Part shown: positions 1-64,000 of the stretch, piece after piece
Layout: every line of letters starts with the position of its first letter
Position numbering within the stretch: position 1 is the stretch's first letter
Origin: Lachnospiraceae bacterium
GTDB lineage: Bacteria > Bacillota > Clostridia > Lachnospirales > Lachnospiraceae
DNA length: 64,000 bases
Assembly: GCA_017521605.1 (NCBI GenBank)
Contig: JAFXCD010000005.1
Span: 1 to 64,000 of the forward strand
Direction of reading: 5' to 3'
Position numbers and translations under genes: made by a program
Notes under the pieces: generated by a model
The model's database searches: none
Told to the model about the DNA's origin: nothing
The model's input: only the letters and a program-made list of their open reading frames with translations

Positions 1-2
1 CC

Positions 3-1112
3 CTCTTGCAGGGGCAACTCGGGCATGTTATGATGAAGAAGAACTACAATCCGGATATCAAGCGTTTCATCAACCAGGATATCCTGACCGGAAGCCTTGA
101 CAACAGCCAGAGCCTGAACCGCTACAGCTACGTACAGGGCAACCCGGTAAGCTACACAGACCCCTTCGGTTTATCACCGGTAAATGGCCTGTTTAGCAAC
201 ACCAACGATATCCATACTACCCTCACCGTACTGGGCTTTACCCCGGGACCGGGAGGCGTGGTTGCCGATTTGTTGGATGCGGGAATTTATCTGGTGGAGG
301 GCGACCTAAGCGGAACTGCACTGGCATTCCTGGCAGTATTCTGCGGCAGCGCAGCCCTTACCGGCAAAGCTGCAAAGGCAGGAAAAGCCATGAACAAGGC
401 CAACAAGCTGTCCAACACATCCCAGCTGGTAAACAGAGCCTCCGACATGATGTCAGCCGGCAACAGCTTCATGCGGGCTGCCATGAACGGCTCCGACGCC
501 ACCCAGGTGGTAAAGGCCGCAAAACAGGGAAGAGTGATTGACAAGCTGAAAAGTGCTGTGACGAGCGCCGCTAATAAGCTTAACCCCAAAACCATCAGCA
601 AAGTGGAATTGGATGACCACATACGCTTAGTCTCCCAAGGAACACCTAGTGGAAGCATGAGGTATAATTTGCAGTTCTTTGGTGGTGGTTCGACAAAGGG
701 GAAAGGCATAAAGACCAGCTTTGGGAAAACAAGTGGAAAAGCATACCAGAGTGGTAGTACTTCCGAAGTATTTTACAGAACCATGAGTCAAGCAGATTAT
801 GAATATTTAACAGAGACAAGAATATTGCGAGCTACAGGAGAAACTTGTATTTCACCAACAAAATCATTTTCTAGTAATTACGATGGTGTTATGGTGAGAT
901 TTGAATTAGAAAGTGGAACGACTTCTATGTTAGAGAAAATTGGATTATCAAATGGTGATAGAGCAAAATTAGCAAGAGAAATATATCCTGATATGCCATA
1001 TGTTTCTGGTATTAAGTGGACTCAAGATTATGCTTTCTTTAAAGCGGAAGGAAAGCAAATCAATATAGGACTGGATAAAGGGAAAGCACTAGAATATTTA
1101 ATAAGAACATAA
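3..1112 (+). CDS. RHS-family polymorphic toxin, C-terminal part (5' partial)
   Basis: The reading frame is open to the left window edge, so only the C-terminal ~369 residues are present. Near the start is the RHS-associated core end (YNPDIKRFINQD, then RYSYVQGNPVSYTDPFGL at nt 123-176), the usual point after which toxin tips vary. It is followed by a small hydrophobic/Ala-rich pre-toxin stretch (nt 240-420), then the junction motif RYNLQFFG at nt 661-684, and a ~130-residue tip with YRTM, ISPTKSF and QINIGL. The family is an exported or contact-delivered effector for competition between bacteria. I do not firmly recognise the tip; an ADP-ribosyltransferase-like fold (R...S-x-T pattern) is possible but weakly supported. 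Codons are GC-rich up to about nt 640 and AT-rich afterwards, as expected when tips are swapped by recombination. Confidence 0.8.
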   Translation, partial: LLQGQLGHVMMKKNYNPDIKRFINQDILTGSLDNSQSLNRYSYVQGNPVSYTDPFGLSPVNGLFSNTNDIHTTLTVLGFTPGPGGVVADLLDAGIYLVEGDLSGTALAFLAVFCGSAALTGKAAKAGKAMNKANKLSNTSQLVNRASDMMSAGNSFMRAAMNGSDATQVVKAAKQGRVIDKLKSAVTSAANKLNPKTISKVELDDHIRLVSQGTPSGSMRYNLQFFGGGSTKGKGIKTSFGKTSGKAYQSGSTSEVFYRTMSQADYEYLTETRILRATGETCISPTKSFSSNYDGVMVRFELESGTTSMLEKIGLSNGDRAKLAREIYPDMPYVSGIKWTQDYAFFKAEGKQINIGLDKGKALEYLIRT

Positions 1113-1138
1113 TTACATTTGAAAAGGTGGAGCACTAA

Positions 1139-1621
1139 ATGAGAGCTATTTCAGAGTTGATGTTAGATAAGATTTCGAAAACAGAGTTTTTGAAATTAAA
1201 TGGTGTTACTCATATAGATGAGGCTACAAAGTGTGGTTTAGAAGCAGCATATGAAAAGAGAGATGCAGAAAATGTAGAAGATTTTATTTATCTTATATTT
1301 AAGTTTGAAATTTTAAATGATAAGTATGTTGATATTTTGAACAATTTATTGGTTTCTAAATGGCATTATAAACATGAAGATATTGTTATCCTATTGCAAA
1401 AAATTTCTTCAGAAAAAAGTATAAAATACTTATATGATGCAATTGAATTACATCCAGAATATTTGGAGTGGGACGACAACTATGCATTTGAAGTAAAATG
1501 TGTGAGAGCGATATACCATATTGGAATGGAAAAATCATATTCATACTTGGAAGAATTATGTATACATCCAAATGCAGTAATAAGAGATATGGCACAGCGG
1601 CAACTTAAAAAATTGCAATAG
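1139..1621 (+). CDS. Candidate immunity protein for the RHS toxin
   Basis: This 160-residue acidic, soluble, helix-rich protein starts 26 bp after the toxin stop, with AAGGTGG ahead of the ATG. The C-terminal part (residues about 85-160: SSEKSIKYLYDAIE..., SYSYLEELCIHP..., VIRDMAQRQLKKL) has the look of HEAT-like alpha-hairpin repeats, a fold common among immunity proteins. There is no signal peptide or membrane segment, which fits a cytoplasmic neutraliser of a delivered toxin. The base composition is AT-rich like the toxin tip. The function is inferred from position immediately downstream of an RHS tip; I do not recognise a named family. Confidence 0.6.
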   Translation: MRAISELMLDKISKTEFLKLNGVTHIDEATKCGLEAAYEKRDAENVEDFIYLIFKFEILNDKYVDILNNLLVSKWHYKHEDIVILLQKISSEKSIKYLYDAIELHPEYLEWDDNYAFEVKCVRAIYHIGMEKSYSYLEELCIHPNAVIRDMAQRQLKKLQ

Positions 1622-1643
1622 AAAGATAAAGGTTTATGAGTAA

Positions 1644-1897
1644 CGAAATAAGAGGTTAATACATAGTTCAGATATTCGGGTTCAATGGGATCCTGAACGA
1701 GATATATATGGAAACCTTTAAATTATCGGTCATTACAACTTGGTTTAAGAGGAGAGGCAGTAAGAAAGTACGTTAACGAATGGATAGTAAATATTACTGA
1801 TATCACAGATTTTGTGAATGAATTAAAATGTTTAATTTTGCAAAAAAAAGATGTAACTACATTATTGCCTAAAGAAACGGTATATCAAATAAAGTAA
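1644..1897 (+). pseudogene. Remnant of a DUF4291 gene (frameshifted C-terminal part)
   Basis: No intact gene lies between 1622 and 1977. Two overlapping frames give adjoining pieces of one protein. The frame starting at 1644 gives SSDIRVQWDPERDIYGN and stops at 1719-1721. The frame from about 1715 gives PLNYRSLQLGLRGEAV, then a tail ending at 1897. Joined, these match the conserved C-terminal part of the DUF4291 family (RVQWDPERD..G..L.YRSLQLGL). Roughly the first half of a usual ~200-residue protein is missing and there is at least one frameshift. DUF4291 has no known function. It is probably debris from exchange in the toxin/immunity region. Confidence 0.7.
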
Positions 1898-1977
1898 TAT
1901 TGCTATATTAGTGGAACTCTTGAAAAGATTAAGAGAATCAGATTGTTTAATTATATTAGGATGTTATGGGGAATGTA

Positions 1978-2346
1978 ATGATGAATAATATAATTTTTGC
2001 AACCCATTTGGTTAAAGTATTGGACAAGGCAGGAATTGATGCACAGAAGAGTAAATATGTGGTTTATCCTATTTTTGAGGAAGGAAAACACTATAGTTCC
2101 ACAGATGATTTTGTAAGATTATATGTTTTCCCTAATAAGGTAAGTGAGAAAGTATTTACTTTTGAAGATATTGTGAAAAGATTTTCTGTGGTGAAACCAT
2201 GCTATCCTCTTTGGGTTAATGTTTATGTGAAAGAAGACAATATTGTGGAACTTCATACATGCATGAGATTTCGAAAGCCCAGTTTGGTTTTTAAGAATGA
2301 AACAGGAACAGAGCCGTTTAGGTTGATAGAGAGCGATAAAATATGA
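1978..2346 (+). CDS. Small protein of unknown function, possible orphan immunity protein
   Basis: A 122-residue protein. I chose the ATG at 1978 (or the adjacent ATG at 1981) because GGGGA at 1968-1972 gives normal spacing; an ATG at 1966 has a poorer site. It contains YPLWVNVYVKEDNIVELH and FRKPSLVFKNETGTEPFRL, an ordered soluble alpha/beta-looking chain without membrane segments. I do not recognise a named family. Its place after the RHS toxin, immunity gene and DUF4291 relic suggests a spare immunity gene. It overlaps the start of the next gene by 4 bp (ATGA), so the two may be co-translated, although their products look unrelated. Confidence 0.5.
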   Translation: MMNNIIFATHLVKVLDKAGIDAQKSKYVVYPIFEEGKHYSSTDDFVRLYVFPNKVSEKVFTFEDIVKRFSVVKPCYPLWVNVYVKEDNIVELHTCMRFRKPSLVFKNETGTEPFRLIESDKI

Positions 2347-3641
2347 AACAACTCAGAAAAGTAATCATTATTTTCTGCTGGCTTTTAGTGTGGGCCATAG
2401 TGAGCAGAATCATTCAAAACAAAATATTGTTGGCAGGGCCCATAGAAACACTGCAGGCTTTGGGAAGACTTGTGACTACAAGCTCTTTTTGGGATGCTTG
2501 CATAGGTACCATTCTGCGTATTGCTTTTGGGTATCTGGCAGGTATGCTTTTTGGTATCCTGTTGGCTGCTTTCAGTGCAGGAAGAAGCTGGTTGGAAGAA
2601 ATCCTGGCACCGGTGATTACCCTTATGAAGGCAGTGCCGGTGGCTTCTGTTGTGGTGATTTTCTTAATCTGGTGGGGCTCCGATTATCTGGCGGTAGCCA
2701 TCAGTTTCTTTATGGTGCTGCCCAATTTCTATCTGAATACTCTGGAAGGAATCCGCAGTACGGACAAGAAGCTACTGGAGATGGCGAAGGTATTTGTCAT
2801 GCCTGCAAGGAATCAGTTTTTCTATATTTATCGTCCTGCCTTACGTCCCTTTTGGGACAGTGCCATTAAGCTTTCCGTGGGTATGAGCTGGAAGGCAGGA
2901 GTAGCGGCAGAGGTTATAGGTATGCCTAAGTGGGCTATCGGTGAGCAGTTATATATGTCTAAAATTTATCTGGAAACGGACAAGTTATTTGCCTGGACGC
3001 TGGTAATTATCCTGCTTAGTCAGTTGTTTGAAAAGCTTTGTTTAAAGCTATGGGCGGCTTTTCAGGCCTGGGAGCCCGGCTGTATAAGCGTAGAATATGA
3101 GTCTGGGATGGAGATGGAACCTTTATGCTTAGAGGAGGTTTGGGTAAGCTTCGGAGAACAACAGGTCTTGCAGGGTATTTCTGCTACATATGAGCCAAAT
3201 AATCGATATGTATTGGATTCGCCGTCGGGCAGTGGGAAGACTACTCTGCTAAGGGTGATTGCAGGACTGACGAAGCCGGATGCCGGAAGAGTGGAAACCG
3301 GCGGACGGAAGGTGGCTATGCTATTTCAGGAAGATCGTTTGTGTGAAGAGTACTCAGCTTTAAAGAATGTGGAGCTGGTGGCAGTCAGCAGAAGTGCTGC
3401 CAAGGAGCAACTGCTGCAGCTTTTGGAGGAAGGGGATATACATAAGCCCTGTAAAGAACTGAGTGGCGGTATGAAGCGTCGTGTGGCTTTGGCCAGAGCC
3501 TTTGCGGCAGGGGCGGATATCCTGCTTTTGGACGAGCCCTATAATGGTCTGGATGAGGAAAACCGCATGCGGGTGGCTCGATATATTGAGGAAAATAGTC
3601 ATAATCGGGTGATGATTATGGCCAGTCATATTCAAGTATAG
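2343..3641 (+). CDS. Fused ABC transporter permease-ATPase (SsuC/TauC-ThiX type)
   Basis: One 432-residue chain combines two normally separate subunits. Residues 1 to ~245 form a BPD-type permease with about six membrane helices, in the style of nitrate/sulfonate/taurine or thiamine-precursor importers (EAA-loop region near residues 130-190). Residues ~260-432 form an ATPase with Walker A SPSGSGKTT (~293), signature LSGGMKRR (~374) and Walker B ILLLDEP (~393). It ends soon after the H-loop (ASHIQV), so it lacks most of the usual C-terminal part. No substrate-binding protein gene is adjacent, so the substrate is not predictable. It overlaps the upstream small gene by 4 bp. The join is in frame with no sign of an intervening stop; it may be a genuine fusion or a stop-codon loss. 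Confidence 0.8.
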   Translation: MKQLRKVIIIFCWLLVWAIVSRIIQNKILLAGPIETLQALGRLVTTSSFWDACIGTILRIAFGYLAGMLFGILLAAFSAGRSWLEEILAPVITLMKAVPVASVVVIFLIWWGSDYLAVAISFFMVLPNFYLNTLEGIRSTDKKLLEMAKVFVMPARNQFFYIYRPALRPFWDSAIKLSVGMSWKAGVAAEVIGMPKWAIGEQLYMSKIYLETDKLFAWTLVIILLSQLFEKLCLKLWAAFQAWEPGCISVEYESGMEMEPLCLEEVWVSFGEQQVLQGISATYEPNNRYVLDSPSGSGKTTLLRVIAGLTKPDAGRVETGGRKVAMLFQEDRLCEEYSALKNVELVAVSRSAAKEQLLQLLEEGDIHKPCKELSGGMKRRVALARAFAAGADILLLDEPYNGLDEENRMRVARYIEENSHNRVMIMASHIQV

Positions 3642-3693
3642 GCTTAAAATCATGTTTTTTCACGAAAATATAAGGAAAATCCCAGAAAAACAT

Positions 3694-3722
3694 TTGCAGA
3701 TTTTAAACTTATATGCTATAAT
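3694..3722 (+). promoter_or_regulatory. Promoter of tig
   Basis: TTGCAG at 3694-3699 and TATAAT at 3717-3722 are separated by 17 bp, with an extended -10 TGC at 3714-3716. This is an excellent housekeeping promoter about 130 bp ahead of tig. Confidence 0.8.
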
Positions 3723-3853
3723 CGTAAAATGACTGTGACTATGTGCCTATTCAGAGCATACATTCGTGAATAAAATAACAGCTTGGCTCTGATTAGTATA
3801 ACGTATTTAACATATATAGCCTACACAGGGGCGATGAAGGAGGAAATGTAACA

Positions 3854-5176
3854 ATGAGTTTACAGGTAGAAAAATTAGATGGCAACATGGCGAAGCTTAC
3901 TATTGAAGTGGCTGCCGAAGATTTAGAGAAGGCGATTGAAAACGCATATCAGAAGAGCAAAAACAAAATCAGCATTCCCGGTTTCCGTAAGGGTAAAGCT
4001 CCTCGTAAGATGATTGAGCAGATGTATGGTAAGGGTGTATTCCTTGAGGATGCTGCTAATGAATTAATTTCTGAAAGCTATGAAAAGGCTTTGGACGAGT
4101 GTACCGAAGATATCGTTTCATCTCCCAGAATTGATGTAATCCAGTTAGAGTCAGGTAAGCCTTTCATCTACACTGCTGAAGTTGCTTTGAAGCCTGAAGT
4201 TACCTTGGGTAAGTATAAGGGCGTAAAGATTGATAAGGTAGATATCGATGTAACAGAAGAAGAAATCGAAGCAGATATCGCGAAAGAAAGAGATAACGCA
4301 GCAAGAATTATCCCCATCACTGACAGAGCAGTTAAGGATGGTGATATGACCGTTATTGACTTCGAAGGTTTTGTAGATGGTGTTGCATTTGACGGTGGCA
4401 AGGGCGAGGATTATCCTCTGACTATCGGTTCCGGTGCATTCATTCCCGGTTTTGAAGAAGCATTAATCGGTGCGGAAATCGGTGTTGAAACAGATGTAAA
4501 TGTAACCTTCCCTGAAGATTATCAGGCAGAAGAACTGGCTGGTAAGGCTGCAGTATTTAAGTGTACCGTAAAGGAAATCAAGGAAAAAGAGCTTCCTGAA
4601 TTGGATGATGAATTTGCAAGTGAAGTATCAGAATATGATACCTTTGCTGAATATAAGGAAAGCGTAAAGGCAAAAATCGTAGATAGAAAGACCGCAGCTG
4701 CAAAGAGCGCAAAGGAAGAAGAAGTAGTGGCAGCAGTAGTTGCTGATGCTAAGATGGATATTCCTGAAGCAATGGTAGAAACTACTCAGAGACAGATGGT
4801 AGAAGAGTTTGCTCAGAGAATGCAGTCTCAGGGTATCTCTATGGAGCAGTACATGCAGTTTACCGGTATGACCCCTCAGATGCTGTTAGAGCAGATTAAG
4901 CCTCAGGCTATGAAGAGAATCCAGTCTCGTCTGGTATTGGAAGCAGTAGTAGCTGCTGAAAACATTACTGTAAGTGAAGAGGAATTCGAAGCAGAAGTAG
5001 CAAGAATGGCTGCAAGCTACATGATGGAAGCTGACAAGGTGAAGGAATTACTTGGAGAAGGCGGTAAGAAGTCAGTAATGGAAGATTTGGCAATCAACAA
5101 GGCAGTTGAATTTGTAGTTGAAAATGCTAAGGAAACAAAGGCAAAAGCAAAGAAGACAGAGGCAGATGCTGAGTAG
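3854..5176 (+). CDS. tig: Trigger factor, ribosome-associated chaperone
   Basis: This 440-residue protein is full length for the family. The N-terminal ribosome-binding domain carries the signature GFRKGKAP (residues 43-50) that contacts L23. An FKBP-type peptidyl-prolyl isomerase domain follows at about 160-245 (DGDMTVIDFEGFVDG..., IGSGAFIPGFE), then the helical cradle, ending in a Lys/Ala/Glu-rich tail. It binds nascent chains at the exit tunnel and helps early folding. The start is set by AGGAGG at about 3838-3843. It has its own promoter and a terminator, and precedes clpP and clpX as in many Firmicutes. Confidence 0.97.
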   Translation: MSLQVEKLDGNMAKLTIEVAAEDLEKAIENAYQKSKNKISIPGFRKGKAPRKMIEQMYGKGVFLEDAANELISESYEKALDECTEDIVSSPRIDVIQLESGKPFIYTAEVALKPEVTLGKYKGVKIDKVDIDVTEEEIEADIAKERDNAARIIPITDRAVKDGDMTVIDFEGFVDGVAFDGGKGEDYPLTIGSGAFIPGFEEALIGAEIGVETDVNVTFPEDYQAEELAGKAAVFKCTVKEIKEKELPELDDEFASEVSEYDTFAEYKESVKAKIVDRKTAAAKSAKEEEVVAAVVADAKMDIPEAMVETTQRQMVEEFAQRMQSQGISMEQYMQFTGMTPQMLLEQIKPQAMKRIQSRLVLEAVVAAENITVSEEEFEAEVARMAASYMMEADKVKELLGEGGKKSVMEDLAINKAVEFVVENAKETKAKAKKTEADAE

Positions 5177-5212
5177 TTTTGTCGGAGATTGTCGATAAAT
5201 AAAGAAGCGTAC

Positions 5213-5248
5213 AAACAGAGGATTAAGTTTTTCTTAAATCCTCTGTTT
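5213..5248 (+). terminator. Intrinsic terminator of tig
   Basis: Arms 5213-5227 and 5233-5248 (AAACAGAGGATT... pairing with ...AATCCTCTGTTT) form a ~15-bp stem with one bulge and a T5 loop, followed by ATTCTT. Confidence 0.75.
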
Positions 5249-5252
5249 ATTC

Positions 5253-5281
5253 TTGCAAAATTAGTTTAGGTAAGATATGAT
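5253..5281 (+). promoter_or_regulatory. Promoter of clpP
   Basis: TTGCAA at 5253-5258, a 17-bp spacer, and TATGAT at 5276-5281. It lies directly after the tig terminator and ~60 bp before clpP. I saw no CtsR-type heptad repeat (GGTCAAA) near it. Confidence 0.7.
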
Positions 5282-5340
5282 ATATAAGGAAATTGGGTAA
5301 AATTGGTACCTAATAAATGTAAGACAAAAAGGAGGCAATT

Positions 5341-5931
5341 ATGAGTTTAGTACCTTATGTCATTGAGCAAACAAGCAAGGGAGAAAGATCCTATGATATT
5401 TACTCCAGACTTTTAAAGGACAGAATTATTTTCCTGGGAGAGGAAGTAAATGAAGTGACTGCCAGTCTGGTAGTGGCACAGCTTCTGTTTTTAGAGTCTG
5501 AGGATCCGGAGAAGGATATTCATTTGTATATTAACAGCCCTGGCGGAAGTGTAACCGCAGGTATGGCTATTTATGATACCATGCAGTATATTAAGTGTGA
5601 TGTTTCTACCGTATGTATCGGTATGGCGGCCAGCATGGGTGCATTCCTTTTAGCAGGTGGTGCAAAGGGTAAGCGTTATGCTCTTCCCAATGCGGAAGTA
5701 ATGATTCACCAGCCTCTTGGCGGCACACAGGGTCAGGCCACTGAGATTGAAATTGCTGCAAAGCATATTTTAAAGACCAAAGAGAAGTTAAATCGTATTC
5801 TGGCTGAGAATACCGGAAGAGATTATGAAATCATCTGTGCAGATACAGAGCGCGATAACTGGAAGAGCGCTGAGGAAGCACGTGAGTATGGGTTGATTGA
5901 CAAGGTAATTACATCGCATGCGTCTGTATAA
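5341..5931 (+). CDS. clpP: ATP-dependent Clp protease proteolytic subunit
   Basis: A 196-residue serine peptidase of family S14, of normal length. The catalytic triad is visible: Ser98 in GMAASMGAF, His123 in VMIHQPLGG and Asp172 in TERDNW. The oxyanion region is NSPGGSV. ClpP forms a two-ring 14-mer and degrades proteins fed by ClpX or another Hsp100 unfoldase. GGAGG sits ~8 bp ahead of the ATG. clpX follows 46 bp later, so the two are probably cotranscribed from the promoter at 5253. Confidence 0.97.
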
Positions 5932-5977
5932 ACAGAACGAATATTTAGGAAAGGGAGAGTAACGCCGGGAAAATACG

Positions 5978-7240
5978 GTGATTACCAGTAAAAAGATGGC
6001 AGGAAAAACAATAGGGAGTGATGTCCGCTGTTCCTTTTGTAATAAAACACAGAATCAGGTACGCAAGCTGATTGCGGGTCCGAATGGTGTTTATATTTGT
6101 GATGAATGTATTGAGATTTGTGAGGATATTCTGGAAGAAGAATTGGAAGAGGATGATGATTTCTCACCCTCCCATGATATTAACCTGATTAAGCCTATGG
6201 AAATCAAGAAGTTCCTGGATGAGTATGTAATCGGTCAGGAACAGGCAAAAAAGGTTTTGTCAGTAGCAGTTTATAATCATTATAAGCGTGTAATGGCTCC
6301 CAAGGATTTGGATGATGTAGAGCTTCAGAAAAGTAATATTATCATGATAGGACCTACCGGTTCCGGTAAGACCTATCTGGCTCAGACTTTGGCGAAGATT
6401 ATTAATGTACCGTTTGCCATTGCAGATGCAACTACCCTGACTGAGGCAGGATATGTAGGTGAGGACGTTGAGAATATCCTGTTAAAGCTGATTCAGGCGG
6501 CAGATTATGATATTGAAAGAGCCCAGTATGGTATTATTTACATTGACGAAATTGATAAGATTACCAAGAAGGGTGAAAATGTTTCCATTACCAGAGATGT
6601 ATCCGGTGAAGGTGTGCAGCAAGCACTGTTAAAGATAGTGGAAGGTACTGTGGCAAGCGTTCCGCCCCAAGGTGGCAGAAAGCATCCTCATCAGGAATTG
6701 CTTCAGATTGATACCACCAATATTCTGTTTATCTGTAGTGGTGCCTTCGATGGTTTGGATAAGATTATTGAATCCCGTCTGGATAGAAAGTCAATTGGTT
6801 TCAATACCGAGATTACCCAGAAATCCACCAAGGAAATCGGTGAATTATTGGCAGAGGTAACCCCACAGGATTTAGTGAAGTTCGGTTTGATTCCCGAATT
6901 TGTAGGACGTGTGCCCATTAATGTTTCTTTGCAGGGTCTGGATAAGGAAGCACTTATGAAGATTCTGAAAGAGCCTAAGAGCGCATTGATTAAGCAGTAT
7001 CAGAAGCTGTTCGATTTTGATGATGTGGAGCTGACCTTTGAGGAAGATGCAATTGAAGCCATTGCTGAGAAAGCATTGGAGAGAAAGGTTGGTGCCAGAG
7101 GATTGCGTTCTATTATGGAAAATGTTATGATGGATGTAATGTATCGGATACCTTCCGAGGAGTCCATTAAGGCATGTGTGATTACAAAGGGTGCAGTAGA
7201 GGGCATCAGTGAACCAATCGTTGTACGTGAGGAAGAATAA
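5978..7240 (+). CDS. clpX: ClpX ATPase, specificity subunit of ClpXP
   Basis: A 420-residue AAA+ unfoldase. The N-terminal zinc domain has CSFC (C18, C21) and CDEC (C41, C44). Walker A is GPTGSGKT (125-132), Walker B IIYIDEID (186-193); [15 protein letters not shown] and the C-terminal small domain follow. It recognises substrates, unfolds them and passes them into ClpP. The start is uncertain. GTG at 5978 has a GGGA 7 bp upstream; the in-frame ATG at 5996 (MAGKTIG) resembles ClpX starts in relatives but has a weak ribosome site. A terminator follows directly. Confidence 0.96.
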
Positions 7241-7247
7241 GGTTTGT

Positions 7248-7278
7248 AAAACGCCGCCTGTAAAAGGTGGCGTTTTTT
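7248..7278 (+). terminator. Terminator between clpX and engB, abutting the engB RBS
   Basis: AAAACGCCGCC (7248-7258) pairs with GGTGGCGTTTT (7266-7276), an 11-bp stem with one G-U pair, and ends in a run of T to 7278. The engB ribosome site TAGGAGAG begins at the very next bases. Confidence 0.8.
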
Positions 7279-7290
7279 AGGAGAGAAGCT

Positions 7291-7893
7291 ATGATTATTA
7301 AGAACGTGGGATTAGAAACGGTATGTGGAGTGACCAGTAAATTACCGGAGAATACCAAGCCGGAGGTGGCCTTTGCAGGCAAAAGTAATGTGGGCAAATC
7401 ATCTTTGATTAATGCCCTTATGAATCGTAAATCCTTGGCTCGTACCAGTTCCCAGCCGGGTAAAACCCAGACCATTAATTTTTATAATGTAAATGATGCT
7501 ATCTATTTTGTGGATTTGCCGGGATACGGATATGCTCAGGCCAATGAAAAAGTAAAAGCCCAGTGGGGTAAAATGATTGAGGATTATTTGCATAAGTCCA
7601 AGCAACTGCGAGTGGTATTTTTACTGATTGATATCCGTCATAAGCCTTCAGAGAATGATTGCATTATGTATGACTGGATTTGTGATCATGGTTATAGTCC
7701 GGTGATTATAGCTACCAAGCTGGACAAAATCAATCGTAGTCAGGTACAGAAGCAGTTGAAGCTGATTCGTGAGACTTTGAACGTGGAGAAGGGAACGGTA
7801 ATGATTCCTTTTTCTGCTGCCACAAAGCAGGGCAGGGAAGAGATTTATGAAATACTGGATGGTATTCTTGAAGCAGAAGAAACACAAGAGTAA
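7291..7893 (+). CDS. engB: Ribosome biogenesis GTPase EngB (YsxC/YihA)
   Basis: A 200-residue TRAFAC GTPase needed for late 50S subunit assembly. G1 is GKSNVGKSS (30-38), G3 DLPGYGYA (75-82) and G4 TKLD (142-145). I start at ATG 7291, preceded by AGGAG at 7279-7283; an upstream in-frame GTG at 7267 falls inside the terminator stem and is not credible. The clpX-engB order is typical of Firmicutes. Expression presumably depends on read-through of the terminator at 7248-7278, since I see no good promoter in the 50-bp gap. Confidence 0.96.
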   Translation: MIIKNVGLETVCGVTSKLPENTKPEVAFAGKSNVGKSSLINALMNRKSLARTSSQPGKTQTINFYNVNDAIYFVDLPGYGYAQANEKVKAQWGKMIEDYLHKSKQLRVVFLLIDIRHKPSENDCIMYDWICDHGYSPVIIATKLDKINRSQVQKQLKLIRETLNVEKGTVMIPFSAATKQGREEIYEILDGILEAEETQE

Positions 7894-7961
7894 CAGTTAT
7901 TTTAGGTAACAATTGGTTTGAGGGGAATTACCAATTAATAATATACTAAGGAGGTTACGAA

Positions 7962-9092
7962 ATGAATTATCGTAAGTTTGGAAACACAGGGGAAGAGATT
8001 TCAGCATTAGGCTTTGGATGTATGAGGTTTCCGGAATTAGAAGTTGATGGAAAGAAGATAGTGGACCTGGACAAAACCGATGAAATGCTTGCCAAGGCAT
8101 ATGAGCAGGGTGTCAATTATTTTGATACAGCGCCTTATTACTGTAACAGTAATTCTGAGGCAGCACTTGGGCATGGTGTGAAAGCATTCCGTGAGAAGGT
8201 TTTACTTTCTTCGAAATTTCCTACAGAGGTGGCAAAGAAGCCGGGAGATTTCAGAAGACAGTTGGAAACCACTTTGAAAAGACTGGATACAGAGTATTTG
8301 GACTTTTATCATTTCTGGGGTATTAATAAGGGTTCCTTTGACAATATCATGATGAAGCAGGATTTGTTGAAGGATGCGCAGCTTGCAAAGGAAGAAGGAT
8401 TGATACGTCATATATCATTCTCTTTTCATGATGCTCCGGAAGTGATAAAGTATATTATTGATACATCAGAAAGCTATGGTGTACCCATGGAGAGTATGCT
8501 GGTACAGTATAATCTGTTGGACAGGAGTAATGAGGAAATGCTTACCTATGCACAGTCCAAGGGTCTTGGTACTGTAGCTATGGGACCGGTAGGTGGCGGT
8601 AGATTGGCGGCACCTACGGAATTATACGCAAAACTGACCGGTGAAAAATCTGTACCTACTTATGAACTGGCATTTAAGTTTGTATTGGGTAATCCGGATT
8701 TGAATTGTGCACTTTCGGGTATGGAAAATCTTGATATGGTTATGAAGAATACCGCTTTGGCAGCCGGTAGTACTTCTTTCTCTGAAGAAGAGTGGAAGAA
8801 GCTGGGAGATGCCATGGAGCAGATTAAGAAATTTAGTGAATTGTATTGTACAGGCTGTAAATATTGTCAGCCTTGTCCGGTAGGTATTGAGATTCCCAGA
8901 ATCTTTAATATGTTCACTTATCATAATGTTTACGGTCTTACCGACCATGCAAAGCATATGTTTAAGGATTATGTGGAAAAGGGCGGTAAGTTGAGAGAGG
9001 CTTGCGTAAATTGTGGAATGTGCGAAAATAAATGTCCACAGCATTTGAAAATAAGAGAAGAACTGGATAAGGTAGAGGCTATCTTTCGTTAA
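7962..9092 (+). CDS. Aldo/keto reductase with C-terminal [4Fe-4S] ferredoxin domain
   Basis: A 376-residue protein. Residues 1-270 form an aldo/keto reductase barrel with Asp55 and Tyr59/60 (YFDTAPYYC), Lys85 (SSKFP) and the active-site His in FYHFWGI. The C-terminal part has two Cys clusters, C296-C299-C302-C306 (CTGCKYCQPCP) and C348-C351-C354-C358 (CVNCGMCENKCP), predicted to hold two Fe-S clusters. This fused type is common in anaerobes, where the redox partner may be ferredoxin as well as NAD(P)H; the substrate is unknown. AAGGAGG precedes the ATG. It probably forms an operon with the AEC carrier 22 bp downstream. Confidence 0.9.
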   Translation: MNYRKFGNTGEEISALGFGCMRFPELEVDGKKIVDLDKTDEMLAKAYEQGVNYFDTAPYYCNSNSEAALGHGVKAFREKVLLSSKFPTEVAKKPGDFRRQLETTLKRLDTEYLDFYHFWGINKGSFDNIMMKQDLLKDAQLAKEEGLIRHISFSFHDAPEVIKYIIDTSESYGVPMESMLVQYNLLDRSNEEMLTYAQSKGLGTVAMGPVGGGRLAAPTELYAKLTGEKSVPTYELAFKFVLGNPDLNCALSGMENLDMVMKNTALAAGSTSFSEEEWKKLGDAMEQIKKFSELYCTGCKYCQPCPVGIEIPRIFNMFTYHNVYGLTDHAKHMFKDYVEKGGKLREACVNCGMCENKCPQHLKIREELDKVEAIFR

Positions 9093-9114
9093 GATATAAG
9101 AGGTGTAGCGTGAA

Positions 9115-10047
9115 ATGATTTTATTAAAGCAGATGCTGGTACTTTTTATCATGATGCTGGTAGGTGTATATTGCAGAAAGAAGGGTATCTTTAATGACGA
9201 GGCCAATAAGCGAATCTCGTCCCTGGTTGTGAATGTAGCCAACCCTGCTTTGATTCTTTCTTCCAGTATCAATCAGGAAGCGGTAATAGAAGGTATGGAA
9301 TTTGTAAAAACCTTTATACTGGCATGGGGAATGTTTGGTGGGTTGATGGTATTTGCCTATTTGATACCCAAGATTCTCAAGGCAGAGGCTTCTGAATACG
9401 GTACTTATAGAACCATGACCATTTTTTCAAATATCGGATTTATGGGGTTCCCTGTTATAGATGCATTGTATGGAAGCGAAGCACTTTTATATGCAACCAT
9501 GTTTTTAATACCGTTTAATGTATTGATTTATACCTATGGTATCAGTGTTATGAAAAAGCAGACATCCGACAATGCTCAAACTGCAGGATTTCAGCTTCAG
9601 AAAATTTTAAATGCAGGTGTGATTTCCTGCGTAGTTGCACTGGTGATTTATCTGACCAGGCTCCCCATACCTGGGGTTGTGGAGAATGCAGTGGATTCTA
9701 TCAGTAGTCTGACAGCTCCTTTAAGTATGATGGTAATAGGGGATTCCCTGACCAAAATTAATTTGAAGAAATTGTTTTGCAATGGAAGAATGCTGATATT
9801 TTCTGCTATTAAGCTATTATTAATTCCTATAGTGGGGGTTAGCCTCATTAAGCTTTTGGAATTGAATTCCCTACTTATTGGTGTTTGCATGATAATGCTT
9901 TCCACGCCTGTGGGAAGTATGAATGCCATGCTGGCACAAGAGTATGGTGGGGATTATGAATTGGCTTCTCAGGGAGTGACAATCACTACATTGTTGGCAG
10001 TGCTTACCATGCCATTGGTACATTTCTTAATGGAAGTATGGTTGTAA
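9115..10047 (+). CDS. AEC (auxin efflux carrier) family transporter
   Basis: A 310-residue integral membrane protein with about ten hydrophobic helices. It has the family's N-terminal signature (KKGIFNDEANKRISSLVVNVANPALI) and the mid-protein motif SNIGFMGFPV. The family moves small organic acids such as malate or malonate; the substrate cannot be told from sequence. The gene starts 22 bp after the Fe-S aldo/keto reductase and ends 12 bp before truA, so the three may share a transcript ending at the strong terminator after truA. Confidence 0.88.
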   Translation: MILLKQMLVLFIMMLVGVYCRKKGIFNDEANKRISSLVVNVANPALILSSSINQEAVIEGMEFVKTFILAWGMFGGLMVFAYLIPKILKAEASEYGTYRTMTIFSNIGFMGFPVIDALYGSEALLYATMFLIPFNVLIYTYGISVMKKQTSDNAQTAGFQLQKILNAGVISCVVALVIYLTRLPIPGVVENAVDSISSLTAPLSMMVIGDSLTKINLKKLFCNGRMLIFSAIKLLLIPIVGVSLIKLLELNSLLIGVCMIMLSTPVGSMNAMLAQEYGGDYELASQGVTITTLLAVLTMPLVHFLMEVWL

Positions 10048-10059
10048 GGAAAATGTATT

Positions 10060-10806
10060 ATGAGAAATATTTGTTTAAAGATAACCTATGAAGGTACCCG
10101 CTATCAAGGATGGCAAAGGCAGGAAACCTCTGATAATACCATACAGGGCAAATTCGAAGGATTACTTAGCCGGATGTGTGGGGAGGAAATTACGATACAG
10201 GGTAGCGGTAGAACAGACGCAGGAGTACATGCAATGGGCCAAATCGCTAACTTTCATACCCATTCAGATATGGGCACAGAGGACATGCTTTTCTATATGA
10301 ATCAGTATTTGCCGGAGGATATCGCAGTGGTTGAGGTAATGGAGGTGCCGGAGCGTTTCCACAGCAGGTTAAATGCCAAAGGGAAGAGGTATTCCTATCG
10401 TATTTGGAACAGCAGTATTCCTAATGTGTTTTTTCGCAAGTTTGCGCATACAGTTGAGGAACAACTAGACTTAAAGACCATGCAGGAAGCTGCCTCCTAT
10501 TTATTGGGCGAACATGATTTTAAATCTTTTACTTCTACTAAAAAGGGTAAAAAATCTACGGTTAGGAGGATTGACCGGATAGATATTCAAAAGGAAGGTG
10601 ATTTGATTACCTTTACCTTTGAAGGTAATGGATTTTTGTATCATATGATTCGGATTTTGGTAGGTACTCTTCTGGAAGTAGGATTGGGAGAGCGGAGTGC
10701 AGACAGTATACCGGATATTATGGGAGCAAAAAAGAGGGAAATGGCAGGTATGCTGGTGCCCGGTAAAGGCTTGATTTTAGAAGAAGTGTATTACGAAACA
10801 AAATAA
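10060..10806 (+). CDS. truA: tRNA pseudouridine(38-40) synthase TruA
   Basis: A 248-residue enzyme that isomerises uridines 38-40 of the tRNA anticodon arm. The catalytic aspartate is Asp53 within GSGRTDAGVHA. The N-terminal KITYEGTRYQGWQRQ and late GNGFLYHMIRILVGTL motifs are also typical, and the length is normal. It lies at the end of the reductase-carrier group; translation may be helped by GGAAAA upstream of the ATG. A strong terminator follows. Confidence 0.96.
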   Translation: MRNICLKITYEGTRYQGWQRQETSDNTIQGKFEGLLSRMCGEEITIQGSGRTDAGVHAMGQIANFHTHSDMGTEDMLFYMNQYLPEDIAVVEVMEVPERFHSRLNAKGKRYSYRIWNSSIPNVFFRKFAHTVEEQLDLKTMQEAASYLLGEHDFKSFTSTKKGKKSTVRRIDRIDIQKEGDLITFTFEGNGFLYHMIRILVGTLLEVGLGERSADSIPDIMGAKKREMAGMLVPGKGLILEEVYYETK

Positions 10807-10825
10807 TTTCACAAATTTTGTAACC

Positions 10826-10865
10826 AAAGGGTCTCTAATTACGTCTATATAATTAGAGACCCTTT
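10826..10865 (+). terminator. Strong intrinsic terminator after truA
   Basis: A 16-bp perfect stem (10826-10841 with 10850-10865, beginning AAAGGGTCTC) and an 8-nt loop, followed by a T-rich stretch to about 10883. Confidence 0.85.
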
Positions 10866-10947
10866 AAGAATTTCTTTATTTTTATGAGGCATTTATGATG
10901 TTTTTTAGTGTTAGAGTAATACTGAGGAGATAGCAAGGAGGTTACAA

Positions 10948-11646
10948 ATGAGAGAAACAATTGTAATTTTTAATAATAATTCAAAGCTTGCAGAGGTTAT
11001 GAGACCGCTGTTGGTTAAGGAAGGATACCGGCTATTGATAGCCGAAGAATATAAACAATTAACTCAGATTTTGCAATATGGACAGGCACAGTTGCTTCTT
11101 ACAGATATTGTGATGGAACAGGAGGATATTATGGAGGGGTTTAGGAGGCTACAGGCCATACGAAGCATTAGTAAAATACCGGTTATTGTAGTTTCAGATA
11201 AAGAAGATGAAGCTTCCAAAATTTTTGCATTAAACGCAGGTGCGGATGATTATTGCAGTACTATGTGTAGTCCACTGGAAATTTTGGCTCGAATCAGAGG
11301 ACAACTTAGAAGATACTTGGCACTGGCCAAAATCTGTGATAATATTGAACATATTTATAAGGTGGATGAGCTACAGATAGATGATAGTACTCGAACCGTA
11401 ACTGTGGGAGATAAGGAAGTCAGATTGACTCCTATAGAGTATAAAATTTTGCGGCTTTTGGTAATGAAAAGGGGTAAAGTATTATCCATTGAGGAAATTT
11501 ATCGTGCTATTTGGAAAATGAATCCCATCGGTGCGGAAAATACCATAGCAGTGCACATTCGCCATATAAGGGAAAAAATAGAGGAGAATCCCAAGGAACC
11601 CAGATACCTGAAGGTAGTGTGGGGAACGGGATATAAAGTAGGATAA
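10948..11646 (+). CDS. OmpR/PhoB-type response regulator with atypical receiver
   Basis: A 232-residue protein with a receiver (1-120) and a winged-helix DNA-binding domain (about 135-232; LTPIEYKILRLL, HIRHIREKIEENP, VWGTGYKVG). The phosphoacceptor Asp53 (LLLTDIVM) remains. However, the acidic pair that binds Mg2+ is replaced by Asn (IFNNNSK, residues 7-13), and the conserved Lys of the KPF motif is replaced (DDYCSTMCSP; position 105 is Thr). Such receivers usually do not respond to ordinary phosphorylation. No histidine kinase is adjacent, only a TraX-family membrane protein 2 bp downstream. AAGGAGG precedes the ATG. Targets are unknown. Confidence 0.88.
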   Translation: MRETIVIFNNNSKLAEVMRPLLVKEGYRLLIAEEYKQLTQILQYGQAQLLLTDIVMEQEDIMEGFRRLQAIRSISKIPVIVVSDKEDEASKIFALNAGADDYCSTMCSPLEILARIRGQLRRYLALAKICDNIEHIYKVDELQIDDSTRTVTVGDKEVRLTPIEYKILRLLVMKRGKVLSIEEIYRAIWKMNPIGAENTIAVHIRHIREKIEENPKEPRYLKVVWGTGYKVG

Positions 11647-11648
11647 TA

Positions 11649-12386
11649 ATGATATATTTATCAAAAGGCTTAAGCGGTAGTACATTAAAATGGATTGCCA
11701 TTGTGACCATGTTTATTGATCATGTAGCGGCAGCACTTTTAGTTCGAATCTTGTGGGGGTACGGTTATTCTGAAGGGCTGCATGGAATATATGATATTAT
11801 GCGGGCTATAGGGCGTGTGGCCTTCCCCATTTTCTGTTTCTTATTGGTGGAGGGTTTTTTACATACTCGAAATGTATACAAGTATATTGGACGTATGGCA
11901 GTATTTGTATTGTTGGCAGAGATTCCTTTTGATTTGGCGTTTTCAGCCCGCGTGGTGGCATGGAACGATCAAAGTGTTATGTTGACCCTGTTGATAGGTT
12001 TGTTGACTATGTGGGGCTGTAGCTTGATTGAGAAGAAGTGGCAGGAGAATTATATTGTTCAATGGATAGGGTTTGCCGTATGTTTGGCTGTGGGAATGCG
12101 GTTGGCATACTGGTGTCAAACAGATTATGCACACTATGGCGTATTTAGTATTATGGCAATGTATTTCTTCCGTAAGGAAAGAAAGTTGCAGGTTCTGGCA
12201 GGAGCTCTTAGCTTTTTATGGGAGGAAGAGCTTTTAGCCATATTGGCATTCCTTTTTATTTATCTGTATAATGGTCAGAGGGGTATGAAGATGAAGTATT
12301 TCTTCTATGCATTTTATCCCCTGCATTTATTACTGATTTATTTGGTAGCAATGATTATGGGTATTCACTTTATACCGGCTGTATAA
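11649..12386 (+). CDS. TraX family membrane protein
   Basis: A 245-residue protein with about seven or eight hydrophobic helices. It carries the TraX-family start (GLSGSTLKWIAIVTMFIDH) and GRVAFPIFCFLLVEGF. F-plasmid TraX N-acetylates pilin; the many chromosomal homologues are presumed acyltransferases of surface polymers or proteins. It begins 2 bp after the response regulator, so the pair is surely one transcript. The response regulator may control this envelope function (inference). A shared bidirectional terminator separates it from the convergent GH5 gene. Confidence 0.88.
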   Translation: MIYLSKGLSGSTLKWIAIVTMFIDHVAAALLVRILWGYGYSEGLHGIYDIMRAIGRVAFPIFCFLLVEGFLHTRNVYKYIGRMAVFVLLAEIPFDLAFSARVVAWNDQSVMLTLLIGLLTMWGCSLIEKKWQENYIVQWIGFAVCLAVGMRLAYWCQTDYAHYGVFSIMAMYFFRKERKLQVLAGALSFLWEEELLAILAFLFIYLYNGQRGMKMKYFFYAFYPLHLLLIYLVAMIMGIHFIPAV

Positions 12387-12388
12387 GC

Positions 12389-12428
12389 AAAGAAATGGGC
12401 TGCTTTCCATGGAGCAGCCCATTTCTTT
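12389..12428. terminator. Bidirectional terminator between traX-like and GH5 genes
   Basis: A 16-bp perfect stem (AAAGAAATGGGCTGCT at 12389-12404 with 12413-12428) and an 8-nt loop. A/T-rich sequence on both sides fits use by both convergent genes. Confidence 0.8.
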
Positions 12429-12436
12429 ACTATTGA

Positions 12437-13387
12437 TTATAAGTATTTTAATAATTCCTCTCGTACGCCGTCCAGTCTTTCATCGGATAAGCCGAAATCC
12501 ATCTGCTTATAGCTCCATGCACTTCTGCAAATACTATACTTCTCAAAGATTTCATTAATGGCTTTATACCACTTAACAGTGTCTTCCGGTGAGACTCTGT
12601 CAATGACACCGTATTCACCACAATATAAAGGTGCATTTTCAAGCTTTGCCTTTTCGATGGCAGAAGCAAAGAAATCATCAAAAAATGCAGGTGTAATATC
12701 TGCATCATCAAAGACAATTCTTTCTTCCGGGTTTATGGCATCAGTCCAGGTGGCACCCTGATGAGTGAATTTCAAAGGATCATAGCAGTGGAAATTATAA
12801 ATCACCTTGTCATCATGGCGGGGAGCCAAATCCTTAACGGCACAGGCGCTGTTGTTATAATAACTGCCTACTAAAATCAGGGTATCGGGAGCGTACTTAC
12901 GGATGCGCTTAATACATTCTGCTGATACCTTGTTCCAGGTGCTAATGAATTCTTTGGCAGTTACTTCGTTTAACAATTCAAATGCTACGTGCTCCGGGTC
13001 ATTTCCAAAATGTTTTGCAAATTCTTCCCATAAACTATAGAAACGTTCCTGCAACTTTTCGCTTTCGAAAAATCCGGATTGCTTTTCGCCGAAATCAAAA
13101 GAGAATCCCAAGGTCTTATGTAGGTCTAATACAATATTCAGTTTATTCTTTTTACACCATTCGATAGCTTTGGCAATACGTGTGAAACCATCTTCTTTGT
13201 ATGCACCCTCTTCTGTTTCCACTACATTGTAGTCAATGGGAAGACGAACGTGGTCAAGACCCCAGGAAGCAATTTTTTCAATATCAGATTCTGTAATAAA
13301 GGTATCCAGTCTTTCCTGACTGTAATCACACTGGGAGAGCCAGCCACCTAAGTTTACACCTCTGTAAAAGCCTTTGTCTTTTAACAT
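12437..13387 (-). CDS. Intracellular glycoside hydrolase family 5 enzyme
   Basis: A 316-residue (alpha/beta)8 glycosidase. The acid/base Glu is Glu141 (AFELLNEV), the nucleophile Glu258 (LYCGEYGV); His90 (LDLHKT) and His200 (NFHCYD) fit GH5. There is no signal peptide, so it should act inside the cell on imported beta-glucan or mannan oligosaccharides. The start is the ATG at 13387, with AAAGGTGG 7 bp upstream; a GTG 12 bp earlier lies in that ribosome site. It is divergent from an AraC-type regulator across an operator-like inverted repeat. Confidence 0.9.
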   Translation of the reverse strand: MLKDKGFYRGVNLGGWLSQCDYSQERLDTFITESDIEKIASWGLDHVRLPIDYNVVETEEGAYKEDGFTRIAKAIEWCKKNKLNIVLDLHKTLGFSFDFGEKQSGFFESEKLQERFYSLWEEFAKHFGNDPEHVAFELLNEVTAKEFISTWNKVSAECIKRIRKYAPDTLILVGSYYNNSACAVKDLAPRHDDKVIYNFHCYDPLKFTHQGATWTDAINPEERIVFDDADITPAFFDDFFASAIEKAKLENAPLYCGEYGVIDRVSPEDTVKWYKAINEIFEKYSICRSAWSYKQMDFGLSDERLDGVREELLKYL

Positions 13388-13431
13388 AAGAAATACCACC
13401 TTTCTTGAAAAGTTGATGTCTGAAAAATAAC

Positions 13432-13471
13432 TTTCATGTATTTATATTATAGCATAGAAAAATACATGAAA
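13432..13471. promoter_or_regulatory. Inverted-repeat operator around the GH5 promoter
   Basis: TTTCATGTATTT (13432-13443) and AAATACATGAAA (13460-13471) are perfect inverted 12-mers with 28 bp between centres. On the minus strand the GH5 -10 (TATAAT, 13446-13451, with extended TGC) lies between them. This suits repression or regulation of the GH5 gene, most simply by the divergent AraC protein. Confidence 0.6.
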
Positions 13472-13576
13472 ATAGCACAAAATTGATGATATTATCACGG
13501 ATATGATGTATAATGTGTAAGTGTGCATCAAGAGCATGATACTAAAGATAAAAGAATACCAATTTAGGCGGTGAAT

Positions 13577-14329
13577 ATGAATATAGATAAAAAACTTTCG
13601 CATGAAGAATTTTTGAATAGAGAATATAATGTTTCCCATTTGGCATATGAAAGGGAAATGGCTTTTTTCCAGGCTGTAAAAACCGGCGATTGGGAAACTG
13701 TAAAAAAATTGTTTAAACCATTGGAAAGCGGAGAAATGGGTAAGCTTAGTGAGGATAAGGTGCGTAACCTGAAATATCATTTGATTATTACAGTGGCGCT
13801 TATCACTCGATATTGCATTGAAGGTGGTATGGAGATGGAGACTGCATATAGTCTCAGTGACATTTATATTCGTAGCGTTGATGAATGTAGTACGGAGGTG
13901 GAGATTAATCTGCTTCATAGAGCAATTGTAGAAGAGTATACAAAGAGGATGCGCAATATCCACAAGAACGGTGCCTGTTCAAAACCCATTATTATCTGTA
14001 TGGATTATATTTATGACAATCTGCATACCAAGATTACGCTGGATAAGTTAGCAGAAGCAGTAAACTTAAGTCCGGCTTATCTTTCCAGATTGTTCCACAA
14101 GGAAGTGGGAATGACTATATCCGAGTACACTATGATGAAAAGAATTCAGACGGCTGAGAATATGTTGAAATTCTCAGAGTACACCAGTCTGGAAATTTCA
14201 AATTATTTATGTTTTAGTTCGGAGAGTCATTTTATTCACTTGTTTAAGAAGTATACAGGAGAAACTCCTAAGAATTACAGAAAGAATCATTTCAGAACCC
14301 GTAGTGGGAATAAGAATGAAAAAGTATGA
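13577..14329 (+). CDS. AraC family transcriptional regulator
   Basis: A 250-residue regulator. The C-terminal ~100 residues carry the two AraC helix-turn-helix motifs (ITLDKLAEAVNLSPAYLSRLFHKE and LEISNYLCFSSESHFIHLFKKY..GETPKNYR). The N-terminal ~150 residues form a helical sensor domain common in Lachnospiraceae regulators but without a recognised ligand. I prefer ATG 13577, since AGGCGG lies 5 bp ahead, over the GTG at 13571. A TATAAT is at 13509-13514 without a good -35. It is divergent from the GH5 gene and most likely regulates it. Confidence 0.87.
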   Translation: MNIDKKLSHEEFLNREYNVSHLAYEREMAFFQAVKTGDWETVKKLFKPLESGEMGKLSEDKVRNLKYHLIITVALITRYCIEGGMEMETAYSLSDIYIRSVDECSTEVEINLLHRAIVEEYTKRMRNIHKNGACSKPIIICMDYIYDNLHTKITLDKLAEAVNLSPAYLSRLFHKEVGMTISEYTMMKRIQTAENMLKFSEYTSLEISNYLCFSSESHFIHLFKKYTGETPKNYRKNHFRTRSGNKNEKV

Positions 14330-14401
14330 ACGAAAATGTTTATAATGTAGAAAACAGGGTATGCTATTTAGAAAATCAGAATGATTGCTTAGGGGGAAAA
14401 C

Positions 14402-15901
14402 GTGAAAGATAAATTAGAAAAATTCAACGAGTATCGGGAAAAGATTAGTTTTCATAAGCATGTGATTACGCAATTTCAATGGGATATGCAGACACAGACA
14501 CCTTCAAAAGGATTTGCAGATAAGGTGGAAGCAGTGACCTACTTTTCATCTCAGGCTTTTCAGTTACAGACCTCAGAAGAATATGGAAAGCTGTTAAAGA
14601 GCTTATTAAAGGAAAAGGAATTTGAGGAGCTGGATGAAGCTATGCAGATTACCATAAAGAGGGAATGGAAGGAATATGAGGAAAATAAAAGAGTTCCCAA
14701 AGAGTTTTATGAAGAAATGGTAAGAGCTTCCGCCCACTCCCAAAAGGCCTGGGAGGAAGCGAAGCAGAAGAAGGATTATAGTATCTTCTGTCCTCATTTG
14801 CAGAAAATGATTGATTACAGAAAGCAACTGATGGAATATACCAGACCGGATATGGAGGTGTATGATGCCATGCTGGATGCTTTCGAAGAAGGTATGGACA
14901 GTGAGACTATTGACAGGCTTTTTGGGGAGCTTAAGGCAGGCCTGGTACCTTTGCTTCAAAGGATTGCCAAGAAAACGGAACCGGATAGAAGCATTTTTAG
15001 GGGAGAATTTCCTAAGCATTTACAGCAGGAGTGGAGCGGCTTTTTACTGGACTATATAGGGTATGATAAAGAGGCCGGTGTTATGAGCGAAAGTGAGCAT
15101 CCTTTTACTATGGGGTTTGGTCCTAAGGATGTGCGGGTGACCAATCACTATCGGAAGGATGAGGCTATCAATGCCATGTTCAGCATTATCCATGAAGGTG
15201 GTCATGCCATATTTGAACAGGGTGTGGATGAACAATATGAAAAGACTGCATTAACAGAAATAAATTTTCTGGGTCTTCATGAGAGTCAGTCCCGATTCTA
15301 TGAAAATATATTGGGTAGAAATATTAATTTCTGGCGTCCTATTTATATTAAGCTGGGAGAGTATTTTCCACAATTTCAGCAGATAAGTCTGGAAGATTTT
15401 TATAGAGAAATCAATCATGTGGCGCCCGGTTTGATCCGTATTGACTCTGACGAGGTGTCCTACAGCTTGCATATTATTCTACGTTATGAAATCGAAAAGG
15501 CTATTTTCAGGAATGGAGTGGAGGCAAAGGATTTGTCTAAGCTTTGGAATGATAAGATGGAGGAACTTCTGGGAATCCGACCGGAAAATGATACAGACGG
15601 TATTCTGCAGGATACTCACTGGTCAGATGGTTCCTTTGGTTATTTCCCGACTTATGCACTGGGCAATATTTTCGATGGCATGTTTTTGGAAGCATTAACA
15701 GAGGAATTAGGTGATGTGGATACCCTCTTGGCAGATGGGCGTATCAGGGATATCACAGACTGGCTCCATGAGAAAATTCACAAATACGGCTCTCTACGGA
15801 CAGGAAAAGAAGTGGTGGAGCATGTCTGTGGCAAAGAAATCAGTGCAAAGCCCATTCTCAAATATTTTGAAGATAAATATACCAAGTTATATGACTTATA
15901 G
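14402..15901 (+). CDS. M32 metallocarboxypeptidase (carboxypeptidase Taq family)
   Basis: A 499-residue zinc carboxypeptidase, normal length for M32. The zinc site is HEGGH (His264, His268) with Glu294 in GLHESQSRF as third ligand. The N-terminal helices cover a groove that admits peptide C-termini. There is no signal peptide, so it works on intracellular peptides. The start is GTG 14402, preceded by AGGGGGA. It stands alone between AraC and a terminator. Confidence 0.95.
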   Translation: MKDKLEKFNEYREKISFHKHVITQFQWDMQTQTPSKGFADKVEAVTYFSSQAFQLQTSEEYGKLLKSLLKEKEFEELDEAMQITIKREWKEYEENKRVPKEFYEEMVRASAHSQKAWEEAKQKKDYSIFCPHLQKMIDYRKQLMEYTRPDMEVYDAMLDAFEEGMDSETIDRLFGELKAGLVPLLQRIAKKTEPDRSIFRGEFPKHLQQEWSGFLLDYIGYDKEAGVMSESEHPFTMGFGPKDVRVTNHYRKDEAINAMFSIIHEGGHAIFEQGVDEQYEKTALTEINFLGLHESQSRFYENILGRNINFWRPIYIKLGEYFPQFQQISLEDFYREINHVAPGLIRIDSDEVSYSLHIILRYEIEKAIFRNGVEAKDLSKLWNDKMEELLGIRPENDTDGILQDTHWSDGSFGYFPTYALGNIFDGMFLEALTEELGDVDTLLADGRIRDITDWLHEKIHKYGSLRTGKEVVEHVCGKEISAKPILKYFEDKYTKLYDL

Positions 15902-15906
15902 ACAAC

Positions 15907-15937
15907 AACAGCCGGCCCACCAGGACCGGCTGTTTAT
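15907..15937 (+). terminator. Intrinsic terminator after the M32 peptidase
   Basis: AACAGCCGG (15907-15915) pairs with CCGGCTGTT (15926-15934), with a 10-nt loop and a short T/A tail. Confidence 0.7.
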
Positions 15938-16044
15938 AAATGCGAGCGTAAATGATTTAATAAATTGTTTATAATATGACTATTGTATTTTATAAAAAAT
16001 GTGTTATATTGGTTATAGAACAGATAGTTTTGTCGGTTATACTG

Positions 16045-16072
16045 GCTCAGAGGAGTATATATTCCCCTGAGC
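16045..16072. promoter_or_regulatory. Imperfect 28-bp palindrome in the clpB leader
   Basis: GCTCAGAGGAGTAT is followed directly by ATATTCCCCTGAGC; 12 of 14 positions are complementary about the centre 16058/16059. It lies 28 bp before clpB, downstream of a weak promoter (TTGTAT 15983-15988, TATATT 16005-16010). It could be an operator or a hairpin near the ribosome site. It resembles neither CIRCE nor the CtsR heptads. Confidence 0.45.
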
Positions 16073-16099
16073 GGAAAATATACAAGGGGAGGTCGTACA

Positions 16100-18682
16100 A
16101 TGAATATTCAAAAATTTACACAGAAATCCATTGAAGCAGTACAGGGATGTGAGAAGCTGGCTTATGAATATGGTAATCAGGAGATTGAGCAGGAACATTT
16201 GCTTTACAGTCTTCTGACGCTTGAGGACAGCTTGATTTTAAGATTGATTGAGAAAATGGAGATACAAAAGCAGTATTTCCTAAATAGGGTGGAGCAGGCA
16301 CTAAGTAACCGAGTAAAAGTTCAGGGGGGCCAGCATTTTATGGGCCAGCATTTGAATAAGGTGCTTATCAGTGCAGAGGATGAGGCCAAGCAATTAGGGG
16401 ATGAATATGTATCCGTGGAGCATCTGTTTCTGGCTATGCTGAAATCCCCCAATAAAGCAATTGCTGAGATTTTCAGAGAATTTGGTATTAGCAGGGAGCG
16501 CTTTTTACAGGCACTTTCCACTGTACGTGGTAATCAAAAGGTAACAAGTGACAATCCTGAGGCCACCTACGATACTTTGGAAAAGTATGGACAGGATTTG
16601 GTAGAAAAAGCCCGTAATCAGAAGCTGGATCCGGTTATTGGCAGGGATAGTGAAATTCGTAATATTATCCGCATTCTTTCCCGAAAGACCAAGAATAATC
16701 CGGTACTGATTGGAGAACCCGGTGTGGGTAAGACTGCAGTGGTAGAAGGTCTGGCACAACGTATTGTAAGAGGAGATGTACCACAGGGACTGAAGGATAA
16801 GCAGATTTTTGCCTTGGATATGGGTGCACTGGTGGCAGGAGCCAAGTATCGTGGAGAATTTGAGGAACGTCTGAAAGCGGTGCTGGAGGATGTGAAGAAT
16901 TCCGATGGACAGATTATTCTGTTTATTGATGAATTGCATACCATTGTAGGGGCAGGCAAGACAGATGGAGCCTTGGATGCAGGAAATATGCTTAAGCCCA
17001 TGCTGGCCAGAGGAGAGTTACACTGCATAGGTGCTACTACTTTGGATGAGTATCGACAGTATATTGAGAAGGACCCCGCGCTGGAACGTCGTTTTCAGCC
17101 TGTATTGGTAGATGAACCTACCGTGGAGGATACCATATCCATTTTGCGTGGGCTGAAGGAGCGTTACGAGGTGTACCATGGTGTGAAAATTATGGACAAT
17201 GCGCTGGTAAGTGCAGCGGTACTTTCCCACCGTTATATTTCTGATCGTTTTCTGCCGGATAAGGCTATTGACCTGGTAGATGAGGCATGTGCTTTAATTA
17301 AGACGGAAATGGACAGCATGCCCACAGAACTGGATGAATTGCAACGTAAATGTATGCTGCTGGAGATAGAAGAAGCAGCATTAAAGAAGGAAGAGGATGG
17401 TTTGAGTCTCGAAAGACTGGAAAATCTGCAAAGAGAACTTGCAGAGGTTAAGGAGACATTTAATGCCCGAAAAGCTCAGTGGGACAATGAGAAAAAGTCC
17501 GTGGAAAATTTGTCCAAGCTGCGTGAGCAGATTGACGAGGTCAACAGCCAGATTCAGATTGCCCAGAGAGAGGGAAATCTGGAAAAAGCAGCAGAGCTTA
17601 GCTATGGTACACTGCCTAATTTAAAGAAGCAGTTGGAAATGGAGGAGAATCGTGTAAACGAAGGGGAGCTGACGTTGGTAAGGGAGAAGGTATCTGATGA
17701 GGAGATTGCCAAGATTATTTCCCGTTGGACCGGTATTCCTGTAGCTAAGCTGACGGAAAGTGAGCGTAATAAAACTTTGCATTTGGACGAAGAGCTACAC
17801 AAGAGAGTGATTGGTCAGGAGGAAGGTGTAACCAAGGTGACAGAGGCTATCATTCGTTCCAAGGCGGGGATTAAAGACCCTTCCAAGCCTATCGGTTCTT
17901 TCCTGTTTTTGGGACCTACCGGTGTAGGCAAGACGGAGTTGGCAAAGAGTCTGGCGGCCTCACTTTTTGATGACGAAAACAATATGGTTCGAATCGATAT
18001 GAGTGAGTATATGGAGAAATACTCTGTGTCCAGATTGATAGGAGCGCCTCCCGGATATGTGGGCTATGAAGAGGGTGGACAGCTGACAGAGGCGGTACGA
18101 AGAAAACCTTACAGTGTAGTGCTTTTTGATGAGATTGAAAAGGCCCATCCGGATGTGTTTAATGTACTTTTGCAGGTGTTGGATGATGGTCGAATTACCG
18201 ATTCTCAGGGTCGGACTGTGGATTTCAAAAATACCATACTGATTATGACATCCAATATCGGAGCTCATTATCTGTTGGAAGGTATACAGGAGGATGGTAC
18301 CATATCTGAGATGGCAGAGCAGCTGGTAATGAATGATTTACGTGGTCATTTCCGACCGGAATTTTTAAACCGTCTGGATGAAACCATCTTGTTTAAGCCT
18401 CTGACGAAGGATAATATTGGTGGAATTATCCATCTGATTATTGCAGATTTGAATGAACGTCTGGCAGACAGAAATCTGACTATAGAGCTTACCAAGACGG
18501 CAGAGGCTTTTGTTATCGACCAGGCTTATGATCCGGTATATGGTGCCAGACCTTTAAAGCGTTATATTCAGAAATATGTGGAAACCCTGGCTGCAAAGCT
18601 GATTCTGGCAGACAAGGTGAGAGGTGGGGATACCATTCTGGTTGACCTGAAAGAGGAGGATTTGGTGGCAGAGGTGAAGTGA
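16100..18682 (+). CDS. clpB: ClpB disaggregase (Hsp100)
   Basis: An 860-residue protein, full length. Two Clp_N repeats (1-145) come first, then AAA1 with Walker A GEPGVGKT (205-212) and Walker [10 protein letters not shown] (272-280), a coiled-coil middle domain (~400-520, with EENRVNEGE-type charged helices) and AAA2 with Walker A GPTGVGKT (~604) and Walker [12 protein letters not shown] (~673). The middle domain identifies ClpB rather than ClpC. It rescues aggregated proteins with DnaK. AGGGGAGG precedes the ATG. It is a single-gene unit; the palindrome at 16045 may be its control element. Confidence 0.96.
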
Positions 18683-18730
18683 GTTACCCAAGTGCTTTAT
18701 GAAAGCATAAGTAAATTTTAAGATTTAGTT

Positions 18731-18809
18731 AATAGATACTGAACAGAAATATGCTATAATTTTCCTATCACAAAAAGGAAATGATGCCAATGGATGTTCA
18801 GTATCTATT
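18731..18809. repeat. Long-range inverted repeat bracketing a -10 box ahead of the yidC-like gene
   Basis: AATAGATACTGAACA (18731-18745) and its exact complement (18795-18809) are 15-bp arms separated by 49 bp. Between them lies TATAAT with extended TGC (18751-18760) and a smaller possible hairpin. The right arm is followed by TTTTCTTT, so in the clpB transcript it could also end transcription. Role: operator pair, terminator, or both. Confidence 0.55.
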
Positions 18810-18835
18810 TTTCTTTGATAAGGAGTACATAATAA

Positions 18836-19492
18836 ATGGAGAGTTTTGCACAAATATTTGGAGCGATTATTAATGGATTATATGGAGTGACAGGAGACTA
18901 TGGCGTGGCAATTGTACTGATTACCTTAACTATACGTTCCTGCATGATACCACTGAATATAAAACAGCGGAAGCAGATGAAAAAACAGAAGGAAATCAGC
19001 CGACAGGTAGAAGCACTGAAGGTAAAATACGGCAAGAATCAGGAGAAGCTAAATAAGGAATTACAGAAGCTTTATCAGGAGCAGGGAACAGGAATGGGAG
19101 GCTGTATCCTGCCTTTTTTGCAATTACCAATTATGCTGGGATTATATAATGCAATAAGAATGATTTCATTAGCAGGAGCAACTACCATACTTTTACCCTG
19201 GGTAGGCTCGATTTTAATGAAAGACCAGATGTTTATCTTACCTATTGTAACGATATTAATACAGATGTTACCGCAGCTTTACCCCTATTTTAGATTATTT
19301 AAGTCACTGGAATTACAAAAAGCATCAGGTTCTGCAATATGCTTTCTGCTATTGTCGAATAGCATTTTTGCATTTATGATTCCCTCAGGAGTTGGTTTGT
19401 ATTACTTGGTTTCGGGAGTGTTTGTTGCAGGAGAACAGTTTGTAGTGAATTTGTTAGAGGTGCGTGAGAAAAGAAATACTTGCATTGCATAA
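18836..19492 (+). CDS. YidC/Oxa1 family membrane protein insertase paralogue
   Basis: A 218-residue membrane protein with the five-helix YidC core. The conserved groove arginine is in ITLTIRSCMIPLNI, followed by the charged cytoplasmic hairpin (about residues 45-85) and GGCILPFLQLPIMLGLYNAIR. No lipobox cysteine is obvious, and it is shorter than most YidC/SpoIIIJ proteins. It is not in the usual rpmH-rnpA-yidC cluster, so it is probably a second, specialised insertase. AAGGAG lies ~12 bp ahead of the ATG. Regulation may involve the inverted repeat at 18731-18809. Confidence 0.9.
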   Translation: MESFAQIFGAIINGLYGVTGDYGVAIVLITLTIRSCMIPLNIKQRKQMKKQKEISRQVEALKVKYGKNQEKLNKELQKLYQEQGTGMGGCILPFLQLPIMLGLYNAIRMISLAGATTILLPWVGSILMKDQMFILPIVTILIQMLPQLYPYFRLFKSLELQKASGSAICFLLLSNSIFAFMIPSGVGLYYLVSGVFVAGEQFVVNLLEVREKRNTCIA

Positions 19493-19495
19493 TAA

Positions 19496-19537
19496 GAAAA
19501 GCCTTTCGGTTAAAAACGGAGGGCTTTTCCATTTTTT
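19496..19537 (+). terminator. Intrinsic terminator after the yidC-like gene
   Basis: GAAAAGCCTTTCG (19496-19508) pairs with CGGAGGGCTTTTC (19517-19529), including two G-U pairs, followed by CATTTTTT. Confidence 0.8.
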
Positions 19538-19539
19538 AC

Positions 19540-19568
19540 TTTACTTCATAAGGGAATTACTATAAAAT
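19540..19568 (+). promoter_or_regulatory. Probable promoter of the GH1 operon
   Basis: TTTACT (19540-19545) and TAAAAT (19563-19568), 17 bp apart. The -10 overlaps an in-frame ATG at 19567, which argues for the downstream start at 19615. Confidence 0.5.
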
Positions 19569-19614
19569 GGTACTAATAGATATCAAAATCCCGATAGAAA
19601 GGAAACTAAAAATA

Positions 19615-20994
19615 ATGTTTCAGGATAATTTTGTATGGGGCGTGGCAGACAGCGCTTTTCAGGTAGAAGGTAAGGACACAACAGATGGTAGTGGTATGAC
19701 CGTATGGGATACCTTTTGCGCAGAAGGGAATATATTTGATGAGCATGACGGAAAGACTGCCTGCGACAGATTACATAGATATCCTGAGGATTTTGCTTTG
19801 ATGAAGGAGCTTGGGGTAAAGAATTATCGATTTTCCGTAAATTGGGCAAGGATTCTTCCGGAGGGTATTGGTAAGGTCAATGAGCAGGGCATTGCTTTTT
19901 ATAAGGATATGCTGAAGGAAATGAAGAAGAATGGTATTGTACCCTATCTGACTATGTTTCATTGGGAATATCCTCAGGCCTTACAGGATAAAGGCGGTTG
20001 GTTGAACCCGGACAGTGTAGAATGGTTCGGAGAGTATGCTAAGGTCATTGCAGAGAATTTTTCTGAGGATTGTGAGTATTTCTTTACCTTTAATGAACCC
20101 CAGTGTTTTGTGGGATTAGGTTATCTGCGTGGAGCACATGCCCCCGGCATGAATTTGTCTCACAAGGAAGTTTTTCAGATTACGCACAATGTGTTGAAGG
20201 CACATGGTACAGCGGTTATTAATTTGAGAAAGTATGCAAAGAGACCTATTAAAATCGGTTATGCACCCACCTGTGGAGTGGCATTGCCCGCATCTGACAG
20301 GCCTGAGGATATTGAAGCAGCAAGAGAGATATATCTTGGGCTGAATAATCCCATGGAAAACTGGACCTGGAATGTAGTATGGTTCAGTGACCCGGTATTC
20401 CTGGGCAAATATCCGGAGGAAGGATTAAAGAAATTCGCTGAATATCTGCCGGAGATTACAGAGGATGATATGAAGTTGATTCATCAGCCTTTGGATTTCA
20501 TGGGGCAGAATATTTATAATGGTTATTATGTGCGCAGAGGTGAGGATGGAAGTATAGAGGATGTGAAGCGTCCGGTGGGCTATGCCAAGACGGCAGTGCA
20601 GTGGCCTATCACACCGGAATGCCTGTATTGGGGCTGTAAGTTCTTGTACGAGCGTTATCAGTTGCCTATTTATATTACGGAAAATGGTATGTCCTGTCAT
20701 GATGTAGTGTCATTGGATGGTAAGGTGCATGACCCTAACCGTATTGATTTTCTGGAAAGATATCTGGCAGCAGTACAAAAGGCTATTGATGAAGGTGTTG
20801 ATATTCAGGGCTATTTCGAGTGGACTTTTCTGGATAATTTCGAATGGACCCATGGCTATAATGAACGTTTCGGTATGGTATATGTGGATTTTGCTACCCA
20901 GCAGAGAATTCCTAAAGATTCAGCTTACTGGTACAAGGAAGTTATGGAAAGCAATGGGGCCAGTCTGTTTGTAAATCGGGAGGATAAGAAATGA
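19615..20994 (+). CDS. GH1 beta-glucosidase
   Basis: A 459-residue glycoside hydrolase of family 1. The acid/base is Glu161 (FTFNEPQ) and the nucleophile Glu356 (YITENGMS); the N-terminal motif FVWGVADSAFQVEG is present. The enzyme cleaves terminal beta-glucosyl units from oligosaccharides; I do not see the phosphate-binding loop typical of 6-phospho-beta-glucosidases, but cannot exclude it. There is no signal peptide. I start at ATG 19615 (GAAAGGA at 19597-19603). Its stop overlaps the DUF4250 start (ATGA). It may work with the intracellular GH5 enzyme on imported beta-glucans. Confidence 0.92.
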   Translation: MFQDNFVWGVADSAFQVEGKDTTDGSGMTVWDTFCAEGNIFDEHDGKTACDRLHRYPEDFALMKELGVKNYRFSVNWARILPEGIGKVNEQGIAFYKDMLKEMKKNGIVPYLTMFHWEYPQALQDKGGWLNPDSVEWFGEYAKVIAENFSEDCEYFFTFNEPQCFVGLGYLRGAHAPGMNLSHKEVFQITHNVLKAHGTAVINLRKYAKRPIKIGYAPTCGVALPASDRPEDIEAAREIYLGLNNPMENWTWNVVWFSDPVFLGKYPEEGLKKFAEYLPEITEDDMKLIHQPLDFMGQNIYNGYYVRRGEDGSIEDVKRPVGYAKTAVQWPITPECLYWGCKFLYERYQLPIYITENGMSCHDVVSLDGKVHDPNRIDFLERYLAAVQKAIDEGVDIQGYFEWTFLDNFEWTHGYNERFGMVYVDFATQQRIPKDSAYWYKEVMESNGASLFVNREDKK

Positions 20995-21164
20995 TACCAA
21001 GTGATCCTGTAATGTTATTGAGTTTTGTGAATTTAAAGCTGAGAGATTTTTATTCAAATCTGGACAGTATGTGTGAAGACTTGGAATTAGAGAAGGAGGA
21101 ACTGGTAAAGAAGCTGGATGGTATCGATTACCATTATAGCGAAGAACATAACCAGTTTGTATAG
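20991..21164 (+). CDS. DUF4250 family small protein
   Basis: A 57-residue protein. It reads MIPSDPVMLLSFVNLKLRD, then FYSNLDSMC..., and ends EEHNQFV, matching the DUF4250 pattern (DP..LLSF.N.KLRD.Y.SLD.LC ... NQFV). The family is small, soluble, widespread in Clostridia and of unknown function. GGGAGGA precedes the ATG, which overlaps the GH1 stop by 4 bp, so the two are translationally coupled. It ends 23 bp before the RACo-like gene. Confidence 0.85.
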   Translation: MIPSDPVMLLSFVNLKLRDFYSNLDSMCEDLELEKEELVKKLDGIDYHYSEEHNQFV

Positions 21165-21187
21165 GTTGACACTTGGAGGGATGTCTG

Positions 21188-22378
21188 ATGGAAGCGAAAA
21201 GTAAGTGTGTAGTTTGCATAGGCTGCGGTCGTTGTGGAGAGAATCCAAAGGACCTACAGGTGATAACAGATAGTTTTTTGAAATCAGAACTTTTGTCTGC
21301 TTATTGTGATGCAGACAAAGGTTCTTTTGTGATTGCAGATATTGGAACCACCACCATTGCCATGGAAGCAGTAGACGCCCAGGGAAAGAAAATGGCTGAA
21401 TATGTACAGCCCAATCCACAAAGAGTCTTTGGCAGGGATGTGATATCCCGGATACAGGCAGCAGAAAGACCTCTGGTAGCCAAACAGATGCAAAGTTTGG
21501 TAAAGCAGGTGCTGTTACAGGGTTTGGAAGAGTTTCAGAAAAAGGGTATTGACGGTAAAAATATTTATATGGCAGGAAATACTACCATGATATATTTATT
21601 GTTGGGATATGAGACTGAAGAGCTGGGGTATGCCCCTTTTCATGCAAGCTATTTGGAAGGCTGTAAAATAGAGTTGGGTGAGTGGGAGGCATTTGTTATA
21701 CCGGGATTATCTGCTTTCGTAGGTAGTGATATTGTGGCAGGTGTTTTGGCTGGCGATATGTCTGTAAAAAAGAGTATCAGTCTGTTGATAGATTTGGGAA
21801 CCAATGGGGAAATGGTGCTGGGTAACTGTGAAAAGATGATTGCCTGTTCCACAGCGGCAGGCCCTGCTTTTGAGGGGATGCTGGAGGAGGGCAGACAGGC
21901 TCTATGGGGAGCAGATTTGGTGAAAATGGTAGCTCTTCTTTTGGAAAGAGGAATTTTGGATGAAACAGGACTTTTAGCAGAAGCCTATTTTACAGAGGGT
22001 GTGACCATAGGAGGGGTACGAATTACCCAGGAGCATGTTCGGAATCTGCAGACTGCCAAAGCAGCCATTGCTGCAGGGATTGAGATACTTGTAAAAGAGT
22101 TTGGAATCGATTTGGAGGACATTGGACAGGTTTATTTAGCAGGAGGCTTCGGTTATTTTCTGGAAGAAAAGTCAGCCGTACGAATCGGTTTATTGCCCCA
22201 TAAGCTGCAAGGAAAGGTACAAGCGGTGGGAAACAGTGCTCTGGCTGGCTGTTATACTTATCATTTTGATGGAAAGGCAGAAGAAAAAGTTACCCGGATA
22301 AAGGAACTTACCCGGGTAATCAATCTGGCTGAGATGAAAGATTTTGCAGAAATCTTCATAAATCATATGAATTTTTAA
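21188..22378 (+). CDS. ASKHA-domain protein, RACo-like (DUF4445) activator without the ferredoxin domain
   Basis: A 396-residue protein. An N-terminal Cys patch (CVVCIGCGRCG, residues 7-17) may bind a metal or Fe-S cluster. The rest is the ASKHA ATPase part of reductive activators of corrinoid proteins: IADIGTTTIA, NPQRVFGRDVISR, MAGNTTM, SLLIDLGTNGEM, CSTAAGPAFEG and YLAGGFG. Full RACo proteins (>600 residues) have an N-terminal [2Fe-2S] domain that is absent here. A role in ATP-driven reduction of a metalloprotein is likely by family; the partner is unknown. The start is ATG 21188, with GGAGGG at 21175-21180. Confidence 0.85.
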   Translation: MEAKSKCVVCIGCGRCGENPKDLQVITDSFLKSELLSAYCDADKGSFVIADIGTTTIAMEAVDAQGKKMAEYVQPNPQRVFGRDVISRIQAAERPLVAKQMQSLVKQVLLQGLEEFQKKGIDGKNIYMAGNTTMIYLLLGYETEELGYAPFHASYLEGCKIELGEWEAFVIPGLSAFVGSDIVAGVLAGDMSVKKSISLLIDLGTNGEMVLGNCEKMIACSTAAGPAFEGMLEEGRQALWGADLVKMVALLLERGILDETGLLAEAYFTEGVTIGGVRITQEHVRNLQTAKAAIAAGIEILVKEFGIDLEDIGQVYLAGGFGYFLEEKSAVRIGLLPHKLQGKVQAVGNSALAGCYTYHFDGKAEEKVTRIKELTRVINLAEMKDFAEIFINHMNF

Positions 22379-22393
22379 TATGTGAAACAAATG

Positions 22394-22435
22394 AGTCAAC
22401 CTACTTTGTCAAGGCAAGGAATTGGTTGACTTTTT
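22394..22435 (+). terminator. Terminator of the GH1 operon, inside the 3' end of the convergent XRE gene
   Basis: AGTCAACC (22394-22401) pairs with GGTTGACT (22424-22431), with a 22-nt loop, followed by TTTTCTT. The right arm lies within the coding end of the minus-strand regulator. Confidence 0.55.
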
Positions 22436-23531
22436 CTTCCCCATGCCAACTGCGAAGTGCACCTAAAATGCTTTGTTGCTTTTGCTCTATGAATTCCGGA
22501 GTATAGCCTTCGATGTACTGTAATTGCCTATCATTGTATTTAGCCATTTCAGCAGGATCCCTAAGCAGGGATTGATAAAATTCATAATGGGACTGCATAG
22601 CTTCCTGCAAGGAGTTCCAATGCTGGGCTGCGGAGTTTAAATCATCCATGCGTAAATCAGCATGAAGAAGATATTTGTAGATATCTCTGGTAAAACCGCG
22701 GGTATAGGCAATTAAGTCTTTGTTTTTGGATAAGACGTGGATTACTTCTAAGCCCCAATTGGCAAAATCCACACAATATTGCGGAGTGTCATACCATGCA
22801 AGGTCCTCCGTTGCATATAAAATTTCTTTGTTAAGGGCACGGGTAAAGTTTTGTAAATTGTTACGAAGTACTTCTTTCATACCCTCTAAGCCACTTTCGA
22901 AGGAGGCAAGCTGTGCCAGTATACTTTCCTGTAAGCGATTGGAAGAGATGCTTGGCAAAGTACTGATATGATCCCTTGCACTGGTGTAGTTCTTCTCATG
23001 AATATAAATCCAGGCTAAAGCAAAATGTGTGCGTTCGACCCATTCTGCTTTGGTGCAAAAACGGATAACATGTGTTCCATATTTAACGGCCATATCTCTG
23101 AATTCCGGCCATTTGTCAGGACAAAATCTTTCAAAATCCGCATAACGGCTTAAATTTGCGGTACATTCTACGTAGCAGCATTCATAGATGAAGTGTGCAG
23201 GGTTTTGCTGTATCTGTTCCAAAAGATATTGGCATTTTGCAAGGGCGGCTTCAGCAGGGGAGGTGGAATCTGCCACAATTTGTTCCAAATCTTTTGTAAT
23301 CGTCAGATAAACAGAATCATCAAAATTGGTTTCTACCAAGCCAAACAAAGTATCTGTAGAAACAGACAAGGTCTGTGCCAAAGGAACTATCATGGAAATA
23401 TCCGGCATACCTGTGCCTTTTTCCCATTTGCTGACAGCCTGTGGAGTCACTCCAATCTGTCCGGCCAGTTCTTCCTGTGTTAATCCTAATTTCTTACGTG
23501 CATATTTAATATTGTTTCCCAATGAAATCAT
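22401..23531 (-). CDS. XRE-type HTH transcriptional regulator with helical C-terminal domain
   Basis: A 376-residue protein. Residues 7-61 are a classic XRE helix-turn-helix (IKYARKKLGLTQEELAGQIG, then VTPQAVSKWEKGTGMPDI). Residues 70-376 are helical and TPR-like, with no recognised ligand site. Such stand-alone regulators with large sensor domains are common in Lachnospiraceae. AAGGAGA precedes the ATG. It is convergent with the RACo-like gene and divergent from the deacetylase gene across a 174-bp gap. Target unknown. Confidence 0.88.
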   Translation of the reverse strand: MISLGNNIKYARKKLGLTQEELAGQIGVTPQAVSKWEKGTGMPDISMIVPLAQTLSVSTDTLFGLVETNFDDSVYLTITKDLEQIVADSTSPAEAALAKCQYLLEQIQQNPAHFIYECCYVECTANLSRYADFERFCPDKWPEFRDMAVKYGTHVIRFCTKAEWVERTHFALAWIYIHEKNYTSARDHISTLPSISSNRLQESILAQLASFESGLEGMKEVLRNNLQNFTRALNKEILYATEDLAWYDTPQYCVDFANWGLEVIHVLSKNKDLIAYTRGFTRDIYKYLLHADLRMDDLNSAAQHWNSLQEAMQSHYEFYQSLLRDPAEMAKYNDRQLQYIEGYTPEFIEQKQQSILGALRSWHGEEKVNQFLALTK

Positions 23532-23705
23532 AATCGTGTTCTCCTTGTTATTGATTTCGGTACCGTAGTTAAACTATAACATGGGAAAGTGAAAAGAACA
23601 AACAATTCATCATTTATGAAAAAACAACGCCCCGTTGGGTAGGTAGTCTAGATGGGAAGGCAGAATCATATAATAATAAGAGCTTTAGATGGGGAGTGAC
23701 AGTGC

Positions 23706-24398
23706 ATGAAGAAAGTGAATGGGCTGATTATAATACTGGATGTGTTGTTAGCGGTCATATGTATTTATATGGTGGTATCAGATGGGAAGAAGAAGGAAGA
23801 AGTATACCGGACTTCCGGTAGAAATATACGGGAAGAAGCAGAGATCAAACAAATTGCGCTTACCTTTGATGATGGCCCACATCCCTATTATACAGAGCAA
23901 TTATTGGATGGACTGAAGGAGCGGGGGGTAGTGGTTACTTTCTTTGTAACCGGTGAGCATGCCAGTCTTCATCCGGAGATAATCAAGCGGATGCATGAGG
24001 AGGGGCATGTGATTGGCAATCATACCTACAGTCATATGCAATTAAGAAAGGATAATAGAGAAGCTTTTAAAAAGGAGATTCAACATACCAATCAGGTAAT
24101 AAAGGAGCTTACCGGTGAGGATGTAGTGTATGTGCGACCTCCCTATGGCTCCTGGGACAGAGAAATGGAAAAGGAACTGAATATGATACCGGTTCTTTGG
24201 TCTGTGGATCCTATGGACTGGTGCACAGAAAATGCCCGGACAGTAGCTCAAAGAGTAAGGGAGAAGGTGGAGGATAACAGTATTGTTCTGCTTCATGATT
24301 ATTTCGACACTTCTGTCACAGCAGCTTTGGAAATCGTGGATGAACTACTGGAGGAAGGGTATGAGTTTGTGACAGTGGAAGAGATGGTATTTGGATAA
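23706..24398 (+). CDS. Membrane-anchored polysaccharide deacetylase (NodB domain, CE4)
   Basis: A 230-residue protein. An N-terminal signal anchor (residues 6-25) precedes the NodB domain: motif 1 TFDDGPH (Asp55 and Asp56), motif 2 HTYSH (His106 and His110 bind the metal), motif 3 RPPYG (144-148), motif 4 DPMDW, and motif 5 IVLLHD. All catalytic residues are present, so it should deacetylate N-acetylglucosamine in peptidoglycan or another surface polymer, outside the membrane. A TATAAT at 23669-23674 may be its -10; the -35 is poor. Confidence 0.93.
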   Translation: MKKVNGLIIILDVLLAVICIYMVVSDGKKKEEVYRTSGRNIREEAEIKQIALTFDDGPHPYYTEQLLDGLKERGVVVTFFVTGEHASLHPEIIKRMHEEGHVIGNHTYSHMQLRKDNREAFKKEIQHTNQVIKELTGEDVVYVRPPYGSWDREMEKELNMIPVLWSVDPMDWCTENARTVAQRVREKVEDNSIVLLHDYFDTSVTAALEIVDELLEEGYEFVTVEEMVFG

Positions 24399-24443
24399 AC
24401 ACTAAAGAAAAAGCTGAATATTAATAAAAAAGTCAGAAAACAA

Positions 24444-24472
24444 TTTACTAATCCACGGATTTGTATTATACT
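24444..24472 (+). promoter_or_regulatory. Probable promoter of the EAL/HDOD gene
   Basis: TTTACT (24444-24449), a 17-bp spacer, and TATACT (24467-24472), about 105 bp ahead of the coding start. Confidence 0.5.
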
Positions 24473-24578
24473 TAATAATAGGTGGGTATAGGCATATTTA
24501 CACAGTACATATTTTTCGGCGTATTAAGAACTATAAAATATATTAATTCATAGATGTACATATAAAGGAGAGGTTTCT

Positions 24579-25805
24579 ATGTTAGTTACTTTAGTACCTT
24601 TGTTTGATGAGTATATGGTAATTCGTGCGTATTCTTTGTTTACGCAGAAGTCTAATTTTTTCCTGCAGCCCAGTTTGTTGGGAACCGGTCAATTGGACGG
24701 TGCAGGCCGCGTGGATGGTCTGGAAGTAATTCAGAATATGGGTATTGAAACATTATCCAATGTAAACGAGGTATTTGTGCCGGTAAACAATTTATCACTG
24801 TTTTCTGATTTGCGCGACCAGTGTGATGCACCACCGAATCATCTGGTATTGTTAATTGATCATGATGTAAAGCCGGAGCCTATGTATCTGGAGCGTATTC
24901 AGGAGTTGAAGGACATGGGCTATCGTTTTGGTATGCGCAGACTTTTGGTACATGAATTCCAGGCTTATACGGAAATACTGAAAATGATGGATTTTGTGTT
25001 CCTTAACCATAAAAAGGTGGATTTACAGAAGGCAACTATTTATTTCAGCAAATTGTTCCCCCATATTCGCATTTGTGCAGTGGAAGTGGATGATTCCGCA
25101 AGCTATGAAAAGCTAAAGACAACTACAAGCTGTAAGTTGTTTGAGGGTAATTTCTATCAGCTGCCGGTTACAAGCGGTCAGAAGGAGGTATCACCTTTAA
25201 AAGTAAACTATATAGAGCTTTTAAATATTGTAAATCAGGATGATTTCGATTTGACCAAGGCAGCAGATATTATTGGTAGGGATCCGGCGCTGACTATTTC
25301 CCTGCTTCGTATGGTTAACAATATGGCAGTTCTTTCAGAAATTACCTCCATTCGCCATGCAGCAGCTATGTTGGGACAGAAGGAACTGAAAAAGTGGATT
25401 ACCACTGCTGTTATGAAGGAACTCTGTGCAGACAAGCCTAATGAAATTACCAGACTTACCATGCTTCGTGCCAAATTCATGGAAAATCTGGCCAAGCCCT
25501 TCGAGATGGCCATGCTTTCCCAGGAGATGTTTATTTTGGGTCTGTTCTCTGTATTAGATGTCATTTTAGACCAAAATATGGAGGAGGCACTTAAGCTGGT
25601 TCGCTTGCCCAAGAGTGTAAACGAAGCATTGCTTTATAAATCCGGTAAGTATGCTCAAGTGTATGAGTTTATGTTGAATTATGAGAAAGGAAACTGGCAG
25701 GAGGTATCCCGCCAGATGATTTTGAATGATATTGGTTTGAACAGGATTTATCAGGCATATACGGATGCACTGATTTGGTATCGTAAGTTGATTTTAGGAA
25801 AGTAA
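24579..25805 (+). CDS. Degenerate EAL + HDOD signalling protein (YuxH type)
   Basis: A 408-residue protein. Residues 1-195 resemble an EAL-fold domain without the EAL signature or the usual metal-binding acidic residues, so it should not hydrolyse c-di-GMP. Residues ~200-400 form an HDOD domain (IIGRDPALTISLLRMVNN, then IRHAAAMLGQKELKKWI). This architecture matches the YuxH/CdgJ group, which transmits signals to motility or surface behaviour by protein contacts. AAGGAGAGG precedes the ATG. rarA follows 12 bp later, so they may share a transcript. Confidence 0.85.
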   Translation: MLVTLVPLFDEYMVIRAYSLFTQKSNFFLQPSLLGTGQLDGAGRVDGLEVIQNMGIETLSNVNEVFVPVNNLSLFSDLRDQCDAPPNHLVLLIDHDVKPEPMYLERIQELKDMGYRFGMRRLLVHEFQAYTEILKMMDFVFLNHKKVDLQKATIYFSKLFPHIRICAVEVDDSASYEKLKTTTSCKLFEGNFYQLPVTSGQKEVSPLKVNYIELLNIVNQDDFDLTKAADIIGRDPALTISLLRMVNNMAVLSEITSIRHAAAMLGQKELKKWITTAVMKELCADKPNEITRLTMLRAKFMENLAKPFEMAMLSQEMFILGLFSVLDVILDQNMEEALKLVRLPKSVNEALLYKSGKYAQVYEFMLNYEKGNWQEVSRQMILNDIGLNRIYQAYTDALIWYRKLILGK

Positions 25806-25817
25806 GAGTTATTCCCT

Positions 25818-27155
25818 ATGGATTTGTTTGAATACATGCGCTCCACTAATATGGAGAAGGAATCTCCTCTGGCGGCCAGAATGCGCCCCAGAACCCTGGA
25901 CGAGGTAGTAGGTCAGGAGCATATTATTGGTAAGGATAAATTGTTATATCGGGCTATTAAAGCAGATAAAATCAGCTCAGTTATTTTCTACGGACCACCC
26001 GGTACCGGTAAGACTACACTGGCTAAGGTGATTGCCAATACCACCAGTGCGGAATTTACCCAGATTAATGCAACCGTGGCAGGTAAAAAAGACATGGAAG
26101 AGGTCATTGCAAAAGCCAAGGATTTGCAGGGAATGTACGGAAAACGTACCATTTTGTTTATTGACGAGATTCATCGCTTTAATAAAGGGCAGCAGGACTA
26201 TTTATTACCCTTTGTAGAAGATGGAACTATTGTTTTAATTGGTGCCACTACGGAAAATCCCTATTTTGAGGTGAATGGAGCGTTGATTTCCCGATCCATC
26301 ATTTTTGAGTTGGAACCCATTCCCAGAGAAGCCATAAAGGAATTGTTGCGTAAAGCAGTATATGATACTGAGCGCGGAATGGGAAGCTATAATGCAGTGA
26401 TTGAGGATGAGGCTCTGGAATTTTTGGCAGATATATCAGGAGGAGATGCCAGACATGCTTTAAATGCCATTGAATTGGGTATTATGACTACCCAACGCTT
26501 GGAGGATGACAAGATTCATATTACATTAGATGTGGCACAGGAATGTATCCAAAAGCGTGCAGTACGTTATGACAAAAATGGTGATAACCATTATGATACT
26601 ATATCAGCCTTTATTAAGAGTATGCGGGGTTCTGATCCTGATGCGGCTGTATATTATCTGGCCAGAATGTTATATGCAGGGGAAAGTGTTACTTTTATAG
26701 CCAGACGTATTATGATTTGTGCCTCAGAGGATGTGGGGAATGCAGACCCTATGGCTATTGTGGTAGCGACGAATGCTTCCATGGCAGTGGAGCGAATCGG
26801 TATGCCGGAGGCTCAGATTATTCTATCTCAGGCGGCTGCCTATGTGGCCAGTGCACCCAAGAGTAATGCGGCATGTAATGCCATTTTTGATGCTAAGGCA
26901 GAAGTGGAAAGAACCGGGAACTTACCCATTCCCACCCATTTGCAGGATGCTCATTATAAAGGGGCTGCTAAGCTGGGACATGGGATTGGTTATAAATATG
27001 CCCATGATTATCCCAACCATTATGTGAAGCAGCAATATCTGCCTTATGAATTGACGGGTAGGGAGTTTTACAAGCCTACAGGAAATGGTTATGAGCAGAA
27101 GATACGGGAGCATATGAAGCGTATCAAGACAGAAGCAGAAGAAAATATTGAGTAA
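25818..27155 (+). CDS. rarA: Replication-associated recombination protein RarA (MgsA)
   Basis: A 445-residue AAA+ ATPase of the clamp-loader group, acting at stalled replication forks. Walker A is GPPGTGKT (59-66), Walker B ILFIDEIH (112-119), and sensor 1 GATTENPYFEVN. The C-terminal tetramerisation part includes GSDPDAAVYYLARML and DAHYKGA..LGHG. Full length. It lies 12 bp downstream of the EAL/HDOD gene. Its terminator overlaps the end of the convergent DUF4364 gene. Confidence 0.96.
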   Translation: MDLFEYMRSTNMEKESPLAARMRPRTLDEVVGQEHIIGKDKLLYRAIKADKISSVIFYGPPGTGKTTLAKVIANTTSAEFTQINATVAGKKDMEEVIAKAKDLQGMYGKRTILFIDEIHRFNKGQQDYLLPFVEDGTIVLIGATTENPYFEVNGALISRSIIFELEPIPREAIKELLRKAVYDTERGMGSYNAVIEDEALEFLADISGGDARHALNAIELGIMTTQRLEDDKIHITLDVAQECIQKRAVRYDKNGDNHYDTISAFIKSMRGSDPDAAVYYLARMLYAGESVTFIARRIMICASEDVGNADPMAIVVATNASMAVERIGMPEAQIILSQAAAYVASAPKSNAACNAIFDAKAEVERTGNLPIPTHLQDAHYKGAAKLGHGIGYKYAHDYPNHYVKQQYLPYELTGREFYKPTGNGYEQKIREHMKRIKTEAEENIE

Positions 27156-27164
27156 GAATAAATC

Positions 27165-27194
27165 AGAGCAGTTGTTCCTTAGAACAGCTGCTCT
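27165..27194. terminator. Hairpin between rarA and the convergent DUF4364 gene
   Basis: AGAGCAGTTGTTC (27165-27177) pairs with GAACAGCTGCTCT (27182-27194) with one G-U pair and a 4-nt loop. The right arm encodes the last residues of the DUF4364 protein. T-runs are short on both sides. Confidence 0.55.
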
Positions 27195-27694
27195 ATTAAA
27201 TATTGATAAATGTCTTGATTTTTGGTCATCCAGTTGTTACAGATGGATTCTGCCAGTTCCTTGCTTGGAACGGAAAGAGTTAAATCAATCAGATTAACGC
27301 CCCTTTCTTTGGCAATTAAATGTGCTTCGTATTCTCCACTGGTAGATTTGTAATAGTCGCTTACCACAGAAACCTCTTCCCGCAGAGAATATTCCTTTTC
27401 CTGAAAGTAGGCATGAATCTCTGACTTGATGGCCAGACTGATACGGTTTTCAAAGAAATGAAGGGTTTCCGTACCTTCTGAAGTGATGGTCAAGTGGGTG
27501 CGATTATTGGCAGAACGGGCTTCGATTAAGCCGGTATCTGTCAGTTCGCTGAAAACCTGTTGCAGAGTCAGAAAGTTTGTATATTCCTTTCCTAAAATGA
27601 AATCACTGATTTGGGCAGTGGTAAGGGGAAAGGTAACTCTGTCCAGCATATATAAAACAATTAATTTATAAAGTGTCAATGGATCCTGTAGCAT
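27179..27694 (-). CDS. DUF4364 family winged-helix protein
   Basis: A 171-residue protein matching DUF4364. It opens LTLYKLIVLYMLDRVTFPLT, followed by QISDFILGKEYTNF and the winged-helix-like LQQVFSELTDTGLIEARSANNRTHLTIT. The family is found almost only in Clostridia and is thought to be a DNA-binding regulator, without known targets. GGGAG precedes the ATG. It overlaps the end of the radical SAM gene by 29 bp and is last in a malic enzyme-radical SAM-DUF4364 transcript. Confidence 0.88.
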   Translation of the reverse strand: MLQDPLTLYKLIVLYMLDRVTFPLTTAQISDFILGKEYTNFLTLQQVFSELTDTGLIEARSANNRTHLTITSEGTETLHFFENRISLAIKSEIHAYFQEKEYSLREEVSVVSDYYKSTSGEYEAHLIAKERGVNLIDLTLSVPSKELAESICNNWMTKNQDIYQYLIEQLF

Positions 27695-28631
27695 GAAATA
27701 ATCTCCCTTGATAAGTGTTTGCCAGTTTCATTTGGCGGTGCAGGCTATTGAGAACATCCCGTTTGTTCAGACTAAAGCGGGGAGCCAGTAGGATGTCTTT
27801 GGGACCATCACCGGTTAGTCTATGAACAACAATGTCCGGTGAAAGGTATTCCAGACTTTTGATCAGGATGTCCAGATATTCTTCTTTTTCATAAGTTTTT
27901 ATTGTGCCAGATTTGAATTCGAACGCCAAATCCGTCCCTTCCAGTATATGCAAAAGCTGAAGCTTGATGCCAAATGGTTTGCAGGTATTCAGGTATTTTA
28001 TAGTATCATATATCATCTTTGGTGTTTCACCGGGAAGTCCCAATATTACATGCACAATATAGGGAATATTCCGGATGGCCAATCCCTTTACAGCTTCTTC
28101 AAAGCAGGAAAGAGGATAGCCTCTTCGAATATATTCCGCAGTTTGAGCATGTATGGTTTGCAGACCAAGTTCTATCCATATAAACTTGTGAGGAAATTGA
28201 GCTTGCAGATTTTGTAATAAATCCAAAACCTCTTCACCCAGACAGTCCGGTCGGGTAGCTATGGAAATACCACAGACATCCCTGTGAGAAAGTGCCTCGG
28301 AATAGATTTTTTGCAAATATTCTACAGGCGCATAAGTATTGGTATATGCCTGAAAATAAGCAATATAATGTTCACCAATATTCTTATCACCAAAGTAGGC
28401 TTTTCCGCGTTCCAGCTGCAAGTCAATGGTTTCACCGATGGCGGCAAAGTCACCACTTCCTCCTGCACTACAGAAAATACAGCCTCTGGTGTCCAGTGTG
28501 CCGTCACGATTGGGGCAGGTCATACCTGCATTCAGAGCAATTTTGTAGCATTTGTGTCCGTAGTGGTTCTTTAGGTAAGAATCCAAAGAATAATAGGGCT
28601 TACCATGCCAGTTTACATTTGTACCTGCCAT
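27666..28631 (-). CDS. TIGR01212 (YhcC-like) radical SAM protein
   Basis: A 321-residue radical SAM protein. The Cys region near the start (MTCPNRDGTLDTRGCIFCSAGGSG) is characteristic of TIGR01212, with an Elp3-like barrel after it (ISIATRPDCL, WIELGLQTIHAQT, VHVILGLPGET). The family is widespread; a role in RNA or protein modification is suspected but unproven. Its ATG overlaps the malic enzyme stop by 1 bp (TAATG), and its end overlaps DUF4364 by 29 bp, so the operon is tightly coupled. Confidence 0.92.
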   Translation of the reverse strand: MAGTNVNWHGKPYYSLDSYLKNHYGHKCYKIALNAGMTCPNRDGTLDTRGCIFCSAGGSGDFAAIGETIDLQLERGKAYFGDKNIGEHYIAYFQAYTNTYAPVEYLQKIYSEALSHRDVCGISIATRPDCLGEEVLDLLQNLQAQFPHKFIWIELGLQTIHAQTAEYIRRGYPLSCFEEAVKGLAIRNIPYIVHVILGLPGETPKMIYDTIKYLNTCKPFGIKLQLLHILEGTDLAFEFKSGTIKTYEKEEYLDILIKSLEYLSPDIVVHRLTGDGPKDILLAPRFSLNKRDVLNSLHRQMKLANTYQGRLFHATGSIDTL

Positions 28632-29782
28632 TATTTAATATGCGCCTTTACCGCATTGGCAACCACCTCTGCCACGCAGGGGTCAAAGGCTTCCGGCATA
28701 ATATTATCCTCAGAAAGCTTGTCTTCCGGTACCAGTCCTGCAATAGCTATGGCTGCTGCCAGCTTCATTTCTTCAGTGATCTGAGTGGCACGGCCTTCTA
28801 GAGCACCCTTGAAAATACCGGGGAAGGCGACTACATTATTCACCTGATTAGGGAAATCACTTCTACCGGTTCCTACCACTCTGGCACCTGCTGCCTTTGC
28901 CACGTCAGGCATGATTTCCGGTACAGGATTAGCCATGGCAAAGAGGATAGAATCCTTATTCATGGATGCTACCATTTCAGCAGTAACAATATTGGGAGCA
29001 GAAACACCTACGAAAATATCCGCACCCTTCATGGCATCAGCAAGAGTACCGGTTTTATTCTGAAGATTGGTGACTTCGGTCATCTTTTTCTGCATCCAGT
29101 TTAATCCTTCCGTATCCTTGGAAACGATACCTACCTTGTCACACATAACAATATTAGGGAAGCCATAGGTGAGTAACAGCTTGGTAATGGCAACACCGGC
29201 ACTTCCGGCACCATTTACTACTACCTTACAGTTTTCTTTCTTCTTGCCAACCACCTTTAAACCATTGATGATACCGGCCAAAACTACAATAGCTGTTCCA
29301 TGCTGGTCATCGTGAAATACAGGAATGTCTAGTGTGGCTTTCAAACGTTCCTCGATTTCAAAGCAACGGGGAGCAGAGATGTCCTCCAGATTAATACCAC
29401 CAAAGCCGGGAGCCAGCCAGGTCACTGCCTTGATGATTTCCTCTGTATCCTGAGTATCCAGACAAATAGGTACGGCATTAACACCACCGAATTCCTTAAA
29501 AAGTACTGCTTTGCCTTCCATAACAGGCATGGCGGCATGAGGTCCGATATTACCAAGACCTAAGACAGCACTTCCGTCGGAAACTACAGCTACAGTATTG
29601 GCTTTCATGGTATATTTGTACGCTGCTTCCTTATCCTTTGCGATGACCTTGCAGGGTTCAGCCACACCGGGAGTATAAGCCAGGGAAAGTGCTTCTCTGG
29701 ATTTTACCGGGGATTTGGAGACAGTTTCTATTTTTCCATTCCATTCTTCGTGTAATAATAATGCTTTTTCGTTTGTTGTCAT
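28631..29782 (-). CDS. NAD(P)-dependent malic enzyme
   Basis: A 383-residue short-form malic enzyme, converting malate to pyruvate and CO2. Visible motifs: YTPGVAEPC, then the catalytic Lys region YKYTMKANTVAVVSDGSAVL, metal ligands around FGGINLEDISAPRCFEIE and PVFHDDQHGTA, and the nucleotide fold VVNGAGSAG. I cannot decide between NAD and NADP use. GAGGA lies ahead of the ATG. It is divergent from rho and leads the operon with the radical SAM and DUF4364 genes. Confidence 0.95.
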   Translation of the reverse strand: MTTNEKALLLHEEWNGKIETVSKSPVKSREALSLAYTPGVAEPCKVIAKDKEAAYKYTMKANTVAVVSDGSAVLGLGNIGPHAAMPVMEGKAVLFKEFGGVNAVPICLDTQDTEEIIKAVTWLAPGFGGINLEDISAPRCFEIEERLKATLDIPVFHDDQHGTAIVVLAGIINGLKVVGKKKENCKVVVNGAGSAGVAITKLLLTYGFPNIVMCDKVGIVSKDTEGLNWMQKKMTEVTNLQNKTGTLADAMKGADIFVGVSAPNIVTAEMVASMNKDSILFAMANPVPEIMPDVAKAAGARVVGTGRSDFPNQVNNVVAFPGIFKGALEGRATQITEEMKLAAAIAIAGLVPEDKLSEDNIMPEAFDPCVAEVVANAVKAHIK

Positions 29783-29880
29783 AGGGATTCCTCTTTTCTA
29801 TGATTAATATAAAGACGATACTATTTTAATGCCAAAAGTGGTCTTTTTCAAGGAAATTATAAGAAAATCAAAAATTTTAC

Positions 29881-29909
29881 TTTCTATTTTGCTAAGAATG
29901 TTATATAAT
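29881..29909 (+). promoter_or_regulatory. Probable rho promoter
   Basis: TATAAT at 29904-29909, with a weak TTTCTA at 29881-29886 (17-bp spacer). The leader to the rho ATG is ~75 nt and AT-rich; a leader is expected if Rho controls itself. Confidence 0.45.
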
Positions 29910-29990
29910 GCTTCATGTACATATCAAATGCAATTCGAAAAAATACCCAATAAATTAACAAATATATATAGTTTTATTTTAGGAGGAACC

Positions 29991-31412
29991 ATGAGGGAAA
30001 AGTATGAATCCTTAGCGCTTGCACAATTGCGTGAGTTAGCAAAAGTACGTGGCATTAAAGGTGCTGCAACCATGAAAAAAGCAGAAGTAGTAGAAGCGAT
30101 GCTTGCTGAAGATGAAAAGGACAAGTCCGTTGCCAAAGAGACCGTTGAGACAAAAGAGACTGCAAAGGGTAGTGCAGAAGTAAAAGAAGTTATCAGGAAT
30201 ACAGAGGATATGAAGGAAGAAGGAACTCCTAAGAATTACAGAGCAGACAATGCATATGATTCTACCATGTATCCTATAGAGCTGGATAGCGGCATTCCGG
30301 CAGAAGGTATTCTGGAGGTAATGCCCGACGGCTATGGATTTATTCGTTGTGCCAATTATCTGCCCGGTGAAAACGATGTCTATGTGGCCCCCAGCCAGAT
30401 TCGTCGTTTTGGTTTGAAGACCGGTGATATTTTGTGCGGAAATAAGCGTATTAAAACCCAGCAGGAGAAATTCCAGGCATTGCTTTTTGTTAAGTCCATT
30501 AATGGTTATACTCCGGAGGAATCTGCAAAGAGACCGGCATTTGAAGATATGACTCCTATTTTCCCGGATGACCGTATCCGTATGGAAACTCCCGGTTGTA
30601 GTGTGGCTATGCGTGTTATGGATTTAATCAGCCCTGTAGGTAAGGGACAGCGTGGTATGATTGTTTCTCCTCCTAAAGCCGGTAAGACCACATTATTAAA
30701 AGAAGTGGCTAAGTCCGTATTACGTACCAATCCTCAGATGCATATGCTGATTTTGTTGATTGATGAGCGTCCCGAAGAAGTTACGGATATTAAAGAGGCA
30801 ATTGTAGGTGATAATGTGGAAGTAATTTATTCTACCTTTGATGAGCTTCCCGAACATCATAAGAGAGTTTCCGAGATGGTAATCGAGCGTGCAAAGCGTC
30901 TGGTAGAACATAAGAAGGATGTAGTAATTCTGTTAGACAGTATTACACGTCTGACCAGAGCTTACAATCAGGTAGTACCTCCCAGTGGACGTACTCTTTC
31001 CGGTGGTTTGGATCCGGCAGCACTTCATATGCCTAAGAGATTTTTTGGTGCCGCACGTAATATGCGTGAGGGCGGTAGCTTGACCATTCTGGCAACCGCT
31101 TTGGTAGAAACCGGAAGTAAAATGGATGATGTAGTATATGAAGAATTCAAGGGTACCGGTAACATGGAAATGGTACTGGACAGAAAGCTTTCGGAAAAGC
31201 GTATTTTCCCGGCTATAGATATTCAGAAATCCAGCACCAGAAATGAACATTTATTGTTAAGTGCAGAGGAGCTTGAGGCAGTCAATATCATGCGAAGAGC
31301 TTTAAATGGCCTGAAGTCAGATGAGGCTACTGACCGTATTTTGGATATGTTTGCTCGCACCAGAACCAACAAAGATTTTGTGGCAATGGTAAAAAAGAAT
31401 AAATTTATTTAA
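29991..31412 (+). CDS. rho: Transcription termination factor Rho
   Basis: A 473-residue hexameric RNA translocase. It has a Rho_N domain (residues 1-40, [15 protein letters not shown]), then a Lys/Glu-rich low-complexity insert (40-82), the RNA-binding cold-shock fold ([15 protein letters not shown], 105-119), Walker A PPKAGKTT (227-234), Walker [11 protein letters not shown] (311-320) and the C-terminal [20 protein letters not shown] region. I start at ATG 29991, immediately after TTTTAGGAGGAACC; an in-frame start 162 bp upstream would cross the promoter and lacks a ribosome site. rpmE follows from its own promoter. Confidence 0.97.
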
Positions 31413-31419
31413 AAAACTA

Positions 31420-31448
31420 TTGCATTGGAAAAAAATTTATGTTACAAT
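31420..31448 (+). promoter_or_regulatory. Promoter of rpmE
   Basis: TTGCAT (31420-31425), 17-bp spacer, TACAAT (31443-31448), with extended TGT at 31440-31442. It is 7 bp after the rho stop. Confidence 0.8.
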
Positions 31449-31453
31449 AGCAA

Positions 31454-31482
31454 CGCTGTTTGTGGTTGCATAAGCAGTGTGG
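31454..31482 (+). promoter_or_regulatory. Stem-loop in the rpmE leader (possible L31 autoregulatory leader)
   Basis: CGCTGTTT and AAGCAGTG can pair (two G-U pairs) across a 10-nt loop near the predicted transcript start. L31 leaders that bind the ribosomal protein are known in Firmicutes. I cannot match the consensus by eye. Confidence 0.35.
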
Positions 31483-31530
31483 ATGAGAACAAAATTTACA
31501 TGTAGTTAAGAATATAGAGAGGTGAAAATC

Positions 31531-31734
31531 ATGAGAGAAGGAATCCATCCTAATTACTATCAGGCAACTGTAACCTGTAACTGTGGAAACACTTTCGTAA
31601 CTGGCTCAACCAAGCCTGAAATTCACGTAGAAGTTTGCTCTAAGTGCCATTCATTCTACACCGGTCAGCAGAAGGCTGCAAGAATTGACGGACGTATTGA
31701 GAAGTTCAACAAGAAGTACGGTATCAAAAACTAA
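31531..31734 (+). CDS. rpmE: 50S ribosomal protein L31, zinc-binding form
   Basis: A 67-residue protein with zinc ligands C16 and C18 (TCNCGN) and C36 and C39 ([13 protein letters not shown]). This is the Zn form, not the Cys-less YtiA-type paralogue. The start is ATG 31531, with GAGAGGTG upstream; an earlier in-frame ATG at 31522 overlaps that site. It has its own promoter and terminator after rho, a gene order common in Firmicutes. Confidence 0.96.
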
Positions 31735-31745
31735 TAAAAAGTGCG

Positions 31746-31783
31746 AAAGGGTTGAGGTATTTGGTTATCTCAACCTTTTATTC
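31746..31783 (+). terminator. Terminator of rpmE
   Basis: AAAGGGTTGAGGTAT (31746-31760) pairs with ATCTCAACCTTT (31767-31778), with a bulge and G-U pairs, followed by TATTCTCTT. Confidence 0.65.
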
Positions 31784-31865
31784 TCTTGTAGGGTGTTATT
31801 TTAGGATTAAAGTTTTCTGATTGAGAAGTAACCCGGGTTAGCCTGTGTTATGTATGGTGATTAAT

Positions 31866-32843
31866 ATGGCGAGAAGAAGAAAAGTTTGTTATTCCGGAGT
31901 GGGCGGTCAGGCTGTTCTGGAAGGGGTTATGATGAAAAATAAGGATCGATATGCTGTGGCTGTGCGTAAGCCGAATGGCGAAATCGATGTGGAAATATCC
32001 AATTATCAGGGGATTTTGGAGGATAGCAAAGTAAAGAAAATTCCTTTTATTCGTGGTGTTTTTAATTTCGTGGATTCTCTGATTTTAGGAATGAAGGCCT
32101 TGAATCATTCAGCAGACTTCTATGAGGAAGAGGAGGAAGAAACTAAGTTTGATAAGGCACTGAATAAAATTACCAAGGGTAGAGGAGAAGAGGTTATGAG
32201 TACCTTTGTAACGCTTCTTTCCATTGTATTGGCAGTTGGTATTTTTATTGTTTTGCCCTATTTTATATCTGCTAAGTTACAGGAGCATTTCAATATAATG
32301 AATGATTCCCTGATAGCGATTATAGAGGGTGTGCTGCGTATTACGATTTTCCTGTTGTATGTGGTGGGAATCAGTGCCATGAAGGATATCCGCAGAGTGT
32401 ATATGTATCATGGAGCAGAGCACAAGTGCATTAATTGTATTGAACATGGGTATGAATTGACTCTGAGAAATGCCAAGAGGAGCTCTCGTCTGCATAAAAG
32501 ATGTGGTACCAGCTTTTTGTTCTTTGTAATGTTTGTAAGTATTATTTTGTTTTTCTTTATCCGTGTGGATAATACATTATTAAAGGTGTTACTACGTATT
32601 GCATTGATGCCGGTGGTGGCTGGTATTTCCTTTGAGATTATCCGTTTGGCAGGCAGAAGTGACAATATATTTGTGCAGATTTTATCAGCTCCGGGCATGT
32701 TGATTCAGCGCATGACCACCAAGGAGCCGGATGAGAAAATGCTTGAAGTGGCTATTGCTTCTGTGGAAGCTGTGTTTGACTGGAAGCAGTATTTGAAGGA
32801 CAATTTTGACAAAGACGTAGATGCTGATACTGACGAGGAATGA
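31866..32843 (+). CDS. DUF1385 family membrane protein
   Basis: A ~325-residue protein. The N-terminal part has the family signature YSGVGGQAVLEGVMM, and the middle carries about four membrane helices with the conserved YMYHGAEHKCINCIEHG and SRLHKRCGTSFLFFVM. The function is unknown; the His/Cys-rich motifs suggest metal binding. Starts at GTG 31845, ATG 31854 and ATG 31866 are all possible. I prefer 31866 because GGTGAT lies just upstream and MARRRKVCYSG resembles relatives. It overlaps prmC by 4 bp, a conserved arrangement. Confidence 0.9.
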   Translation: MARRRKVCYSGVGGQAVLEGVMMKNKDRYAVAVRKPNGEIDVEISNYQGILEDSKVKKIPFIRGVFNFVDSLILGMKALNHSADFYEEEEEETKFDKALNKITKGRGEEVMSTFVTLLSIVLAVGIFIVLPYFISAKLQEHFNIMNDSLIAIIEGVLRITIFLLYVVGISAMKDIRRVYMYHGAEHKCINCIEHGYELTLRNAKRSSRLHKRCGTSFLFFVMFVSIILFFFIRVDNTLLKVLLRIALMPVVAGISFEIIRLAGRSDNIFVQILSAPGMLIQRMTTKEPDEKMLEVAIASVEAVFDWKQYLKDNFDKDVDADTDEE

Positions 32844-33682
32844 ACATGAAGTATCTGGAGTGTTATAAGGAAGGCTATAGGAAGCTGGCAACTGCCGGTG
32901 TTCCGGAAGCGGAGTTGGATGCCAGATTGTTGTTGGAATATATCTGTGGCACCAATCGTAATGATTTGTTGGTTCATGGAGACCGGGAAGTGGCAGAGCA
33001 GCATTTGACTGCGTATGAAGCCGCCATAGCTAAGAGGATGGAGAGGATTCCTTTACAGCATATTACCGGGGAACAGGACTTTATGGGACTGACCTTTCGG
33101 GTGAACGAACATGTATTGATTCCACGCCAGGATACAGAGATACTGGTGGAAGAAATCTTGAAGGACATGCAGGATTACTGTCGGATATTGGATATGTGTA
33201 CCGGTTCCGGTTGTATACTTATCAGCCTGTTACACTATAATAATTGGTGTGAGGGTGTAGGTGTGGATATTTCTCCTTTAGCATTACAAAAAGCTAAGGA
33301 GAATGGTAAGAACCTGTTGCCCGAAGAGAAGAGACCTGTTTGGCTGGAAAGTAATCTCTTTGAAAAGGTGGAAGGGAAGTTTGATGTTATTGTATCTAAT
33401 CCCCCCTATATAAGGTCCGAGGTAATCGGTACATTGATGCCGGAGGTAAAGGACCATGAGCCTATGAATGCATTGGATGGTACAGAGGATGGTCTGTATT
33501 TTTACCGGGAGATTGTGCGTCTGGCACCGGAGTTTTTGAAAAAAGAAGGTAAGTTATACTTTGAAATCGGACATGACCAGGGGGCGGATGTAAGTGAGCT
33601 ACTGGAGCATGCCGGATTTAGAGAGATACATGTAGTAAAGGATTATGCAGGACTGGATAGAGTGGTGTACGCCACTTTGTAG
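32840..33682 (+). CDS. prmC: Peptide chain release factor N5-glutamine methyltransferase
   Basis: A 280-residue SAM-dependent enzyme that methylates the Gln of the GGQ motif in release factors. The SAM site is DMCTGSGC (118-125) and the catalytic NPPY motif lies at 187-190. The N-terminal helical domain recognises the release factor. It overlaps the DUF1385 gene by 4 bp (ATGA). Its substrate RF1 (prfA) is 30 bp downstream, so enzyme and substrate are co-expressed. Confidence 0.96.
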   Translation: MNMKYLECYKEGYRKLATAGVPEAELDARLLLEYICGTNRNDLLVHGDREVAEQHLTAYEAAIAKRMERIPLQHITGEQDFMGLTFRVNEHVLIPRQDTEILVEEILKDMQDYCRILDMCTGSGCILISLLHYNNWCEGVGVDISPLALQKAKENGKNLLPEEKRPVWLESNLFEKVEGKFDVIVSNPPYIRSEVIGTLMPEVKDHEPMNALDGTEDGLYFYREIVRLAPEFLKKEGKLYFEIGHDQGADVSELLEHAGFREIHVVKDYAGLDRVVYATL

Positions 33683-33712
33683 TATAAATAAATGTAAAGA
33701 AAGAGGCAGACT

Positions 33713-34789
33713 ATGTTTGATAAGTTAGAGGATATATTAATCCGTTTTGAAGAGATTATGGGTGAATTAAACGAGCCTACCGTGACTAATAATCAGGAGC
33801 GTTTCCGTAAGCTCATGAAGGAGCAGAGCGATTTGACACCCATCGTAGAAGCATATAAGGAATATAAAAAGAGTAAGCAGGATATCGAGGATTCTCTGAT
33901 GATGTTAGAAGAGGAGTCCGATGAAGATATGCGTGAAATGCTGAAGGAAGAATTAAGTGACAGTAAGAAGCGTGTGGAAGAGCTGGAGCAGGAGTTGAAG
34001 ATTTTGTTACTGCCCAAGGATCCTAATGATGATAAGAATGTTATTGTGGAAATCCGTGCAGGTGCAGGTGGAGACGAGGCAGCACTTTTTGCGGCAGAAG
34101 TATATCGTATGTATGTACATTATGCAGAAGGTCACCGTTGGAAGGTAGAGACCATGAATGTGGATGATATCGGTATCGGCGGTATGAAGGAAGTACAGTT
34201 TATGATTTCCGGACAGGGTGCCTACTCCAAGATGAAGTATGAAAGTGGTGTACATCGTGTACAGCGTGTGCCGGAAACGGAAAGCGGCGGACGTATTCAC
34301 ACCTCTACCATCTCCGTGGCAGTAATGCCGGAAGTTGACGAGGATATAGATATTGTTATCGATGATAAGGACATCCGTATCGACGTAATGCGTGCCTCCG
34401 GTAATGGTGGACAGTGTGTCAATACCACCGATTCTGCAGTACGTCTGACCCACTACCCTACCGGTATCGTGGTATATAGCCAGACAGAGAAATCACAGCT
34501 ACAGAATAAGGCAAAGGCATTTGCTTTATTGAAGGCAAAGCTGTATGATATTGAACAGCAACAGCGTCATGATGCGGAAGCAGAGCTACGTCGTAGCCAG
34601 ATTGGTACCGGCGACCGTTCCGAGAAGATTCGTACCTACAACTTCCCTCAGGGACGTGTAACTGACCACAGAATCAATCTCACATTATATAAGCTGGATA
34701 AAATTATGAACGGTGATATCCAGGACATTATTGATGCTTGTATCGCAGCCGACCAGGCAGCGAAGCTGGCAAAGATGAACGAGAACTAA
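33713..34789 (+). CDS. prfA: Peptide chain release factor 1
   Basis: A 358-residue RF1, which ends translation at UAA and UAG. The codon-reading tripeptide is P-E-T (187-189, RVPETES), a P-x-T form; the catalytic GGQ is at 232-234 in GNGGQCVN, with Cys where many bacteria have His. The long N-terminal coiled coil (20-100) is normal for RF1. It follows prmC in one transcript, ended by the terminator at 34847. Confidence 0.97.
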
Positions 34790-34846
34790 TTATCTAAGGT
34801 CATACGGACTTAGGTAGAATATTAATAATAAACTATATAGTAGGAG

Positions 34847-34886
34847 TGTCCTATATCGATCTTAGCGATTGATATAGGACATTTTT
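34847..34886 (+). terminator. Terminator of the prmC-prfA operon
   Basis: TGTCCTATATC (34847-34857) pairs with GATATAGGACA (34871-34881), 13-nt loop, then TTTTT. The stem core TGTCCTATA recurs in the terminator at 48348. Confidence 0.8.
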
Positions 34887-35699
34887 GGATGAAGAATATG
34901 GGCAACGAGTGCTGGTTAATGAATGGATTGGAAGTAATATTGCGGATGTAATAGGTCTTACTATCCCAGAGTACGGGATTTGTAATGTGTCTGAAGCAGT
35001 AATAAAAAATACTAATTACAATGAAGATATTGATGAAAGAAATGCGGGCATGGCATTCTATTCAAAGATTTATTCAAAAACAATACCGGTAATTACAAGA
35101 GCTATGTTATCAGATGTTAAAAATCATGAAACAGAAAAAATAATATTATTCGATCATCTGGTAATTTATTTACTTATAACAGTTTTGATATAGATCAATA
35201 TACGAAGTTTTTTATTAATGATTTTACATTTGAAAAGCCTAAATTAATTGAATACGATGATTTGGATGAAATAGTTAAGAAACTTCATAAAACCTATTTT
35301 AGATTTGAATATGATAAAGCAGAACGACCGAGTAAAGAGGATGATAAGGCAATTATAGCTAAAATGATTTCTGCAGAAGGAAAGGCGGTAAAAAAAGATG
35401 AATGGATATATGGTAGTTGTAATGAGAGAATAACTTATGATTTGGTAACAGATGATTATCGCATTAAGCTTTTTGATTTTGATGGTAAAAATCTTAATAA
35501 GCTAGTTAATAGTGCCAAAACATGGGCTTGGAATTCAATGCAGGATGAAGAGAGAAAATTGATAATTATTTATAGATATGCTGAAGAGTGTTCAAAATAC
35601 AATGAGGAATTTAAGATTATTATGGACATTTTCAATAAATCTAATGCACAGGTTTATGATATTGAGGATGGAATGAGAATACTTCAAGATGCTATATAG
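34885..35699 (+). pseudogene. Collapsed HipA-like kinase / DUF3037-like gene pair
   Basis: The first frame (34885-35193) gives GQRVLVNEWIGSNIADVIGL, then IPEYGICNV and EKIILFDHL. This fits the N-lobe of short HipA-like kinases (LVNE...L..PIPE...FDHL.YN.DRN), but it lacks the true N-terminus and stops where the DRN-like catalytic segment should come. The second frame (open from about 35130, ATG at 35262, stop at 35699) gives SFDIDQYTKFFINDFTFEKP and LHKTYFRFEY, resembling the C-terminal half of DUF3037 proteins, the frequent partner of these kinases. I infer an internal deletion with frameshift that joined the two. The family assignments are by eye only. Confidence 0.45.
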
Positions 35700-35713
35700 T
35701 TATAATTGGTTAT

Positions 35714-35836
35714 TGTATTTTAGAAGAAAACATGCTACTCTTTAGGGGAAGCATGTTTTTCTTGTTTATCTGTGAATTCTTATATTTTAAAAGTTCGAAA
35801 ATCTATGCTTTCAAATTCAATTAAAGAGGGCAGGAG
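35714..35836 (+). repeat. Direct repeat copy 1 flanking the surface-protein island
   Basis: 123 bp, roughly 92% identical by eye to 45996-46119. It starts TGTATTTTA, holds a terminator hairpin, then shared text such as CTGTGAATTCTTATATT and CTATGCTTTCAAATTCAATT, ending GAGGGCAGG. After this the copies diverge until the shared promoter element ~200 bp (copy 1) or ~50 bp (copy 2) downstream. Confidence 0.85.
35727..35764 (+). terminator. Terminator within direct repeat copy 1
   Basis: AAAACATGCT (35727-35736) pairs with AGCATGTTTT (35750-35759), 13-nt loop, T-rich tail. It follows the kinase relic. Confidence 0.75.
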
Positions 35837-35972
35837 ATTTCGAGTGTTCCTGCGTAAGGAGGAAAAGAATATAGAAATGGATGTATGCTTGACTAGACGG
35901 ATGTGAAGCAGGTGTTTGATTTTATACGATGCTCAGGAGATAGGAAAGCACTTTGCATCGGGCTTAGCTGAT

Positions 35973-35997
35973 GGGCGGAAGTTTCCGCCCGTTTTTC
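35973..35997 (+). terminator. Orphan GC-rich terminator before tetR
   Basis: GGGCGGAA (35973-35980) pairs perfectly with TTCCGCCC (35983-35990) across a 2-base loop (in practice a 4-6 nt loop), followed by GTTTTTCT. No gene lies between the repeat and this terminator. The stretch 35837-35972 holds no open frame or obvious promoter, so it may be the tail of a lost gene or a small transcript. Confidence 0.75.
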
Positions 35998-36039
35998 TAT
36001 CTTCCAATCCCCTATAAAACAACAATAACATTAGAAATC

Positions 36040-36095
36040 TAGCAACAATCCTATTGAAAAAAATATCGCAATTAGCTATACTAGGAGTGTTGCTA
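36040..36095 (+). promoter_or_regulatory. tetR promoter with paired inverted operator sites
   Basis: TTGAAA (36054-36059), 17-bp spacer, TATACT (36077-36082). TAGCAACAATCCTA (36040-36053) ends exactly at the -35. Its inverted copy TAGGAGTGTTGCTA (36082-36095; 13 of 14 positions complementary) starts on the last base of the -10. A protein binding both arms would cover the promoter. The right arm recurs at 46197-46210. Confidence 0.75.
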
Positions 36096-36116
36096 ATAGA
36101 TGGTGAAAGGTGCTAT

Positions 36117-36788
36117 ATGATGACAGATAAGAAGATGCTGAATACAAAGTATGAAATATTGCAATGTGCCACAAAGCTTTTCTTAGAAAAAGGTTATACG
36201 GATGCGTATGTTACAACCATAGCAAAGCTGCTGCATATAAGTACAGGGAATCTGACCTTTCATTTTCCTACCAAGGAGCATATCCTTGCAGAGCTGGTGA
36301 GGGAGCTGTGTACTTTTCAGTGGCAGTCAGAGGAGAGAGAAAAGAAAGAAGAGCGAACCCTGCTTACTACATATATTTTGGAGCTTGTGATGTTTGCCTC
36401 GGTTTGCGTGGAGAATTATAATATTCAAGACCTTGTGGTGGCTGCATATACTCATTCCATGTCGCTTGCCATTATCAGGGAGAGCGATACCCAAAGGGCG
36501 ATGCGTATCTTCGGCAAGTATTGTCCCGAGTGGTCGGAAATCGATTATATCCAGGCAGAGAATATAGCATCCGGCATAGAATATGCTATGTTTAGGACGG
36601 AGAATACGGATGATATTACCTTTGAGCAGAGAGTGACAAGTTCGCTGGATGCTATTATGAAGTTATATGAGGTACCGGCAGATATCAGGAAACGTACACT
36701 TACAGAAGTGATGGCAATAGATTATCAGAGAAAGGGTAGTCGGGTTTTTGAAGAGTTTTGTAAGCATGTTGAAAGAAAAATGCGTTAG
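36117..36788 (+). CDS. TetR family transcriptional regulator
   Basis: A 223-residue protein. The N-terminal HTH is typical (ILQCATKLFLEKGYTDAYVT, then TIAKLLHISTGNLTFHFPTK). The C-terminal ~150 residues form the ligand and dimer domain, with no recognised ligand. The start is ATG 36117, with GAAAGG 6 bp upstream; an apparent in-frame TTG at 36054 is really the -35 box. It leads a TetR-LytTR unit and is the natural candidate to bind the inverted sites at 36040 and 36082 and the matching site at 46197. A fragment resembling its own C-terminus lies at 37590-37685. Confidence 0.9.
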   Translation: MMTDKKMLNTKYEILQCATKLFLEKGYTDAYVTTIAKLLHISTGNLTFHFPTKEHILAELVRELCTFQWQSEEREKKEERTLLTTYILELVMFASVCVENYNIQDLVVAAYTHSMSLAIIRESDTQRAMRIFGKYCPEWSEIDYIQAENIASGIEYAMFRTENTDDITFEQRVTSSLDAIMKLYEVPADIRKRTLTEVMAIDYQRKGSRVFEEFCKHVERKMR

Positions 36789-36817
36789 ACTACAGGAAGA
36801 ATACTGAGGAGAAAGTG

Positions 36818-37522
36818 ATGGATAGGATGCGGTTTGCACTCTGTGATGATAGTGATATAGAGAGATGTATTATACGATTTTTGTTAGATAAATATATAAA
36901 AGAACATGATTATTCAGTAGAGGTGGAGGAGTTTGTTTCCGGGGAAGAGCTGCTGAAAAATCATGGAATGGATTATGATTTGGTAATCCTGGATATATAC
37001 ATGAGAGGGATGAACGGAATCGATACGGCCAAGGAACTGATGCGTACCCATCCCAAGGAGAAGATAATCTTCTGCAGTGCCTCCAATGAATTTGCGGAGG
37101 AATCCTATGATGTGGAGGCCTTTAGGTATCTGGTGAAGCCGATTTCTGAGGAAAAGCTGTTTCAGAGTCTGGATAAATTCTTTCAGCGTTATTCAGAGCT
37201 GCAGGTGTTGGAGTATAAGTACCAGCGAACTGTGAGAAGGATGTTACTTAAAGATGTGATGTGGATAGAGGCAGCAGGACGACATACCATCATACACACG
37301 CAGAAGGAACAGGTTGAGACCAATACCAGTTTGTCGGAATTTACTAAGAAACTGTCAGGTGTAGAATTTGTAAAACCTATCCGTTATGCACTGGTGCATT
37401 GGCAGGCAGTGGCTGAGGTGACCAATGATACCATGGTGCTGCAGGATGGTACGAAGATACCTGTCAGCAGAGAGAATCGTAAGGAAATACAGGAAGCATT
37501 TATGCGTTTTGGGTCGGTGTAG
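36818..37522 (+). CDS. LytTR (AgrA-type) response regulator, paralogue 1
   Basis: A 234-residue protein. The receiver is intact (acidic pair Asp10-Asp11, phosphoacceptor Asp59 in VILDIYM, Lys107 in VKPIS). The LytTR DNA-binding domain follows (about 125-234; LLKDVMWIEAAGRHTIIH, KPIRYALVHWQA, VSRENRKEI). Start ATG 36818 with GAGGAG upstream. It follows tetR by 29 bp, and no sensor kinase is in the window. Paralogue 2 at 46260 is closely similar along its whole length. Twin LytTR-type boxes begin right after its stop. Confidence 0.93.
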   Translation: MDRMRFALCDDSDIERCIIRFLLDKYIKEHDYSVEVEEFVSGEELLKNHGMDYDLVILDIYMRGMNGIDTAKELMRTHPKEKIIFCSASNEFAEESYDVEAFRYLVKPISEEKLFQSLDKFFQRYSELQVLEYKYQRTVRRMLLKDVMWIEAAGRHTIIHTQKEQVETNTSLSEFTKKLSGVEFVKPIRYALVHWQAVAEVTNDTMVLQDGTKIPVSRENRKEIQEAFMRFGSV

Positions 37523-37524
37523 CT

Positions 37525-37591
37525 ACAGTTCGTGTCGTTTGGCAGCAGTTCGTGCCATTTGGGTTGAAATGATATGAGGATTTGATAGAAT
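37525..37591 (+). promoter_or_regulatory. Twin LytTR boxes and promoter ahead of the surface protein
   Basis: ACAGTTCGT (37525-37533) and GCAGTTCGT (37545-37553) are direct repeats, 20 bp apart. TTGAAA (37564-37569), 16-bp spacer and TAGAAT (37586-37591) follow, with exactly 10 bp from box 2 to the -35. The layout is that of AgrA/ComE-type activation. The same layout occurs at 46970-47037. Confidence 0.75.
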
Positions 37592-37685
37592 GGGGAAGGA
37601 TTATCGAAGTAGTGGTAATCATGTGTTTGAAGAGTTCTACAGCTATGTGGAAGAAAAAATGAAAGAAAATTACGGAAAACGATAG
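37590..37685 (+). pseudogene. Relic of a TetR gene C-terminus
   Basis: This 31-codon frame contains DYRSSGNHVFEEFYSYVEEK. It matches the last residues of the TetR protein ending at 36788 (DYQRKGSRVFEEFCKHVERK) at about 12 of 20 positions, and the DNA is also visibly alike. It overlaps the -10 box, so it is not translated from this ATG. It shows that a second copy of a tetR-like gene once ended here, directly ahead of the surface-protein gene. Confidence 0.7.
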
Positions 37686-37734
37686 AATAGATAATCAGTA
37701 TTGATTTATGATTTATAGCTGGGAGGAATATGAA

Positions 37735-40700
37735 GTGAAAAACGTAAAGGGTAAGATACTTGGAAGAAAAGTACTAAGTTTCATACTGACAGCGACCTTA
37801 GTTTTAGGGTTGATGCCGGGAAATATGATGACGGTATCGGCAGAAGGGACAGATACGGTTATAAGTGATGAACTGATAGTAGAGAGTGTTTCATCGAATG
37901 ATGTGTCTGCTACAACAGTATGCACCTGCGAGACCGATGATCCGACATATCATGCACCATTCTGTGATTTATATGAATTACCGGAAAATCCGCAGTGCTT
38001 CTGTGTGGAAAAATGTACGGAGGACAGTGTGAATGAGTGGTGTGATGTTTGTTATGGCGTAGGCGTGGAAGGCTGTAAGGGGGAAGCTCCTTTATTATCA
38101 GAAAATGTAATGGCTACCTATGCGTCTGCATCGACGCCTGTTGTGAGTGGCAAGTTTATCTATGCACACGGTACACCGATAACCATTGAAGCAGGTTCAT
38201 CAAGCAGTACTGCCTCTGTGTGGTATATGAATGGAAGTACAAAAACATATGTGGCAGAGAATGTGTCAGGCGCAGTAATATATGGTGGATGTGATGGAGA
38301 ATCTTTAGATTCTGATACAAATATTACTATGACCGGAGGTAGTGTGTCTGCTATTTACGGTGGTGGTTTAAATATTTATGATGCGTCAGAGAGTTATGTG
38401 AATAATGTTAATATTAGCATTAGTGGAGGCACAGTATCTATTGGTGTGTTTGCATCAAATTCAAATTGGGTAAAAGGTAATGTGAATATAACCGTTACAG
38501 GAGGAAATATAAGTAGAGTACATGGTTGTACAGCATCCACTCAGAGTGGTGCTGGTGGTAATCAAGAATATTGCAAGGTTAGTGGAAATGCAAGTGTAAC
38601 GATTACCGGAGGAACGGTAGGAACATTAAAAATCGGTGATGGTAATTCTCCTGTAAATGGAACTACAACCGGAATTGTTACAATTCCCGGAGTAACTCTT
38701 GAGACAAACAGTTTTACTGCTACTAATGATTACGACAATTTGTATATAAGTGATGGAACGACATTTGTGATAAAGGGTGATGTCACATTGCCTGAAAACA
38801 CCAAACTTATTATTCCGTCCGGAGAAACTTTTACCCTTAACGGCTCTACTACAATAGAGGCTCCTTATGGTATTGAAAATAATGGAACATTAAATATTGA
38901 GTCGGGATGTACTGATACATACAACATTGAAAACAATGGTACTTTGAATATCTCTACTCTTTATACAAATTCAGAGGGGATTGTAAATAACGGTACTATA
39001 AATCTTACCAAACCTATTCTTGGCGACAAACCAACAGGAAACGGAACGATTAACAGAAATACAGCATATATATCCGGTATTTCATCTGTTAGCAGTATTT
39101 CAGTAAAAATGGATGATGCCGATTATGCTTTAGCAAACGGATATTATGAAACAGCAGATGGAAAGCTTTATCTCTGGCTCCCGTCGGGATATGCAGTTGT
39201 TTTTGTTGACGGAAGTGTTTATTGTGGAACGGCAAATGAAGGAACAGCAGTAGAATTACTTGCCTATAAAGCAGTTTCAGATATAGAAACTGTATCATCA
39301 CGCATTCCTGTAGGTATCAACTATGATCTGTCAACTTATGCAGTAACAAACAACGACGCAAGCTATAAGACGATTGAATGGTCTGTAGTAAATGCAAATG
39401 GAACAGGTGCTACGATTACAGATAATGCTATTAAGGCAACCGCTGCAGGAACAGCAACTATCAGAGCAACGGTTAATAATGGTCAGGCTTATGGAACAGC
39501 TTATACCAAAGAGTATGATGTCACATTTTATGTAACGGATGATATTGATACAAGTTTGGGAAGTATCACTATTTCCAAGAAGGATGATACTACGATTACT
39601 GTAGCAGGAACAGGAATACCTAACGGAAGCAAGGATTATCCGATTGATGAAAGTATTAGAATTATCGGTAGCACAACAACAAGCAATACAATTACAGTTA
39701 AAAGTGGTGCTACAGCGAATGTGATACTTAATGGTGTAGAAATTGATTGTTCTAATACGGGAATTACGCCAATTATGGTAGAATCAGGTGCCACATTGAA
39801 TCTGACACTGATAGATGATAATGTTCTGACGGCTTGCACTCTCGATGATGGGACGGATGCACAAAAAACAGCTGCTCTTGGTGTGCCGGTGGGAGCTGAG
39901 CTTGTTATTACGGAAAACTCTACGGGTACTCTTACTGCAAATGGCGCAAAGGGCGGCGGAGCTGGAATCGGTGGTGGTTATAACAGTGGTGCCGGAACAA
40001 TTACCATTAATGGTGGAACCATAAATGCTACTTCAGACAATGGAGCCGGAATCGGTGGTGGTTATAATAAAAGTAACGATAAAGTGACCAGAAACGGTGG
40101 AACAGTTACCATCAACGGTGGAACCGTAAATGCTACTTCAGACAATGGAGCCGGAATCGGTGGTGGTTATTATGGATTCGGCGGAACGGTTATTATCAAA
40201 GGTGGAACTGTAAATGCTACTTCAACCACAGGAGCCGGAATTGGTGCTGCTAGTCGTTCTCAAAATGCGGATAATTACATAACAGTTACTATCGAAGGTG
40301 GAACCGTAAATGCTTCTTCAATCGAAGGAGCCGGAATCGGTGGAAGTGACGAGTATTATAGCGTAACAGTTACTATCAACGGTGGAACCATAAATGCTAC
40401 TTCAACCGGAGGAGCCGGAATTGGTAAAGGTTTCAATGGAATGGGACATCTAACAGTTACTATCACGGGTGGTAATTTTAACTATTCCTCTGTTACTGCA
40501 CCTACAAATGGCACTAGTGCAGTGGCTCGTTATACTTGCAAATTCATAGGCAACAGCGAGGATATGGCAGGAAAAACAGTAACTGCTATTACATTAGAAA
40601 ATGGCGGTACTTATGGAATTAAGGATGTAGTTACCTTTGACGGAGGCAGTGAAAATGAGGGCTACTTTAACTGCTATCTCCCTGCAGGCAGCAAAATAAC

Positions 40701-43700
40701 CTCAATTACTGTAGGCGGTACAACTTATAACTGCCGTGCTGAGGATGGAACTTGCTATGTTGAACATACTTGGGAAGATGCTACCTGCACCATAGCAGAG
40801 CATTGTATCGTATGTGATAAGACACAAGGCGAAACAATTTCTCATAATTATATAGATGGTGTCTGCACGATTTGCGGTATGGATAGATACGGAACATTCC
40901 ATATTAAGACAGCAGAACAGCTTGTAGCTTTCGCACAGTCTGTAAATGCAGGAAACAAAGACGCAGACGCAGTATTAGACGCAGATATTGATATGACAGG
41001 TGTGGATTGGACGCCGATTTGTCAGACAGTATCATATCATTCATCCGAAGCAACCGACACAGGATACAGCGGAACATTTGATGGTAAAGGTCATACTATT
41101 TCAAATCTTACCGTAACAGGCATACCGGGTGGTGCATATTCGTATGGACTTTTTGGTACGGTAAGCGGTACAGTTAAAAACCTCGGTATGGTGAATTACA
41201 CCTATACTATGGGTAGTGCACCTGATGCAAGAGCCGGCTCTATTGCAGGTCAGGTATTAACAGGCGGTACTATCACAAACTGTTATTCCGTAGAACATAC
41301 CGTTACAACTAATGGCAATATTGCAGGTGGTATTGCAGGATGTAATTACGGCGGTACAATCAGTAACTGCTATGCACTTAATGGTAGTGTTTCAGGACAT
41401 GATACCCGCTGGGGCGGTGTAGTTGGTGACTGTCAGAAAGATGATGATACATCTGGTGGTACTGTTTCAAATTGCTATACCGATGATACACGAGTAGTAA
41501 GTACGCAGAGTGGAAATGCAACCATTACAAGTTGTGCATTAAAGGACGATGATGCCTTTGAAAGCGGTGAAATTGCATATCTGTTGAACGGTTCTTCAAG
41601 CGGAAATGTGACTTGGTATCAGACACTTGGAACAGATGCCTATCCTGTGCTTGATAGCGAACATGGTAAGGTATATTCTGTATGCAAGTGCAATGGAATG
41701 ACACCAGCTGGATACAGCAATGTAAATGAGAATGAACCGCACACAGATGTAAATCCTGTTGATAATGTTTGTGATGTATGTAGTGCAAATTTACATACAC
41801 ATGAATGGGAATATACTGTAAATGGTGATACAATCACAGCGGTTTGTAATGTTAACGGTTGCCCTGTAGTTGGAGAAGAAAAAACCATCATTATTTCTGC
41901 ATCCGATAAGAACTATGACGGCACAGCGGTAGTGGCAACTGTTGAAAATAATGTTGACACAACGGACTACAGTTCATTAATCGTATATAAGGATAACGAT
42001 GGGGATGTTGTTGATGAAGCAATAAATGCAGGAACATATACTGCAAACCTTACGGTTGGAGGCAAAACGGCAACAGTTGAGTTTACGATTGCTAAAGTGA
42101 CATCGGATATAGGAACTGTTTCAGCGTCAAATATGGAGAATACACTAGATGTATCTCAGGTAGTATTGAGTCGCTCGAATGAAACAGTGCCTGGTACACT
42201 TTCTTTGGCAGAAGGAACCACATTGCAGTATGGTATACATGATTATACTTATGTATTTACACCAAATGATGACACAAATTATGAGACTGTCACGGGAACA
42301 GTATCTATTACAATTTTAGACACTAATAAACCAGCTGCAACATATAAAGTTGGTACAGATGAATGGAAGCAGTTTATAAATACATTTACTTTTGGGCATT
42401 TCTGTAAAGACTATACAACAGTAGATATTACTTACAGTGATGAAGGAAGTGGGGTTGCAGATAAGCAATACTATATTTCGGATGTAGAAATTACAAACAC
42501 AGAAAATATTCATTGGAGTGAATACACAGATACCCTGAACATAAATGCAACAGGTAAATACTATATTTATGTCAGAGTAACAGACAACTATGGAAATGTG
42601 GTAATCCAAAACAGTGAAGGTATTGTGGTTTATGAGGAAAGTGTTATTACTCCGACTTCATTTTCATGTGAATATGGAGATGAAAATGCCCTTAACGTGA
42701 ATATCTCTACAAACGGAAATACCTTTGCAAATCTTACAGATGGTAGTGGAAATGAAATAGCTACGGATAATTATTCAATAAATGGAAGTACACTTACCAT
42801 AAAAGGAGAGTATCTTTCTGACCTTGATGTTGGAGAATATACCTATAAGATTTGTATGAATCCGCAGGGGGTTGAAAACACAGAAGTAACGCTTGCATAT
42901 AGTTTTGTTGTAAATGTTACAGCAAAGGAATTAACTGTGACAGGAGCAACTGCAACAAGCAGAGCTTATATTGCAAATGATGAAACGGTTGATATTACAG
43001 GCATTACATTAAGTGGTATTCAGGGAACGGATGATGTTTCTGTGGAAATTACCGAGTTAAAAGGAACACTCAGTAGTGCAAATGCAGGTACTTATACTTC
43101 TGTAACATTGCCTACGCTTACATTAACAGGTGATGATGCAGAAAATTATGTATTAGTTCAGCCGACAAGTGCAGTTGCGACAAATGTGACCATTAACAAA
43201 TTGAATCCTACAATTACAGTCGGCGCAACAGAGTACTATAAGACCTTTGGAGACGCAGATTTTACATTGGAAATAACAGATGATAATCCGGAGGCAAATG
43301 TTACTTACTCATCAAATGACGAAAATGTAGTGACAGTATCAAATGGCACGGTTACCATTAAGGGTGCTGGTTCAGCAACTATTACTGTATCTATGGGCGC
43401 TAGTACGAATTATAATGCTGCGGTAGATAAAACAATTACAGTAAATGTTGCAAGAGCAGCATACAGCGTAGATACAATTAACAAGAGTTATTTATATGCA
43501 AGAAGCAATGCTGATTCAATTAACTTAGCTGAATTGTTACCTGAAGATTGCGGAACCGTAAATTATGCTTCTGTAACATCTAATGGACCATTGAGTTTTA
43601 TAAGTGAACCAAAGGTTACGAATGGTATATTAGCATACACACTTGAAAGTGGTGCTGCTGATGATACAGGAATCATAATTGTAGATGTAGAAACACAGAA

Positions 43701-45966
43701 TTATGAAGATATTACCATTACAGTAAATGTGACATTGATAGACCAGATACCTGTAAATGTGGATGGTGAAGTAGAACTCAATAGTAATGTTCTTACTTAT
43801 GGAGAAACTTTATCCGGACTGACATTCAAATCAGTAGATTTTGTGGATAATGCAGGAAATGAAGTGGCAGGTACTCTGGCATGGAAAGAGCCTTCAGCTA
43901 CACCTAATGCAGGAACTACAAGTGCAACATGGGTATTTACCCCGGATAATGAGGAATATGCTGTCAAAGAAGGCAGTGTGGCTATCGTAGTAAAGAAGGC
44001 AACTCCTGTGGTAGTGGGACCTACTGTGGCAGAGAGAGTTTACAATCCTTCTGCAGTACTGGCAGACAGTGAGTTGTCAGGTGGCAGCGCAACAGGCGTG
44101 GATGGCAATGACTTAAACGGAAGCTGGAGCTGGAAAGTATCCGGTACCGTACCGGTAGTAAATAACAGCGGATATGAGGCAGTATTTACACCGGCGGATA
44201 TAAACAATTATGAAACAGTAACCGAAACGATTCGTGTTAAGGTAAATCAGGCTACACCGGTGATTGCACAGGTAAACGGCACCACCATTACTTATGGGGA
44301 CAGCCTCGCGGCTTCTACAGTAAGCGGTCAGGCTAAGCATAGTGCTTCTGTGGATATGGCAGTAGCAGGAAGCTTTTCATGGAAGGATACCACAGTGAAA
44401 CCTGCTGTGGCTGATTCGGATACCACAGCATTTGAGGTGGTATTTACCCCTGCGGACAGCGTGAATTATAAGGCAGTGGAAACCACAGCAAAGATTACAG
44501 TGAACAAGGCACCGGTGGCACCTAATAAGCCGGAGAGTTCTTTGAACGTTCCTTACACTACCGATACTGTGGGCGAGACAGATTTGCCTGCAGGCTGGAC
44601 ATGGCAGAATGGTGAAACTGCTCTTGAGGTAGGTGTAGTATGCAATGCAGTGGCGGTTTATACCGGTACGGATGCAGGCAACTACGAGACCGAAAGTGTG
44701 ACGGTAGCCATTACCAGAGCAGCATGTGTACATGACGGAGAGACAGAGCTTCGTGATGAAGCGGAAGAAAGCTGTACAGAGGATGGTTATACCGGTGATA
44801 CCTATTGTCTGATTTGTGAAGAAAAGCTGGCAACAGGTGAAGCGATTCCGGCAACCGGACATAAGGATGCAGATAAAGACCATGATTGTGATTATGGCTG
44901 TGACAAAGCATTTGGAACCCATGAAGCAGCAAGCGGAAAGCATACTTGTGAGTATTGTGGTAAAGCAGTTACAAGCTGTAAGGATGATAACCATGACCAT
45001 GTATGTGATATCTGTGGTGAGGAACTGGAACATAGTTTCTTAACTGAGTGGAAGTATGACGAAGATGGTCACTGGCATGTATGCTCTTGCGGTTTAAAGA
45101 AAGATGAAGCAACACATAGCTTTACAAGTCAGGTGACTAAGCAGCCTACTGTACATGCAGAAGGGGAAAGAACCTATACCTGTAGCGAGTGTGAGTACAG
45201 TTATAAGGAACCTATTGAGAAGGTAAAGGAGACTCCGACACCTGCACCTAACACAACTCCTATACCGATAGACCCCGGCAAACCATTTATTCAGGATGAT
45301 ACCGGTAAGATTGGATGGGAAGTAATCAGAGGTGAGACTGGCAAGGCTAAGGAAGGTGAAACCATTATCGTTGATATGAACGGAGCTACATCCGTGCCGG
45401 GAGCTGTATTCGATGATATTAAGGGGAAGAATATTACCATTACTTTGGATATGGGAACCGGTGTGAGCTGGACTATCAATGGTAAAGACATCACAGCAAG
45501 TAAGGTAAATGATATTAACTTTGAAGTAAAAGTTGGTACCAAGGATAATCCGATAAATACCATTCCGGTAGAGGTAATCAATAAGATAACCGGAGAAAGA
45601 TACTTTGTAAATATCAGCCTGACACATGATGGTGAGCTTGGATTAAAGGCAATTCTAAATATTAATCTGGATAAGAAGAACGCAGGATTATTTGCAAATC
45701 TGTTCTATTACAATGAGAAGTACGAAAGAATGCAGTTTATCGGGGCGGATGATATTGACGAGGTAGGTATGGCACATTTGGTATTTACGCATGCATCAGA
45801 GTATTCTATCGTGATTGATAAGGATATTTTGAATAAGTGGAACTCTCATGAACAAGCTCCTGATACAGGTGATGACGGCAATATATGGTTGATGATATTA
45901 TTGATGAGTCTGTCTTTAAGTATTGGCGCAGGAGTTCTGGTGATAAGAAGGAAAGCCGCTCATTAA
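37735..45966 (+). CDS. Giant multidomain cell-surface protein with C-terminal sorting signal
   Basis: A 2743-residue secreted protein. The start is GTG 37735 with GGGAGGA 7 bp upstream; a signal peptide follows (GRKVLSFILTATLVLGLMPG, cleavage near VSAEG). Then come a Cys-rich patch (nt 37919-38070), beta-helix-like Gly/Thr repeats (38300-38700), six GAGIGGG-type repeats (39955-40485), a Cys patch (40755-40890), GLUG-like repeats (GGTITNCYSVEH..., 41090-41520), MBG/YDG-type and Ig-like modules (41880-44700), His/Cys-rich modules (44720-45220), a Pro/Thr linker, a final domain, and the anchor APDTGDDG + hydrophobic helix + RRKAAH, a variant xPxTG sortase signal. It is probably an adhesin or matrix protein. 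The LytTR-box promoter at 37525 lies upstream and a terminator downstream. Confidence 0.9.
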   Translation: MKNVKGKILGRKVLSFILTATLVLGLMPGNMMTVSAEGTDTVISDELIVESVSSNDVSATTVCTCETDDPTYHAPFCDLYELPENPQCFCVEKCTEDSVNEWCDVCYGVGVEGCKGEAPLLSENVMATYASASTPVVSGKFIYAHGTPITIEAGSSSSTASVWYMNGSTKTYVAENVSGAVIYGGCDGESLDSDTNITMTGGSVSAIYGGGLNIYDASESYVNNVNISISGGTVSIGVFASNSNWVKGNVNITVTGGNISRVHGCTASTQSGAGGNQEYCKVSGNASVTITGGTVGTLKIGDGNSPVNGTTTGIVTIPGVTLETNSFTATNDYDNLYISDGTTFVIKGDVTLPENTKLIIPSGETFTLNGSTTIEAPYGIENNGTLNIESGCTDTYNIENNGTLNISTLYTNSEGIVNNGTINLTKPILGDKPTGNGTINRNTAYISGISSVSSISVKMDDADYALANGYYETADGKLYLWLPSGYAVVFVDGSVYCGTANEGTAVELLAYKAVSDIETVSSRIPVGINYDLSTYAVTNNDASYKTIEWSVVNANGTGATITDNAIKATAAGTATIRATVNNGQAYGTAYTKEYDVTFYVTDDIDTSLGSITISKKDDTTITVAGTGIPNGSKDYPIDESIRIIGSTTTSNTITVKSGATANVILNGVEIDCSNTGITPIMVESGATLNLTLIDDNVLTACTLDDGTDAQKTAALGVPVGAELVITENSTGTLTANGAKGGGAGIGGGYNSGAGTITINGGTINATSDNGAGIGGGYNKSNDKVTRNGGTVTINGGTVNATSDNGAGIGGGYYGFGGTVIIKGGTVNATSTTGAGIGAASRSQNADNYITVTIEGGTVNASSIEGAGIGGSDEYYSVTVTINGGTINATSTGGAGIGKGFNGMGHLTVTITGGNFNYSSVTAPTNGTSAVARYTCKFIGNSEDMAGKTVTAITLENGGTYGIKDVVTFDGGSENEGYFNCYLPAGSKITSITVGGTTYNCRAEDGTCYVEHTWEDATCTIAEHCIVCDKTQGETISHNYIDGVCTICGMDRYGTFHIKTAEQLVAFAQSVNAGNKDADAVLDADIDMTGVDWTPICQTVSYHSSEATDTGYSGTFDGKGHTISNLTVTGIPGGAYSYGLFGTVSGTVKNLGMVNYTYTMGSAPDARAGSIAGQVLTGGTITNCYSVEHTVTTNGNIAGGIAGCNYGGTISNCYALNGSVSGHDTRWGGVVGDCQKDDDTSGGTVSNCYTDDTRVVSTQSGNATITSCALKDDDAFESGEIAYLLNGSSSGNVTWYQTLGTDAYPVLDSEHGKVYSVCKCNGMTPAGYSNVNENEPHTDVNPVDNVCDVCSANLHTHEWEYTVNGDTITAVCNVNGCPVVGEEKTIIISASDKNYDGTAVVATVENNVDTTDYSSLIVYKDNDGDVVDEAINAGTYTANLTVGGKTATVEFTIAKVTSDIGTVSASNMENTLDVSQVVLSRSNETVPGTLSLAEGTTLQYGIHDYTYVFTPNDDTNYETVTGTVSITILDTNKPAATYKVGTDEWKQFINTFTFGHFCKDYTTVDITYSDEGSGVADKQYYISDVEITNTENIHWSEYTDTLNINATGKYYIYVRVTDNYGNVVIQNSEGIVVYEESVITPTSFSCEYGDENALNVNISTNGNTFANLTDGSGNEIATDNYSINGSTLTIKGEYLSDLDVGEYTYKICMNPQGVENTEVTLAYSFVVNVTAKELTVTGATATSRAYIANDETVDITGITLSGIQGTDDVSVEITELKGTLSSANAGTYTSVTLPTLTLTGDDAENYVLVQPTSAVATNVTINKLNPTITVGATEYYKTFGDADFTLEITDDNPEANVTYSSNDENVVTVSNGTVTIKGAGSATITVSMGASTNYNAAVDKTITVNVARAAYSVDTINKSYLYARSNADSINLAELLPEDCGTVNYASVTSNGPLSFISEPKVTNGILAYTLESGAADDTGIIIVDVETQNYEDITITVNVTLIDQIPVNVDGEVELNSNVLTYGETLSGLTFKSVDFVDNAGNEVAGTLAWKEPSATPNAGTTSATWVFTPDNEEYAVKEGSVAIVVKKATPVVVGPTVAERVYNPSAVLADSELSGGSATGVDGNDLNGSWSWKVSGTVPVVNNSGYEAVFTPADINNYETVTETIRVKVNQATPVIAQVNGTTITYGDSLAASTVSGQAKHSASVDMAVAGSFSWKDTTVKPAVADSDTTAFEVVFTPADSVNYKAVETTAKITVNKAPVAPNKPESSLNVPYTTDTVGETDLPAGWTWQNGETALEVGVVCNAVAVYTGTDAGNYETESVTVAITRAACVHDGETELRDEAEESCTEDGYTGDTYCLICEEKLATGEAIPATGHKDADKDHDCDYGCDKAFGTHEAASGKHTCEYCGKAVTSCKDDNHDHVCDICGEELEHSFLTEWKYDEDGHWHVCSCGLKKDEATHSFTSQVTKQPTVHAEGERTYTCSECEYSYKEPIEKVKETPTPAPNTTPIPIDPGKPFIQDDTGKIGWEVIRGETGKAKEGETIIVDMNGATSVPGAVFDDIKGKNITITLDMGTGVSWTINGKDITASKVNDINFEVKVGTKDNPINTIPVEVINKITGERYFVNISLTHDGELGLKAILNINLDKKNAGLFANLFYYNEKYERMQFIGADDIDEVGMAHLVFTHASEYSIVIDKDILNKWNSHEQAPDTGDDGNIWLMILLMSLSLSIGAGVLVIRRKAAH
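39955..40485 (+). repeat. Six coding tandem repeats in the surface protein
   Basis: Units contain GAGIGGGY (or GAGIGAAS, GAGIGGSD, GAGIGKGF) and GGTVNATS at ~29-39-residue spacing. The DNA is also alike (GGAGCCGGAATCGGTGGTGG). This pattern suits stacked beta-solenoid coils and may vary in number between strains. Confidence 0.85.
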
Positions 45967-45995
45967 TTATTGAATTGAAAATCAATTAAATATGT

Positions 45996-46119
45996 TGTAT
46001 TTTACAGGAAAACATGCTACTCTTTAGGGAAAGCATGTTTTTCTTTTTGTATCTGTGAATTCTTATATTCTAAAAGTTCGGAAATCTATGCTTTCAAATT
46101 CAATTAAAGAGGGCAGGGG
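45996..46119 (+). repeat. Direct repeat copy 2
   Basis: 124 bp matching 35714-35836 with about ten differences. It begins 30 bp after the surface-protein stop, so the two copies bracket tetR, LytTR-1, the tetR relic and the surface protein (~10.2 kb). Confidence 0.85.
46009..46047 (+). terminator. Terminator of the surface-protein gene (inside repeat copy 2)
   Basis: AAAACATGCT (46009-46018) pairs with AGCATGTTTT (46032-46041), followed by TCTTTTT. Confidence 0.8.
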
Positions 46120-46167
46120 AGTTAGAAGAAGTAGGAAGCAATGTGGCGATAAAAGCAATAAAATCTA

Positions 46168-46210
46168 TTGAAAACCTACATGGAATTATTATATAATAGG
46201 AGCGTTGCTA
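46168..46210 (+). promoter_or_regulatory. Promoter of LytTR paralogue 2 with tetR-type operator arm
   Basis: TTGAAA (46168-46173), 18-bp spacer, TATAAT (46192-46197), then TAGGAGCGTTGCTA (46197-46210). The last element differs at one base from 36082-36095 and has the same overlap with the -10. An upstream arm (AAGCAATAAAATCTA) is recognisable but degraded. The rest of the 45967-46259 gap is the direct repeat plus ~50 bp without features. Confidence 0.65.
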
Positions 46211-46259
46211 GCGGTTGAGGAGGGTGTAGAGTTTAATTCATAGGAATGTGGAGAAGAAC

Positions 46260-46967
46260 ATGATGGATAGGATTAGAATCGCTCTATGTGATGATAATGA
46301 CATGGAGAGGCGTATTATTCGTTTTATGATTAATCAATATATAAAAGAGCATGAATATGCAATTCAGTTGGAGGAGTTTTCATCCGGTGATGCATTATTA
46401 AAAAGTAATGTGACGACATATGATCTGGTGCTACTGGATATTTATATGGGAGGAATGAATGGGATTGATACGGCCAAGGAGTTGCAGCACATCCATCCCA
46501 AGGGCAAGATTATCTTTTGCAGTTCCTCCAACGAGTTTGCTGAGGAATCCTATGATGTAGAAGCCTTCCGATATTTGGTAAAGCCCATATCCCCGGAAAA
46601 GTTACACCAGAGCCTGGACAGATTTTTTCAGCTTTGTACAGACAAAAAAATTTTAGAGTATAAGTATCAGCGAACCATCAGGAGGATGCTGCTGAAGGAT
46701 GTCATGTGGATAGAAGCAGTAGGAAGATATGCTATCATACATACTGAGAAAGAGCAGATTGCAACCAATACTTCTTTGGCAGAATTTGCGGAGACGTTGG
46801 TGAGTAATGATTTTGTGAAACCTATCCGCTATGCATTGGTAGCTTTACAGGCAGTGACGGAGGTGACGGCAGATACTTTAGTGCTGACAGACGGCACAGA
46901 AATATCGGTCAGCAGGGAAAAACGTAAGGAAATAAGGGAGGCATTTATTCATTTCCAGTCATTATAG
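46260..46967 (+). CDS. LytTR (AgrA-type) response regulator, paralogue 2
   Basis: A 235-residue protein with an intact receiver (Asp11-Asp12, Asp60 in VLLDIYM, Lys108 in VKPIS) and a LytTR domain (LLKDVMWIEAVGRYAIIH, KPIRYALVALQA, VSREKRKEI). It shares long identical blocks with paralogue 1, such as FAEESYDVEAFRYLVKPIS, so the two are recent duplicates. The start is ATG 46260, with GGAG 7 bp upstream. No sensor kinase is nearby. It is followed by its own twin LytTR boxes, a candidate small RNA and an ECF sigma operon. Confidence 0.93.
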   Translation: MMDRIRIALCDDNDMERRIIRFMINQYIKEHEYAIQLEEFSSGDALLKSNVTTYDLVLLDIYMGGMNGIDTAKELQHIHPKGKIIFCSSSNEFAEESYDVEAFRYLVKPISPEKLHQSLDRFFQLCTDKKILEYKYQRTIRRMLLKDVMWIEAVGRYAIIHTEKEQIATNTSLAEFAETLVSNDFVKPIRYALVALQAVTEVTADTLVLTDGTEISVSREKRKEIREAFIHFQSL

Positions 46968-46969
46968 AT

Positions 46970-47037
46970 ACGGTTCATTACAGTAGAGATACAGTTCATG
47001 TCATTTTGGTTGTAATGGTACAGAGATTTGTTAAAAT
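46970..47037 (+). promoter_or_regulatory. Twin LytTR boxes and promoter after paralogue 2
   Basis: ACGGTTCAT (46970-46978) and ACAGTTCAT (46991-46999), 21 bp apart. TTGTAA (47010-47015), 16-bp spacer and TAAAAT (47032-47037) follow. Box 2 ends 10 bp from the -35, as at 37525-37591. Confidence 0.75.
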
Positions 47038-47043
47038 GATATT

Positions 47044-47181
47044 GAACAAAGAGTGTAAGCTCTGTAGTGGCGGGGAGAAAGTTAAATAGTGCAAGTCCAT
47101 TGGCTTGAGGGGGACAATGGGCTGCATACGGGAAGTATGATGATAAAGCAGTAAACTTTTTTAAGTTTATTGTTTTTTTTA
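47044..47181 (+). ncRNA. Candidate LytTR-controlled small RNA or terminated leader
   Basis: From the predicted start after the -10 at 47032, about 138 nt run to a terminator. Hairpins visible: AGAG/CTCT (47050-47063, weak), CCATTG/CAATGG (47097-47102 with 47116-47121), CATAC/GTATG (47126-47140). The terminator stem TAAACTT/AAGTTTA (47153-47170) is followed by TTG and eight T. No coding frame with a ribosome site is seen. It could be a trans-acting RNA or an attenuator of the ECF operon 60 bp downstream. I do not recognise a known family. Confidence 0.5.
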
Positions 47182-47190
47182 TGCAAAAAT

Positions 47191-47218
47191 TGACCAAAAT
47201 CATAATTCAAACGTGTAT
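47191..47218 (+). promoter_or_regulatory. ECF-type promoter for the sigma/anti-sigma operon
   Basis: TTGACC (47191-47196), 16-bp spacer, CGTGTA (47213-47218). ECF promoters combine an ACC-type -35 with a CGT-type -10, so this suggests that the sigma factor drives its own operon. GGAGG and the ATG follow at 47227 and 47241. Confidence 0.5.
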
Positions 47219-47240
47219 TGAGTGAAAGGAGGTTGATACG

Positions 47241-47729
47241 ATGACGAATACATCGGCGCGGCCGGCTGATGAGTTGGAAAGAGTAATGCAGACTTATGGA
47301 AATATGCTGTTTCGGATTGCTTTGATTACTTTGGGGGATGCAAGCGATGCAGAGGATACAGTGCAGGAGACTTTGATAAAATATATGCAGAAAGCTCCGG
47401 AATTTCGGGACAGAGAGCATGAAAAAGCATGGTTGTTGAAGGTAATCTCCAATATCTGTAAGGATATCCTGCGATTTCGAAGTAGGTACCGAATGGTAGA
47501 CATAGAAGAAATAAAGGAGTTTAGCAAAGAAACTCAGGACACCGGTATTTTAGAGGCACTTATGATCCTGCCGGAGAAGTTTCGGGTAGTACTCACCTTG
47601 TATTATGTGGAGGAATACACCATAGAAACCATTGCCAAAGTGATAGGACGAACAACCTCTGCGGTAAAGATGCGTTTGCAGAAGGGACGTAAGCTACTGG
47701 AGGAGATTTATCGGAAGGAGTATATGTAG
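47241..47729 (+). CDS. ECF-type RNA polymerase sigma factor
   Basis: A 162-residue sigma-70 family protein with only regions 2 (DASDAEDTVQETLIKYMQKA and EHEKAWLLKVISNICKDILR, residues ~34-80) and 4 (ILPEKFRVVLTLYYVEEYTI, AKVIGRTTSAVKMRLQKGRK, ~108-155). That identifies an ECF sigma factor for extracytoplasmic stress or signals. AAAGGAGG precedes the ATG. Its stop directly adjoins the start of the membrane partner, which is probably its anti-sigma factor. Confidence 0.94.
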   Translation: MTNTSARPADELERVMQTYGNMLFRIALITLGDASDAEDTVQETLIKYMQKAPEFRDREHEKAWLLKVISNICKDILRFRSRYRMVDIEEIKEFSKETQDTGILEALMILPEKFRVVLTLYYVEEYTIETIAKVIGRTTSAVKMRLQKGRKLLEEIYRKEYM

Positions 47730-48341
47730 ATGAAAGAGTTTGCAGAAAAGGTTAAACAAATAGAAATGCCTGCGGAAATGCAGGAACGTATCAAAAAACA
47801 TTGTTATGAAAAAATGGAGGAAGAAAATATGAAAAAGAGTAGAAAAAATATTTTCCAGAAGCCTATGGTGGCTGTGGCAGCTTTAGTATTATGCTTATTC
47901 GTAACGGGAGTTTCAGCTTTGGCAGCTACAGGAAAGTTAGAGGGATTTTTTAAGGATATTACACGTTGGGATGGTGCCGTAATCGGTACTACTTATGAAC
48001 AGGCTACGGATGAGGTAGAAATAGAGATTACGGAAGTGGCGGATAGGTTGGAAGTAAATATTACTTTCGTGGATGCTCAGAAGGTACCTTATAGTACATT
48101 TGAAAGCCTGGGGATTAACAACTATCAAATCATGGATAAGAATGGTAAGGCTTTAGTAAAGGAAGCAGAAACAGCTGCATCCACTATAAACAATGGTCAG
48201 GTTCAGTTGTCGGTTTCCTTGGAAGGTATTCCGGCAGGGGAATATAATCTGGTAGTTACAGAGCTGGTAGGAAGTTCGAAAGCAGACCAGCCATTGATAG
48301 TAAATGGTACATGGGAGTGCATTTTCGTAAAGAGTGAATAA
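47730..48341 (+). CDS. Single-pass membrane protein, probable anti-sigma factor
   Basis: A 203-residue protein. The first ~45 residues are cytoplasmic and charged (EMQERIKKHCYEKMEEENMK), one membrane helix lies at about 46-66 (MVAVAALVLCLFVTGVSAL), and the remaining ~135 residues are outside, a DUF4179-like beta domain. It has the layout of anti-sigma factors that hold an ECF sigma at the membrane; no zinc HxxxCxxC motif is present. Its ATG adjoins the sigma stop with no gap. Confidence 0.8.
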   Translation: MKEFAEKVKQIEMPAEMQERIKKHCYEKMEEENMKKSRKNIFQKPMVAVAALVLCLFVTGVSALAATGKLEGFFKDITRWDGAVIGTTYEQATDEVEIEITEVADRLEVNITFVDAQKVPYSTFESLGINNYQIMDKNGKALVKEAETAASTINNGQVQLSVSLEGIPAGEYNLVVTELVGSSKADQPLIVNGTWECIFVKSE

Positions 48342-48347
48342 ATAAAG

Positions 48348-48385
48348 TGTCCTATATGGGTTTGTGCCTGTATAGGACATTTTAT
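48348..48385 (+). terminator. Terminator of the ECF operon
   Basis: TGTCCTATA (48348-48356) pairs with TATAGGACA (48371-48379), 14-nt loop, T-rich tail. The stem core is the same as in the prfA terminator at 34847. Confidence 0.75.
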
Positions 48386-48461
48386 TTGTGTTGTACAGCA
48401 AGGTATATTATAATAGCATAAAGGGGAAGACAGTTAACGGTGTAGAAAGAGGAGGAATAAT

Positions 48462-49085
48462 ATGAACAACATTTATGTAAACACAAGAAGCAGTATTAAA
48501 ATCACAGGTTCGAAAACCATTTATTTTGACCCTTTGGAAATCCAGGGAGAACCGACGGATGCAGACATTATCTTTGTAACCCACGTGCATTATGACCATT
48601 TTTCGCCGGAGGATATCAGGAAGGTGATGAAGGACGACACGAAAATAATTGTACCGGTATCCATGCTGGAAGCTATAGAAGAAAAGGGATTACCAACGGA
48701 TAATCTGCAAGGCGTACAGCCGGGACAGGCTGGTGAATGTGAAGGGGTAACTTATGAAGCAATTCCCGCCTACAATATCGGCAAGGCTTTTCATCCTAAG
48801 GAGAATAACTGGGTAGGCTATTTGGTAGAAATGGACGGAGTGAGTTATTATGCCATGGGGGATACGGATGTGACTCCTGAGGCTGAAGCAGTAGATGTGG
48901 ATGTAATATTTGTACCGGTTGGTGGAAAATATACTATGGATGCTGATGAGGCGGCAAAATTTATTAATCAGAAACCCAGAGGGCTGGTGGTGCCCATCCA
49001 TTATGGGGAACAAGAAGCTTGTGATAGATTTATAGGTCTGTTGGATAATGAGGTTAAGACAAAGTATCTATTTGCGAAAAACTAA
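48462..49085 (+). CDS. MBL-fold metal-dependent hydrolase (UlaG-like)
   Basis: A 207-residue metallo-beta-lactamase fold protein. The metal motif is THVHYDH (His41, His43, Asp45, His46), followed by the aspartate ligand in AMGDTD and a late His in VVPIHYGEQ. It belongs to the small stand-alone UlaG-like group often annotated as hydrolases with unknown substrates; it has no signal peptide. AAAGAGGAGG precedes the ATG. A broken regulator gene follows. Confidence 0.9.
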   Translation: MNNIYVNTRSSIKITGSKTIYFDPLEIQGEPTDADIIFVTHVHYDHFSPEDIRKVMKDDTKIIVPVSMLEAIEEKGLPTDNLQGVQPGQAGECEGVTYEAIPAYNIGKAFHPKENNWVGYLVEMDGVSYYAMGDTDVTPEAEAVDVDVIFVPVGGKYTMDADEAAKFINQKPRGLVVPIHYGEQEACDRFIGLLDNEVKTKYLFAKN

Positions 49086-49087
49086 AT

Positions 49088-49270
49088 GTGTCGAGACAGG
49101 CAGTGACAAAATGGGAAGCAGGACAGGCCTATCCTGATATTATGAACCTGATTCAGATTAGTGATATGAGGAGATTTACTGGCAGAATGAAAAGGTATAT
49201 GAATGCTATTTCCATGGTGGATTGGTACAGTAAGTATTATTTTTTTAAAATAACTTCCGATATAAAATAA
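49088..49270 (+). pseudogene. Remnant of an XRE-type HTH regulator
   Basis: The frame from 49088 opens VSRQAVTKWEAGQAYPDIMN, the recognition helix and tail of an XRE helix-turn-helix (compare VTPQAVSKWEKG in the gene at 22401-23531). The N-terminal half of the HTH is missing. After about residue 27 (ISDM) the sequence no longer resembles a regulator. There is no ribosome site. It is a fragment stranded just after the MBL gene stop. Confidence 0.7.
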
Positions 49271-49307
49271 GGCAATACATAAATTTAGAATTCGGGAGGT
49301 ATATTTT

Positions 49308-50003
49308 ATGAAAAAGTTTATTGCTGAATTTATTGGAACAGCAGTGCTTGTTACCTTGGGGTGCGGTACTGCTATGTTGGTTGGTTGTGATGCTGCTCAG
49401 GGAAGTGGTTATCTGTTAACTGCACTTGCTTTTGGTCTGGTTATCGTAGGTATGGCTTACTGCGTGGGTAATATTTCCGGTTGCCATATTAATCCGGCTG
49501 TTTCATTGGGCGTATTGATGAGCGGTGGTATGAAAGCAAAGGAATTTGGTAGCTATGTTGTGGCACAGTGCTTAGGTGCGTTGGCAGGTGCAGGAATTCT
49601 GGCTGCAATCTTTGGTCTTGGTGGCGTGACAGACATGACCGGTGGCTTTGGCACCAATGGTCTTGGTGGTGTGAATGGAAGTGTTGCGGCAGGTCTGTTG
49701 GTAGAAGCGGTTTTAACATTTATTTTTGTTTTGACCATTTTAGGTGTTACCAGTAAAAAAGCCGGACACGGTTCCTTTGGTGGGCTTATCATTGGTTTAA
49801 CCCTTACACTGGTGCATATTCTTGGTATTGGTCTGACCGGAACAAGTGTAAATCCTGCAAGAAGCTTAGGCCCTGCTATTGTAGCTGCAATTACAGGTAA
49901 TACGGCTCCTATTGCTTGTGTTTGGGTATTTATTGTAGGACCTTTTGCAGGTGCTGCATTGGCAGCAGTAGTATATAAGTATCTTGAAAAAGAAAATGCA
50001 TAA
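49308..50003 (+). CDS. Aquaporin family channel (MIP)
   Basis: A 231-residue six-helix channel with the two NPA boxes (CHINPAVSLG, NPA at 62-64, and SVNPARSLGP near residue 185). Length and spacing fit AqpZ-like water channels more than glycerol facilitators, which usually have a longer loop and an Asp after the second NPA-Arg. CGGGAGG precedes the ATG. It is a single gene; the Mn riboswitch region begins just downstream. Confidence 0.93.
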   Translation: MKKFIAEFIGTAVLVTLGCGTAMLVGCDAAQGSGYLLTALAFGLVIVGMAYCVGNISGCHINPAVSLGVLMSGGMKAKEFGSYVVAQCLGALAGAGILAAIFGLGGVTDMTGGFGTNGLGGVNGSVAAGLLVEAVLTFIFVLTILGVTSKKAGHGSFGGLIIGLTLTLVHILGIGLTGTSVNPARSLGPAIVAAITGNTAPIACVWVFIVGPFAGAALAAVVYKYLEKENA

Positions 50004-50016
50004 TTATTAAAAGTAG

Positions 50017-50045
50017 TTGACAAATCCTGGAAGCAATGTTATGTT
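50017..50045 (+). promoter_or_regulatory. Promoter driving the Mn riboswitch transcript
   Basis: TTGACA (50017-50022), 17-bp spacer, TATGTT (50040-50045), ending 17 bp before the aptamer. Confidence 0.65.
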
Positions 50046-50062
50046 AATAAAAATAAAATTCC

Positions 50063-50146
50063 CATGAGGGAGTAGCAAGCGTGAAAACGTAGCAAGTCAA
50101 CATACTGACCTTTTGGTCTGGCTTGTTTTAAATTGCGAGACTCATG
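50063..50146 (+). promoter_or_regulatory. yybP-ykoY type manganese riboswitch aptamer
   Basis: P1 is closed by CATGAG (50063-50068) and CTCATG (50141-50146). Next to it are the conserved GGGAGTAGC (50068-50076) and TTGCGAGAC (50133-50141). Inside, GCAAGTCAACATAC pairs with TGGCTTGTT to give the hairpin that presents the second metal-binding loop. These blocks agree with the yybP-ykoY consensus, a sensor of Mn2+. The 3' strand of P1 can instead pair with 50161-50172 (AGACTCATG with CATGAAGTCT), giving a switch. Confidence 0.85.
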
Positions 50147-50195
50147 TATAGCTGAAACTATGCATGAAGTCTGTACATATGAAATGTGAGGTTAG

Positions 50196-50239
50196 GACTC
50201 AGGTATAGTTTAAAAGCTATACCTGGGTCTTTTGTTTTT
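50196..50239 (+). terminator. Riboswitch-controlled terminator
   Basis: A 13-bp stem (GACTCAGGTATAG, 50196-50208, with 50217-50229; one G-U pair), 8-nt loop, then TTTTGTTTTT. From here to the next ATG at 50386, small hairpins are possible (TATGGC/GCCATA near 50275) but there is no gene. Confidence 0.85.
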
Positions 50240-50385
50240 GATTCGGAGCCATGCAGACTGATTGTATCAATCTATATGGCAAGAAGCCATACATGAGTAA
50301 AAGGAAAGCCTCGAAAAGGCGATTTTACGAATGTGGCTTCAAATCAAACAGTAGCTTTCAAAATACAAGTCAGGAGGAAAGAAAG

Positions 50386-51084
50386 ATGTTTGTTACTTTG
50401 AAAAATGTAACCAAGAAGTATGGTGAGGGAGAGAGCCTGGTGTATGCTTTAGACCATGCAAGTCTGGAAATTGAGAAAGGAGAGATTTGTGTGATTTTAG
50501 GTCCTTCTGGTTCCGGTAAGTCCACCATGTTAAATATGCTGGGAGGACTTGACCATTTGGATGAGGGAGAAATTATCGTGGGTGATAGAAACATTTCCGG
50601 ATATCGTAGTAAGAAACTTACAGAATACCGTAAAGAAGATGTGGGATTTGTTTTTCAGTTCTACAATCTGATACCGGATTTGACCGTGGAAGAGAATATT
50701 CAGGTGGTATCCGATATTTCAGAGAATCCATTGGATATCAAAGAGGTATTGGAAGCCATGGGTATGGAAAAGTATCGATACCGGTTTCCAAGAGAGCTTT
50801 CCGGTGGTCAGCAACAGCGTGTAGCCATTGCCAGAGCCCTTATTAAGAATCCCAAGTTACTTCTGTGTGATGAGTTGACAGGAGCCTTAGATACCAAATC
50901 TTCCAAAAGCGTCTTGGAGTTCATAGAAAAAATAAATCAGCTTTATCAAACAACTACCGTAATTATTACTCACAATGAAGCTATTGCACAGATGGCAGAC
51001 AGGGTGATTTATATCAAAGACGGTAAAGTACAGGAAAACAGAATAAATGAGCAGAAGAAATCTGCTACAGAACTGGAACTGTAA
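50386..51084 (+). CDS. ABC transporter ATP-binding protein (MacB/LolD type)
   Basis: A 232-residue ATPase. Walker A GPSGSGKS (39-46), Q-loop VFQFYNLIP (~89-97), signature LSGGQQQR (138-145), Walker B LLLCDE (158-163), and the H-loop in TVIITHNEAI. The sequence belongs to the group that partners FtsX-like permeases. The start is ATG 50386, with CAGGAGG upstream; upstream in-frame codons back to 50251 lie in the riboswitch leader. The permease follows 12 bp later. Placement behind an Mn riboswitch suggests induction by manganese. Confidence 0.93.
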   Translation: MFVTLKNVTKKYGEGESLVYALDHASLEIEKGEICVILGPSGSGKSTMLNMLGGLDHLDEGEIIVGDRNISGYRSKKLTEYRKEDVGFVFQFYNLIPDLTVEENIQVVSDISENPLDIKEVLEAMGMEKYRYRFPRELSGGQQQRVAIARALIKNPKLLLCDELTGALDTKSSKSVLEFIEKINQLYQTTTVIITHNEAIAQMADRVIYIKDGKVQENRINEQKKSATELEL

Positions 51085-51096
51085 GGGGGAATGATT

Positions 51097-53319
51097 ATGA
51101 AGCTGAACAAGAGATATTCAAGAAGCATTAAAAGCAATCTGTCATTCTATATTTCAACAACCATATTGACGATAATGACCTTGGTGCTGTTCTTCATCAT
51201 GAATATTGGAGGAGAAGCTATTTGGGAATTTGGTGATCGTTTTTTTGCCACACAAAATTTAGAGGATGCTAATTTTACAACATATCTGCCTATTTCAGAA
51301 GCAGATCAAACAGAACTGGAGCAGGAGTTTTGTGTACATCTGGAGCCGCAATATTACAATAATATAGAAACCAATGGCGTGACTGCCAGAGTGTTTCGTA
51401 AAACTCATGAAATCAATCTTTACAGTATAACCGAGGGAAGAGATATCGTAAAGAATGATGAAGTGGTTCTTTCAGAAGGTTATGGGGTTTTTAATAAGAT
51501 ATCTTTGGGGGATTCCATAGCTATAGGGGAAAAAGAATATACAGTAACCGGCTTTTTTCAAAGACCGGATTATTTATATATGCTGCAAAATGAAGGGGAT
51601 GCCTATAAGAATGTAACCACCTTCTTTCTAGCCTATGTAACGGATGAAGAGTTTGAGGAGATTGGCAGTGATAATTGTCTTTATATGGTGAGGTATGAAG
51701 AGGATAATAGTAAAGAATTTCGTAAAGCAGTAAATGAAAAATACTATATGAGCAGCTATTTATCCGCCCGGGAAAACATGCGTATTGATATGGTAAAAAT
51801 GCAGGCAGAGATGATGGTTTATATGTCCTACATCATTCTGGCCATCATGCCTTTGGTAGTGGTGGTGTTGGTAAGTATTGTCATTAATCGAAAGGTTAAA
51901 GCGGAGCAGAAGCTGATAGGAACTTTGACTGCGTTAGGATACAGAAAGAGTAGGCTGATGATGCATTATGCCGGATTTTCCATGATTCCCGGGATACTGG
52001 GTGGAGGTTTGGCAGTGCTTTTCAGCAAGCTGTTCGCACAGAGCTTTGGTGAAATTTGTTTGTTGGATTATGAGCCTATGCGGATAGAATGTCATTTGAA
52101 TCCCTGGGGGGCCGTGTTGAGCATTGTGGTGCCCACCGGCATGTATGTACTGGCGGCTATGCATTCCGTAAATAAGCTGTTAAAAAGGGATACCGTACTA
52201 CTGTTAAATGGTAATGCGGAACAAGGAGAGAAAAGTTATAGAAATCTTTTAAGAAAGCAAAAAATGTCCTTCCGTATTAAATATGCGGTTCGTTCTCTAA
52301 TAGGCAATCCTGGCAGAAGTTTTGTGGTCTTTTTAGGGATTTTTCTGGGAAGCTTTATCGCATTATTGGGCTTTGGACTTTTGGATACCATGGAAAATAC
52401 CAAGATAAACATGGTGGATGAAATGGGAAGCTTCGAGTATCAGTATGTATTAAAGGAACGGATAGAAGGAAGAGAATATGGTGGTGAGCCTGTAATTATG
52501 TTTACCATGGAAGATGTATCCGGTGAGCAGTTTAGCATCATCGGAACAGAGGAGTCCAATCCCTATTTGGAACTTAGAGACGTAGAGGGTAACCGGGTTA
52601 ATGTAGAGGAAGGATACTATATCACCAGTGTTATGGCCATGCTTCAGGATGTACAGGTCGGAGATAAATTGATGGTTTGTAATCCACTGACATTGGTGGA
52701 AACAGAAATTACAGTGACTGGTATTCTGGATAATGATATGCAAAATGCATTATTCAGTAGCAGAGAACGTGTAGCGGATATTCTTGGCATAGAGGAATCT
52801 ATTAGCAATGTGGTTATGAGTGACGTGGCTCTTGAGATACCGGAAGAGAAGGTTATGGAGACAATCAAGAAAAGTGACGCCAAAGAGCAGTTTCAGAATA
52901 TGTCAAATCAGATGAATGTAATGATTTACTTTATCATCGGGATGGGAGCGGTAATCTGTGTGACGTCTATATATGTGGCGGTTAATATGTTGGTATCAGA
53001 AAATCGATCCAATATCTCCATGTTGAAGGTCTTAGGATATGATGATAAAAACATTAATCAGATTGTACTGCGAGTAAATCATATTCTGGTTCCCTTGGGC
53101 TTTTTAGTAAGTATCCCTTTGGTATTTACTTCCACAAACTTTTTCATGGTTTTCCTGGCGAAGTTTATTGGTGTTTTGCCTAAGGCTTATGTGGCACCAA
53201 AAAGCTTTTTGTATACAGCAGTATTAATTTGCAGCAGCTACTTTGGCTCTTTGTTTTTACTGAGACGTAAGGTGTCTAAGGTAGATATGGTAGAGAGCCT
53301 GAAAGGAAACAGAGAATAG
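51097..53319 (+). CDS. FtsX-like ABC transporter permease
   Basis: A 740-residue protein with a first helix (~20-42), an extracellular MacB-like domain (~43-230), three helices (~240-370), a further helix (~400-420), a second extracellular part (~425-600) and three C-terminal helices (~610-730). This is the duplicated FtsX layout of exporters and mechanotransmission systems. The start is ATG 51097, 7 bp after AGGGGGA; an ATG at 51091 is too close to it. It forms a transporter with the preceding ATPase. The substrate is unknown, but it is not a known Mn exporter family. Confidence 0.92.
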   Translation: MKLNKRYSRSIKSNLSFYISTTILTIMTLVLFFIMNIGGEAIWEFGDRFFATQNLEDANFTTYLPISEADQTELEQEFCVHLEPQYYNNIETNGVTARVFRKTHEINLYSITEGRDIVKNDEVVLSEGYGVFNKISLGDSIAIGEKEYTVTGFFQRPDYLYMLQNEGDAYKNVTTFFLAYVTDEEFEEIGSDNCLYMVRYEEDNSKEFRKAVNEKYYMSSYLSARENMRIDMVKMQAEMMVYMSYIILAIMPLVVVVLVSIVINRKVKAEQKLIGTLTALGYRKSRLMMHYAGFSMIPGILGGGLAVLFSKLFAQSFGEICLLDYEPMRIECHLNPWGAVLSIVVPTGMYVLAAMHSVNKLLKRDTVLLLNGNAEQGEKSYRNLLRKQKMSFRIKYAVRSLIGNPGRSFVVFLGIFLGSFIALLGFGLLDTMENTKINMVDEMGSFEYQYVLKERIEGREYGGEPVIMFTMEDVSGEQFSIIGTEESNPYLELRDVEGNRVNVEEGYYITSVMAMLQDVQVGDKLMVCNPLTLVETEITVTGILDNDMQNALFSSRERVADILGIEESISNVVMSDVALEIPEEKVMETIKKSDAKEQFQNMSNQMNVMIYFIIGMGAVICVTSIYVAVNMLVSENRSNISMLKVLGYDDKNINQIVLRVNHILVPLGFLVSIPLVFTSTNFFMVFLAKFIGVLPKAYVAPKSFLYTAVLICSSYFGSLFLLRRKVSKVDMVESLKGNRE

Positions 53320-53335
53320 ATATTAAAAACAGTGC

Positions 53336-53364
53336 TTGTGGAATTCTGCTGATTGAAATATAAT
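53336..53364 (+). promoter_or_regulatory. Promoter of azlCD
   Basis: TTGTGG (53336-53341), 17-bp spacer, TATAAT (53359-53364), about 55 bp before azlC. Confidence 0.65.
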
Positions 53365-53422
53365 GTGAGGTGTATTGTACTTACATTAAGCGTAAATGCA
53401 GAGTTGACGGCGGAGTTCAAGT

Positions 53423-54124
53423 ATGAGTAAACAAAGAAAAACAACAATTAAATTTGCTTTCAAGGCGTCCATACCCATTATGGCAGGATATGTTGTTCTG
53501 GGTATGGGCTTTGGAGTTTTAATGGATACTAAAGGATATGGCTGGTGGTGGTCTTTGCTTATGAGTCTGACAGTTTATGCAGGCTCTATGCAGTATGTGG
53601 CCATTGATTTGCTGGCAGGTGGGGCTACGTTGATTTCAGCAGCCCTAATGACATTGCTGGTAAATATACGACACATTTTTTATGGAATAACTATGTTGGA
53701 GGATTATAAAGATACAGGAGCGAAGAAACCCTATTTAATTTGTGCTCTGACGGATGAGACTTTTTCTTTGGTATGTTCGCCAAAGCTGCCGGAAGGGGTA
53801 GAACGAAAAGAATATTACTTTTGGGTATCCCTGTTTAATCATTTTTATTGGGTGGCAGGAAGTGTACTGGGTGGAGTGATAGGAACGGTATTTACTTTTA
53901 ATACAGCCGGTGTGGATTTCGCCATGACGGCCCTGTTTGTGGTGATTTTTGTGGAGCAGTGGGAGAGTACAAAGAAGCATATACCGGCACTTACGGGAGT
54001 GTTGTGTTCCTTGGTGATGCTACTGATTTTTGGACCTTCGGATTTCCTGATTCCGGCTATGATAGCCATTACGGTTGCTCTGCTCATAGAGCGTAAATGG
54101 TTGGAGGGAGGTGGCGAAGAATGA
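53423..54124 (+). CDS. azlC: AzlC family branched-chain amino acid exporter subunit
   Basis: A 233-residue membrane protein with about six to eight helices and the AzlC motifs IMAGYVVLGMGFGVLM, LTVYAGSMQYVAIDLL and LLVNIRHIFYGI. The AzlCD pair exports branched-chain amino acids and analogues. GGCGGAG is ahead of the ATG. Its stop overlaps the azlD start (ATGA). Confidence 0.93.
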   Translation: MSKQRKTTIKFAFKASIPIMAGYVVLGMGFGVLMDTKGYGWWWSLLMSLTVYAGSMQYVAIDLLAGGATLISAALMTLLVNIRHIFYGITMLEDYKDTGAKKPYLICALTDETFSLVCSPKLPEGVERKEYYFWVSLFNHFYWVAGSVLGGVIGTVFTFNTAGVDFAMTALFVVIFVEQWESTKKHIPALTGVLCSLVMLLIFGPSDFLIPAMIAITVALLIERKWLEGGGEE

Positions 54125-54444
54125 TGGACAATATGCATTCTTTCCTTTTGATAGCAGTCGTTGCGCTGGTAACGATGGGAATCCGCTTTCTTCCCTTTGT
54201 GATATTTAGGAAAAAGACGCCCAGGCTGGTGCTATATATGGGGAAGGTATTACCCTTTGCTATTATGGGTATGCTGGTAGTATATACCTTAAAGCATGTT
54301 TCTGTAGTGGAAGGAAATCATGGTATTCCGGAGCTGATAGGAGTACTTTTAGTCGCATTTTTACATAAATGGAAGCATAATACCTTATTATCCATCGTCG
54401 GCGGTACGATAATATATATGCTGCTGGTGCAGGTAGTGTTGTGA
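54121..54444 (+). CDS. azlD: AzlD family small subunit
   Basis: A 107-residue membrane protein with three or four helices (VALVTMGIRFLPFVIF, VLPFAIMGMLVVYTL), the small partner of AzlC. It starts at ATG 54121, overlapping azlC by 4 bp; upstream in-frame starts lie inside azlC and are less likely. Confidence 0.92.
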   Translation: MMDNMHSFLLIAVVALVTMGIRFLPFVIFRKKTPRLVLYMGKVLPFAIMGMLVVYTLKHVSVVEGNHGIPELIGVLLVAFLHKWKHNTLLSIVGGTIIYMLLVQVVL

Positions 54445-54484
54445 GATAGGAAGAGAAATGGTAAGATGTGCAGGAGTATTCTTA

Positions 54485-54513
54485 TTGAATCTGTACAAAC
54501 AATATATTATAAT
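54485..54513 (+). promoter_or_regulatory. Promoter of the YvcK/CofD-like gene
   Basis: TTGAAT (54485-54490), 17-bp spacer, TATAAT (54508-54513), ~30 bp before the ATG. Confidence 0.75.
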
Positions 54514-54543
54514 GTGATTACATGTAATTATTGGAGATGAGGA

Positions 54544-55506
54544 ATGAAACGTAAGGTTGTAGTGTTAGGTGGTGGTACGGGTTCGTCCACCTTACTTCGA
54601 GGATTAAAGGAATTTCCCTTAGATATAACAGCCATCGTATCCGTATGTGATGATGGCAGAAGTACAGGGGTACTCCGTGAAGAGTTCAGTATACCGGCTG
54701 TGGGAGATATTCGTCGGGTGTTGGTGGCATTATCAGAGACGGAACCTTTGGTAATGGAATTGTTTAACTATCGTTTTCATACCACCAGCGATTTGGATGG
54801 GCATACTGTAGGGAATCTGTTACTGACAGCTTCATCAGAGATTACAGGCAATCTTTCCGATGGAATAGAAGCTCTCAGCAAGGTGTTTAATTTAAAGGGA
54901 AAAGTAGTACCCCTGACAGAGGACAATGTGGTGCTAATGGGAGAAATGGCAGATGGTACCATCATAGAAGGGGAACATAATATTACAGAGAATACAAATG
55001 CAGTAAAGAGGGTTTTTTACAAAGAGGAGCCGGTACCAACCAGAGAGGCAATAAAGGCTTTGGAAGAAGCGGATTTGATTCTGCTAAGTATGGGAAGTCT
55101 GTTTACCAGCATTATTCCGAACCTGATTTGTGAGGAAATTGTGGAGGCTATCGATAGAAGTACAGGCAAAATCATGTACGTCTGCAATATGGTGACGCAG
55201 CCTGGTGAAACGGAAGGGTTTAAAGTATCAGACCACATTCGGTTGATAAATCAATATTTAGGGAATCGTAAAGTGGATGTGGTGCTGGCCAATGATGGAA
55301 AAATCGATGAGGAAATGGCTAAGCGTTATGAGTCTTTAGAGCAAAAGGACCCGGTAGAGTTGGATTGGGAAGAAACAGAGAAGCTGGTAGAGAGACTTAT
55401 CAGTGATGACTATGTGACGGTAAAGAATAATCTGCTCAGACATGATGTACTAAAGCTGGGCATGCATATTTTTGGATATTTGTTAGAAGAAAAACGAGAT
55501 TGGTAA
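54544..55506 (+). CDS. yvcK: YvcK/CofD-like protein (gluconeogenesis factor family)
   Basis: A 320-residue protein with the family N-terminus VVVLGGGTGSSTLLRGLKEF, then VSVCDDGRSTGVLREEF, GDIRRVLVAL and DGHTVGNLLL. YvcK binds UDP-sugars and is needed for normal cell wall growth and use of gluconeogenic carbon sources. In most Firmicutes it sits with rapZ and whiA; here neither is next to it. GGAGATGAGG precedes the ATG. The clostripain gene follows 24 bp later. Confidence 0.92.
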   Translation: MKRKVVVLGGGTGSSTLLRGLKEFPLDITAIVSVCDDGRSTGVLREEFSIPAVGDIRRVLVALSETEPLVMELFNYRFHTTSDLDGHTVGNLLLTASSEITGNLSDGIEALSKVFNLKGKVVPLTEDNVVLMGEMADGTIIEGEHNITENTNAVKRVFYKEEPVPTREAIKALEEADLILLSMGSLFTSIIPNLICEEIVEAIDRSTGKIMYVCNMVTQPGETEGFKVSDHIRLINQYLGNRKVDVVLANDGKIDEEMAKRYESLEQKDPVELDWEETEKLVERLISDDYVTVKNNLLRHDVLKLGMHIFGYLLEEKRDW

Positions 55507-55530
55507 CAAAGGATAAGGAGAGAAACGATT

Positions 55531-58047
55531 ATGGCAGGCAATAGACCACGATCAAGAGAAAAAAATGTAACAGGCGGCAGTAAAGGTGTAAAGAGACGCG
55601 GTAGCGGTTTGGGAAACGGCCCCGTAGGTGGTAGCAGTAGTTCTGCAGGAGGCAGTTCTGTGGGAGGTGGCTCGTTCCATTCAAGCAGCTCCATGTCAGG
55701 AGGGACTTACGGAAGTAGCGGTTCCGGACGTAGAGTGACTCGTGCCGGTGGAAAGAGTCCGTTAACTTTAATTATTATCATTGCAGTATTGTTACTGGGG
55801 GGTGGAGGAAGTCTGACCAGTTTATTGCCTCTTTTGTTAGGCGGTGGCGGTTCTTCCTATAGTGAACAGTCTGTAGTGGAAAATCTGGTAGGTAATACCA
55901 TTGGCAATAACAGCAACAGTAGTAGCACCAACACCGGCAATTCCTCCGGTACAGGAGATATATTATCTAGCTTCAGCTCTCTTTTAAATAGTGGCTCAAC
56001 AAGTAGTGGTTGGGAGTTGGGAGCAAATACCGGTAAGCTGAATACAACAGTAGATTCCGAGGCTCGTGACAAGCGAACACAGATAAAGGGAAAAGGGAAG
56101 GATGAAGTAACCATCATGGTTTACATGTGTGGTACGGATCTGGAGTCCCGTTCCGGTATGGGTACCTCTGATTTGCAGGAAATGTTGAATGCGGATTTGG
56201 GAAATAAAGTGAATCTGATTGTTTATACCGGTGGTTGTAAAGGCTGGAAAAACAATGTAGTTAGTAGTAGTGTAAATCAGATTTATCAGATAAAGAATGG
56301 GAAGATGCAGCTTCTGAAGGAAGAAAAAGCAGTTTCCATGACAGATCCCAATACCCTTACAGGCTTTATTAAGTGGTGTACCAAGAACTATCCCGCCAAC
56401 AGAAATCAGTTGATTTTCTGGGATCACGGCGGCGGTTCCATTAGTGGTTTCGGCTATGATGAAAAGTTTAAATCCAGCGGTTCCATGAATCTGGCTGAAA
56501 TTAATCAGGCATTGAAAAAGGCTGATGTGACCTTTGATTTTGTGGGATTTGATGCATGCCTTATGGCCACATTGGAGAATGCATTAATGCTCACTCCTTA
56601 TGCGGATTACATGATTGCCTCTGAGGAGACAGAGCCCGGTGTGGGCTGGTATTATACAGACTGGCTGACAGCATTGGGTAAGAATACGTCTATGTCTACC
56701 ATTGATATTGGTAAGAATATTGTAGATGATTTTGTGGATACCTGTGCCAGCAAATGCAGAGGTCAGAAGACTACCTTGTCTGTAGTAGATTTGGCAGAGC
56801 TGGAGGCAACGGTTCCGGAGGAGTTTAAGGCATTTTCTAAGTCTGCAAGTGAATTGATTCAGGACAAAAAATACCAGGCAGTATCCGATGCACGTTACAA
56901 TACCAGGGAGTTTGCTGCATCCAATGCTATTGACCAGGTGGATTTGGTACATTTGGCACAGAATATGGGTACAGAAGAAGGAGAGGATTTGGCAGAGGCT
57001 TTGCTGGGTGCAGTAAAGTATAATCGTACTTCCTCCAATATGACCAATGCCTATGGATTATCCATTTACTTCCCTTATAAGAAGGTTTCTACCGTGGATC
57101 AGGCAGTGGATACCTATGAAGCAATCGGCATGGACGAGGAATACATGCGTTGTATTCAGGAATTTGCCAGCTTAGAAGTAGGTGGTCAGACAGCTACCGG
57201 TGGTACTTCGTCTCCCATCCCTTCCCTGATGGGAACTTTGTTGGGTGGCGGTTCAAGTAGTGGCGGTAGTTCGGATATGATAGCAGAAATGCTGGGAGGA
57301 TTTTTGTCCGGACAGTTTGGTAATATTGCAGGTCTGGATAGAAGTAATACCGGCTTTGTGGAAGAAAGCGGTATGGACACAGAGGTTATGGCTGAGTATC
57401 TGGCAGAGAATTATTTTGATGCTTCTGCTCTTGTGTGGAGTAAAAATGACCAGGGTAAGAATGTTTTGGAGCTCAGCGAAAAGCAGTGGAGTCTGGTACA
57501 TAGTCTGGAGCTGAATATGTTTTATGATGATGGGGAAGGCTATGTGGATTTAGGCTATGATAATGTGTTTGAATTTGATGAAAAGGGTCGTTTAATTGGT
57601 GATACAGACCGTACCTGGCTTGCTATCAATGGTCAGCCCGTGGCTTACTATTATGAGGATACCGTAGATGATGGTGAGAATTATACCATTACAGGAAGAG
57701 TACCTGTGCTATTGAATGGTGAGAGAGCAAACCTGATTTTAGTATTTGACAATGAAAACCCTTATGGTTATATTGCCGGTGCCCGTACTGACTATGTGGA
57801 GGGCGAAACAGAAACAGTGGCAAAGGGAATGGAAGAGTTGCAGGTAGGAGATAAACTGGACTTTATCTGTGATTACTATTCTTATGCCGGAGAGTATCTC
57901 GATAGTTATTTCCTGGGCGAACAGATGAACGTGACAGCAGATATGCTTATCAGCAATGTGGATGTGGGAGAGGGCGATGTAAAGGTAACTTATCGCTTTA
58001 CCGATATCTATAACCAGCAGTATTGGACACCTGCCTTTACCCAGTAA
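55531..58047 (+). CDS. Membrane-anchored clostripain family (C11) cysteine peptidase
   Basis: An 838-residue protein. Residues 1-75 are Ser/Gly/Arg-rich and presumably cytoplasmic, one membrane helix lies at ~76-95, and a Ser/Asn/Gly-rich linker runs to ~185. The C11 domain follows (VTIMVYMCGTDLESRSGMG), with catalytic His299 (FWDHGGGS) and Cys343 (GFDACLMA), ending ~550. A Gly/Ser-rich segment (~555-600) leads to a C-terminal beta-rich domain (~620-838). Clostripains cut after Arg or Lys outside the cell. GGAGAG precedes the ATG. It lies 24 bp after yvcK. Confidence 0.92.
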   Translation: MAGNRPRSREKNVTGGSKGVKRRGSGLGNGPVGGSSSSAGGSSVGGGSFHSSSSMSGGTYGSSGSGRRVTRAGGKSPLTLIIIIAVLLLGGGGSLTSLLPLLLGGGGSSYSEQSVVENLVGNTIGNNSNSSSTNTGNSSGTGDILSSFSSLLNSGSTSSGWELGANTGKLNTTVDSEARDKRTQIKGKGKDEVTIMVYMCGTDLESRSGMGTSDLQEMLNADLGNKVNLIVYTGGCKGWKNNVVSSSVNQIYQIKNGKMQLLKEEKAVSMTDPNTLTGFIKWCTKNYPANRNQLIFWDHGGGSISGFGYDEKFKSSGSMNLAEINQALKKADVTFDFVGFDACLMATLENALMLTPYADYMIASEETEPGVGWYYTDWLTALGKNTSMSTIDIGKNIVDDFVDTCASKCRGQKTTLSVVDLAELEATVPEEFKAFSKSASELIQDKKYQAVSDARYNTREFAASNAIDQVDLVHLAQNMGTEEGEDLAEALLGAVKYNRTSSNMTNAYGLSIYFPYKKVSTVDQAVDTYEAIGMDEEYMRCIQEFASLEVGGQTATGGTSSPIPSLMGTLLGGGSSSGGSSDMIAEMLGGFLSGQFGNIAGLDRSNTGFVEESGMDTEVMAEYLAENYFDASALVWSKNDQGKNVLELSEKQWSLVHSLELNMFYDDGEGYVDLGYDNVFEFDEKGRLIGDTDRTWLAINGQPVAYYYEDTVDDGENYTITGRVPVLLNGERANLILVFDNENPYGYIAGARTDYVEGETETVAKGMEELQVGDKLDFICDYYSYAGEYLDSYFLGEQMNVTADMLISNVDVGEGDVKVTYRFTDIYNQQYWTPAFTQ

Positions 58048-58135
58048 CAGGTGGAGATACCGGGTAAAAACTGAGATTATTACTTTCTATGAAGGCAGTA
58101 ATGCGGGTGTGCTTGTATTATGCAGAGGTATATTT

Positions 58136-58978
58136 ATGAGAACAACAGAAGAAATGGTAGAATTAATTATAAAGGTAGCTAAGGAAGACCCGGATATCAG
58201 AGCAGTTCTGATGTCCGGGTCTCGGGCAAATAAGGATTGTCCTGTGGATCAGTATCAGGACTTTGATATTGTTTACTTTGTAAAGGATGTACAGCCCTAT
58301 TGGGATAATATGGCTTGGATAGAGGATAAATTCGACAAGCCTATACTGGTGCAAAAACCCGAAAGCATAGAACTGATACCGCCGGATGACGATGGGAATT
58401 ATATGTACCTAATGCTGTTTGCCGATGGGAACCGGATTGACTTACAGTTTACTTCTTCGCCCTATGTGGACGATGGCGAGCCGGCAGTGTTGCTTCTGGA
58501 TAAGGATGGTATGTTTCCGGATATTCAGGTGCAAGAGGATTTCTGGTATGTGCGTAAGCCCAGTCAAAAATACTTTGCAGATTGCTGCAACGAGTTTCAC
58601 TGGTGTCTGAACAATGTGGCAAAGGGAATTGCCAGGGATGAGCTTTCCTATGCTATGAAGCAGATGAATGAATATGTCCGGGATATGCTGGTGCTTATGC
58701 TACAGTGGTATGTGGGTGCCCATTATGACTTCAAGGTGTCTGCTGGTAAGGAAGGTAAGTATTTTAAGAAATATTTGCCTTTTGAGATTTATGAACGCTT
58801 CCGCAAGACCTACTCTGATGCGGACTATGAGCATATGTGGGCGGCTGCCTTTGAGATGCTGTATCTTTTTGGGGATGTGGCAAGAAGTGTGGCAGAGAAG
58901 TTGGGCTTTGCATATGCTGAAGAGGAAGAACAGGGCATTGAGCAGTATATGGAGATGGTGAGAAGTGGGGAGATATAA
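58136..58978 (+). CDS. ANT(6)-like aminoglycoside nucleotidyltransferase family protein
   Basis: A 280-residue protein with the nucleotidyltransferase signature (MSGSRAN, 26-32, then DQYQDFDIVYFV with metal ligands Asp42 and Asp44) and the AadE-type C-terminal helical domain. ANT(6) enzymes adenylylate streptomycin, but chromosomal relatives like this are divergent and need not confer resistance. The start is ATG 58136, with AGAGG upstream; a TTG 27 bp earlier is less likely. It sits between the clostripain and two lipoprotein genes, 2 bp before the first. Confidence 0.85.
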   Translation: MRTTEEMVELIIKVAKEDPDIRAVLMSGSRANKDCPVDQYQDFDIVYFVKDVQPYWDNMAWIEDKFDKPILVQKPESIELIPPDDDGNYMYLMLFADGNRIDLQFTSSPYVDDGEPAVLLLDKDGMFPDIQVQEDFWYVRKPSQKYFADCCNEFHWCLNNVAKGIARDELSYAMKQMNEYVRDMLVLMLQWYVGAHYDFKVSAGKEGKYFKKYLPFEIYERFRKTYSDADYEHMWAAAFEMLYLFGDVARSVAEKLGFAYAEEEEQGIEQYMEMVRSGEI

Positions 58979-58980
58979 GT

Positions 58981-59457
58981 ATGAGTAAGATTTTCTTATG
59001 TATAGTTTTAGGGCTGGTATTGACCGGATGCGGAAATACGGAGTCTAAAGAGAATGATGTGGTGTCAGCAGAATCAAGCCTTGCAGAAGATATTGTGCAA
59101 GAAGAGCAGGTAGCAGGACAGGAGGGGGCTTGGAATGACACACTGTACATAGGAGAATATCTTGATGAAAACAAGGAGCCGAATCTGGAAATTGCTAAAG
59201 GTGAGGATGGCTACTTCATTGTACAGATTGGTATCTTCCGTTTGGCAAGCTTTGACGATGGTGTGGGGGAACTGACGGAGGAAGGGCTGTGCTTTACCGC
59301 CACAGATATGGCAGGGAATCCTATCAGGGGTATTATTACGGTGGAGAATCAGATGGCTACAGTAATATTTACAGATTCTACCTGGGAATATATCGAGAGC
59401 GGAACGAGCTATGAATATACGAAAAGCACGGATGAGCCAAGGATTTGGGAGTACTAA
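58981..59457 (+). CDS. Small lipoprotein of unknown function
   Basis: A 158-residue protein with a lipoprotein signal (IFLCIVLGLVLTGCGN; lipobox LTGC, Cys17), an acidic linker (residues 20-50), then a compact ~100-residue beta-rich domain (YFIVQIGIFRLASF..., MATVIFTDSTWEYI). It should be attached to the outer face of the membrane. It starts 2 bp after the ANT(6)-like gene and is likely cotranscribed. No family was recognised. Confidence 0.8.
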   Translation: MSKIFLCIVLGLVLTGCGNTESKENDVVSAESSLAEDIVQEEQVAGQEGAWNDTLYIGEYLDENKEPNLEIAKGEDGYFIVQIGIFRLASFDDGVGELTEEGLCFTATDMAGNPIRGIITVENQMATVIFTDSTWEYIESGTSYEYTKSTDEPRIWEY

Positions 59458-59511
59458 AGTTCGAGAAGGCAGTTAGTGATAATCCTATGAACAATACGAA
59501 GGGGAAGATAA

Positions 59512-60771
59512 ATGAATAGAAGTAGATTGTTAGTATTTATATGTCTGCTGATAATTAGTTTTTCGTTATCGGCATGTAAGAAAACACCTGATGAGGAACC
59601 ACCGGAGAAAAAAGAGAAAACCACAGAATATAGTGAGAATATATTATTGTCCTTAAATCAGGGGGCGGCCGGTTGGGGAACCATAATCGATTGTATAGAT
59701 GCGGAAATCTTTATTTATACGGACAGGTTAGTAAGAGTGATGGTTTACTATCCGGAAGAAACGGAACTGATGAGTTTTGCGCTGACAGAGGAAGAATATG
59801 AGAAGGTATTGCAGATTGCTGAACCATCAAAAGTGGCGAAGCTTAAGGTGAAGAATGATAATGATGTATGTGATGGTGGCTCCTATCATATTGCTCTTTA
59901 TGATAGAGACGATGAACAAGTGGTGTACAGAGGTGGATATATGCCGGTAGGTAAGAAATTCTGGGAGACTTATGATGGTCTAAAGGAAATTCTGGAGCCT
60001 TACAAGATATACGAGGAGTTAGAGACGTACCGTACAATGCTTCGGGAACAAGAGGATAATCCTGTGGTTGTTCCTGATTCTAAGGACGAGGAAGAAGCGG
60101 AAATATTCGAACTTTTACGAGGAGAATGGCTTTGTGAAAGTGGAAGTGCTTATATTAGGTTTTATGAGAAGGATAATAATTATTTCATGGATTGCTATGG
60201 TGACTGGCAGGTTCACGAAAGCGTGGAATGTTTTGTTGAAGCACCTTTATATGAATTGTATTATGGATATTTTGATAGATGGAAGGAGGAAGAGGATACA
60301 CTACCGGAGAACGAAATCAGAGTGGCTTATACCACTAATAAAGGGGAATTATCCTATGGTGGCGAATTTATAGTAGATAAAAATTCTACATATTTGATTA
60401 GTGAATTAATACAGAAAGGGGATAAGGTATATTATTTCTATCCCTATGAAGAGGAGAAGCCTATAGGGGAATACGTACATATTAATACCATGGCTAAGAG
60501 AATTGGAGAACTGGTAGGAGATGAGAATTTACAGTATGAAGCACTTTGGCAAGTGGCAGAGAACCTGGTATCTTCAAATATGATATATTTTTATCCAGGG
60601 CATGGAGAAGTGACGGTTTTGAAAGATGGAACTTACCTAATAGAAACCATAGCCAGTGGCTATAAGGAAATAGATGGTACTATAAAGACTGTAGATTATA
60701 ATTTACATTTTTATATAGATGGAGAAGGGAATCCTACAAAAGAGAATGAGTGGGAGATTAAGGAAGCTTAG
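59512..60771 (+). CDS. Lipoprotein of unknown function
   Basis: A 419-residue protein with a lipoprotein signal (LLVFICLLIISFSLSACKK; lipobox LSAC, Cys22) and a Pro/Glu/Lys-rich linker (25-45). Two acidic regions rich in aromatic residues follow, about 50-180 and 195-419; the second includes FELLRGEWLCESGSAYIRFY, like lipocalin-type or DUF-style substrate domains. No enzyme motif is seen. GAAGGGGAAG lies ahead of the ATG. Gene order suggests a set with the smaller lipoprotein upstream. Confidence 0.78.
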   Translation: MNRSRLLVFICLLIISFSLSACKKTPDEEPPEKKEKTTEYSENILLSLNQGAAGWGTIIDCIDAEIFIYTDRLVRVMVYYPEETELMSFALTEEEYEKVLQIAEPSKVAKLKVKNDNDVCDGGSYHIALYDRDDEQVVYRGGYMPVGKKFWETYDGLKEILEPYKIYEELETYRTMLREQEDNPVVVPDSKDEEEAEIFELLRGEWLCESGSAYIRFYEKDNNYFMDCYGDWQVHESVECFVEAPLYELYYGYFDRWKEEEDTLPENEIRVAYTTNKGELSYGGEFIVDKNSTYLISELIQKGDKVYYFYPYEEEKPIGEYVHINTMAKRIGELVGDENLQYEALWQVAENLVSSNMIYFYPGHGEVTVLKDGTYLIETIASGYKEIDGTIKTVDYNLHFYIDGEGNPTKENEWEIKEA

Positions 60772-60795
60772 AAGGAGCGATGGGAGGATTTAAAT

Positions 60796-61896
60796 ATGAT
60801 AACAGTAAACACACCAATTAAAATCGGAAGCTACACATTAAAGAATCGAATTACCTTTGCACCTACCGTAAAGTTTGATTTTACGGATGATTCCGGTATG
60901 GCAAACGAGAAGCTGATTGAACATTATGTGGAAAGAGCCAAGGGAGGTTGTGGTCTGATTTGTGTAGAAGCTACGGCAGTTGTACCCGGTGGAAGATTTG
61001 GCAAGAATCATATGGGACTGTGGTGCGACGAGCAGATAGAAGGTCACAAGAGGATTACGGAGAGGTGTCATGAATATGGTTGTGTGATGATTATTCAGTT
61101 GAACCATACAGGCTATACTTCTAATCCGGAGTGCGGTCCGGCCATTGGTCCGTCTGCTATTGTCAGACAGGGCTTTCAGGGAGAATATACCACTGTAGAA
61201 ATGAGTGTGGAGGAAATTCATGCTATGCAGCAGGCCTTTGTGGAGGCTGCAGTTCGTGCAAAGAAGGCGGGATATGACGGTGTGCAGTTCCATGGTTGTC
61301 ATGGCTATCTGATTAATCAGTTTATGTCTCCCAATACTAACTTTAGAACGGATGAGTATGGAGGAAATACAGAAAACAGGGCCAGATTCTGTGCGGAAAT
61401 GATGGAGAAGGTACGTGAGCTTTGTGGCCCTGAGTTCCTGATTTCTATTCGTATCTCCGGCTGTGAAGATACCTTGGAAGAGGCTGTTGCCATGGCAGAG
61501 GAATATGTGAAGGCGGGATGTGAGTATTTGCAGGTATCTTCCGGATTGTCCTCTTTGGATAGTGTGAAGCCATATAAGGAGGCAAAAGTGAGCGATATTC
61601 AGAGTCTGGGAGTATATTTTAAGGAGCATTTTGATGGTCGTGTGCCGGTTTCCTGCGTGGGTGGATTAACCACACGGGAGCAGATAGAGTATTTGGTTGA
61701 AAAGGAATACATAGATACTGTGGATGTGGCCAGAGCCATACTGGCAGATCCGGAATTTGCCAATGCAGTACTGGAACATAAGGAATATACCAAATGCTTT
61801 GGCTGTCAGTCTTGTCAGTATGGACCATTTACACAGCATAAATGTCCTGCTGAGCTGGTGAGATTGAAAGGTAAAACAATTACAAAGACTGTGTAA
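60796..61896 (+). CDS. NADH:flavin oxidoreductase (Old Yellow Enzyme family), single-domain
   Basis: A 366-residue FMN barrel. OYE motifs: LKNRITFAPTVKFDF, MIIQLNHTGYTSNP (the usual QL-H-G-R site), YDGVQFHGCHGYLINQFMSP, NTNFRTDEYGGNTENRARFC and the phosphate-binding VSCVGG. It ends with CFGCQSCQYG and HKCPAE, the Cys segment that holds a [4Fe-4S] cluster in 2,4-dienoyl-CoA reductase-like enzymes. The C-terminal FAD/NAD(P)H domains of those ~650-residue enzymes are absent, so another protein must supply electrons. GGGAGG precedes the ATG. Confidence 0.9.
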   Translation: MITVNTPIKIGSYTLKNRITFAPTVKFDFTDDSGMANEKLIEHYVERAKGGCGLICVEATAVVPGGRFGKNHMGLWCDEQIEGHKRITERCHEYGCVMIIQLNHTGYTSNPECGPAIGPSAIVRQGFQGEYTTVEMSVEEIHAMQQAFVEAAVRAKKAGYDGVQFHGCHGYLINQFMSPNTNFRTDEYGGNTENRARFCAEMMEKVRELCGPEFLISIRISGCEDTLEEAVAMAEEYVKAGCEYLQVSSGLSSLDSVKPYKEAKVSDIQSLGVYFKEHFDGRVPVSCVGGLTTREQIEYLVEKEYIDTVDVARAILADPEFANAVLEHKEYTKCFGCQSCQYGPFTQHKCPAELVRLKGKTITKTV

Positions 61897-61992
61897 AATA
61901 CAATGGCATATAAAGTGGACAGAGAGGCAACACATATCATCAGACTGGATTTGGGGTCAAGTGACATATGTGACAGAAAACGACAAAATCTC

Positions 61993-62021
61993 TTGTAAAA
62001 AAACATGAAATATGATAGACT
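61993..62021 (+). promoter_or_regulatory. Promoter of the tad operon
   Basis: TTGTAA (61993-61998), 17-bp spacer, TAGACT (62016-62021), leaving a ~85-nt AT-rich leader before the first gene. Confidence 0.6.
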
Positions 62022-62111
62022 GTTTTACGTATAAGTTTATCTTAAAACAAGAAATATTTAATAAAAAATTTACATATTTAAAGTAAATAGATCTATACGG
62101 AGGGATGAAGG

Positions 62112-63158
62112 ATGAATATTTCAATTGCAATAGCAGATACAAATAAAAGCTATCGAGAGAGACTGGTAGAAGTATTGCAAGAGTATGAAGATTTATCGGT
62201 ATCTGTTTTTACAAATGCTGAGCGTTTAGAAGAAACATTACAAACTAAAAATTTCGATATTGTTTTTTTTGACCCGGATATTTGTGATAAAAAGATGACA
62301 TTCTATAACACAAAAATGAATGTGTGTATGTATAGTGATGAGGCAAGAAATACTAATTTGTATTCTGATTGTGTTAAAGTTCTCAAGTATCAGAGAATTA
62401 GCAAGATTTATAAGGATATTGTAAAGGCATATGCAGATAAAGTGGGTAATTGGGCAGATTTTGACAGATCTCAGAATACTCGTTTGGTTTCTGTATATTC
62501 TCCTATTGGAGGAAGTGGTAAGACTACAATTTCATTGGCATTAGCCAGTAAGCTGACTTCTTTGGGAAAAAGTGTGTTACTTCTTAGTATGGAACAGATG
62601 GATAGTTCTGCATGTATGAACCCTCATACAGAGGAGGAAGATGGTATCATTGCTCTTTTACAAGCAGTTGTTGAAAACAGTAATTTTGAATTAAAGCTTA
62701 AGGGAGCCACCAAGAAGGGACTTAACGGAATCTTTTATGTTGAAGGATTTGAACGTATTGTAGATTATAATACGGTTGATAAAGAAGAAATATATCAGGT
62801 TGTAGATAAGATAAGAAAGAGCGGAAGCTATGATGTTGTTATCTTCGATATGAATAGCTGCTATGATACCATCTGTCAGGTTGTTTTTGAGCAGGCAGAT
62901 AGTATTCTTGTAGTGGAGCGTGCAGGAGAATTGGCTTTGAAGAAGTTGGAAATGTTTGCTCAACAGGCAATTGCAAAAGAATATATTGCGAAGATGTATA
63001 AGATATGCAATTTTGTGGATAACAATACAAAGAAGAGTGAAGCATTAACAGTAGAAAGTATTGGTAATGTACATAATTATGGAACACAGGCTTTGAAAGA
63101 AGTGATACAGGCTATTATGACAAAAGAAGCTATCAATGTAAATGTATTGACAAAATAA
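62112..63158 (+). CDS. TadZ/CpaE-type pilus assembly ATPase
   Basis: A 348-residue protein. Residues 1-110 resemble an atypical receiver (ISIAIADTNKSYRERL; FDIVFFDPD), and residues 125-330 are a MinD/ParA-like ATPase with P-loop SPIGGSGKTT (131-140) but without the signature N-terminal Lys of canonical deviant Walker A motifs. TadZ/CpaE proteins position the Tad (Flp) pilus machine in the cell. CpaF follows 36 bp later, confirming a tad operon. Confidence 0.88.
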   Translation: MNISIAIADTNKSYRERLVEVLQEYEDLSVSVFTNAERLEETLQTKNFDIVFFDPDICDKKMTFYNTKMNVCMYSDEARNTNLYSDCVKVLKYQRISKIYKDIVKAYADKVGNWADFDRSQNTRLVSVYSPIGGSGKTTISLALASKLTSLGKSVLLLSMEQMDSSACMNPHTEEEDGIIALLQAVVENSNFELKLKGATKKGLNGIFYVEGFERIVDYNTVDKEEIYQVVDKIRKSGSYDVVIFDMNSCYDTICQVVFEQADSILVVERAGELALKKLEMFAQQAIAKEYIAKMYKICNFVDNNTKKSEALTVESIGNVHNYGTQALKEVIQAIMTKEAINVNVLTK

Positions 63159-63194
63159 GGTGGTTAAGAATAATCGGTATCTGGGAGACAGGAT

Positions 63195-64000
63195 ATGGAA
63201 AATAATTTTTTTATGGATGAGGTGGCCATCTTAAAACAGGTGGTACAGGATGCGAGCAGAATCAGAGAGTATACGGATTCTGAAATCGAGGAGCTGATTG
63301 CCCAAAAGATTAAGGAAAGAATAAATTGGGCAAGAGAGAATAACAGTCAATTATATCAATATTACTTAAATATGTCCTTCAAAGACAAAAATACCTTGAA
63401 GTTTACGGTTATGGAGTCTGTTGGCGGCTTGGGTATTTTGGGTAAGATTATTACAGACCCAGACATAACTGAAGTTATGATAAACGGATATGATACCATC
63501 TTTGTGGAGAAGGCCGGTAAGCTTATGCGTTTGCAGGAGCATTTCCAGGATAATGAAGACCTCGTACGTATTGTGCAGAAGTTTGTTAGTGCAATGGACA
63601 GAACCATTGATGCAAGTAATCCTATTGTAGATGCGAGATTAGAGGATGGTTCCCGTGTTAACGTAGTATTCCCGCCGGTTGCATTAAACGGTCCTACGGT
63701 TACCATAAGAAGATTCCCTAAGAATCCCATGACAATTGAGAAATTGTTGGAGTATAAATCCATTACTCCTGAGGTGGCTGACTTCTTACAAAAGGTGGTT
63801 TCATCCAGACACAATGTATTCGTGGCAGGTGGTACGGGTAGTGGTAAGACAACCTTTTTAAATGCATTATCGAATTTTATCCAGCCTTGGGAACGTGTTA
63901 TTACAATAGAGGACTCGGCAGAATTACAGATAAAAAATGTACCCAACCTGGTACGTATGGAAACAAAGAAGGCAAACTCTAAAGAAGCTACAGAGATTAG
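63195..64000 (+). CDS. cpaF: CpaF/TadA secretion ATPase (3' partial)
   Basis: The frame is open from ATG 63195 to the right window edge, so 268 residues are present. GGAG lies 7 bp upstream. Typical CpaF blocks: ITDPDITEVMINGYD, RTIDASNPIVDARLEDGSRV, TIRRFPKNPMT, Walker A GGTGSGKT (212-219), and ITIEDSAELQ. It powers Flp pilus assembly as a hexamer at the inner face of the membrane. The remaining tad genes must lie to the right. Confidence 0.95.
   Translation, partial: MENNFFMDEVAILKQVVQDASRIREYTDSEIEELIAQKIKERINWARENNSQLYQYYLNMSFKDKNTLKFTVMESVGGLGILGKIITDPDITEVMINGYDTIFVEKAGKLMRLQEHFQDNEDLVRIVQKFVSAMDRTIDASNPIVDARLEDGSRVNVVFPPVALNGPTVTIRRFPKNPMTIEKLLEYKSITPEVADFLQKVVSSRHNVFVAGGTGSGKTTFLNALSNFIQPWERVITIEDSAELQIKNVPNLVRMETKKANSKEATEI

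What the first reader, a model, noticed from the sequence alone, without database searches (positions are those of the whole stretch)
50017..53319. Manganese riboswitch ahead of a MacB/FtsX-type ABC transporter
The yybP-ykoY aptamer, alternative hairpin and terminator are clear, and the only genes downstream are an ABC ATPase and an FtsX-like permease. Known targets of this class are mostly Mn exporters (MntP, TMEM165-like proteins, P-type ATPases, TerC). Either this transporter has a role in Mn stress, such as exporting a peptide or lipid affected by Mn, or the riboswitch was captured from another gene.
Basis: partly seen in the sequence, partly recalled or inferred. Interest (0 to 1): 0.8.

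Follow-up and report, generated by a model that had tools for sequence, protein, structure and literature searches.

The report
Manganese switch controlling an ABC transporter
In a group of gut bacteria, an RNA switch of the manganese-sensing kind, which normally sits in front of metal pumps, repeatedly sits in front of an ABC transporter of a type not known to handle metals, so this transporter probably belongs to the cell's response to too much manganese.

Summary
Window 50063-50146 is a yybP-ykoY (Mn2+) aptamer with an intact metal-binding core, followed by a switching hairpin and a terminator. Rfam RF00080 sees it only below its cut-off. My own model (R1) finds 75 sites in 64 of 138 genomes of the genus: 60 precede MntP, CaCA antiporters or P-type ATPases, 13 an ABC ATPase (FtsX-type permease behind it in 12; contig end in one). 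The pairing is not a recent capture: all 13 named loci with window-type permeases (60-79% identity) and readable upstream DNA carry the switch, and it recurs before a second permease clade, a third remote permease, and in one genus of another family of the class. I saw no classical exporter between switch and ABC genes; MntP lies elsewhere in the same genome with its own divergent leader. Against: relatives at 52% identity or less often lack the switch, three having TetR-like genes; folding alone favours the terminator even with the aptamer formed; a B. subtilis relative of this transporter type (yknX mutant) showed no change in cell Mn. Best reading: a Mn2+-induced type VII ABC system used in Mn overload. 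Its cargo is unproven.

The parts
50017..50045 (+). promoter-like TTGACA-17-TATGTT with TG before the -10
   Evidence: 1 found, 1.6 expected by chance; TTGAC boxes lie at about this distance in most, not all, of the 29 leaders printed
50063..50146 (+). Mn2+ (yybP-ykoY) aptamer without a P4 hairpin: P1 50063-50068/50141-50146, L1 from 50069, P2, P3 with L3 50096-50106; Mn-binding A48 equivalent at 50102
50139..50171 (+). alternative hairpin A:B (competes with P1), -14.3 kcal/mol
50155..50211 (+). possible antiterminator pairing B:C (50155-50171 with 50196-50211), -16.8 kcal/mol as a duplex
50195..50241 (+). intrinsic terminator C:D (stem 50195-50230; -23.1 kcal/mol for 50195-50233) and T run
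50373..50377 (+). Shine-Dalgarno GGAGG, 8 nt before the ATG at 50386
   Evidence: sequence
50386..51084 (+). ABC ATPase, 232 aa, MacB/LolD/BceA group
   Evidence: the mechanical ORF starts at 50251, but relatives have MFITLKN at this place
51091..53319 (+). FtsX-type permease with two FtsX stretches, 742 aa
53423..54444 (+). azlC and azlD, possibly on the same transcript in this genome; of the window-type loci whose downstream genes were printed, only L093 (G070) shows the same order

Best explanation
This is a Mn2+-induced two-gene ABC transporter. Shown by sequence: a yybP-ykoY aptamer whose P1 strand overlaps a hairpin; with P1 open the hairpin can form and the terminator downstream is left free (OFF), with P1 held the second hairpin strand is free to pair with the first half of the terminator (ON). 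Inferred from the established mechanism of this class: Mn2+ docks L1 on L3, stabilises P1 and so lets RNA polymerase through; since the terminator is the more stable hairpin, this must work during transcription, before the last terminator strand is made. Inferred from repeated linkage: the ATPase/FtsX pair is a dedicated part of the Mn-overload response. Inferred from its family (type VII, mechanotransmission ABC systems such as MacB, LolCDE, BceAB; recalled): the ATPase works the permease to drive a cargo outward from the membrane or its outer face. My commitment is that it lowers Mn toxicity by export, either of Mn2+ in some bound form or of a molecule that Mn damages; the cargo itself is not shown.
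For: Core letters of the Mn site kept. R1 sites in the genus lead into 36 MntP, 18 CaCA antiporter, 6 P-type ATPase, 13 ABC, 1 unknown, 1 contig end: 75 of 75 accounted for. Other lineages: a second permease clade and the remote L170, class-level genus g402 (4 of 28 loci). HlyD adaptor between switch and ABC genes in L206. Both alternative folds are largely kept over 26 chosen leaders. ABC-driven Mn export has a precedent of another ABC type: B. subtilis YknUV (passages of PMC10448178).
Against: I know of no type VII ABC system that moves metal ions; in PMC10448178 disruption of yknX (the gene that I know as part of the FtsX-type YknWXYZ system) left Mn2+ unchanged. No residue set typical of a Mn site stood out: TM3 His292 is shared with homologues lacking the switch, and the other His/acidic candidates are confined to the window's own clade and its nearest relative. 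MntP is found in 130 of 138 genomes, in 12 of the 13 ABC-linked ones (in G069 only as weak hits; none in G003), so this is rarely the sole exporter. Homologues at 52, 34 and 32% identity (G051, G102, G052) have no R1 match, and G052, G073 and G011 have a gene that looks TetR-like just upstream (by eye); of 28 loci from the first relatives search only 2 matched R1. With P1 forced, the predicted fold still forms the terminator, not B:C, and strand A could also pair with terminator strand D (-17.8 kcal/mol). P1 and A:B show no pair with changes on both sides. One review passage calls this class OFF switches. No expression or phenotype data.
Confidence: 0.5

Rival explanations
1. The switch is a true Mn sensor, but the transporter handles envelope damage or a peptide or lipid and never touches Mn; Mn overload is only the cue.
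For: Family membership: ATPases of solved structure among the best matches include BceA, YtrE, LolD, MacB; homologues beside TetR-like genes; some operons add an HlyD adaptor (L206) or a 665-aa protein with only sub-cut-off, coiled-coil-type Pfam matches (L192); yknX disruption left cell Mn unchanged in B. subtilis (passage of PMC10448178).
Against: In the genus census 60 of the 62 non-ABC sites precede cation transporter families; the other two are one unknown protein and one contig end.
Confidence: 0.33
2. The riboswitch was captured recently or by chance and has no physiological tie to the transporter.
For: Below about 55% identity the linkage is patchy; in G070 (L093/L270) the aptamer has changed L3 letters TCACCATCTC, perhaps drifting.
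Against: Linkage kept in every readable window-type relative at or above 60% identity, with differing genes downstream, with the switching strands conserved, and in several permease lineages.
Confidence: 0.08
3. The aptamer is a variant that senses another metal or ligand.
For: It falls below the Rfam cut-off and lacks a P4 hairpin; the same kind of leader precedes MgtE in G175.
Against: L3 letters equal those of the X. oryzae Mn riboswitch and the metal-binding A is invariant in 29 of 29 rows; the same aptamer type precedes MntP and P-type ATPases in sister species; a three-way-junction member in Streptococcus is described, reported to respond to Mn2+ and also Ca2+ (passage of PMC9495176).
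Confidence: 0.08

Closest known systems
yybP-ykoY (Manganese) riboswitch, RF00080
   Same: L1 GGGAGUAGC, L3 GUCAACAUACU, P3, P1 switch helix, termination platform
   Different: no P4 hairpin in the fold; none of 138 genomes of the genus passes the Rfam cut-off; target is an ABC/FtsX pair
Streptococcus mgtA Mn/Ca leader (three-way junction; seen as a passage of PMC9495176)
   Same: three-way-junction version of the same class
   Different: controls a P-type ATPase
MacAB / YknXYZ type ABC exporters
   Same: MacB-group ATPase, FtsX permease; one relative (L206) has an HlyD adaptor before the ABC genes
   Different: permease with two FtsX stretches, no adaptor in the window, control by a Mn riboswitch
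B. subtilis YknUV (seen as passages of PMC10448178)
   Same: ABC exporter tied to Mn2+: mutants have raised Mn2+
   Different: regulated by AhrC, not by a riboswitch; as far as I recall YknUV is of the ABCB-like exporter type, not FtsX type
BceAB / LolCDE type VII ABC systems
   Same: ATPase similarity, FtsX domains
   Different: permease profile finds no solved structure at E 0.1; substrate unknown

Membership tests
yybP-ykoY Mn riboswitch | Conserved L1 and L3 letters incl. the Mn-binding adenosine | tested here: met
   the A at 50102 is invariant in 29 of 29 aptamers (which were selected by a pattern that includes it)
yybP-ykoY Mn riboswitch | Match to RF00080 at gathering score 45 | tested here: not met
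   (21.3 bits); 0 of 138 congeners pass; 18 sub-threshold rows listed, 10 of them at 21 bits or more. This is a score threshold of a library model, not a physical feature
yybP-ykoY Mn riboswitch | P1 switch helix, P2, P3 paired | tested here: met
   93.3% of cells paired (shuffles 91.6); 7 pairs with changes on both sides (shuffles 3.4; 1 of 500 as high); weakest helix P2 with 76.6%; P1 has no change on both sides
yybP-ykoY Mn riboswitch | P4 (four-way junction) | tested here: not met
   no hairpin between P3 and the 3' strand of P1 in the fold; a three-way member is described
yybP-ykoY Mn riboswitch | Binds Mn2+ and switches transcription | not testable with these tools
   needs in vitro assay
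type VII (MacB/FtsX) ABC transporter | ATPase of the MacB/LolD group | tested here: met
   no curated NCBIfam cut-off is reached by the best 25 of 194 matches shown
type VII (MacB/FtsX) ABC transporter | FtsX permease domain | tested here: met
   FtsX 82.6 bits (cut-off 25.5), two stretches
type VII (MacB/FtsX) ABC transporter | MacB-like extracytoplasmic core domain | tested here: inconclusive
   MacB_PCD 20.6 bits, below its cut-off 27
known Mn exporter families (MntP, CaCA, P-type ATPase, TMEM165, TerC, CDF) | homology of the regulated genes | tested here: not met
   none of these Pfam families among the matches of ATPase and permease at E 0.001

The most novel reading that the evidence does not exclude
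A MacB/FtsX-type (type VII) ABC transporter is a further class of bacterial manganese efflux system, driven by ATP through mechanotransmission and switched on by a Mn2+ riboswitch, beside CDF, MntP, UPF0016/TMEM165, P-type ATPases, TerC and the YknUV-type ABC exporter.
Probability: 0.22. Interest if true: 0.78.

Novelty: new variant of a known kind. Interest (0 to 1): 0.53.

Why it matters
[quoted passage not shown] a 2023 paper adds the ABC exporter YknUV in B. subtilis (passages of PMC10448178). None is of the FtsX type. A riboswitch is a direct pointer to function, so the recurrent pairing makes the role of a group of otherwise unassigned ABC/FtsX transporters testable. Practical point: RF00080 at its cut-off reports none in the 138 genomes in which R1 finds 75 sites, so annotation by that cut-off would miss them.

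Tried and rejected
Recent deletion of a classical exporter between switch and ABC genes: looked for in the ABC-linked loci that I read, none seen; two have an extra gene there, an HlyD-type adaptor (L206) and a 665-aa protein with only weak Pfam matches (L192).

Replacement of MntP by the ABC pair: not supported; MntP hits are in 130 of 138 genomes and in 12 of the 13 ABC-linked ones (only weak ones in G069, none in G003, 85% complete), and in the window's genome mntP has its own divergent leader.

A metal-site signature in the permease: compared 11 window-type, 6 second-clade and other permeases; nothing specific. Permease against solved structures by sequence: nothing at E 0.1. PADLOC: matches only for the ATPase, none for the permease. 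Searches (a protein aligned to itself; two truncated leaders) were of no use.

Blaming the low Rfam score on the missing P4: dropped, because the alignments show that RF00080 pairs P3 and a short P2 but ends in a long, loosely aligned 3' part.

Papers: in the listings of searches (capped lists: e.g. 25 of 7,016, 30 of 37) I saw no title or abstract start describing this riboswitch ahead of an ABC/FtsX transporter, nor in the passages opened. Dambach 2015, Price 2015 and Martin 2019 are not held; RegPrecise and Rfam gene contexts were not searched. So novelty of the pairing is not proven.
Full report
Observation. The leader at 50017-50385 was read. Folded alone, 50050-50245 gives -71.4 kcal/mol, z -7.7 against 200 shuffles. 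Rfam finds nothing at its cut-offs in the window. The permissive scan of 411 bases aligns 50091-50127 to RF00080 positions 47-85 with 21.3 bits (cut-off 45), E 5e-4; a bglG-type element also scores below its cut-off there (27 of 80 bits), over the hairpin and terminator. The two other conserved elements of the class, GGGAGUAGC before P2 and GCGAGAC before the 3' strand of P1, sit at the right places (names of the elements recalled; the first is visible in the RF00080 consensus). A passage of PMC6754395 gives the L3 letters of the X. oryzae riboswitch as ACA48U49ACU52, with A45 and A46 named; window 50099-50106 is AACATACT, so by my alignment the Mn-binding adenosine is 50102.

Independent recurrence. 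The pattern GGAGTAGCN{8,38}GTCAACAN{15,45}GCGAGA gave 29 sites in 27 of 138 genomes of the genus; the reversed control matched once. The 29 aptamers were aligned (A1). The structure that I wrote down for them has 93.3% of cells paired, against 91.6% in shuffles and 20.8 to 45.0% when slid, with 7 pairs changed on both sides against 3.4. The model R1 finds 75 sites in 64 of 138 genomes at E 0.01; RF00080 over the same genomes passes its cut-off in 0 of 138 and has 18 weak rows in 17.

What the switch controls. All 75 genus sites: 36 MntP, 18 CaCA antiporter (two with a TMEM165/UPF0016-like gene behind), 6 P-type ATPase, 13 ABC, 1 unknown 161-aa protein (second site of the window's own genome), 1 at a contig end. 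In 12 of the 13 ABC sites an FtsX-type permease follows; in L109 (G095) the contig ends after the ATPase. Eight of the 13 are of the window type (with L109 counted by its ATPase), five of a second type. Labels come from blastp to seed proteins taken from these loci, from reading the first residues, and for 19 of the MntP sites from neighbouring PF02659 hits; the names of the CaCA, P-type and TMEM165 seeds rest on my recognition of the sequences, not on a Pfam call. In a draw of 397 genomes of the family, 169 have a site at E 0.001. I classified 109 sites of other genera: the 29 fetched with the search and the next 80 in rank, out of a longer, capped list: 69 MntP, 14 P-type, 12 CaCA, 2 TMEM165-like, 8 ABC+FtsX directly, 2 ABC+FtsX behind another gene (L206 HlyD, PF13437; L192 a 665-aa protein with only sub-cut-off, coiled-coil-type Pfam matches), 1 MgtE (L161), 1 contig end. 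In a draw of 391 genomes of the class, 92 have a site at E 1e-4; of 28 loci read, two of them repeats from the family draw, 4 lead into ABC genes, all in one genus (g402) of another family; the permease start is seen in three of these, the fourth (L278) shows only the ATPase in the stretch held.

How fixed the pairing is. An alignment of seven window-type permeases (A3) found 14 named loci: identity 60-79%, among them Mordavella massiliensis An582 and an Oscillospiraceae MAG. In the genus, 7 of 7 full-length permeases at 69% or more carry it; a 99-aa fragment in G061 starts at a contig end. Below that the link is patchy: G051 (52%), G102 (34%), G052 (32%), G004 (23%), G073 (26%) and G011 (25%) have no R1 match, with a gene that looks TetR-like just upstream in G052, G073 and G011; G003, G002 and G069 (25-26%) have it; G022 is cut by a contig end, and G086 was not examined. 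Of 28 loci from the first relatives search, most of them remote permeases, 2 match R1. The tree of 30 permeases that I chose puts switch-linked proteins in three places: the window clade, a second clade (mixed with two unlinked ones) and L170 beside the unlinked L017; at least 5 changes of label (L005, the G022 copy whose upstream is not readable, was counted there as unlinked, which adds to the changes).

Switch mechanism. Strand A (50139-50151) can pair with B (50158-50171), -14.3 kcal/mol; C (50195-50210) with D (50215-50230), the terminator, -23.1; B with C, -16.8 as a duplex; A with D, -17.8, a pairing that would act against this scheme; P1 uses 50141-50146 of strand A. I aligned 26 leaders chosen for sharing this layout, 13 of them before ABC genes (A5; diverged leaders such as L269 and L271 were left out). 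Over the 25 distinct rows, A:B plus C:D has 93.5% of cells paired with 7 pairs changed on both sides (3.5 in shuffles), all in the terminator; P1 plus B:C has 90.1% with 5 (2.4 in shuffles), all in B:C, where two of 15 pairs fail in most rows. So A:B and P1 rest on conservation, not covariation. The unforced fold of the full leader is the terminated state, and with P1 forced the terminator still forms; antitermination must therefore be kinetic. That Mn2+ stabilises P1 and gives read-through is reported for the class (passages of PMC6754395 and PMC11087558) and inferred here. A review passage calls these OFF switches (PMC11477304); the strand layout here fits ON better.

Transporter. Among solved structures the ATPase is closest to MJ0796, then BceA, with YtrE, LolD and MacB among the best. 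The permease has two FtsX stretches and a sub-threshold MacB core domain. Comparison of linked and unlinked permeases shows no metal-site signature. So the case for Mn rests on regulation alone. From the literature: in B. subtilis disruption of yknU or yknV, an ABC exporter, raised Mn2+, while disruption of yknX did not change it (passages of PMC10448178). The first shows that ABC-linked Mn export exists; the second speaks against the FtsX-type system of that species, as I recall yknX to belong to.

Verdict. The leader is a Mn riboswitch of a type that Rfam scores below its cut-off; the pairing with an ABC/FtsX transporter is real, recurrent and conserved in its close relatives; the likeliest meaning is a Mn-overload export system, with cargo unknown. 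I saw no paper describing it in the listings and passages, but the founding papers were not readable here.

Noticed in passing
G000:C116:61504-61604 (-); L126:3906-4388 (-): Second strong Mn-type riboswitch of the same genome (113.5 bits), ahead of a 161-aa membrane-like protein with no Pfam match; the only such target among the 75 genus sites.
   Followed up: partly
L127:3926-4037 (-), ahead of mntP in G000:C16: Divergent Mn-type leader (37.1 bits with R1) with L3 letters TCGACATACA and a short terminator; by my alignment the Mn-binding A is kept but A45 is G.
   Followed up: partly
L240-L255: Sixteen weakly scoring mntP leaders of the genus look like a separate class, in many of which an extra hairpin (perhaps P4) seems to follow P3 (by eye).
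   Followed up: partly
L161 (G175): Mn-type riboswitch directly ahead of an MgtE divalent cation transporter with MgtE_N and CBS domains.
   Followed up: partly
L206 (G393) and L192 (G486): Mn-type riboswitch ahead of HlyD adaptor + ABC + permease, and ahead of a 665-aa protein + ABC + permease.
   Followed up: partly
L093 / L270 (G070): The relative with the same downstream genes as the window (azlCD and a YvcK-like gene) has an altered aptamer loop TCACCATCTC.
   Followed up: no
G905:C20:2874-2989 and 4460-4567; G791:C1:486152-486261 and 488701-488811: Two Mn-type riboswitches about 1.6 and 2.5 kb apart on the same strand, so neighbouring genes may each have their own switch.
   Followed up: no
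L260 (Mordavella massiliensis An582): The riboswitch-ABC cassette lies between genes that look like serine recombinases (by eye), hinting at a mobile element.
   Followed up: no
window 37708-45966: A 2752-aa open frame upstream, followed by a LytTR response regulator gene and a sigma-70 family (ECF-like) gene.
   Followed up: no
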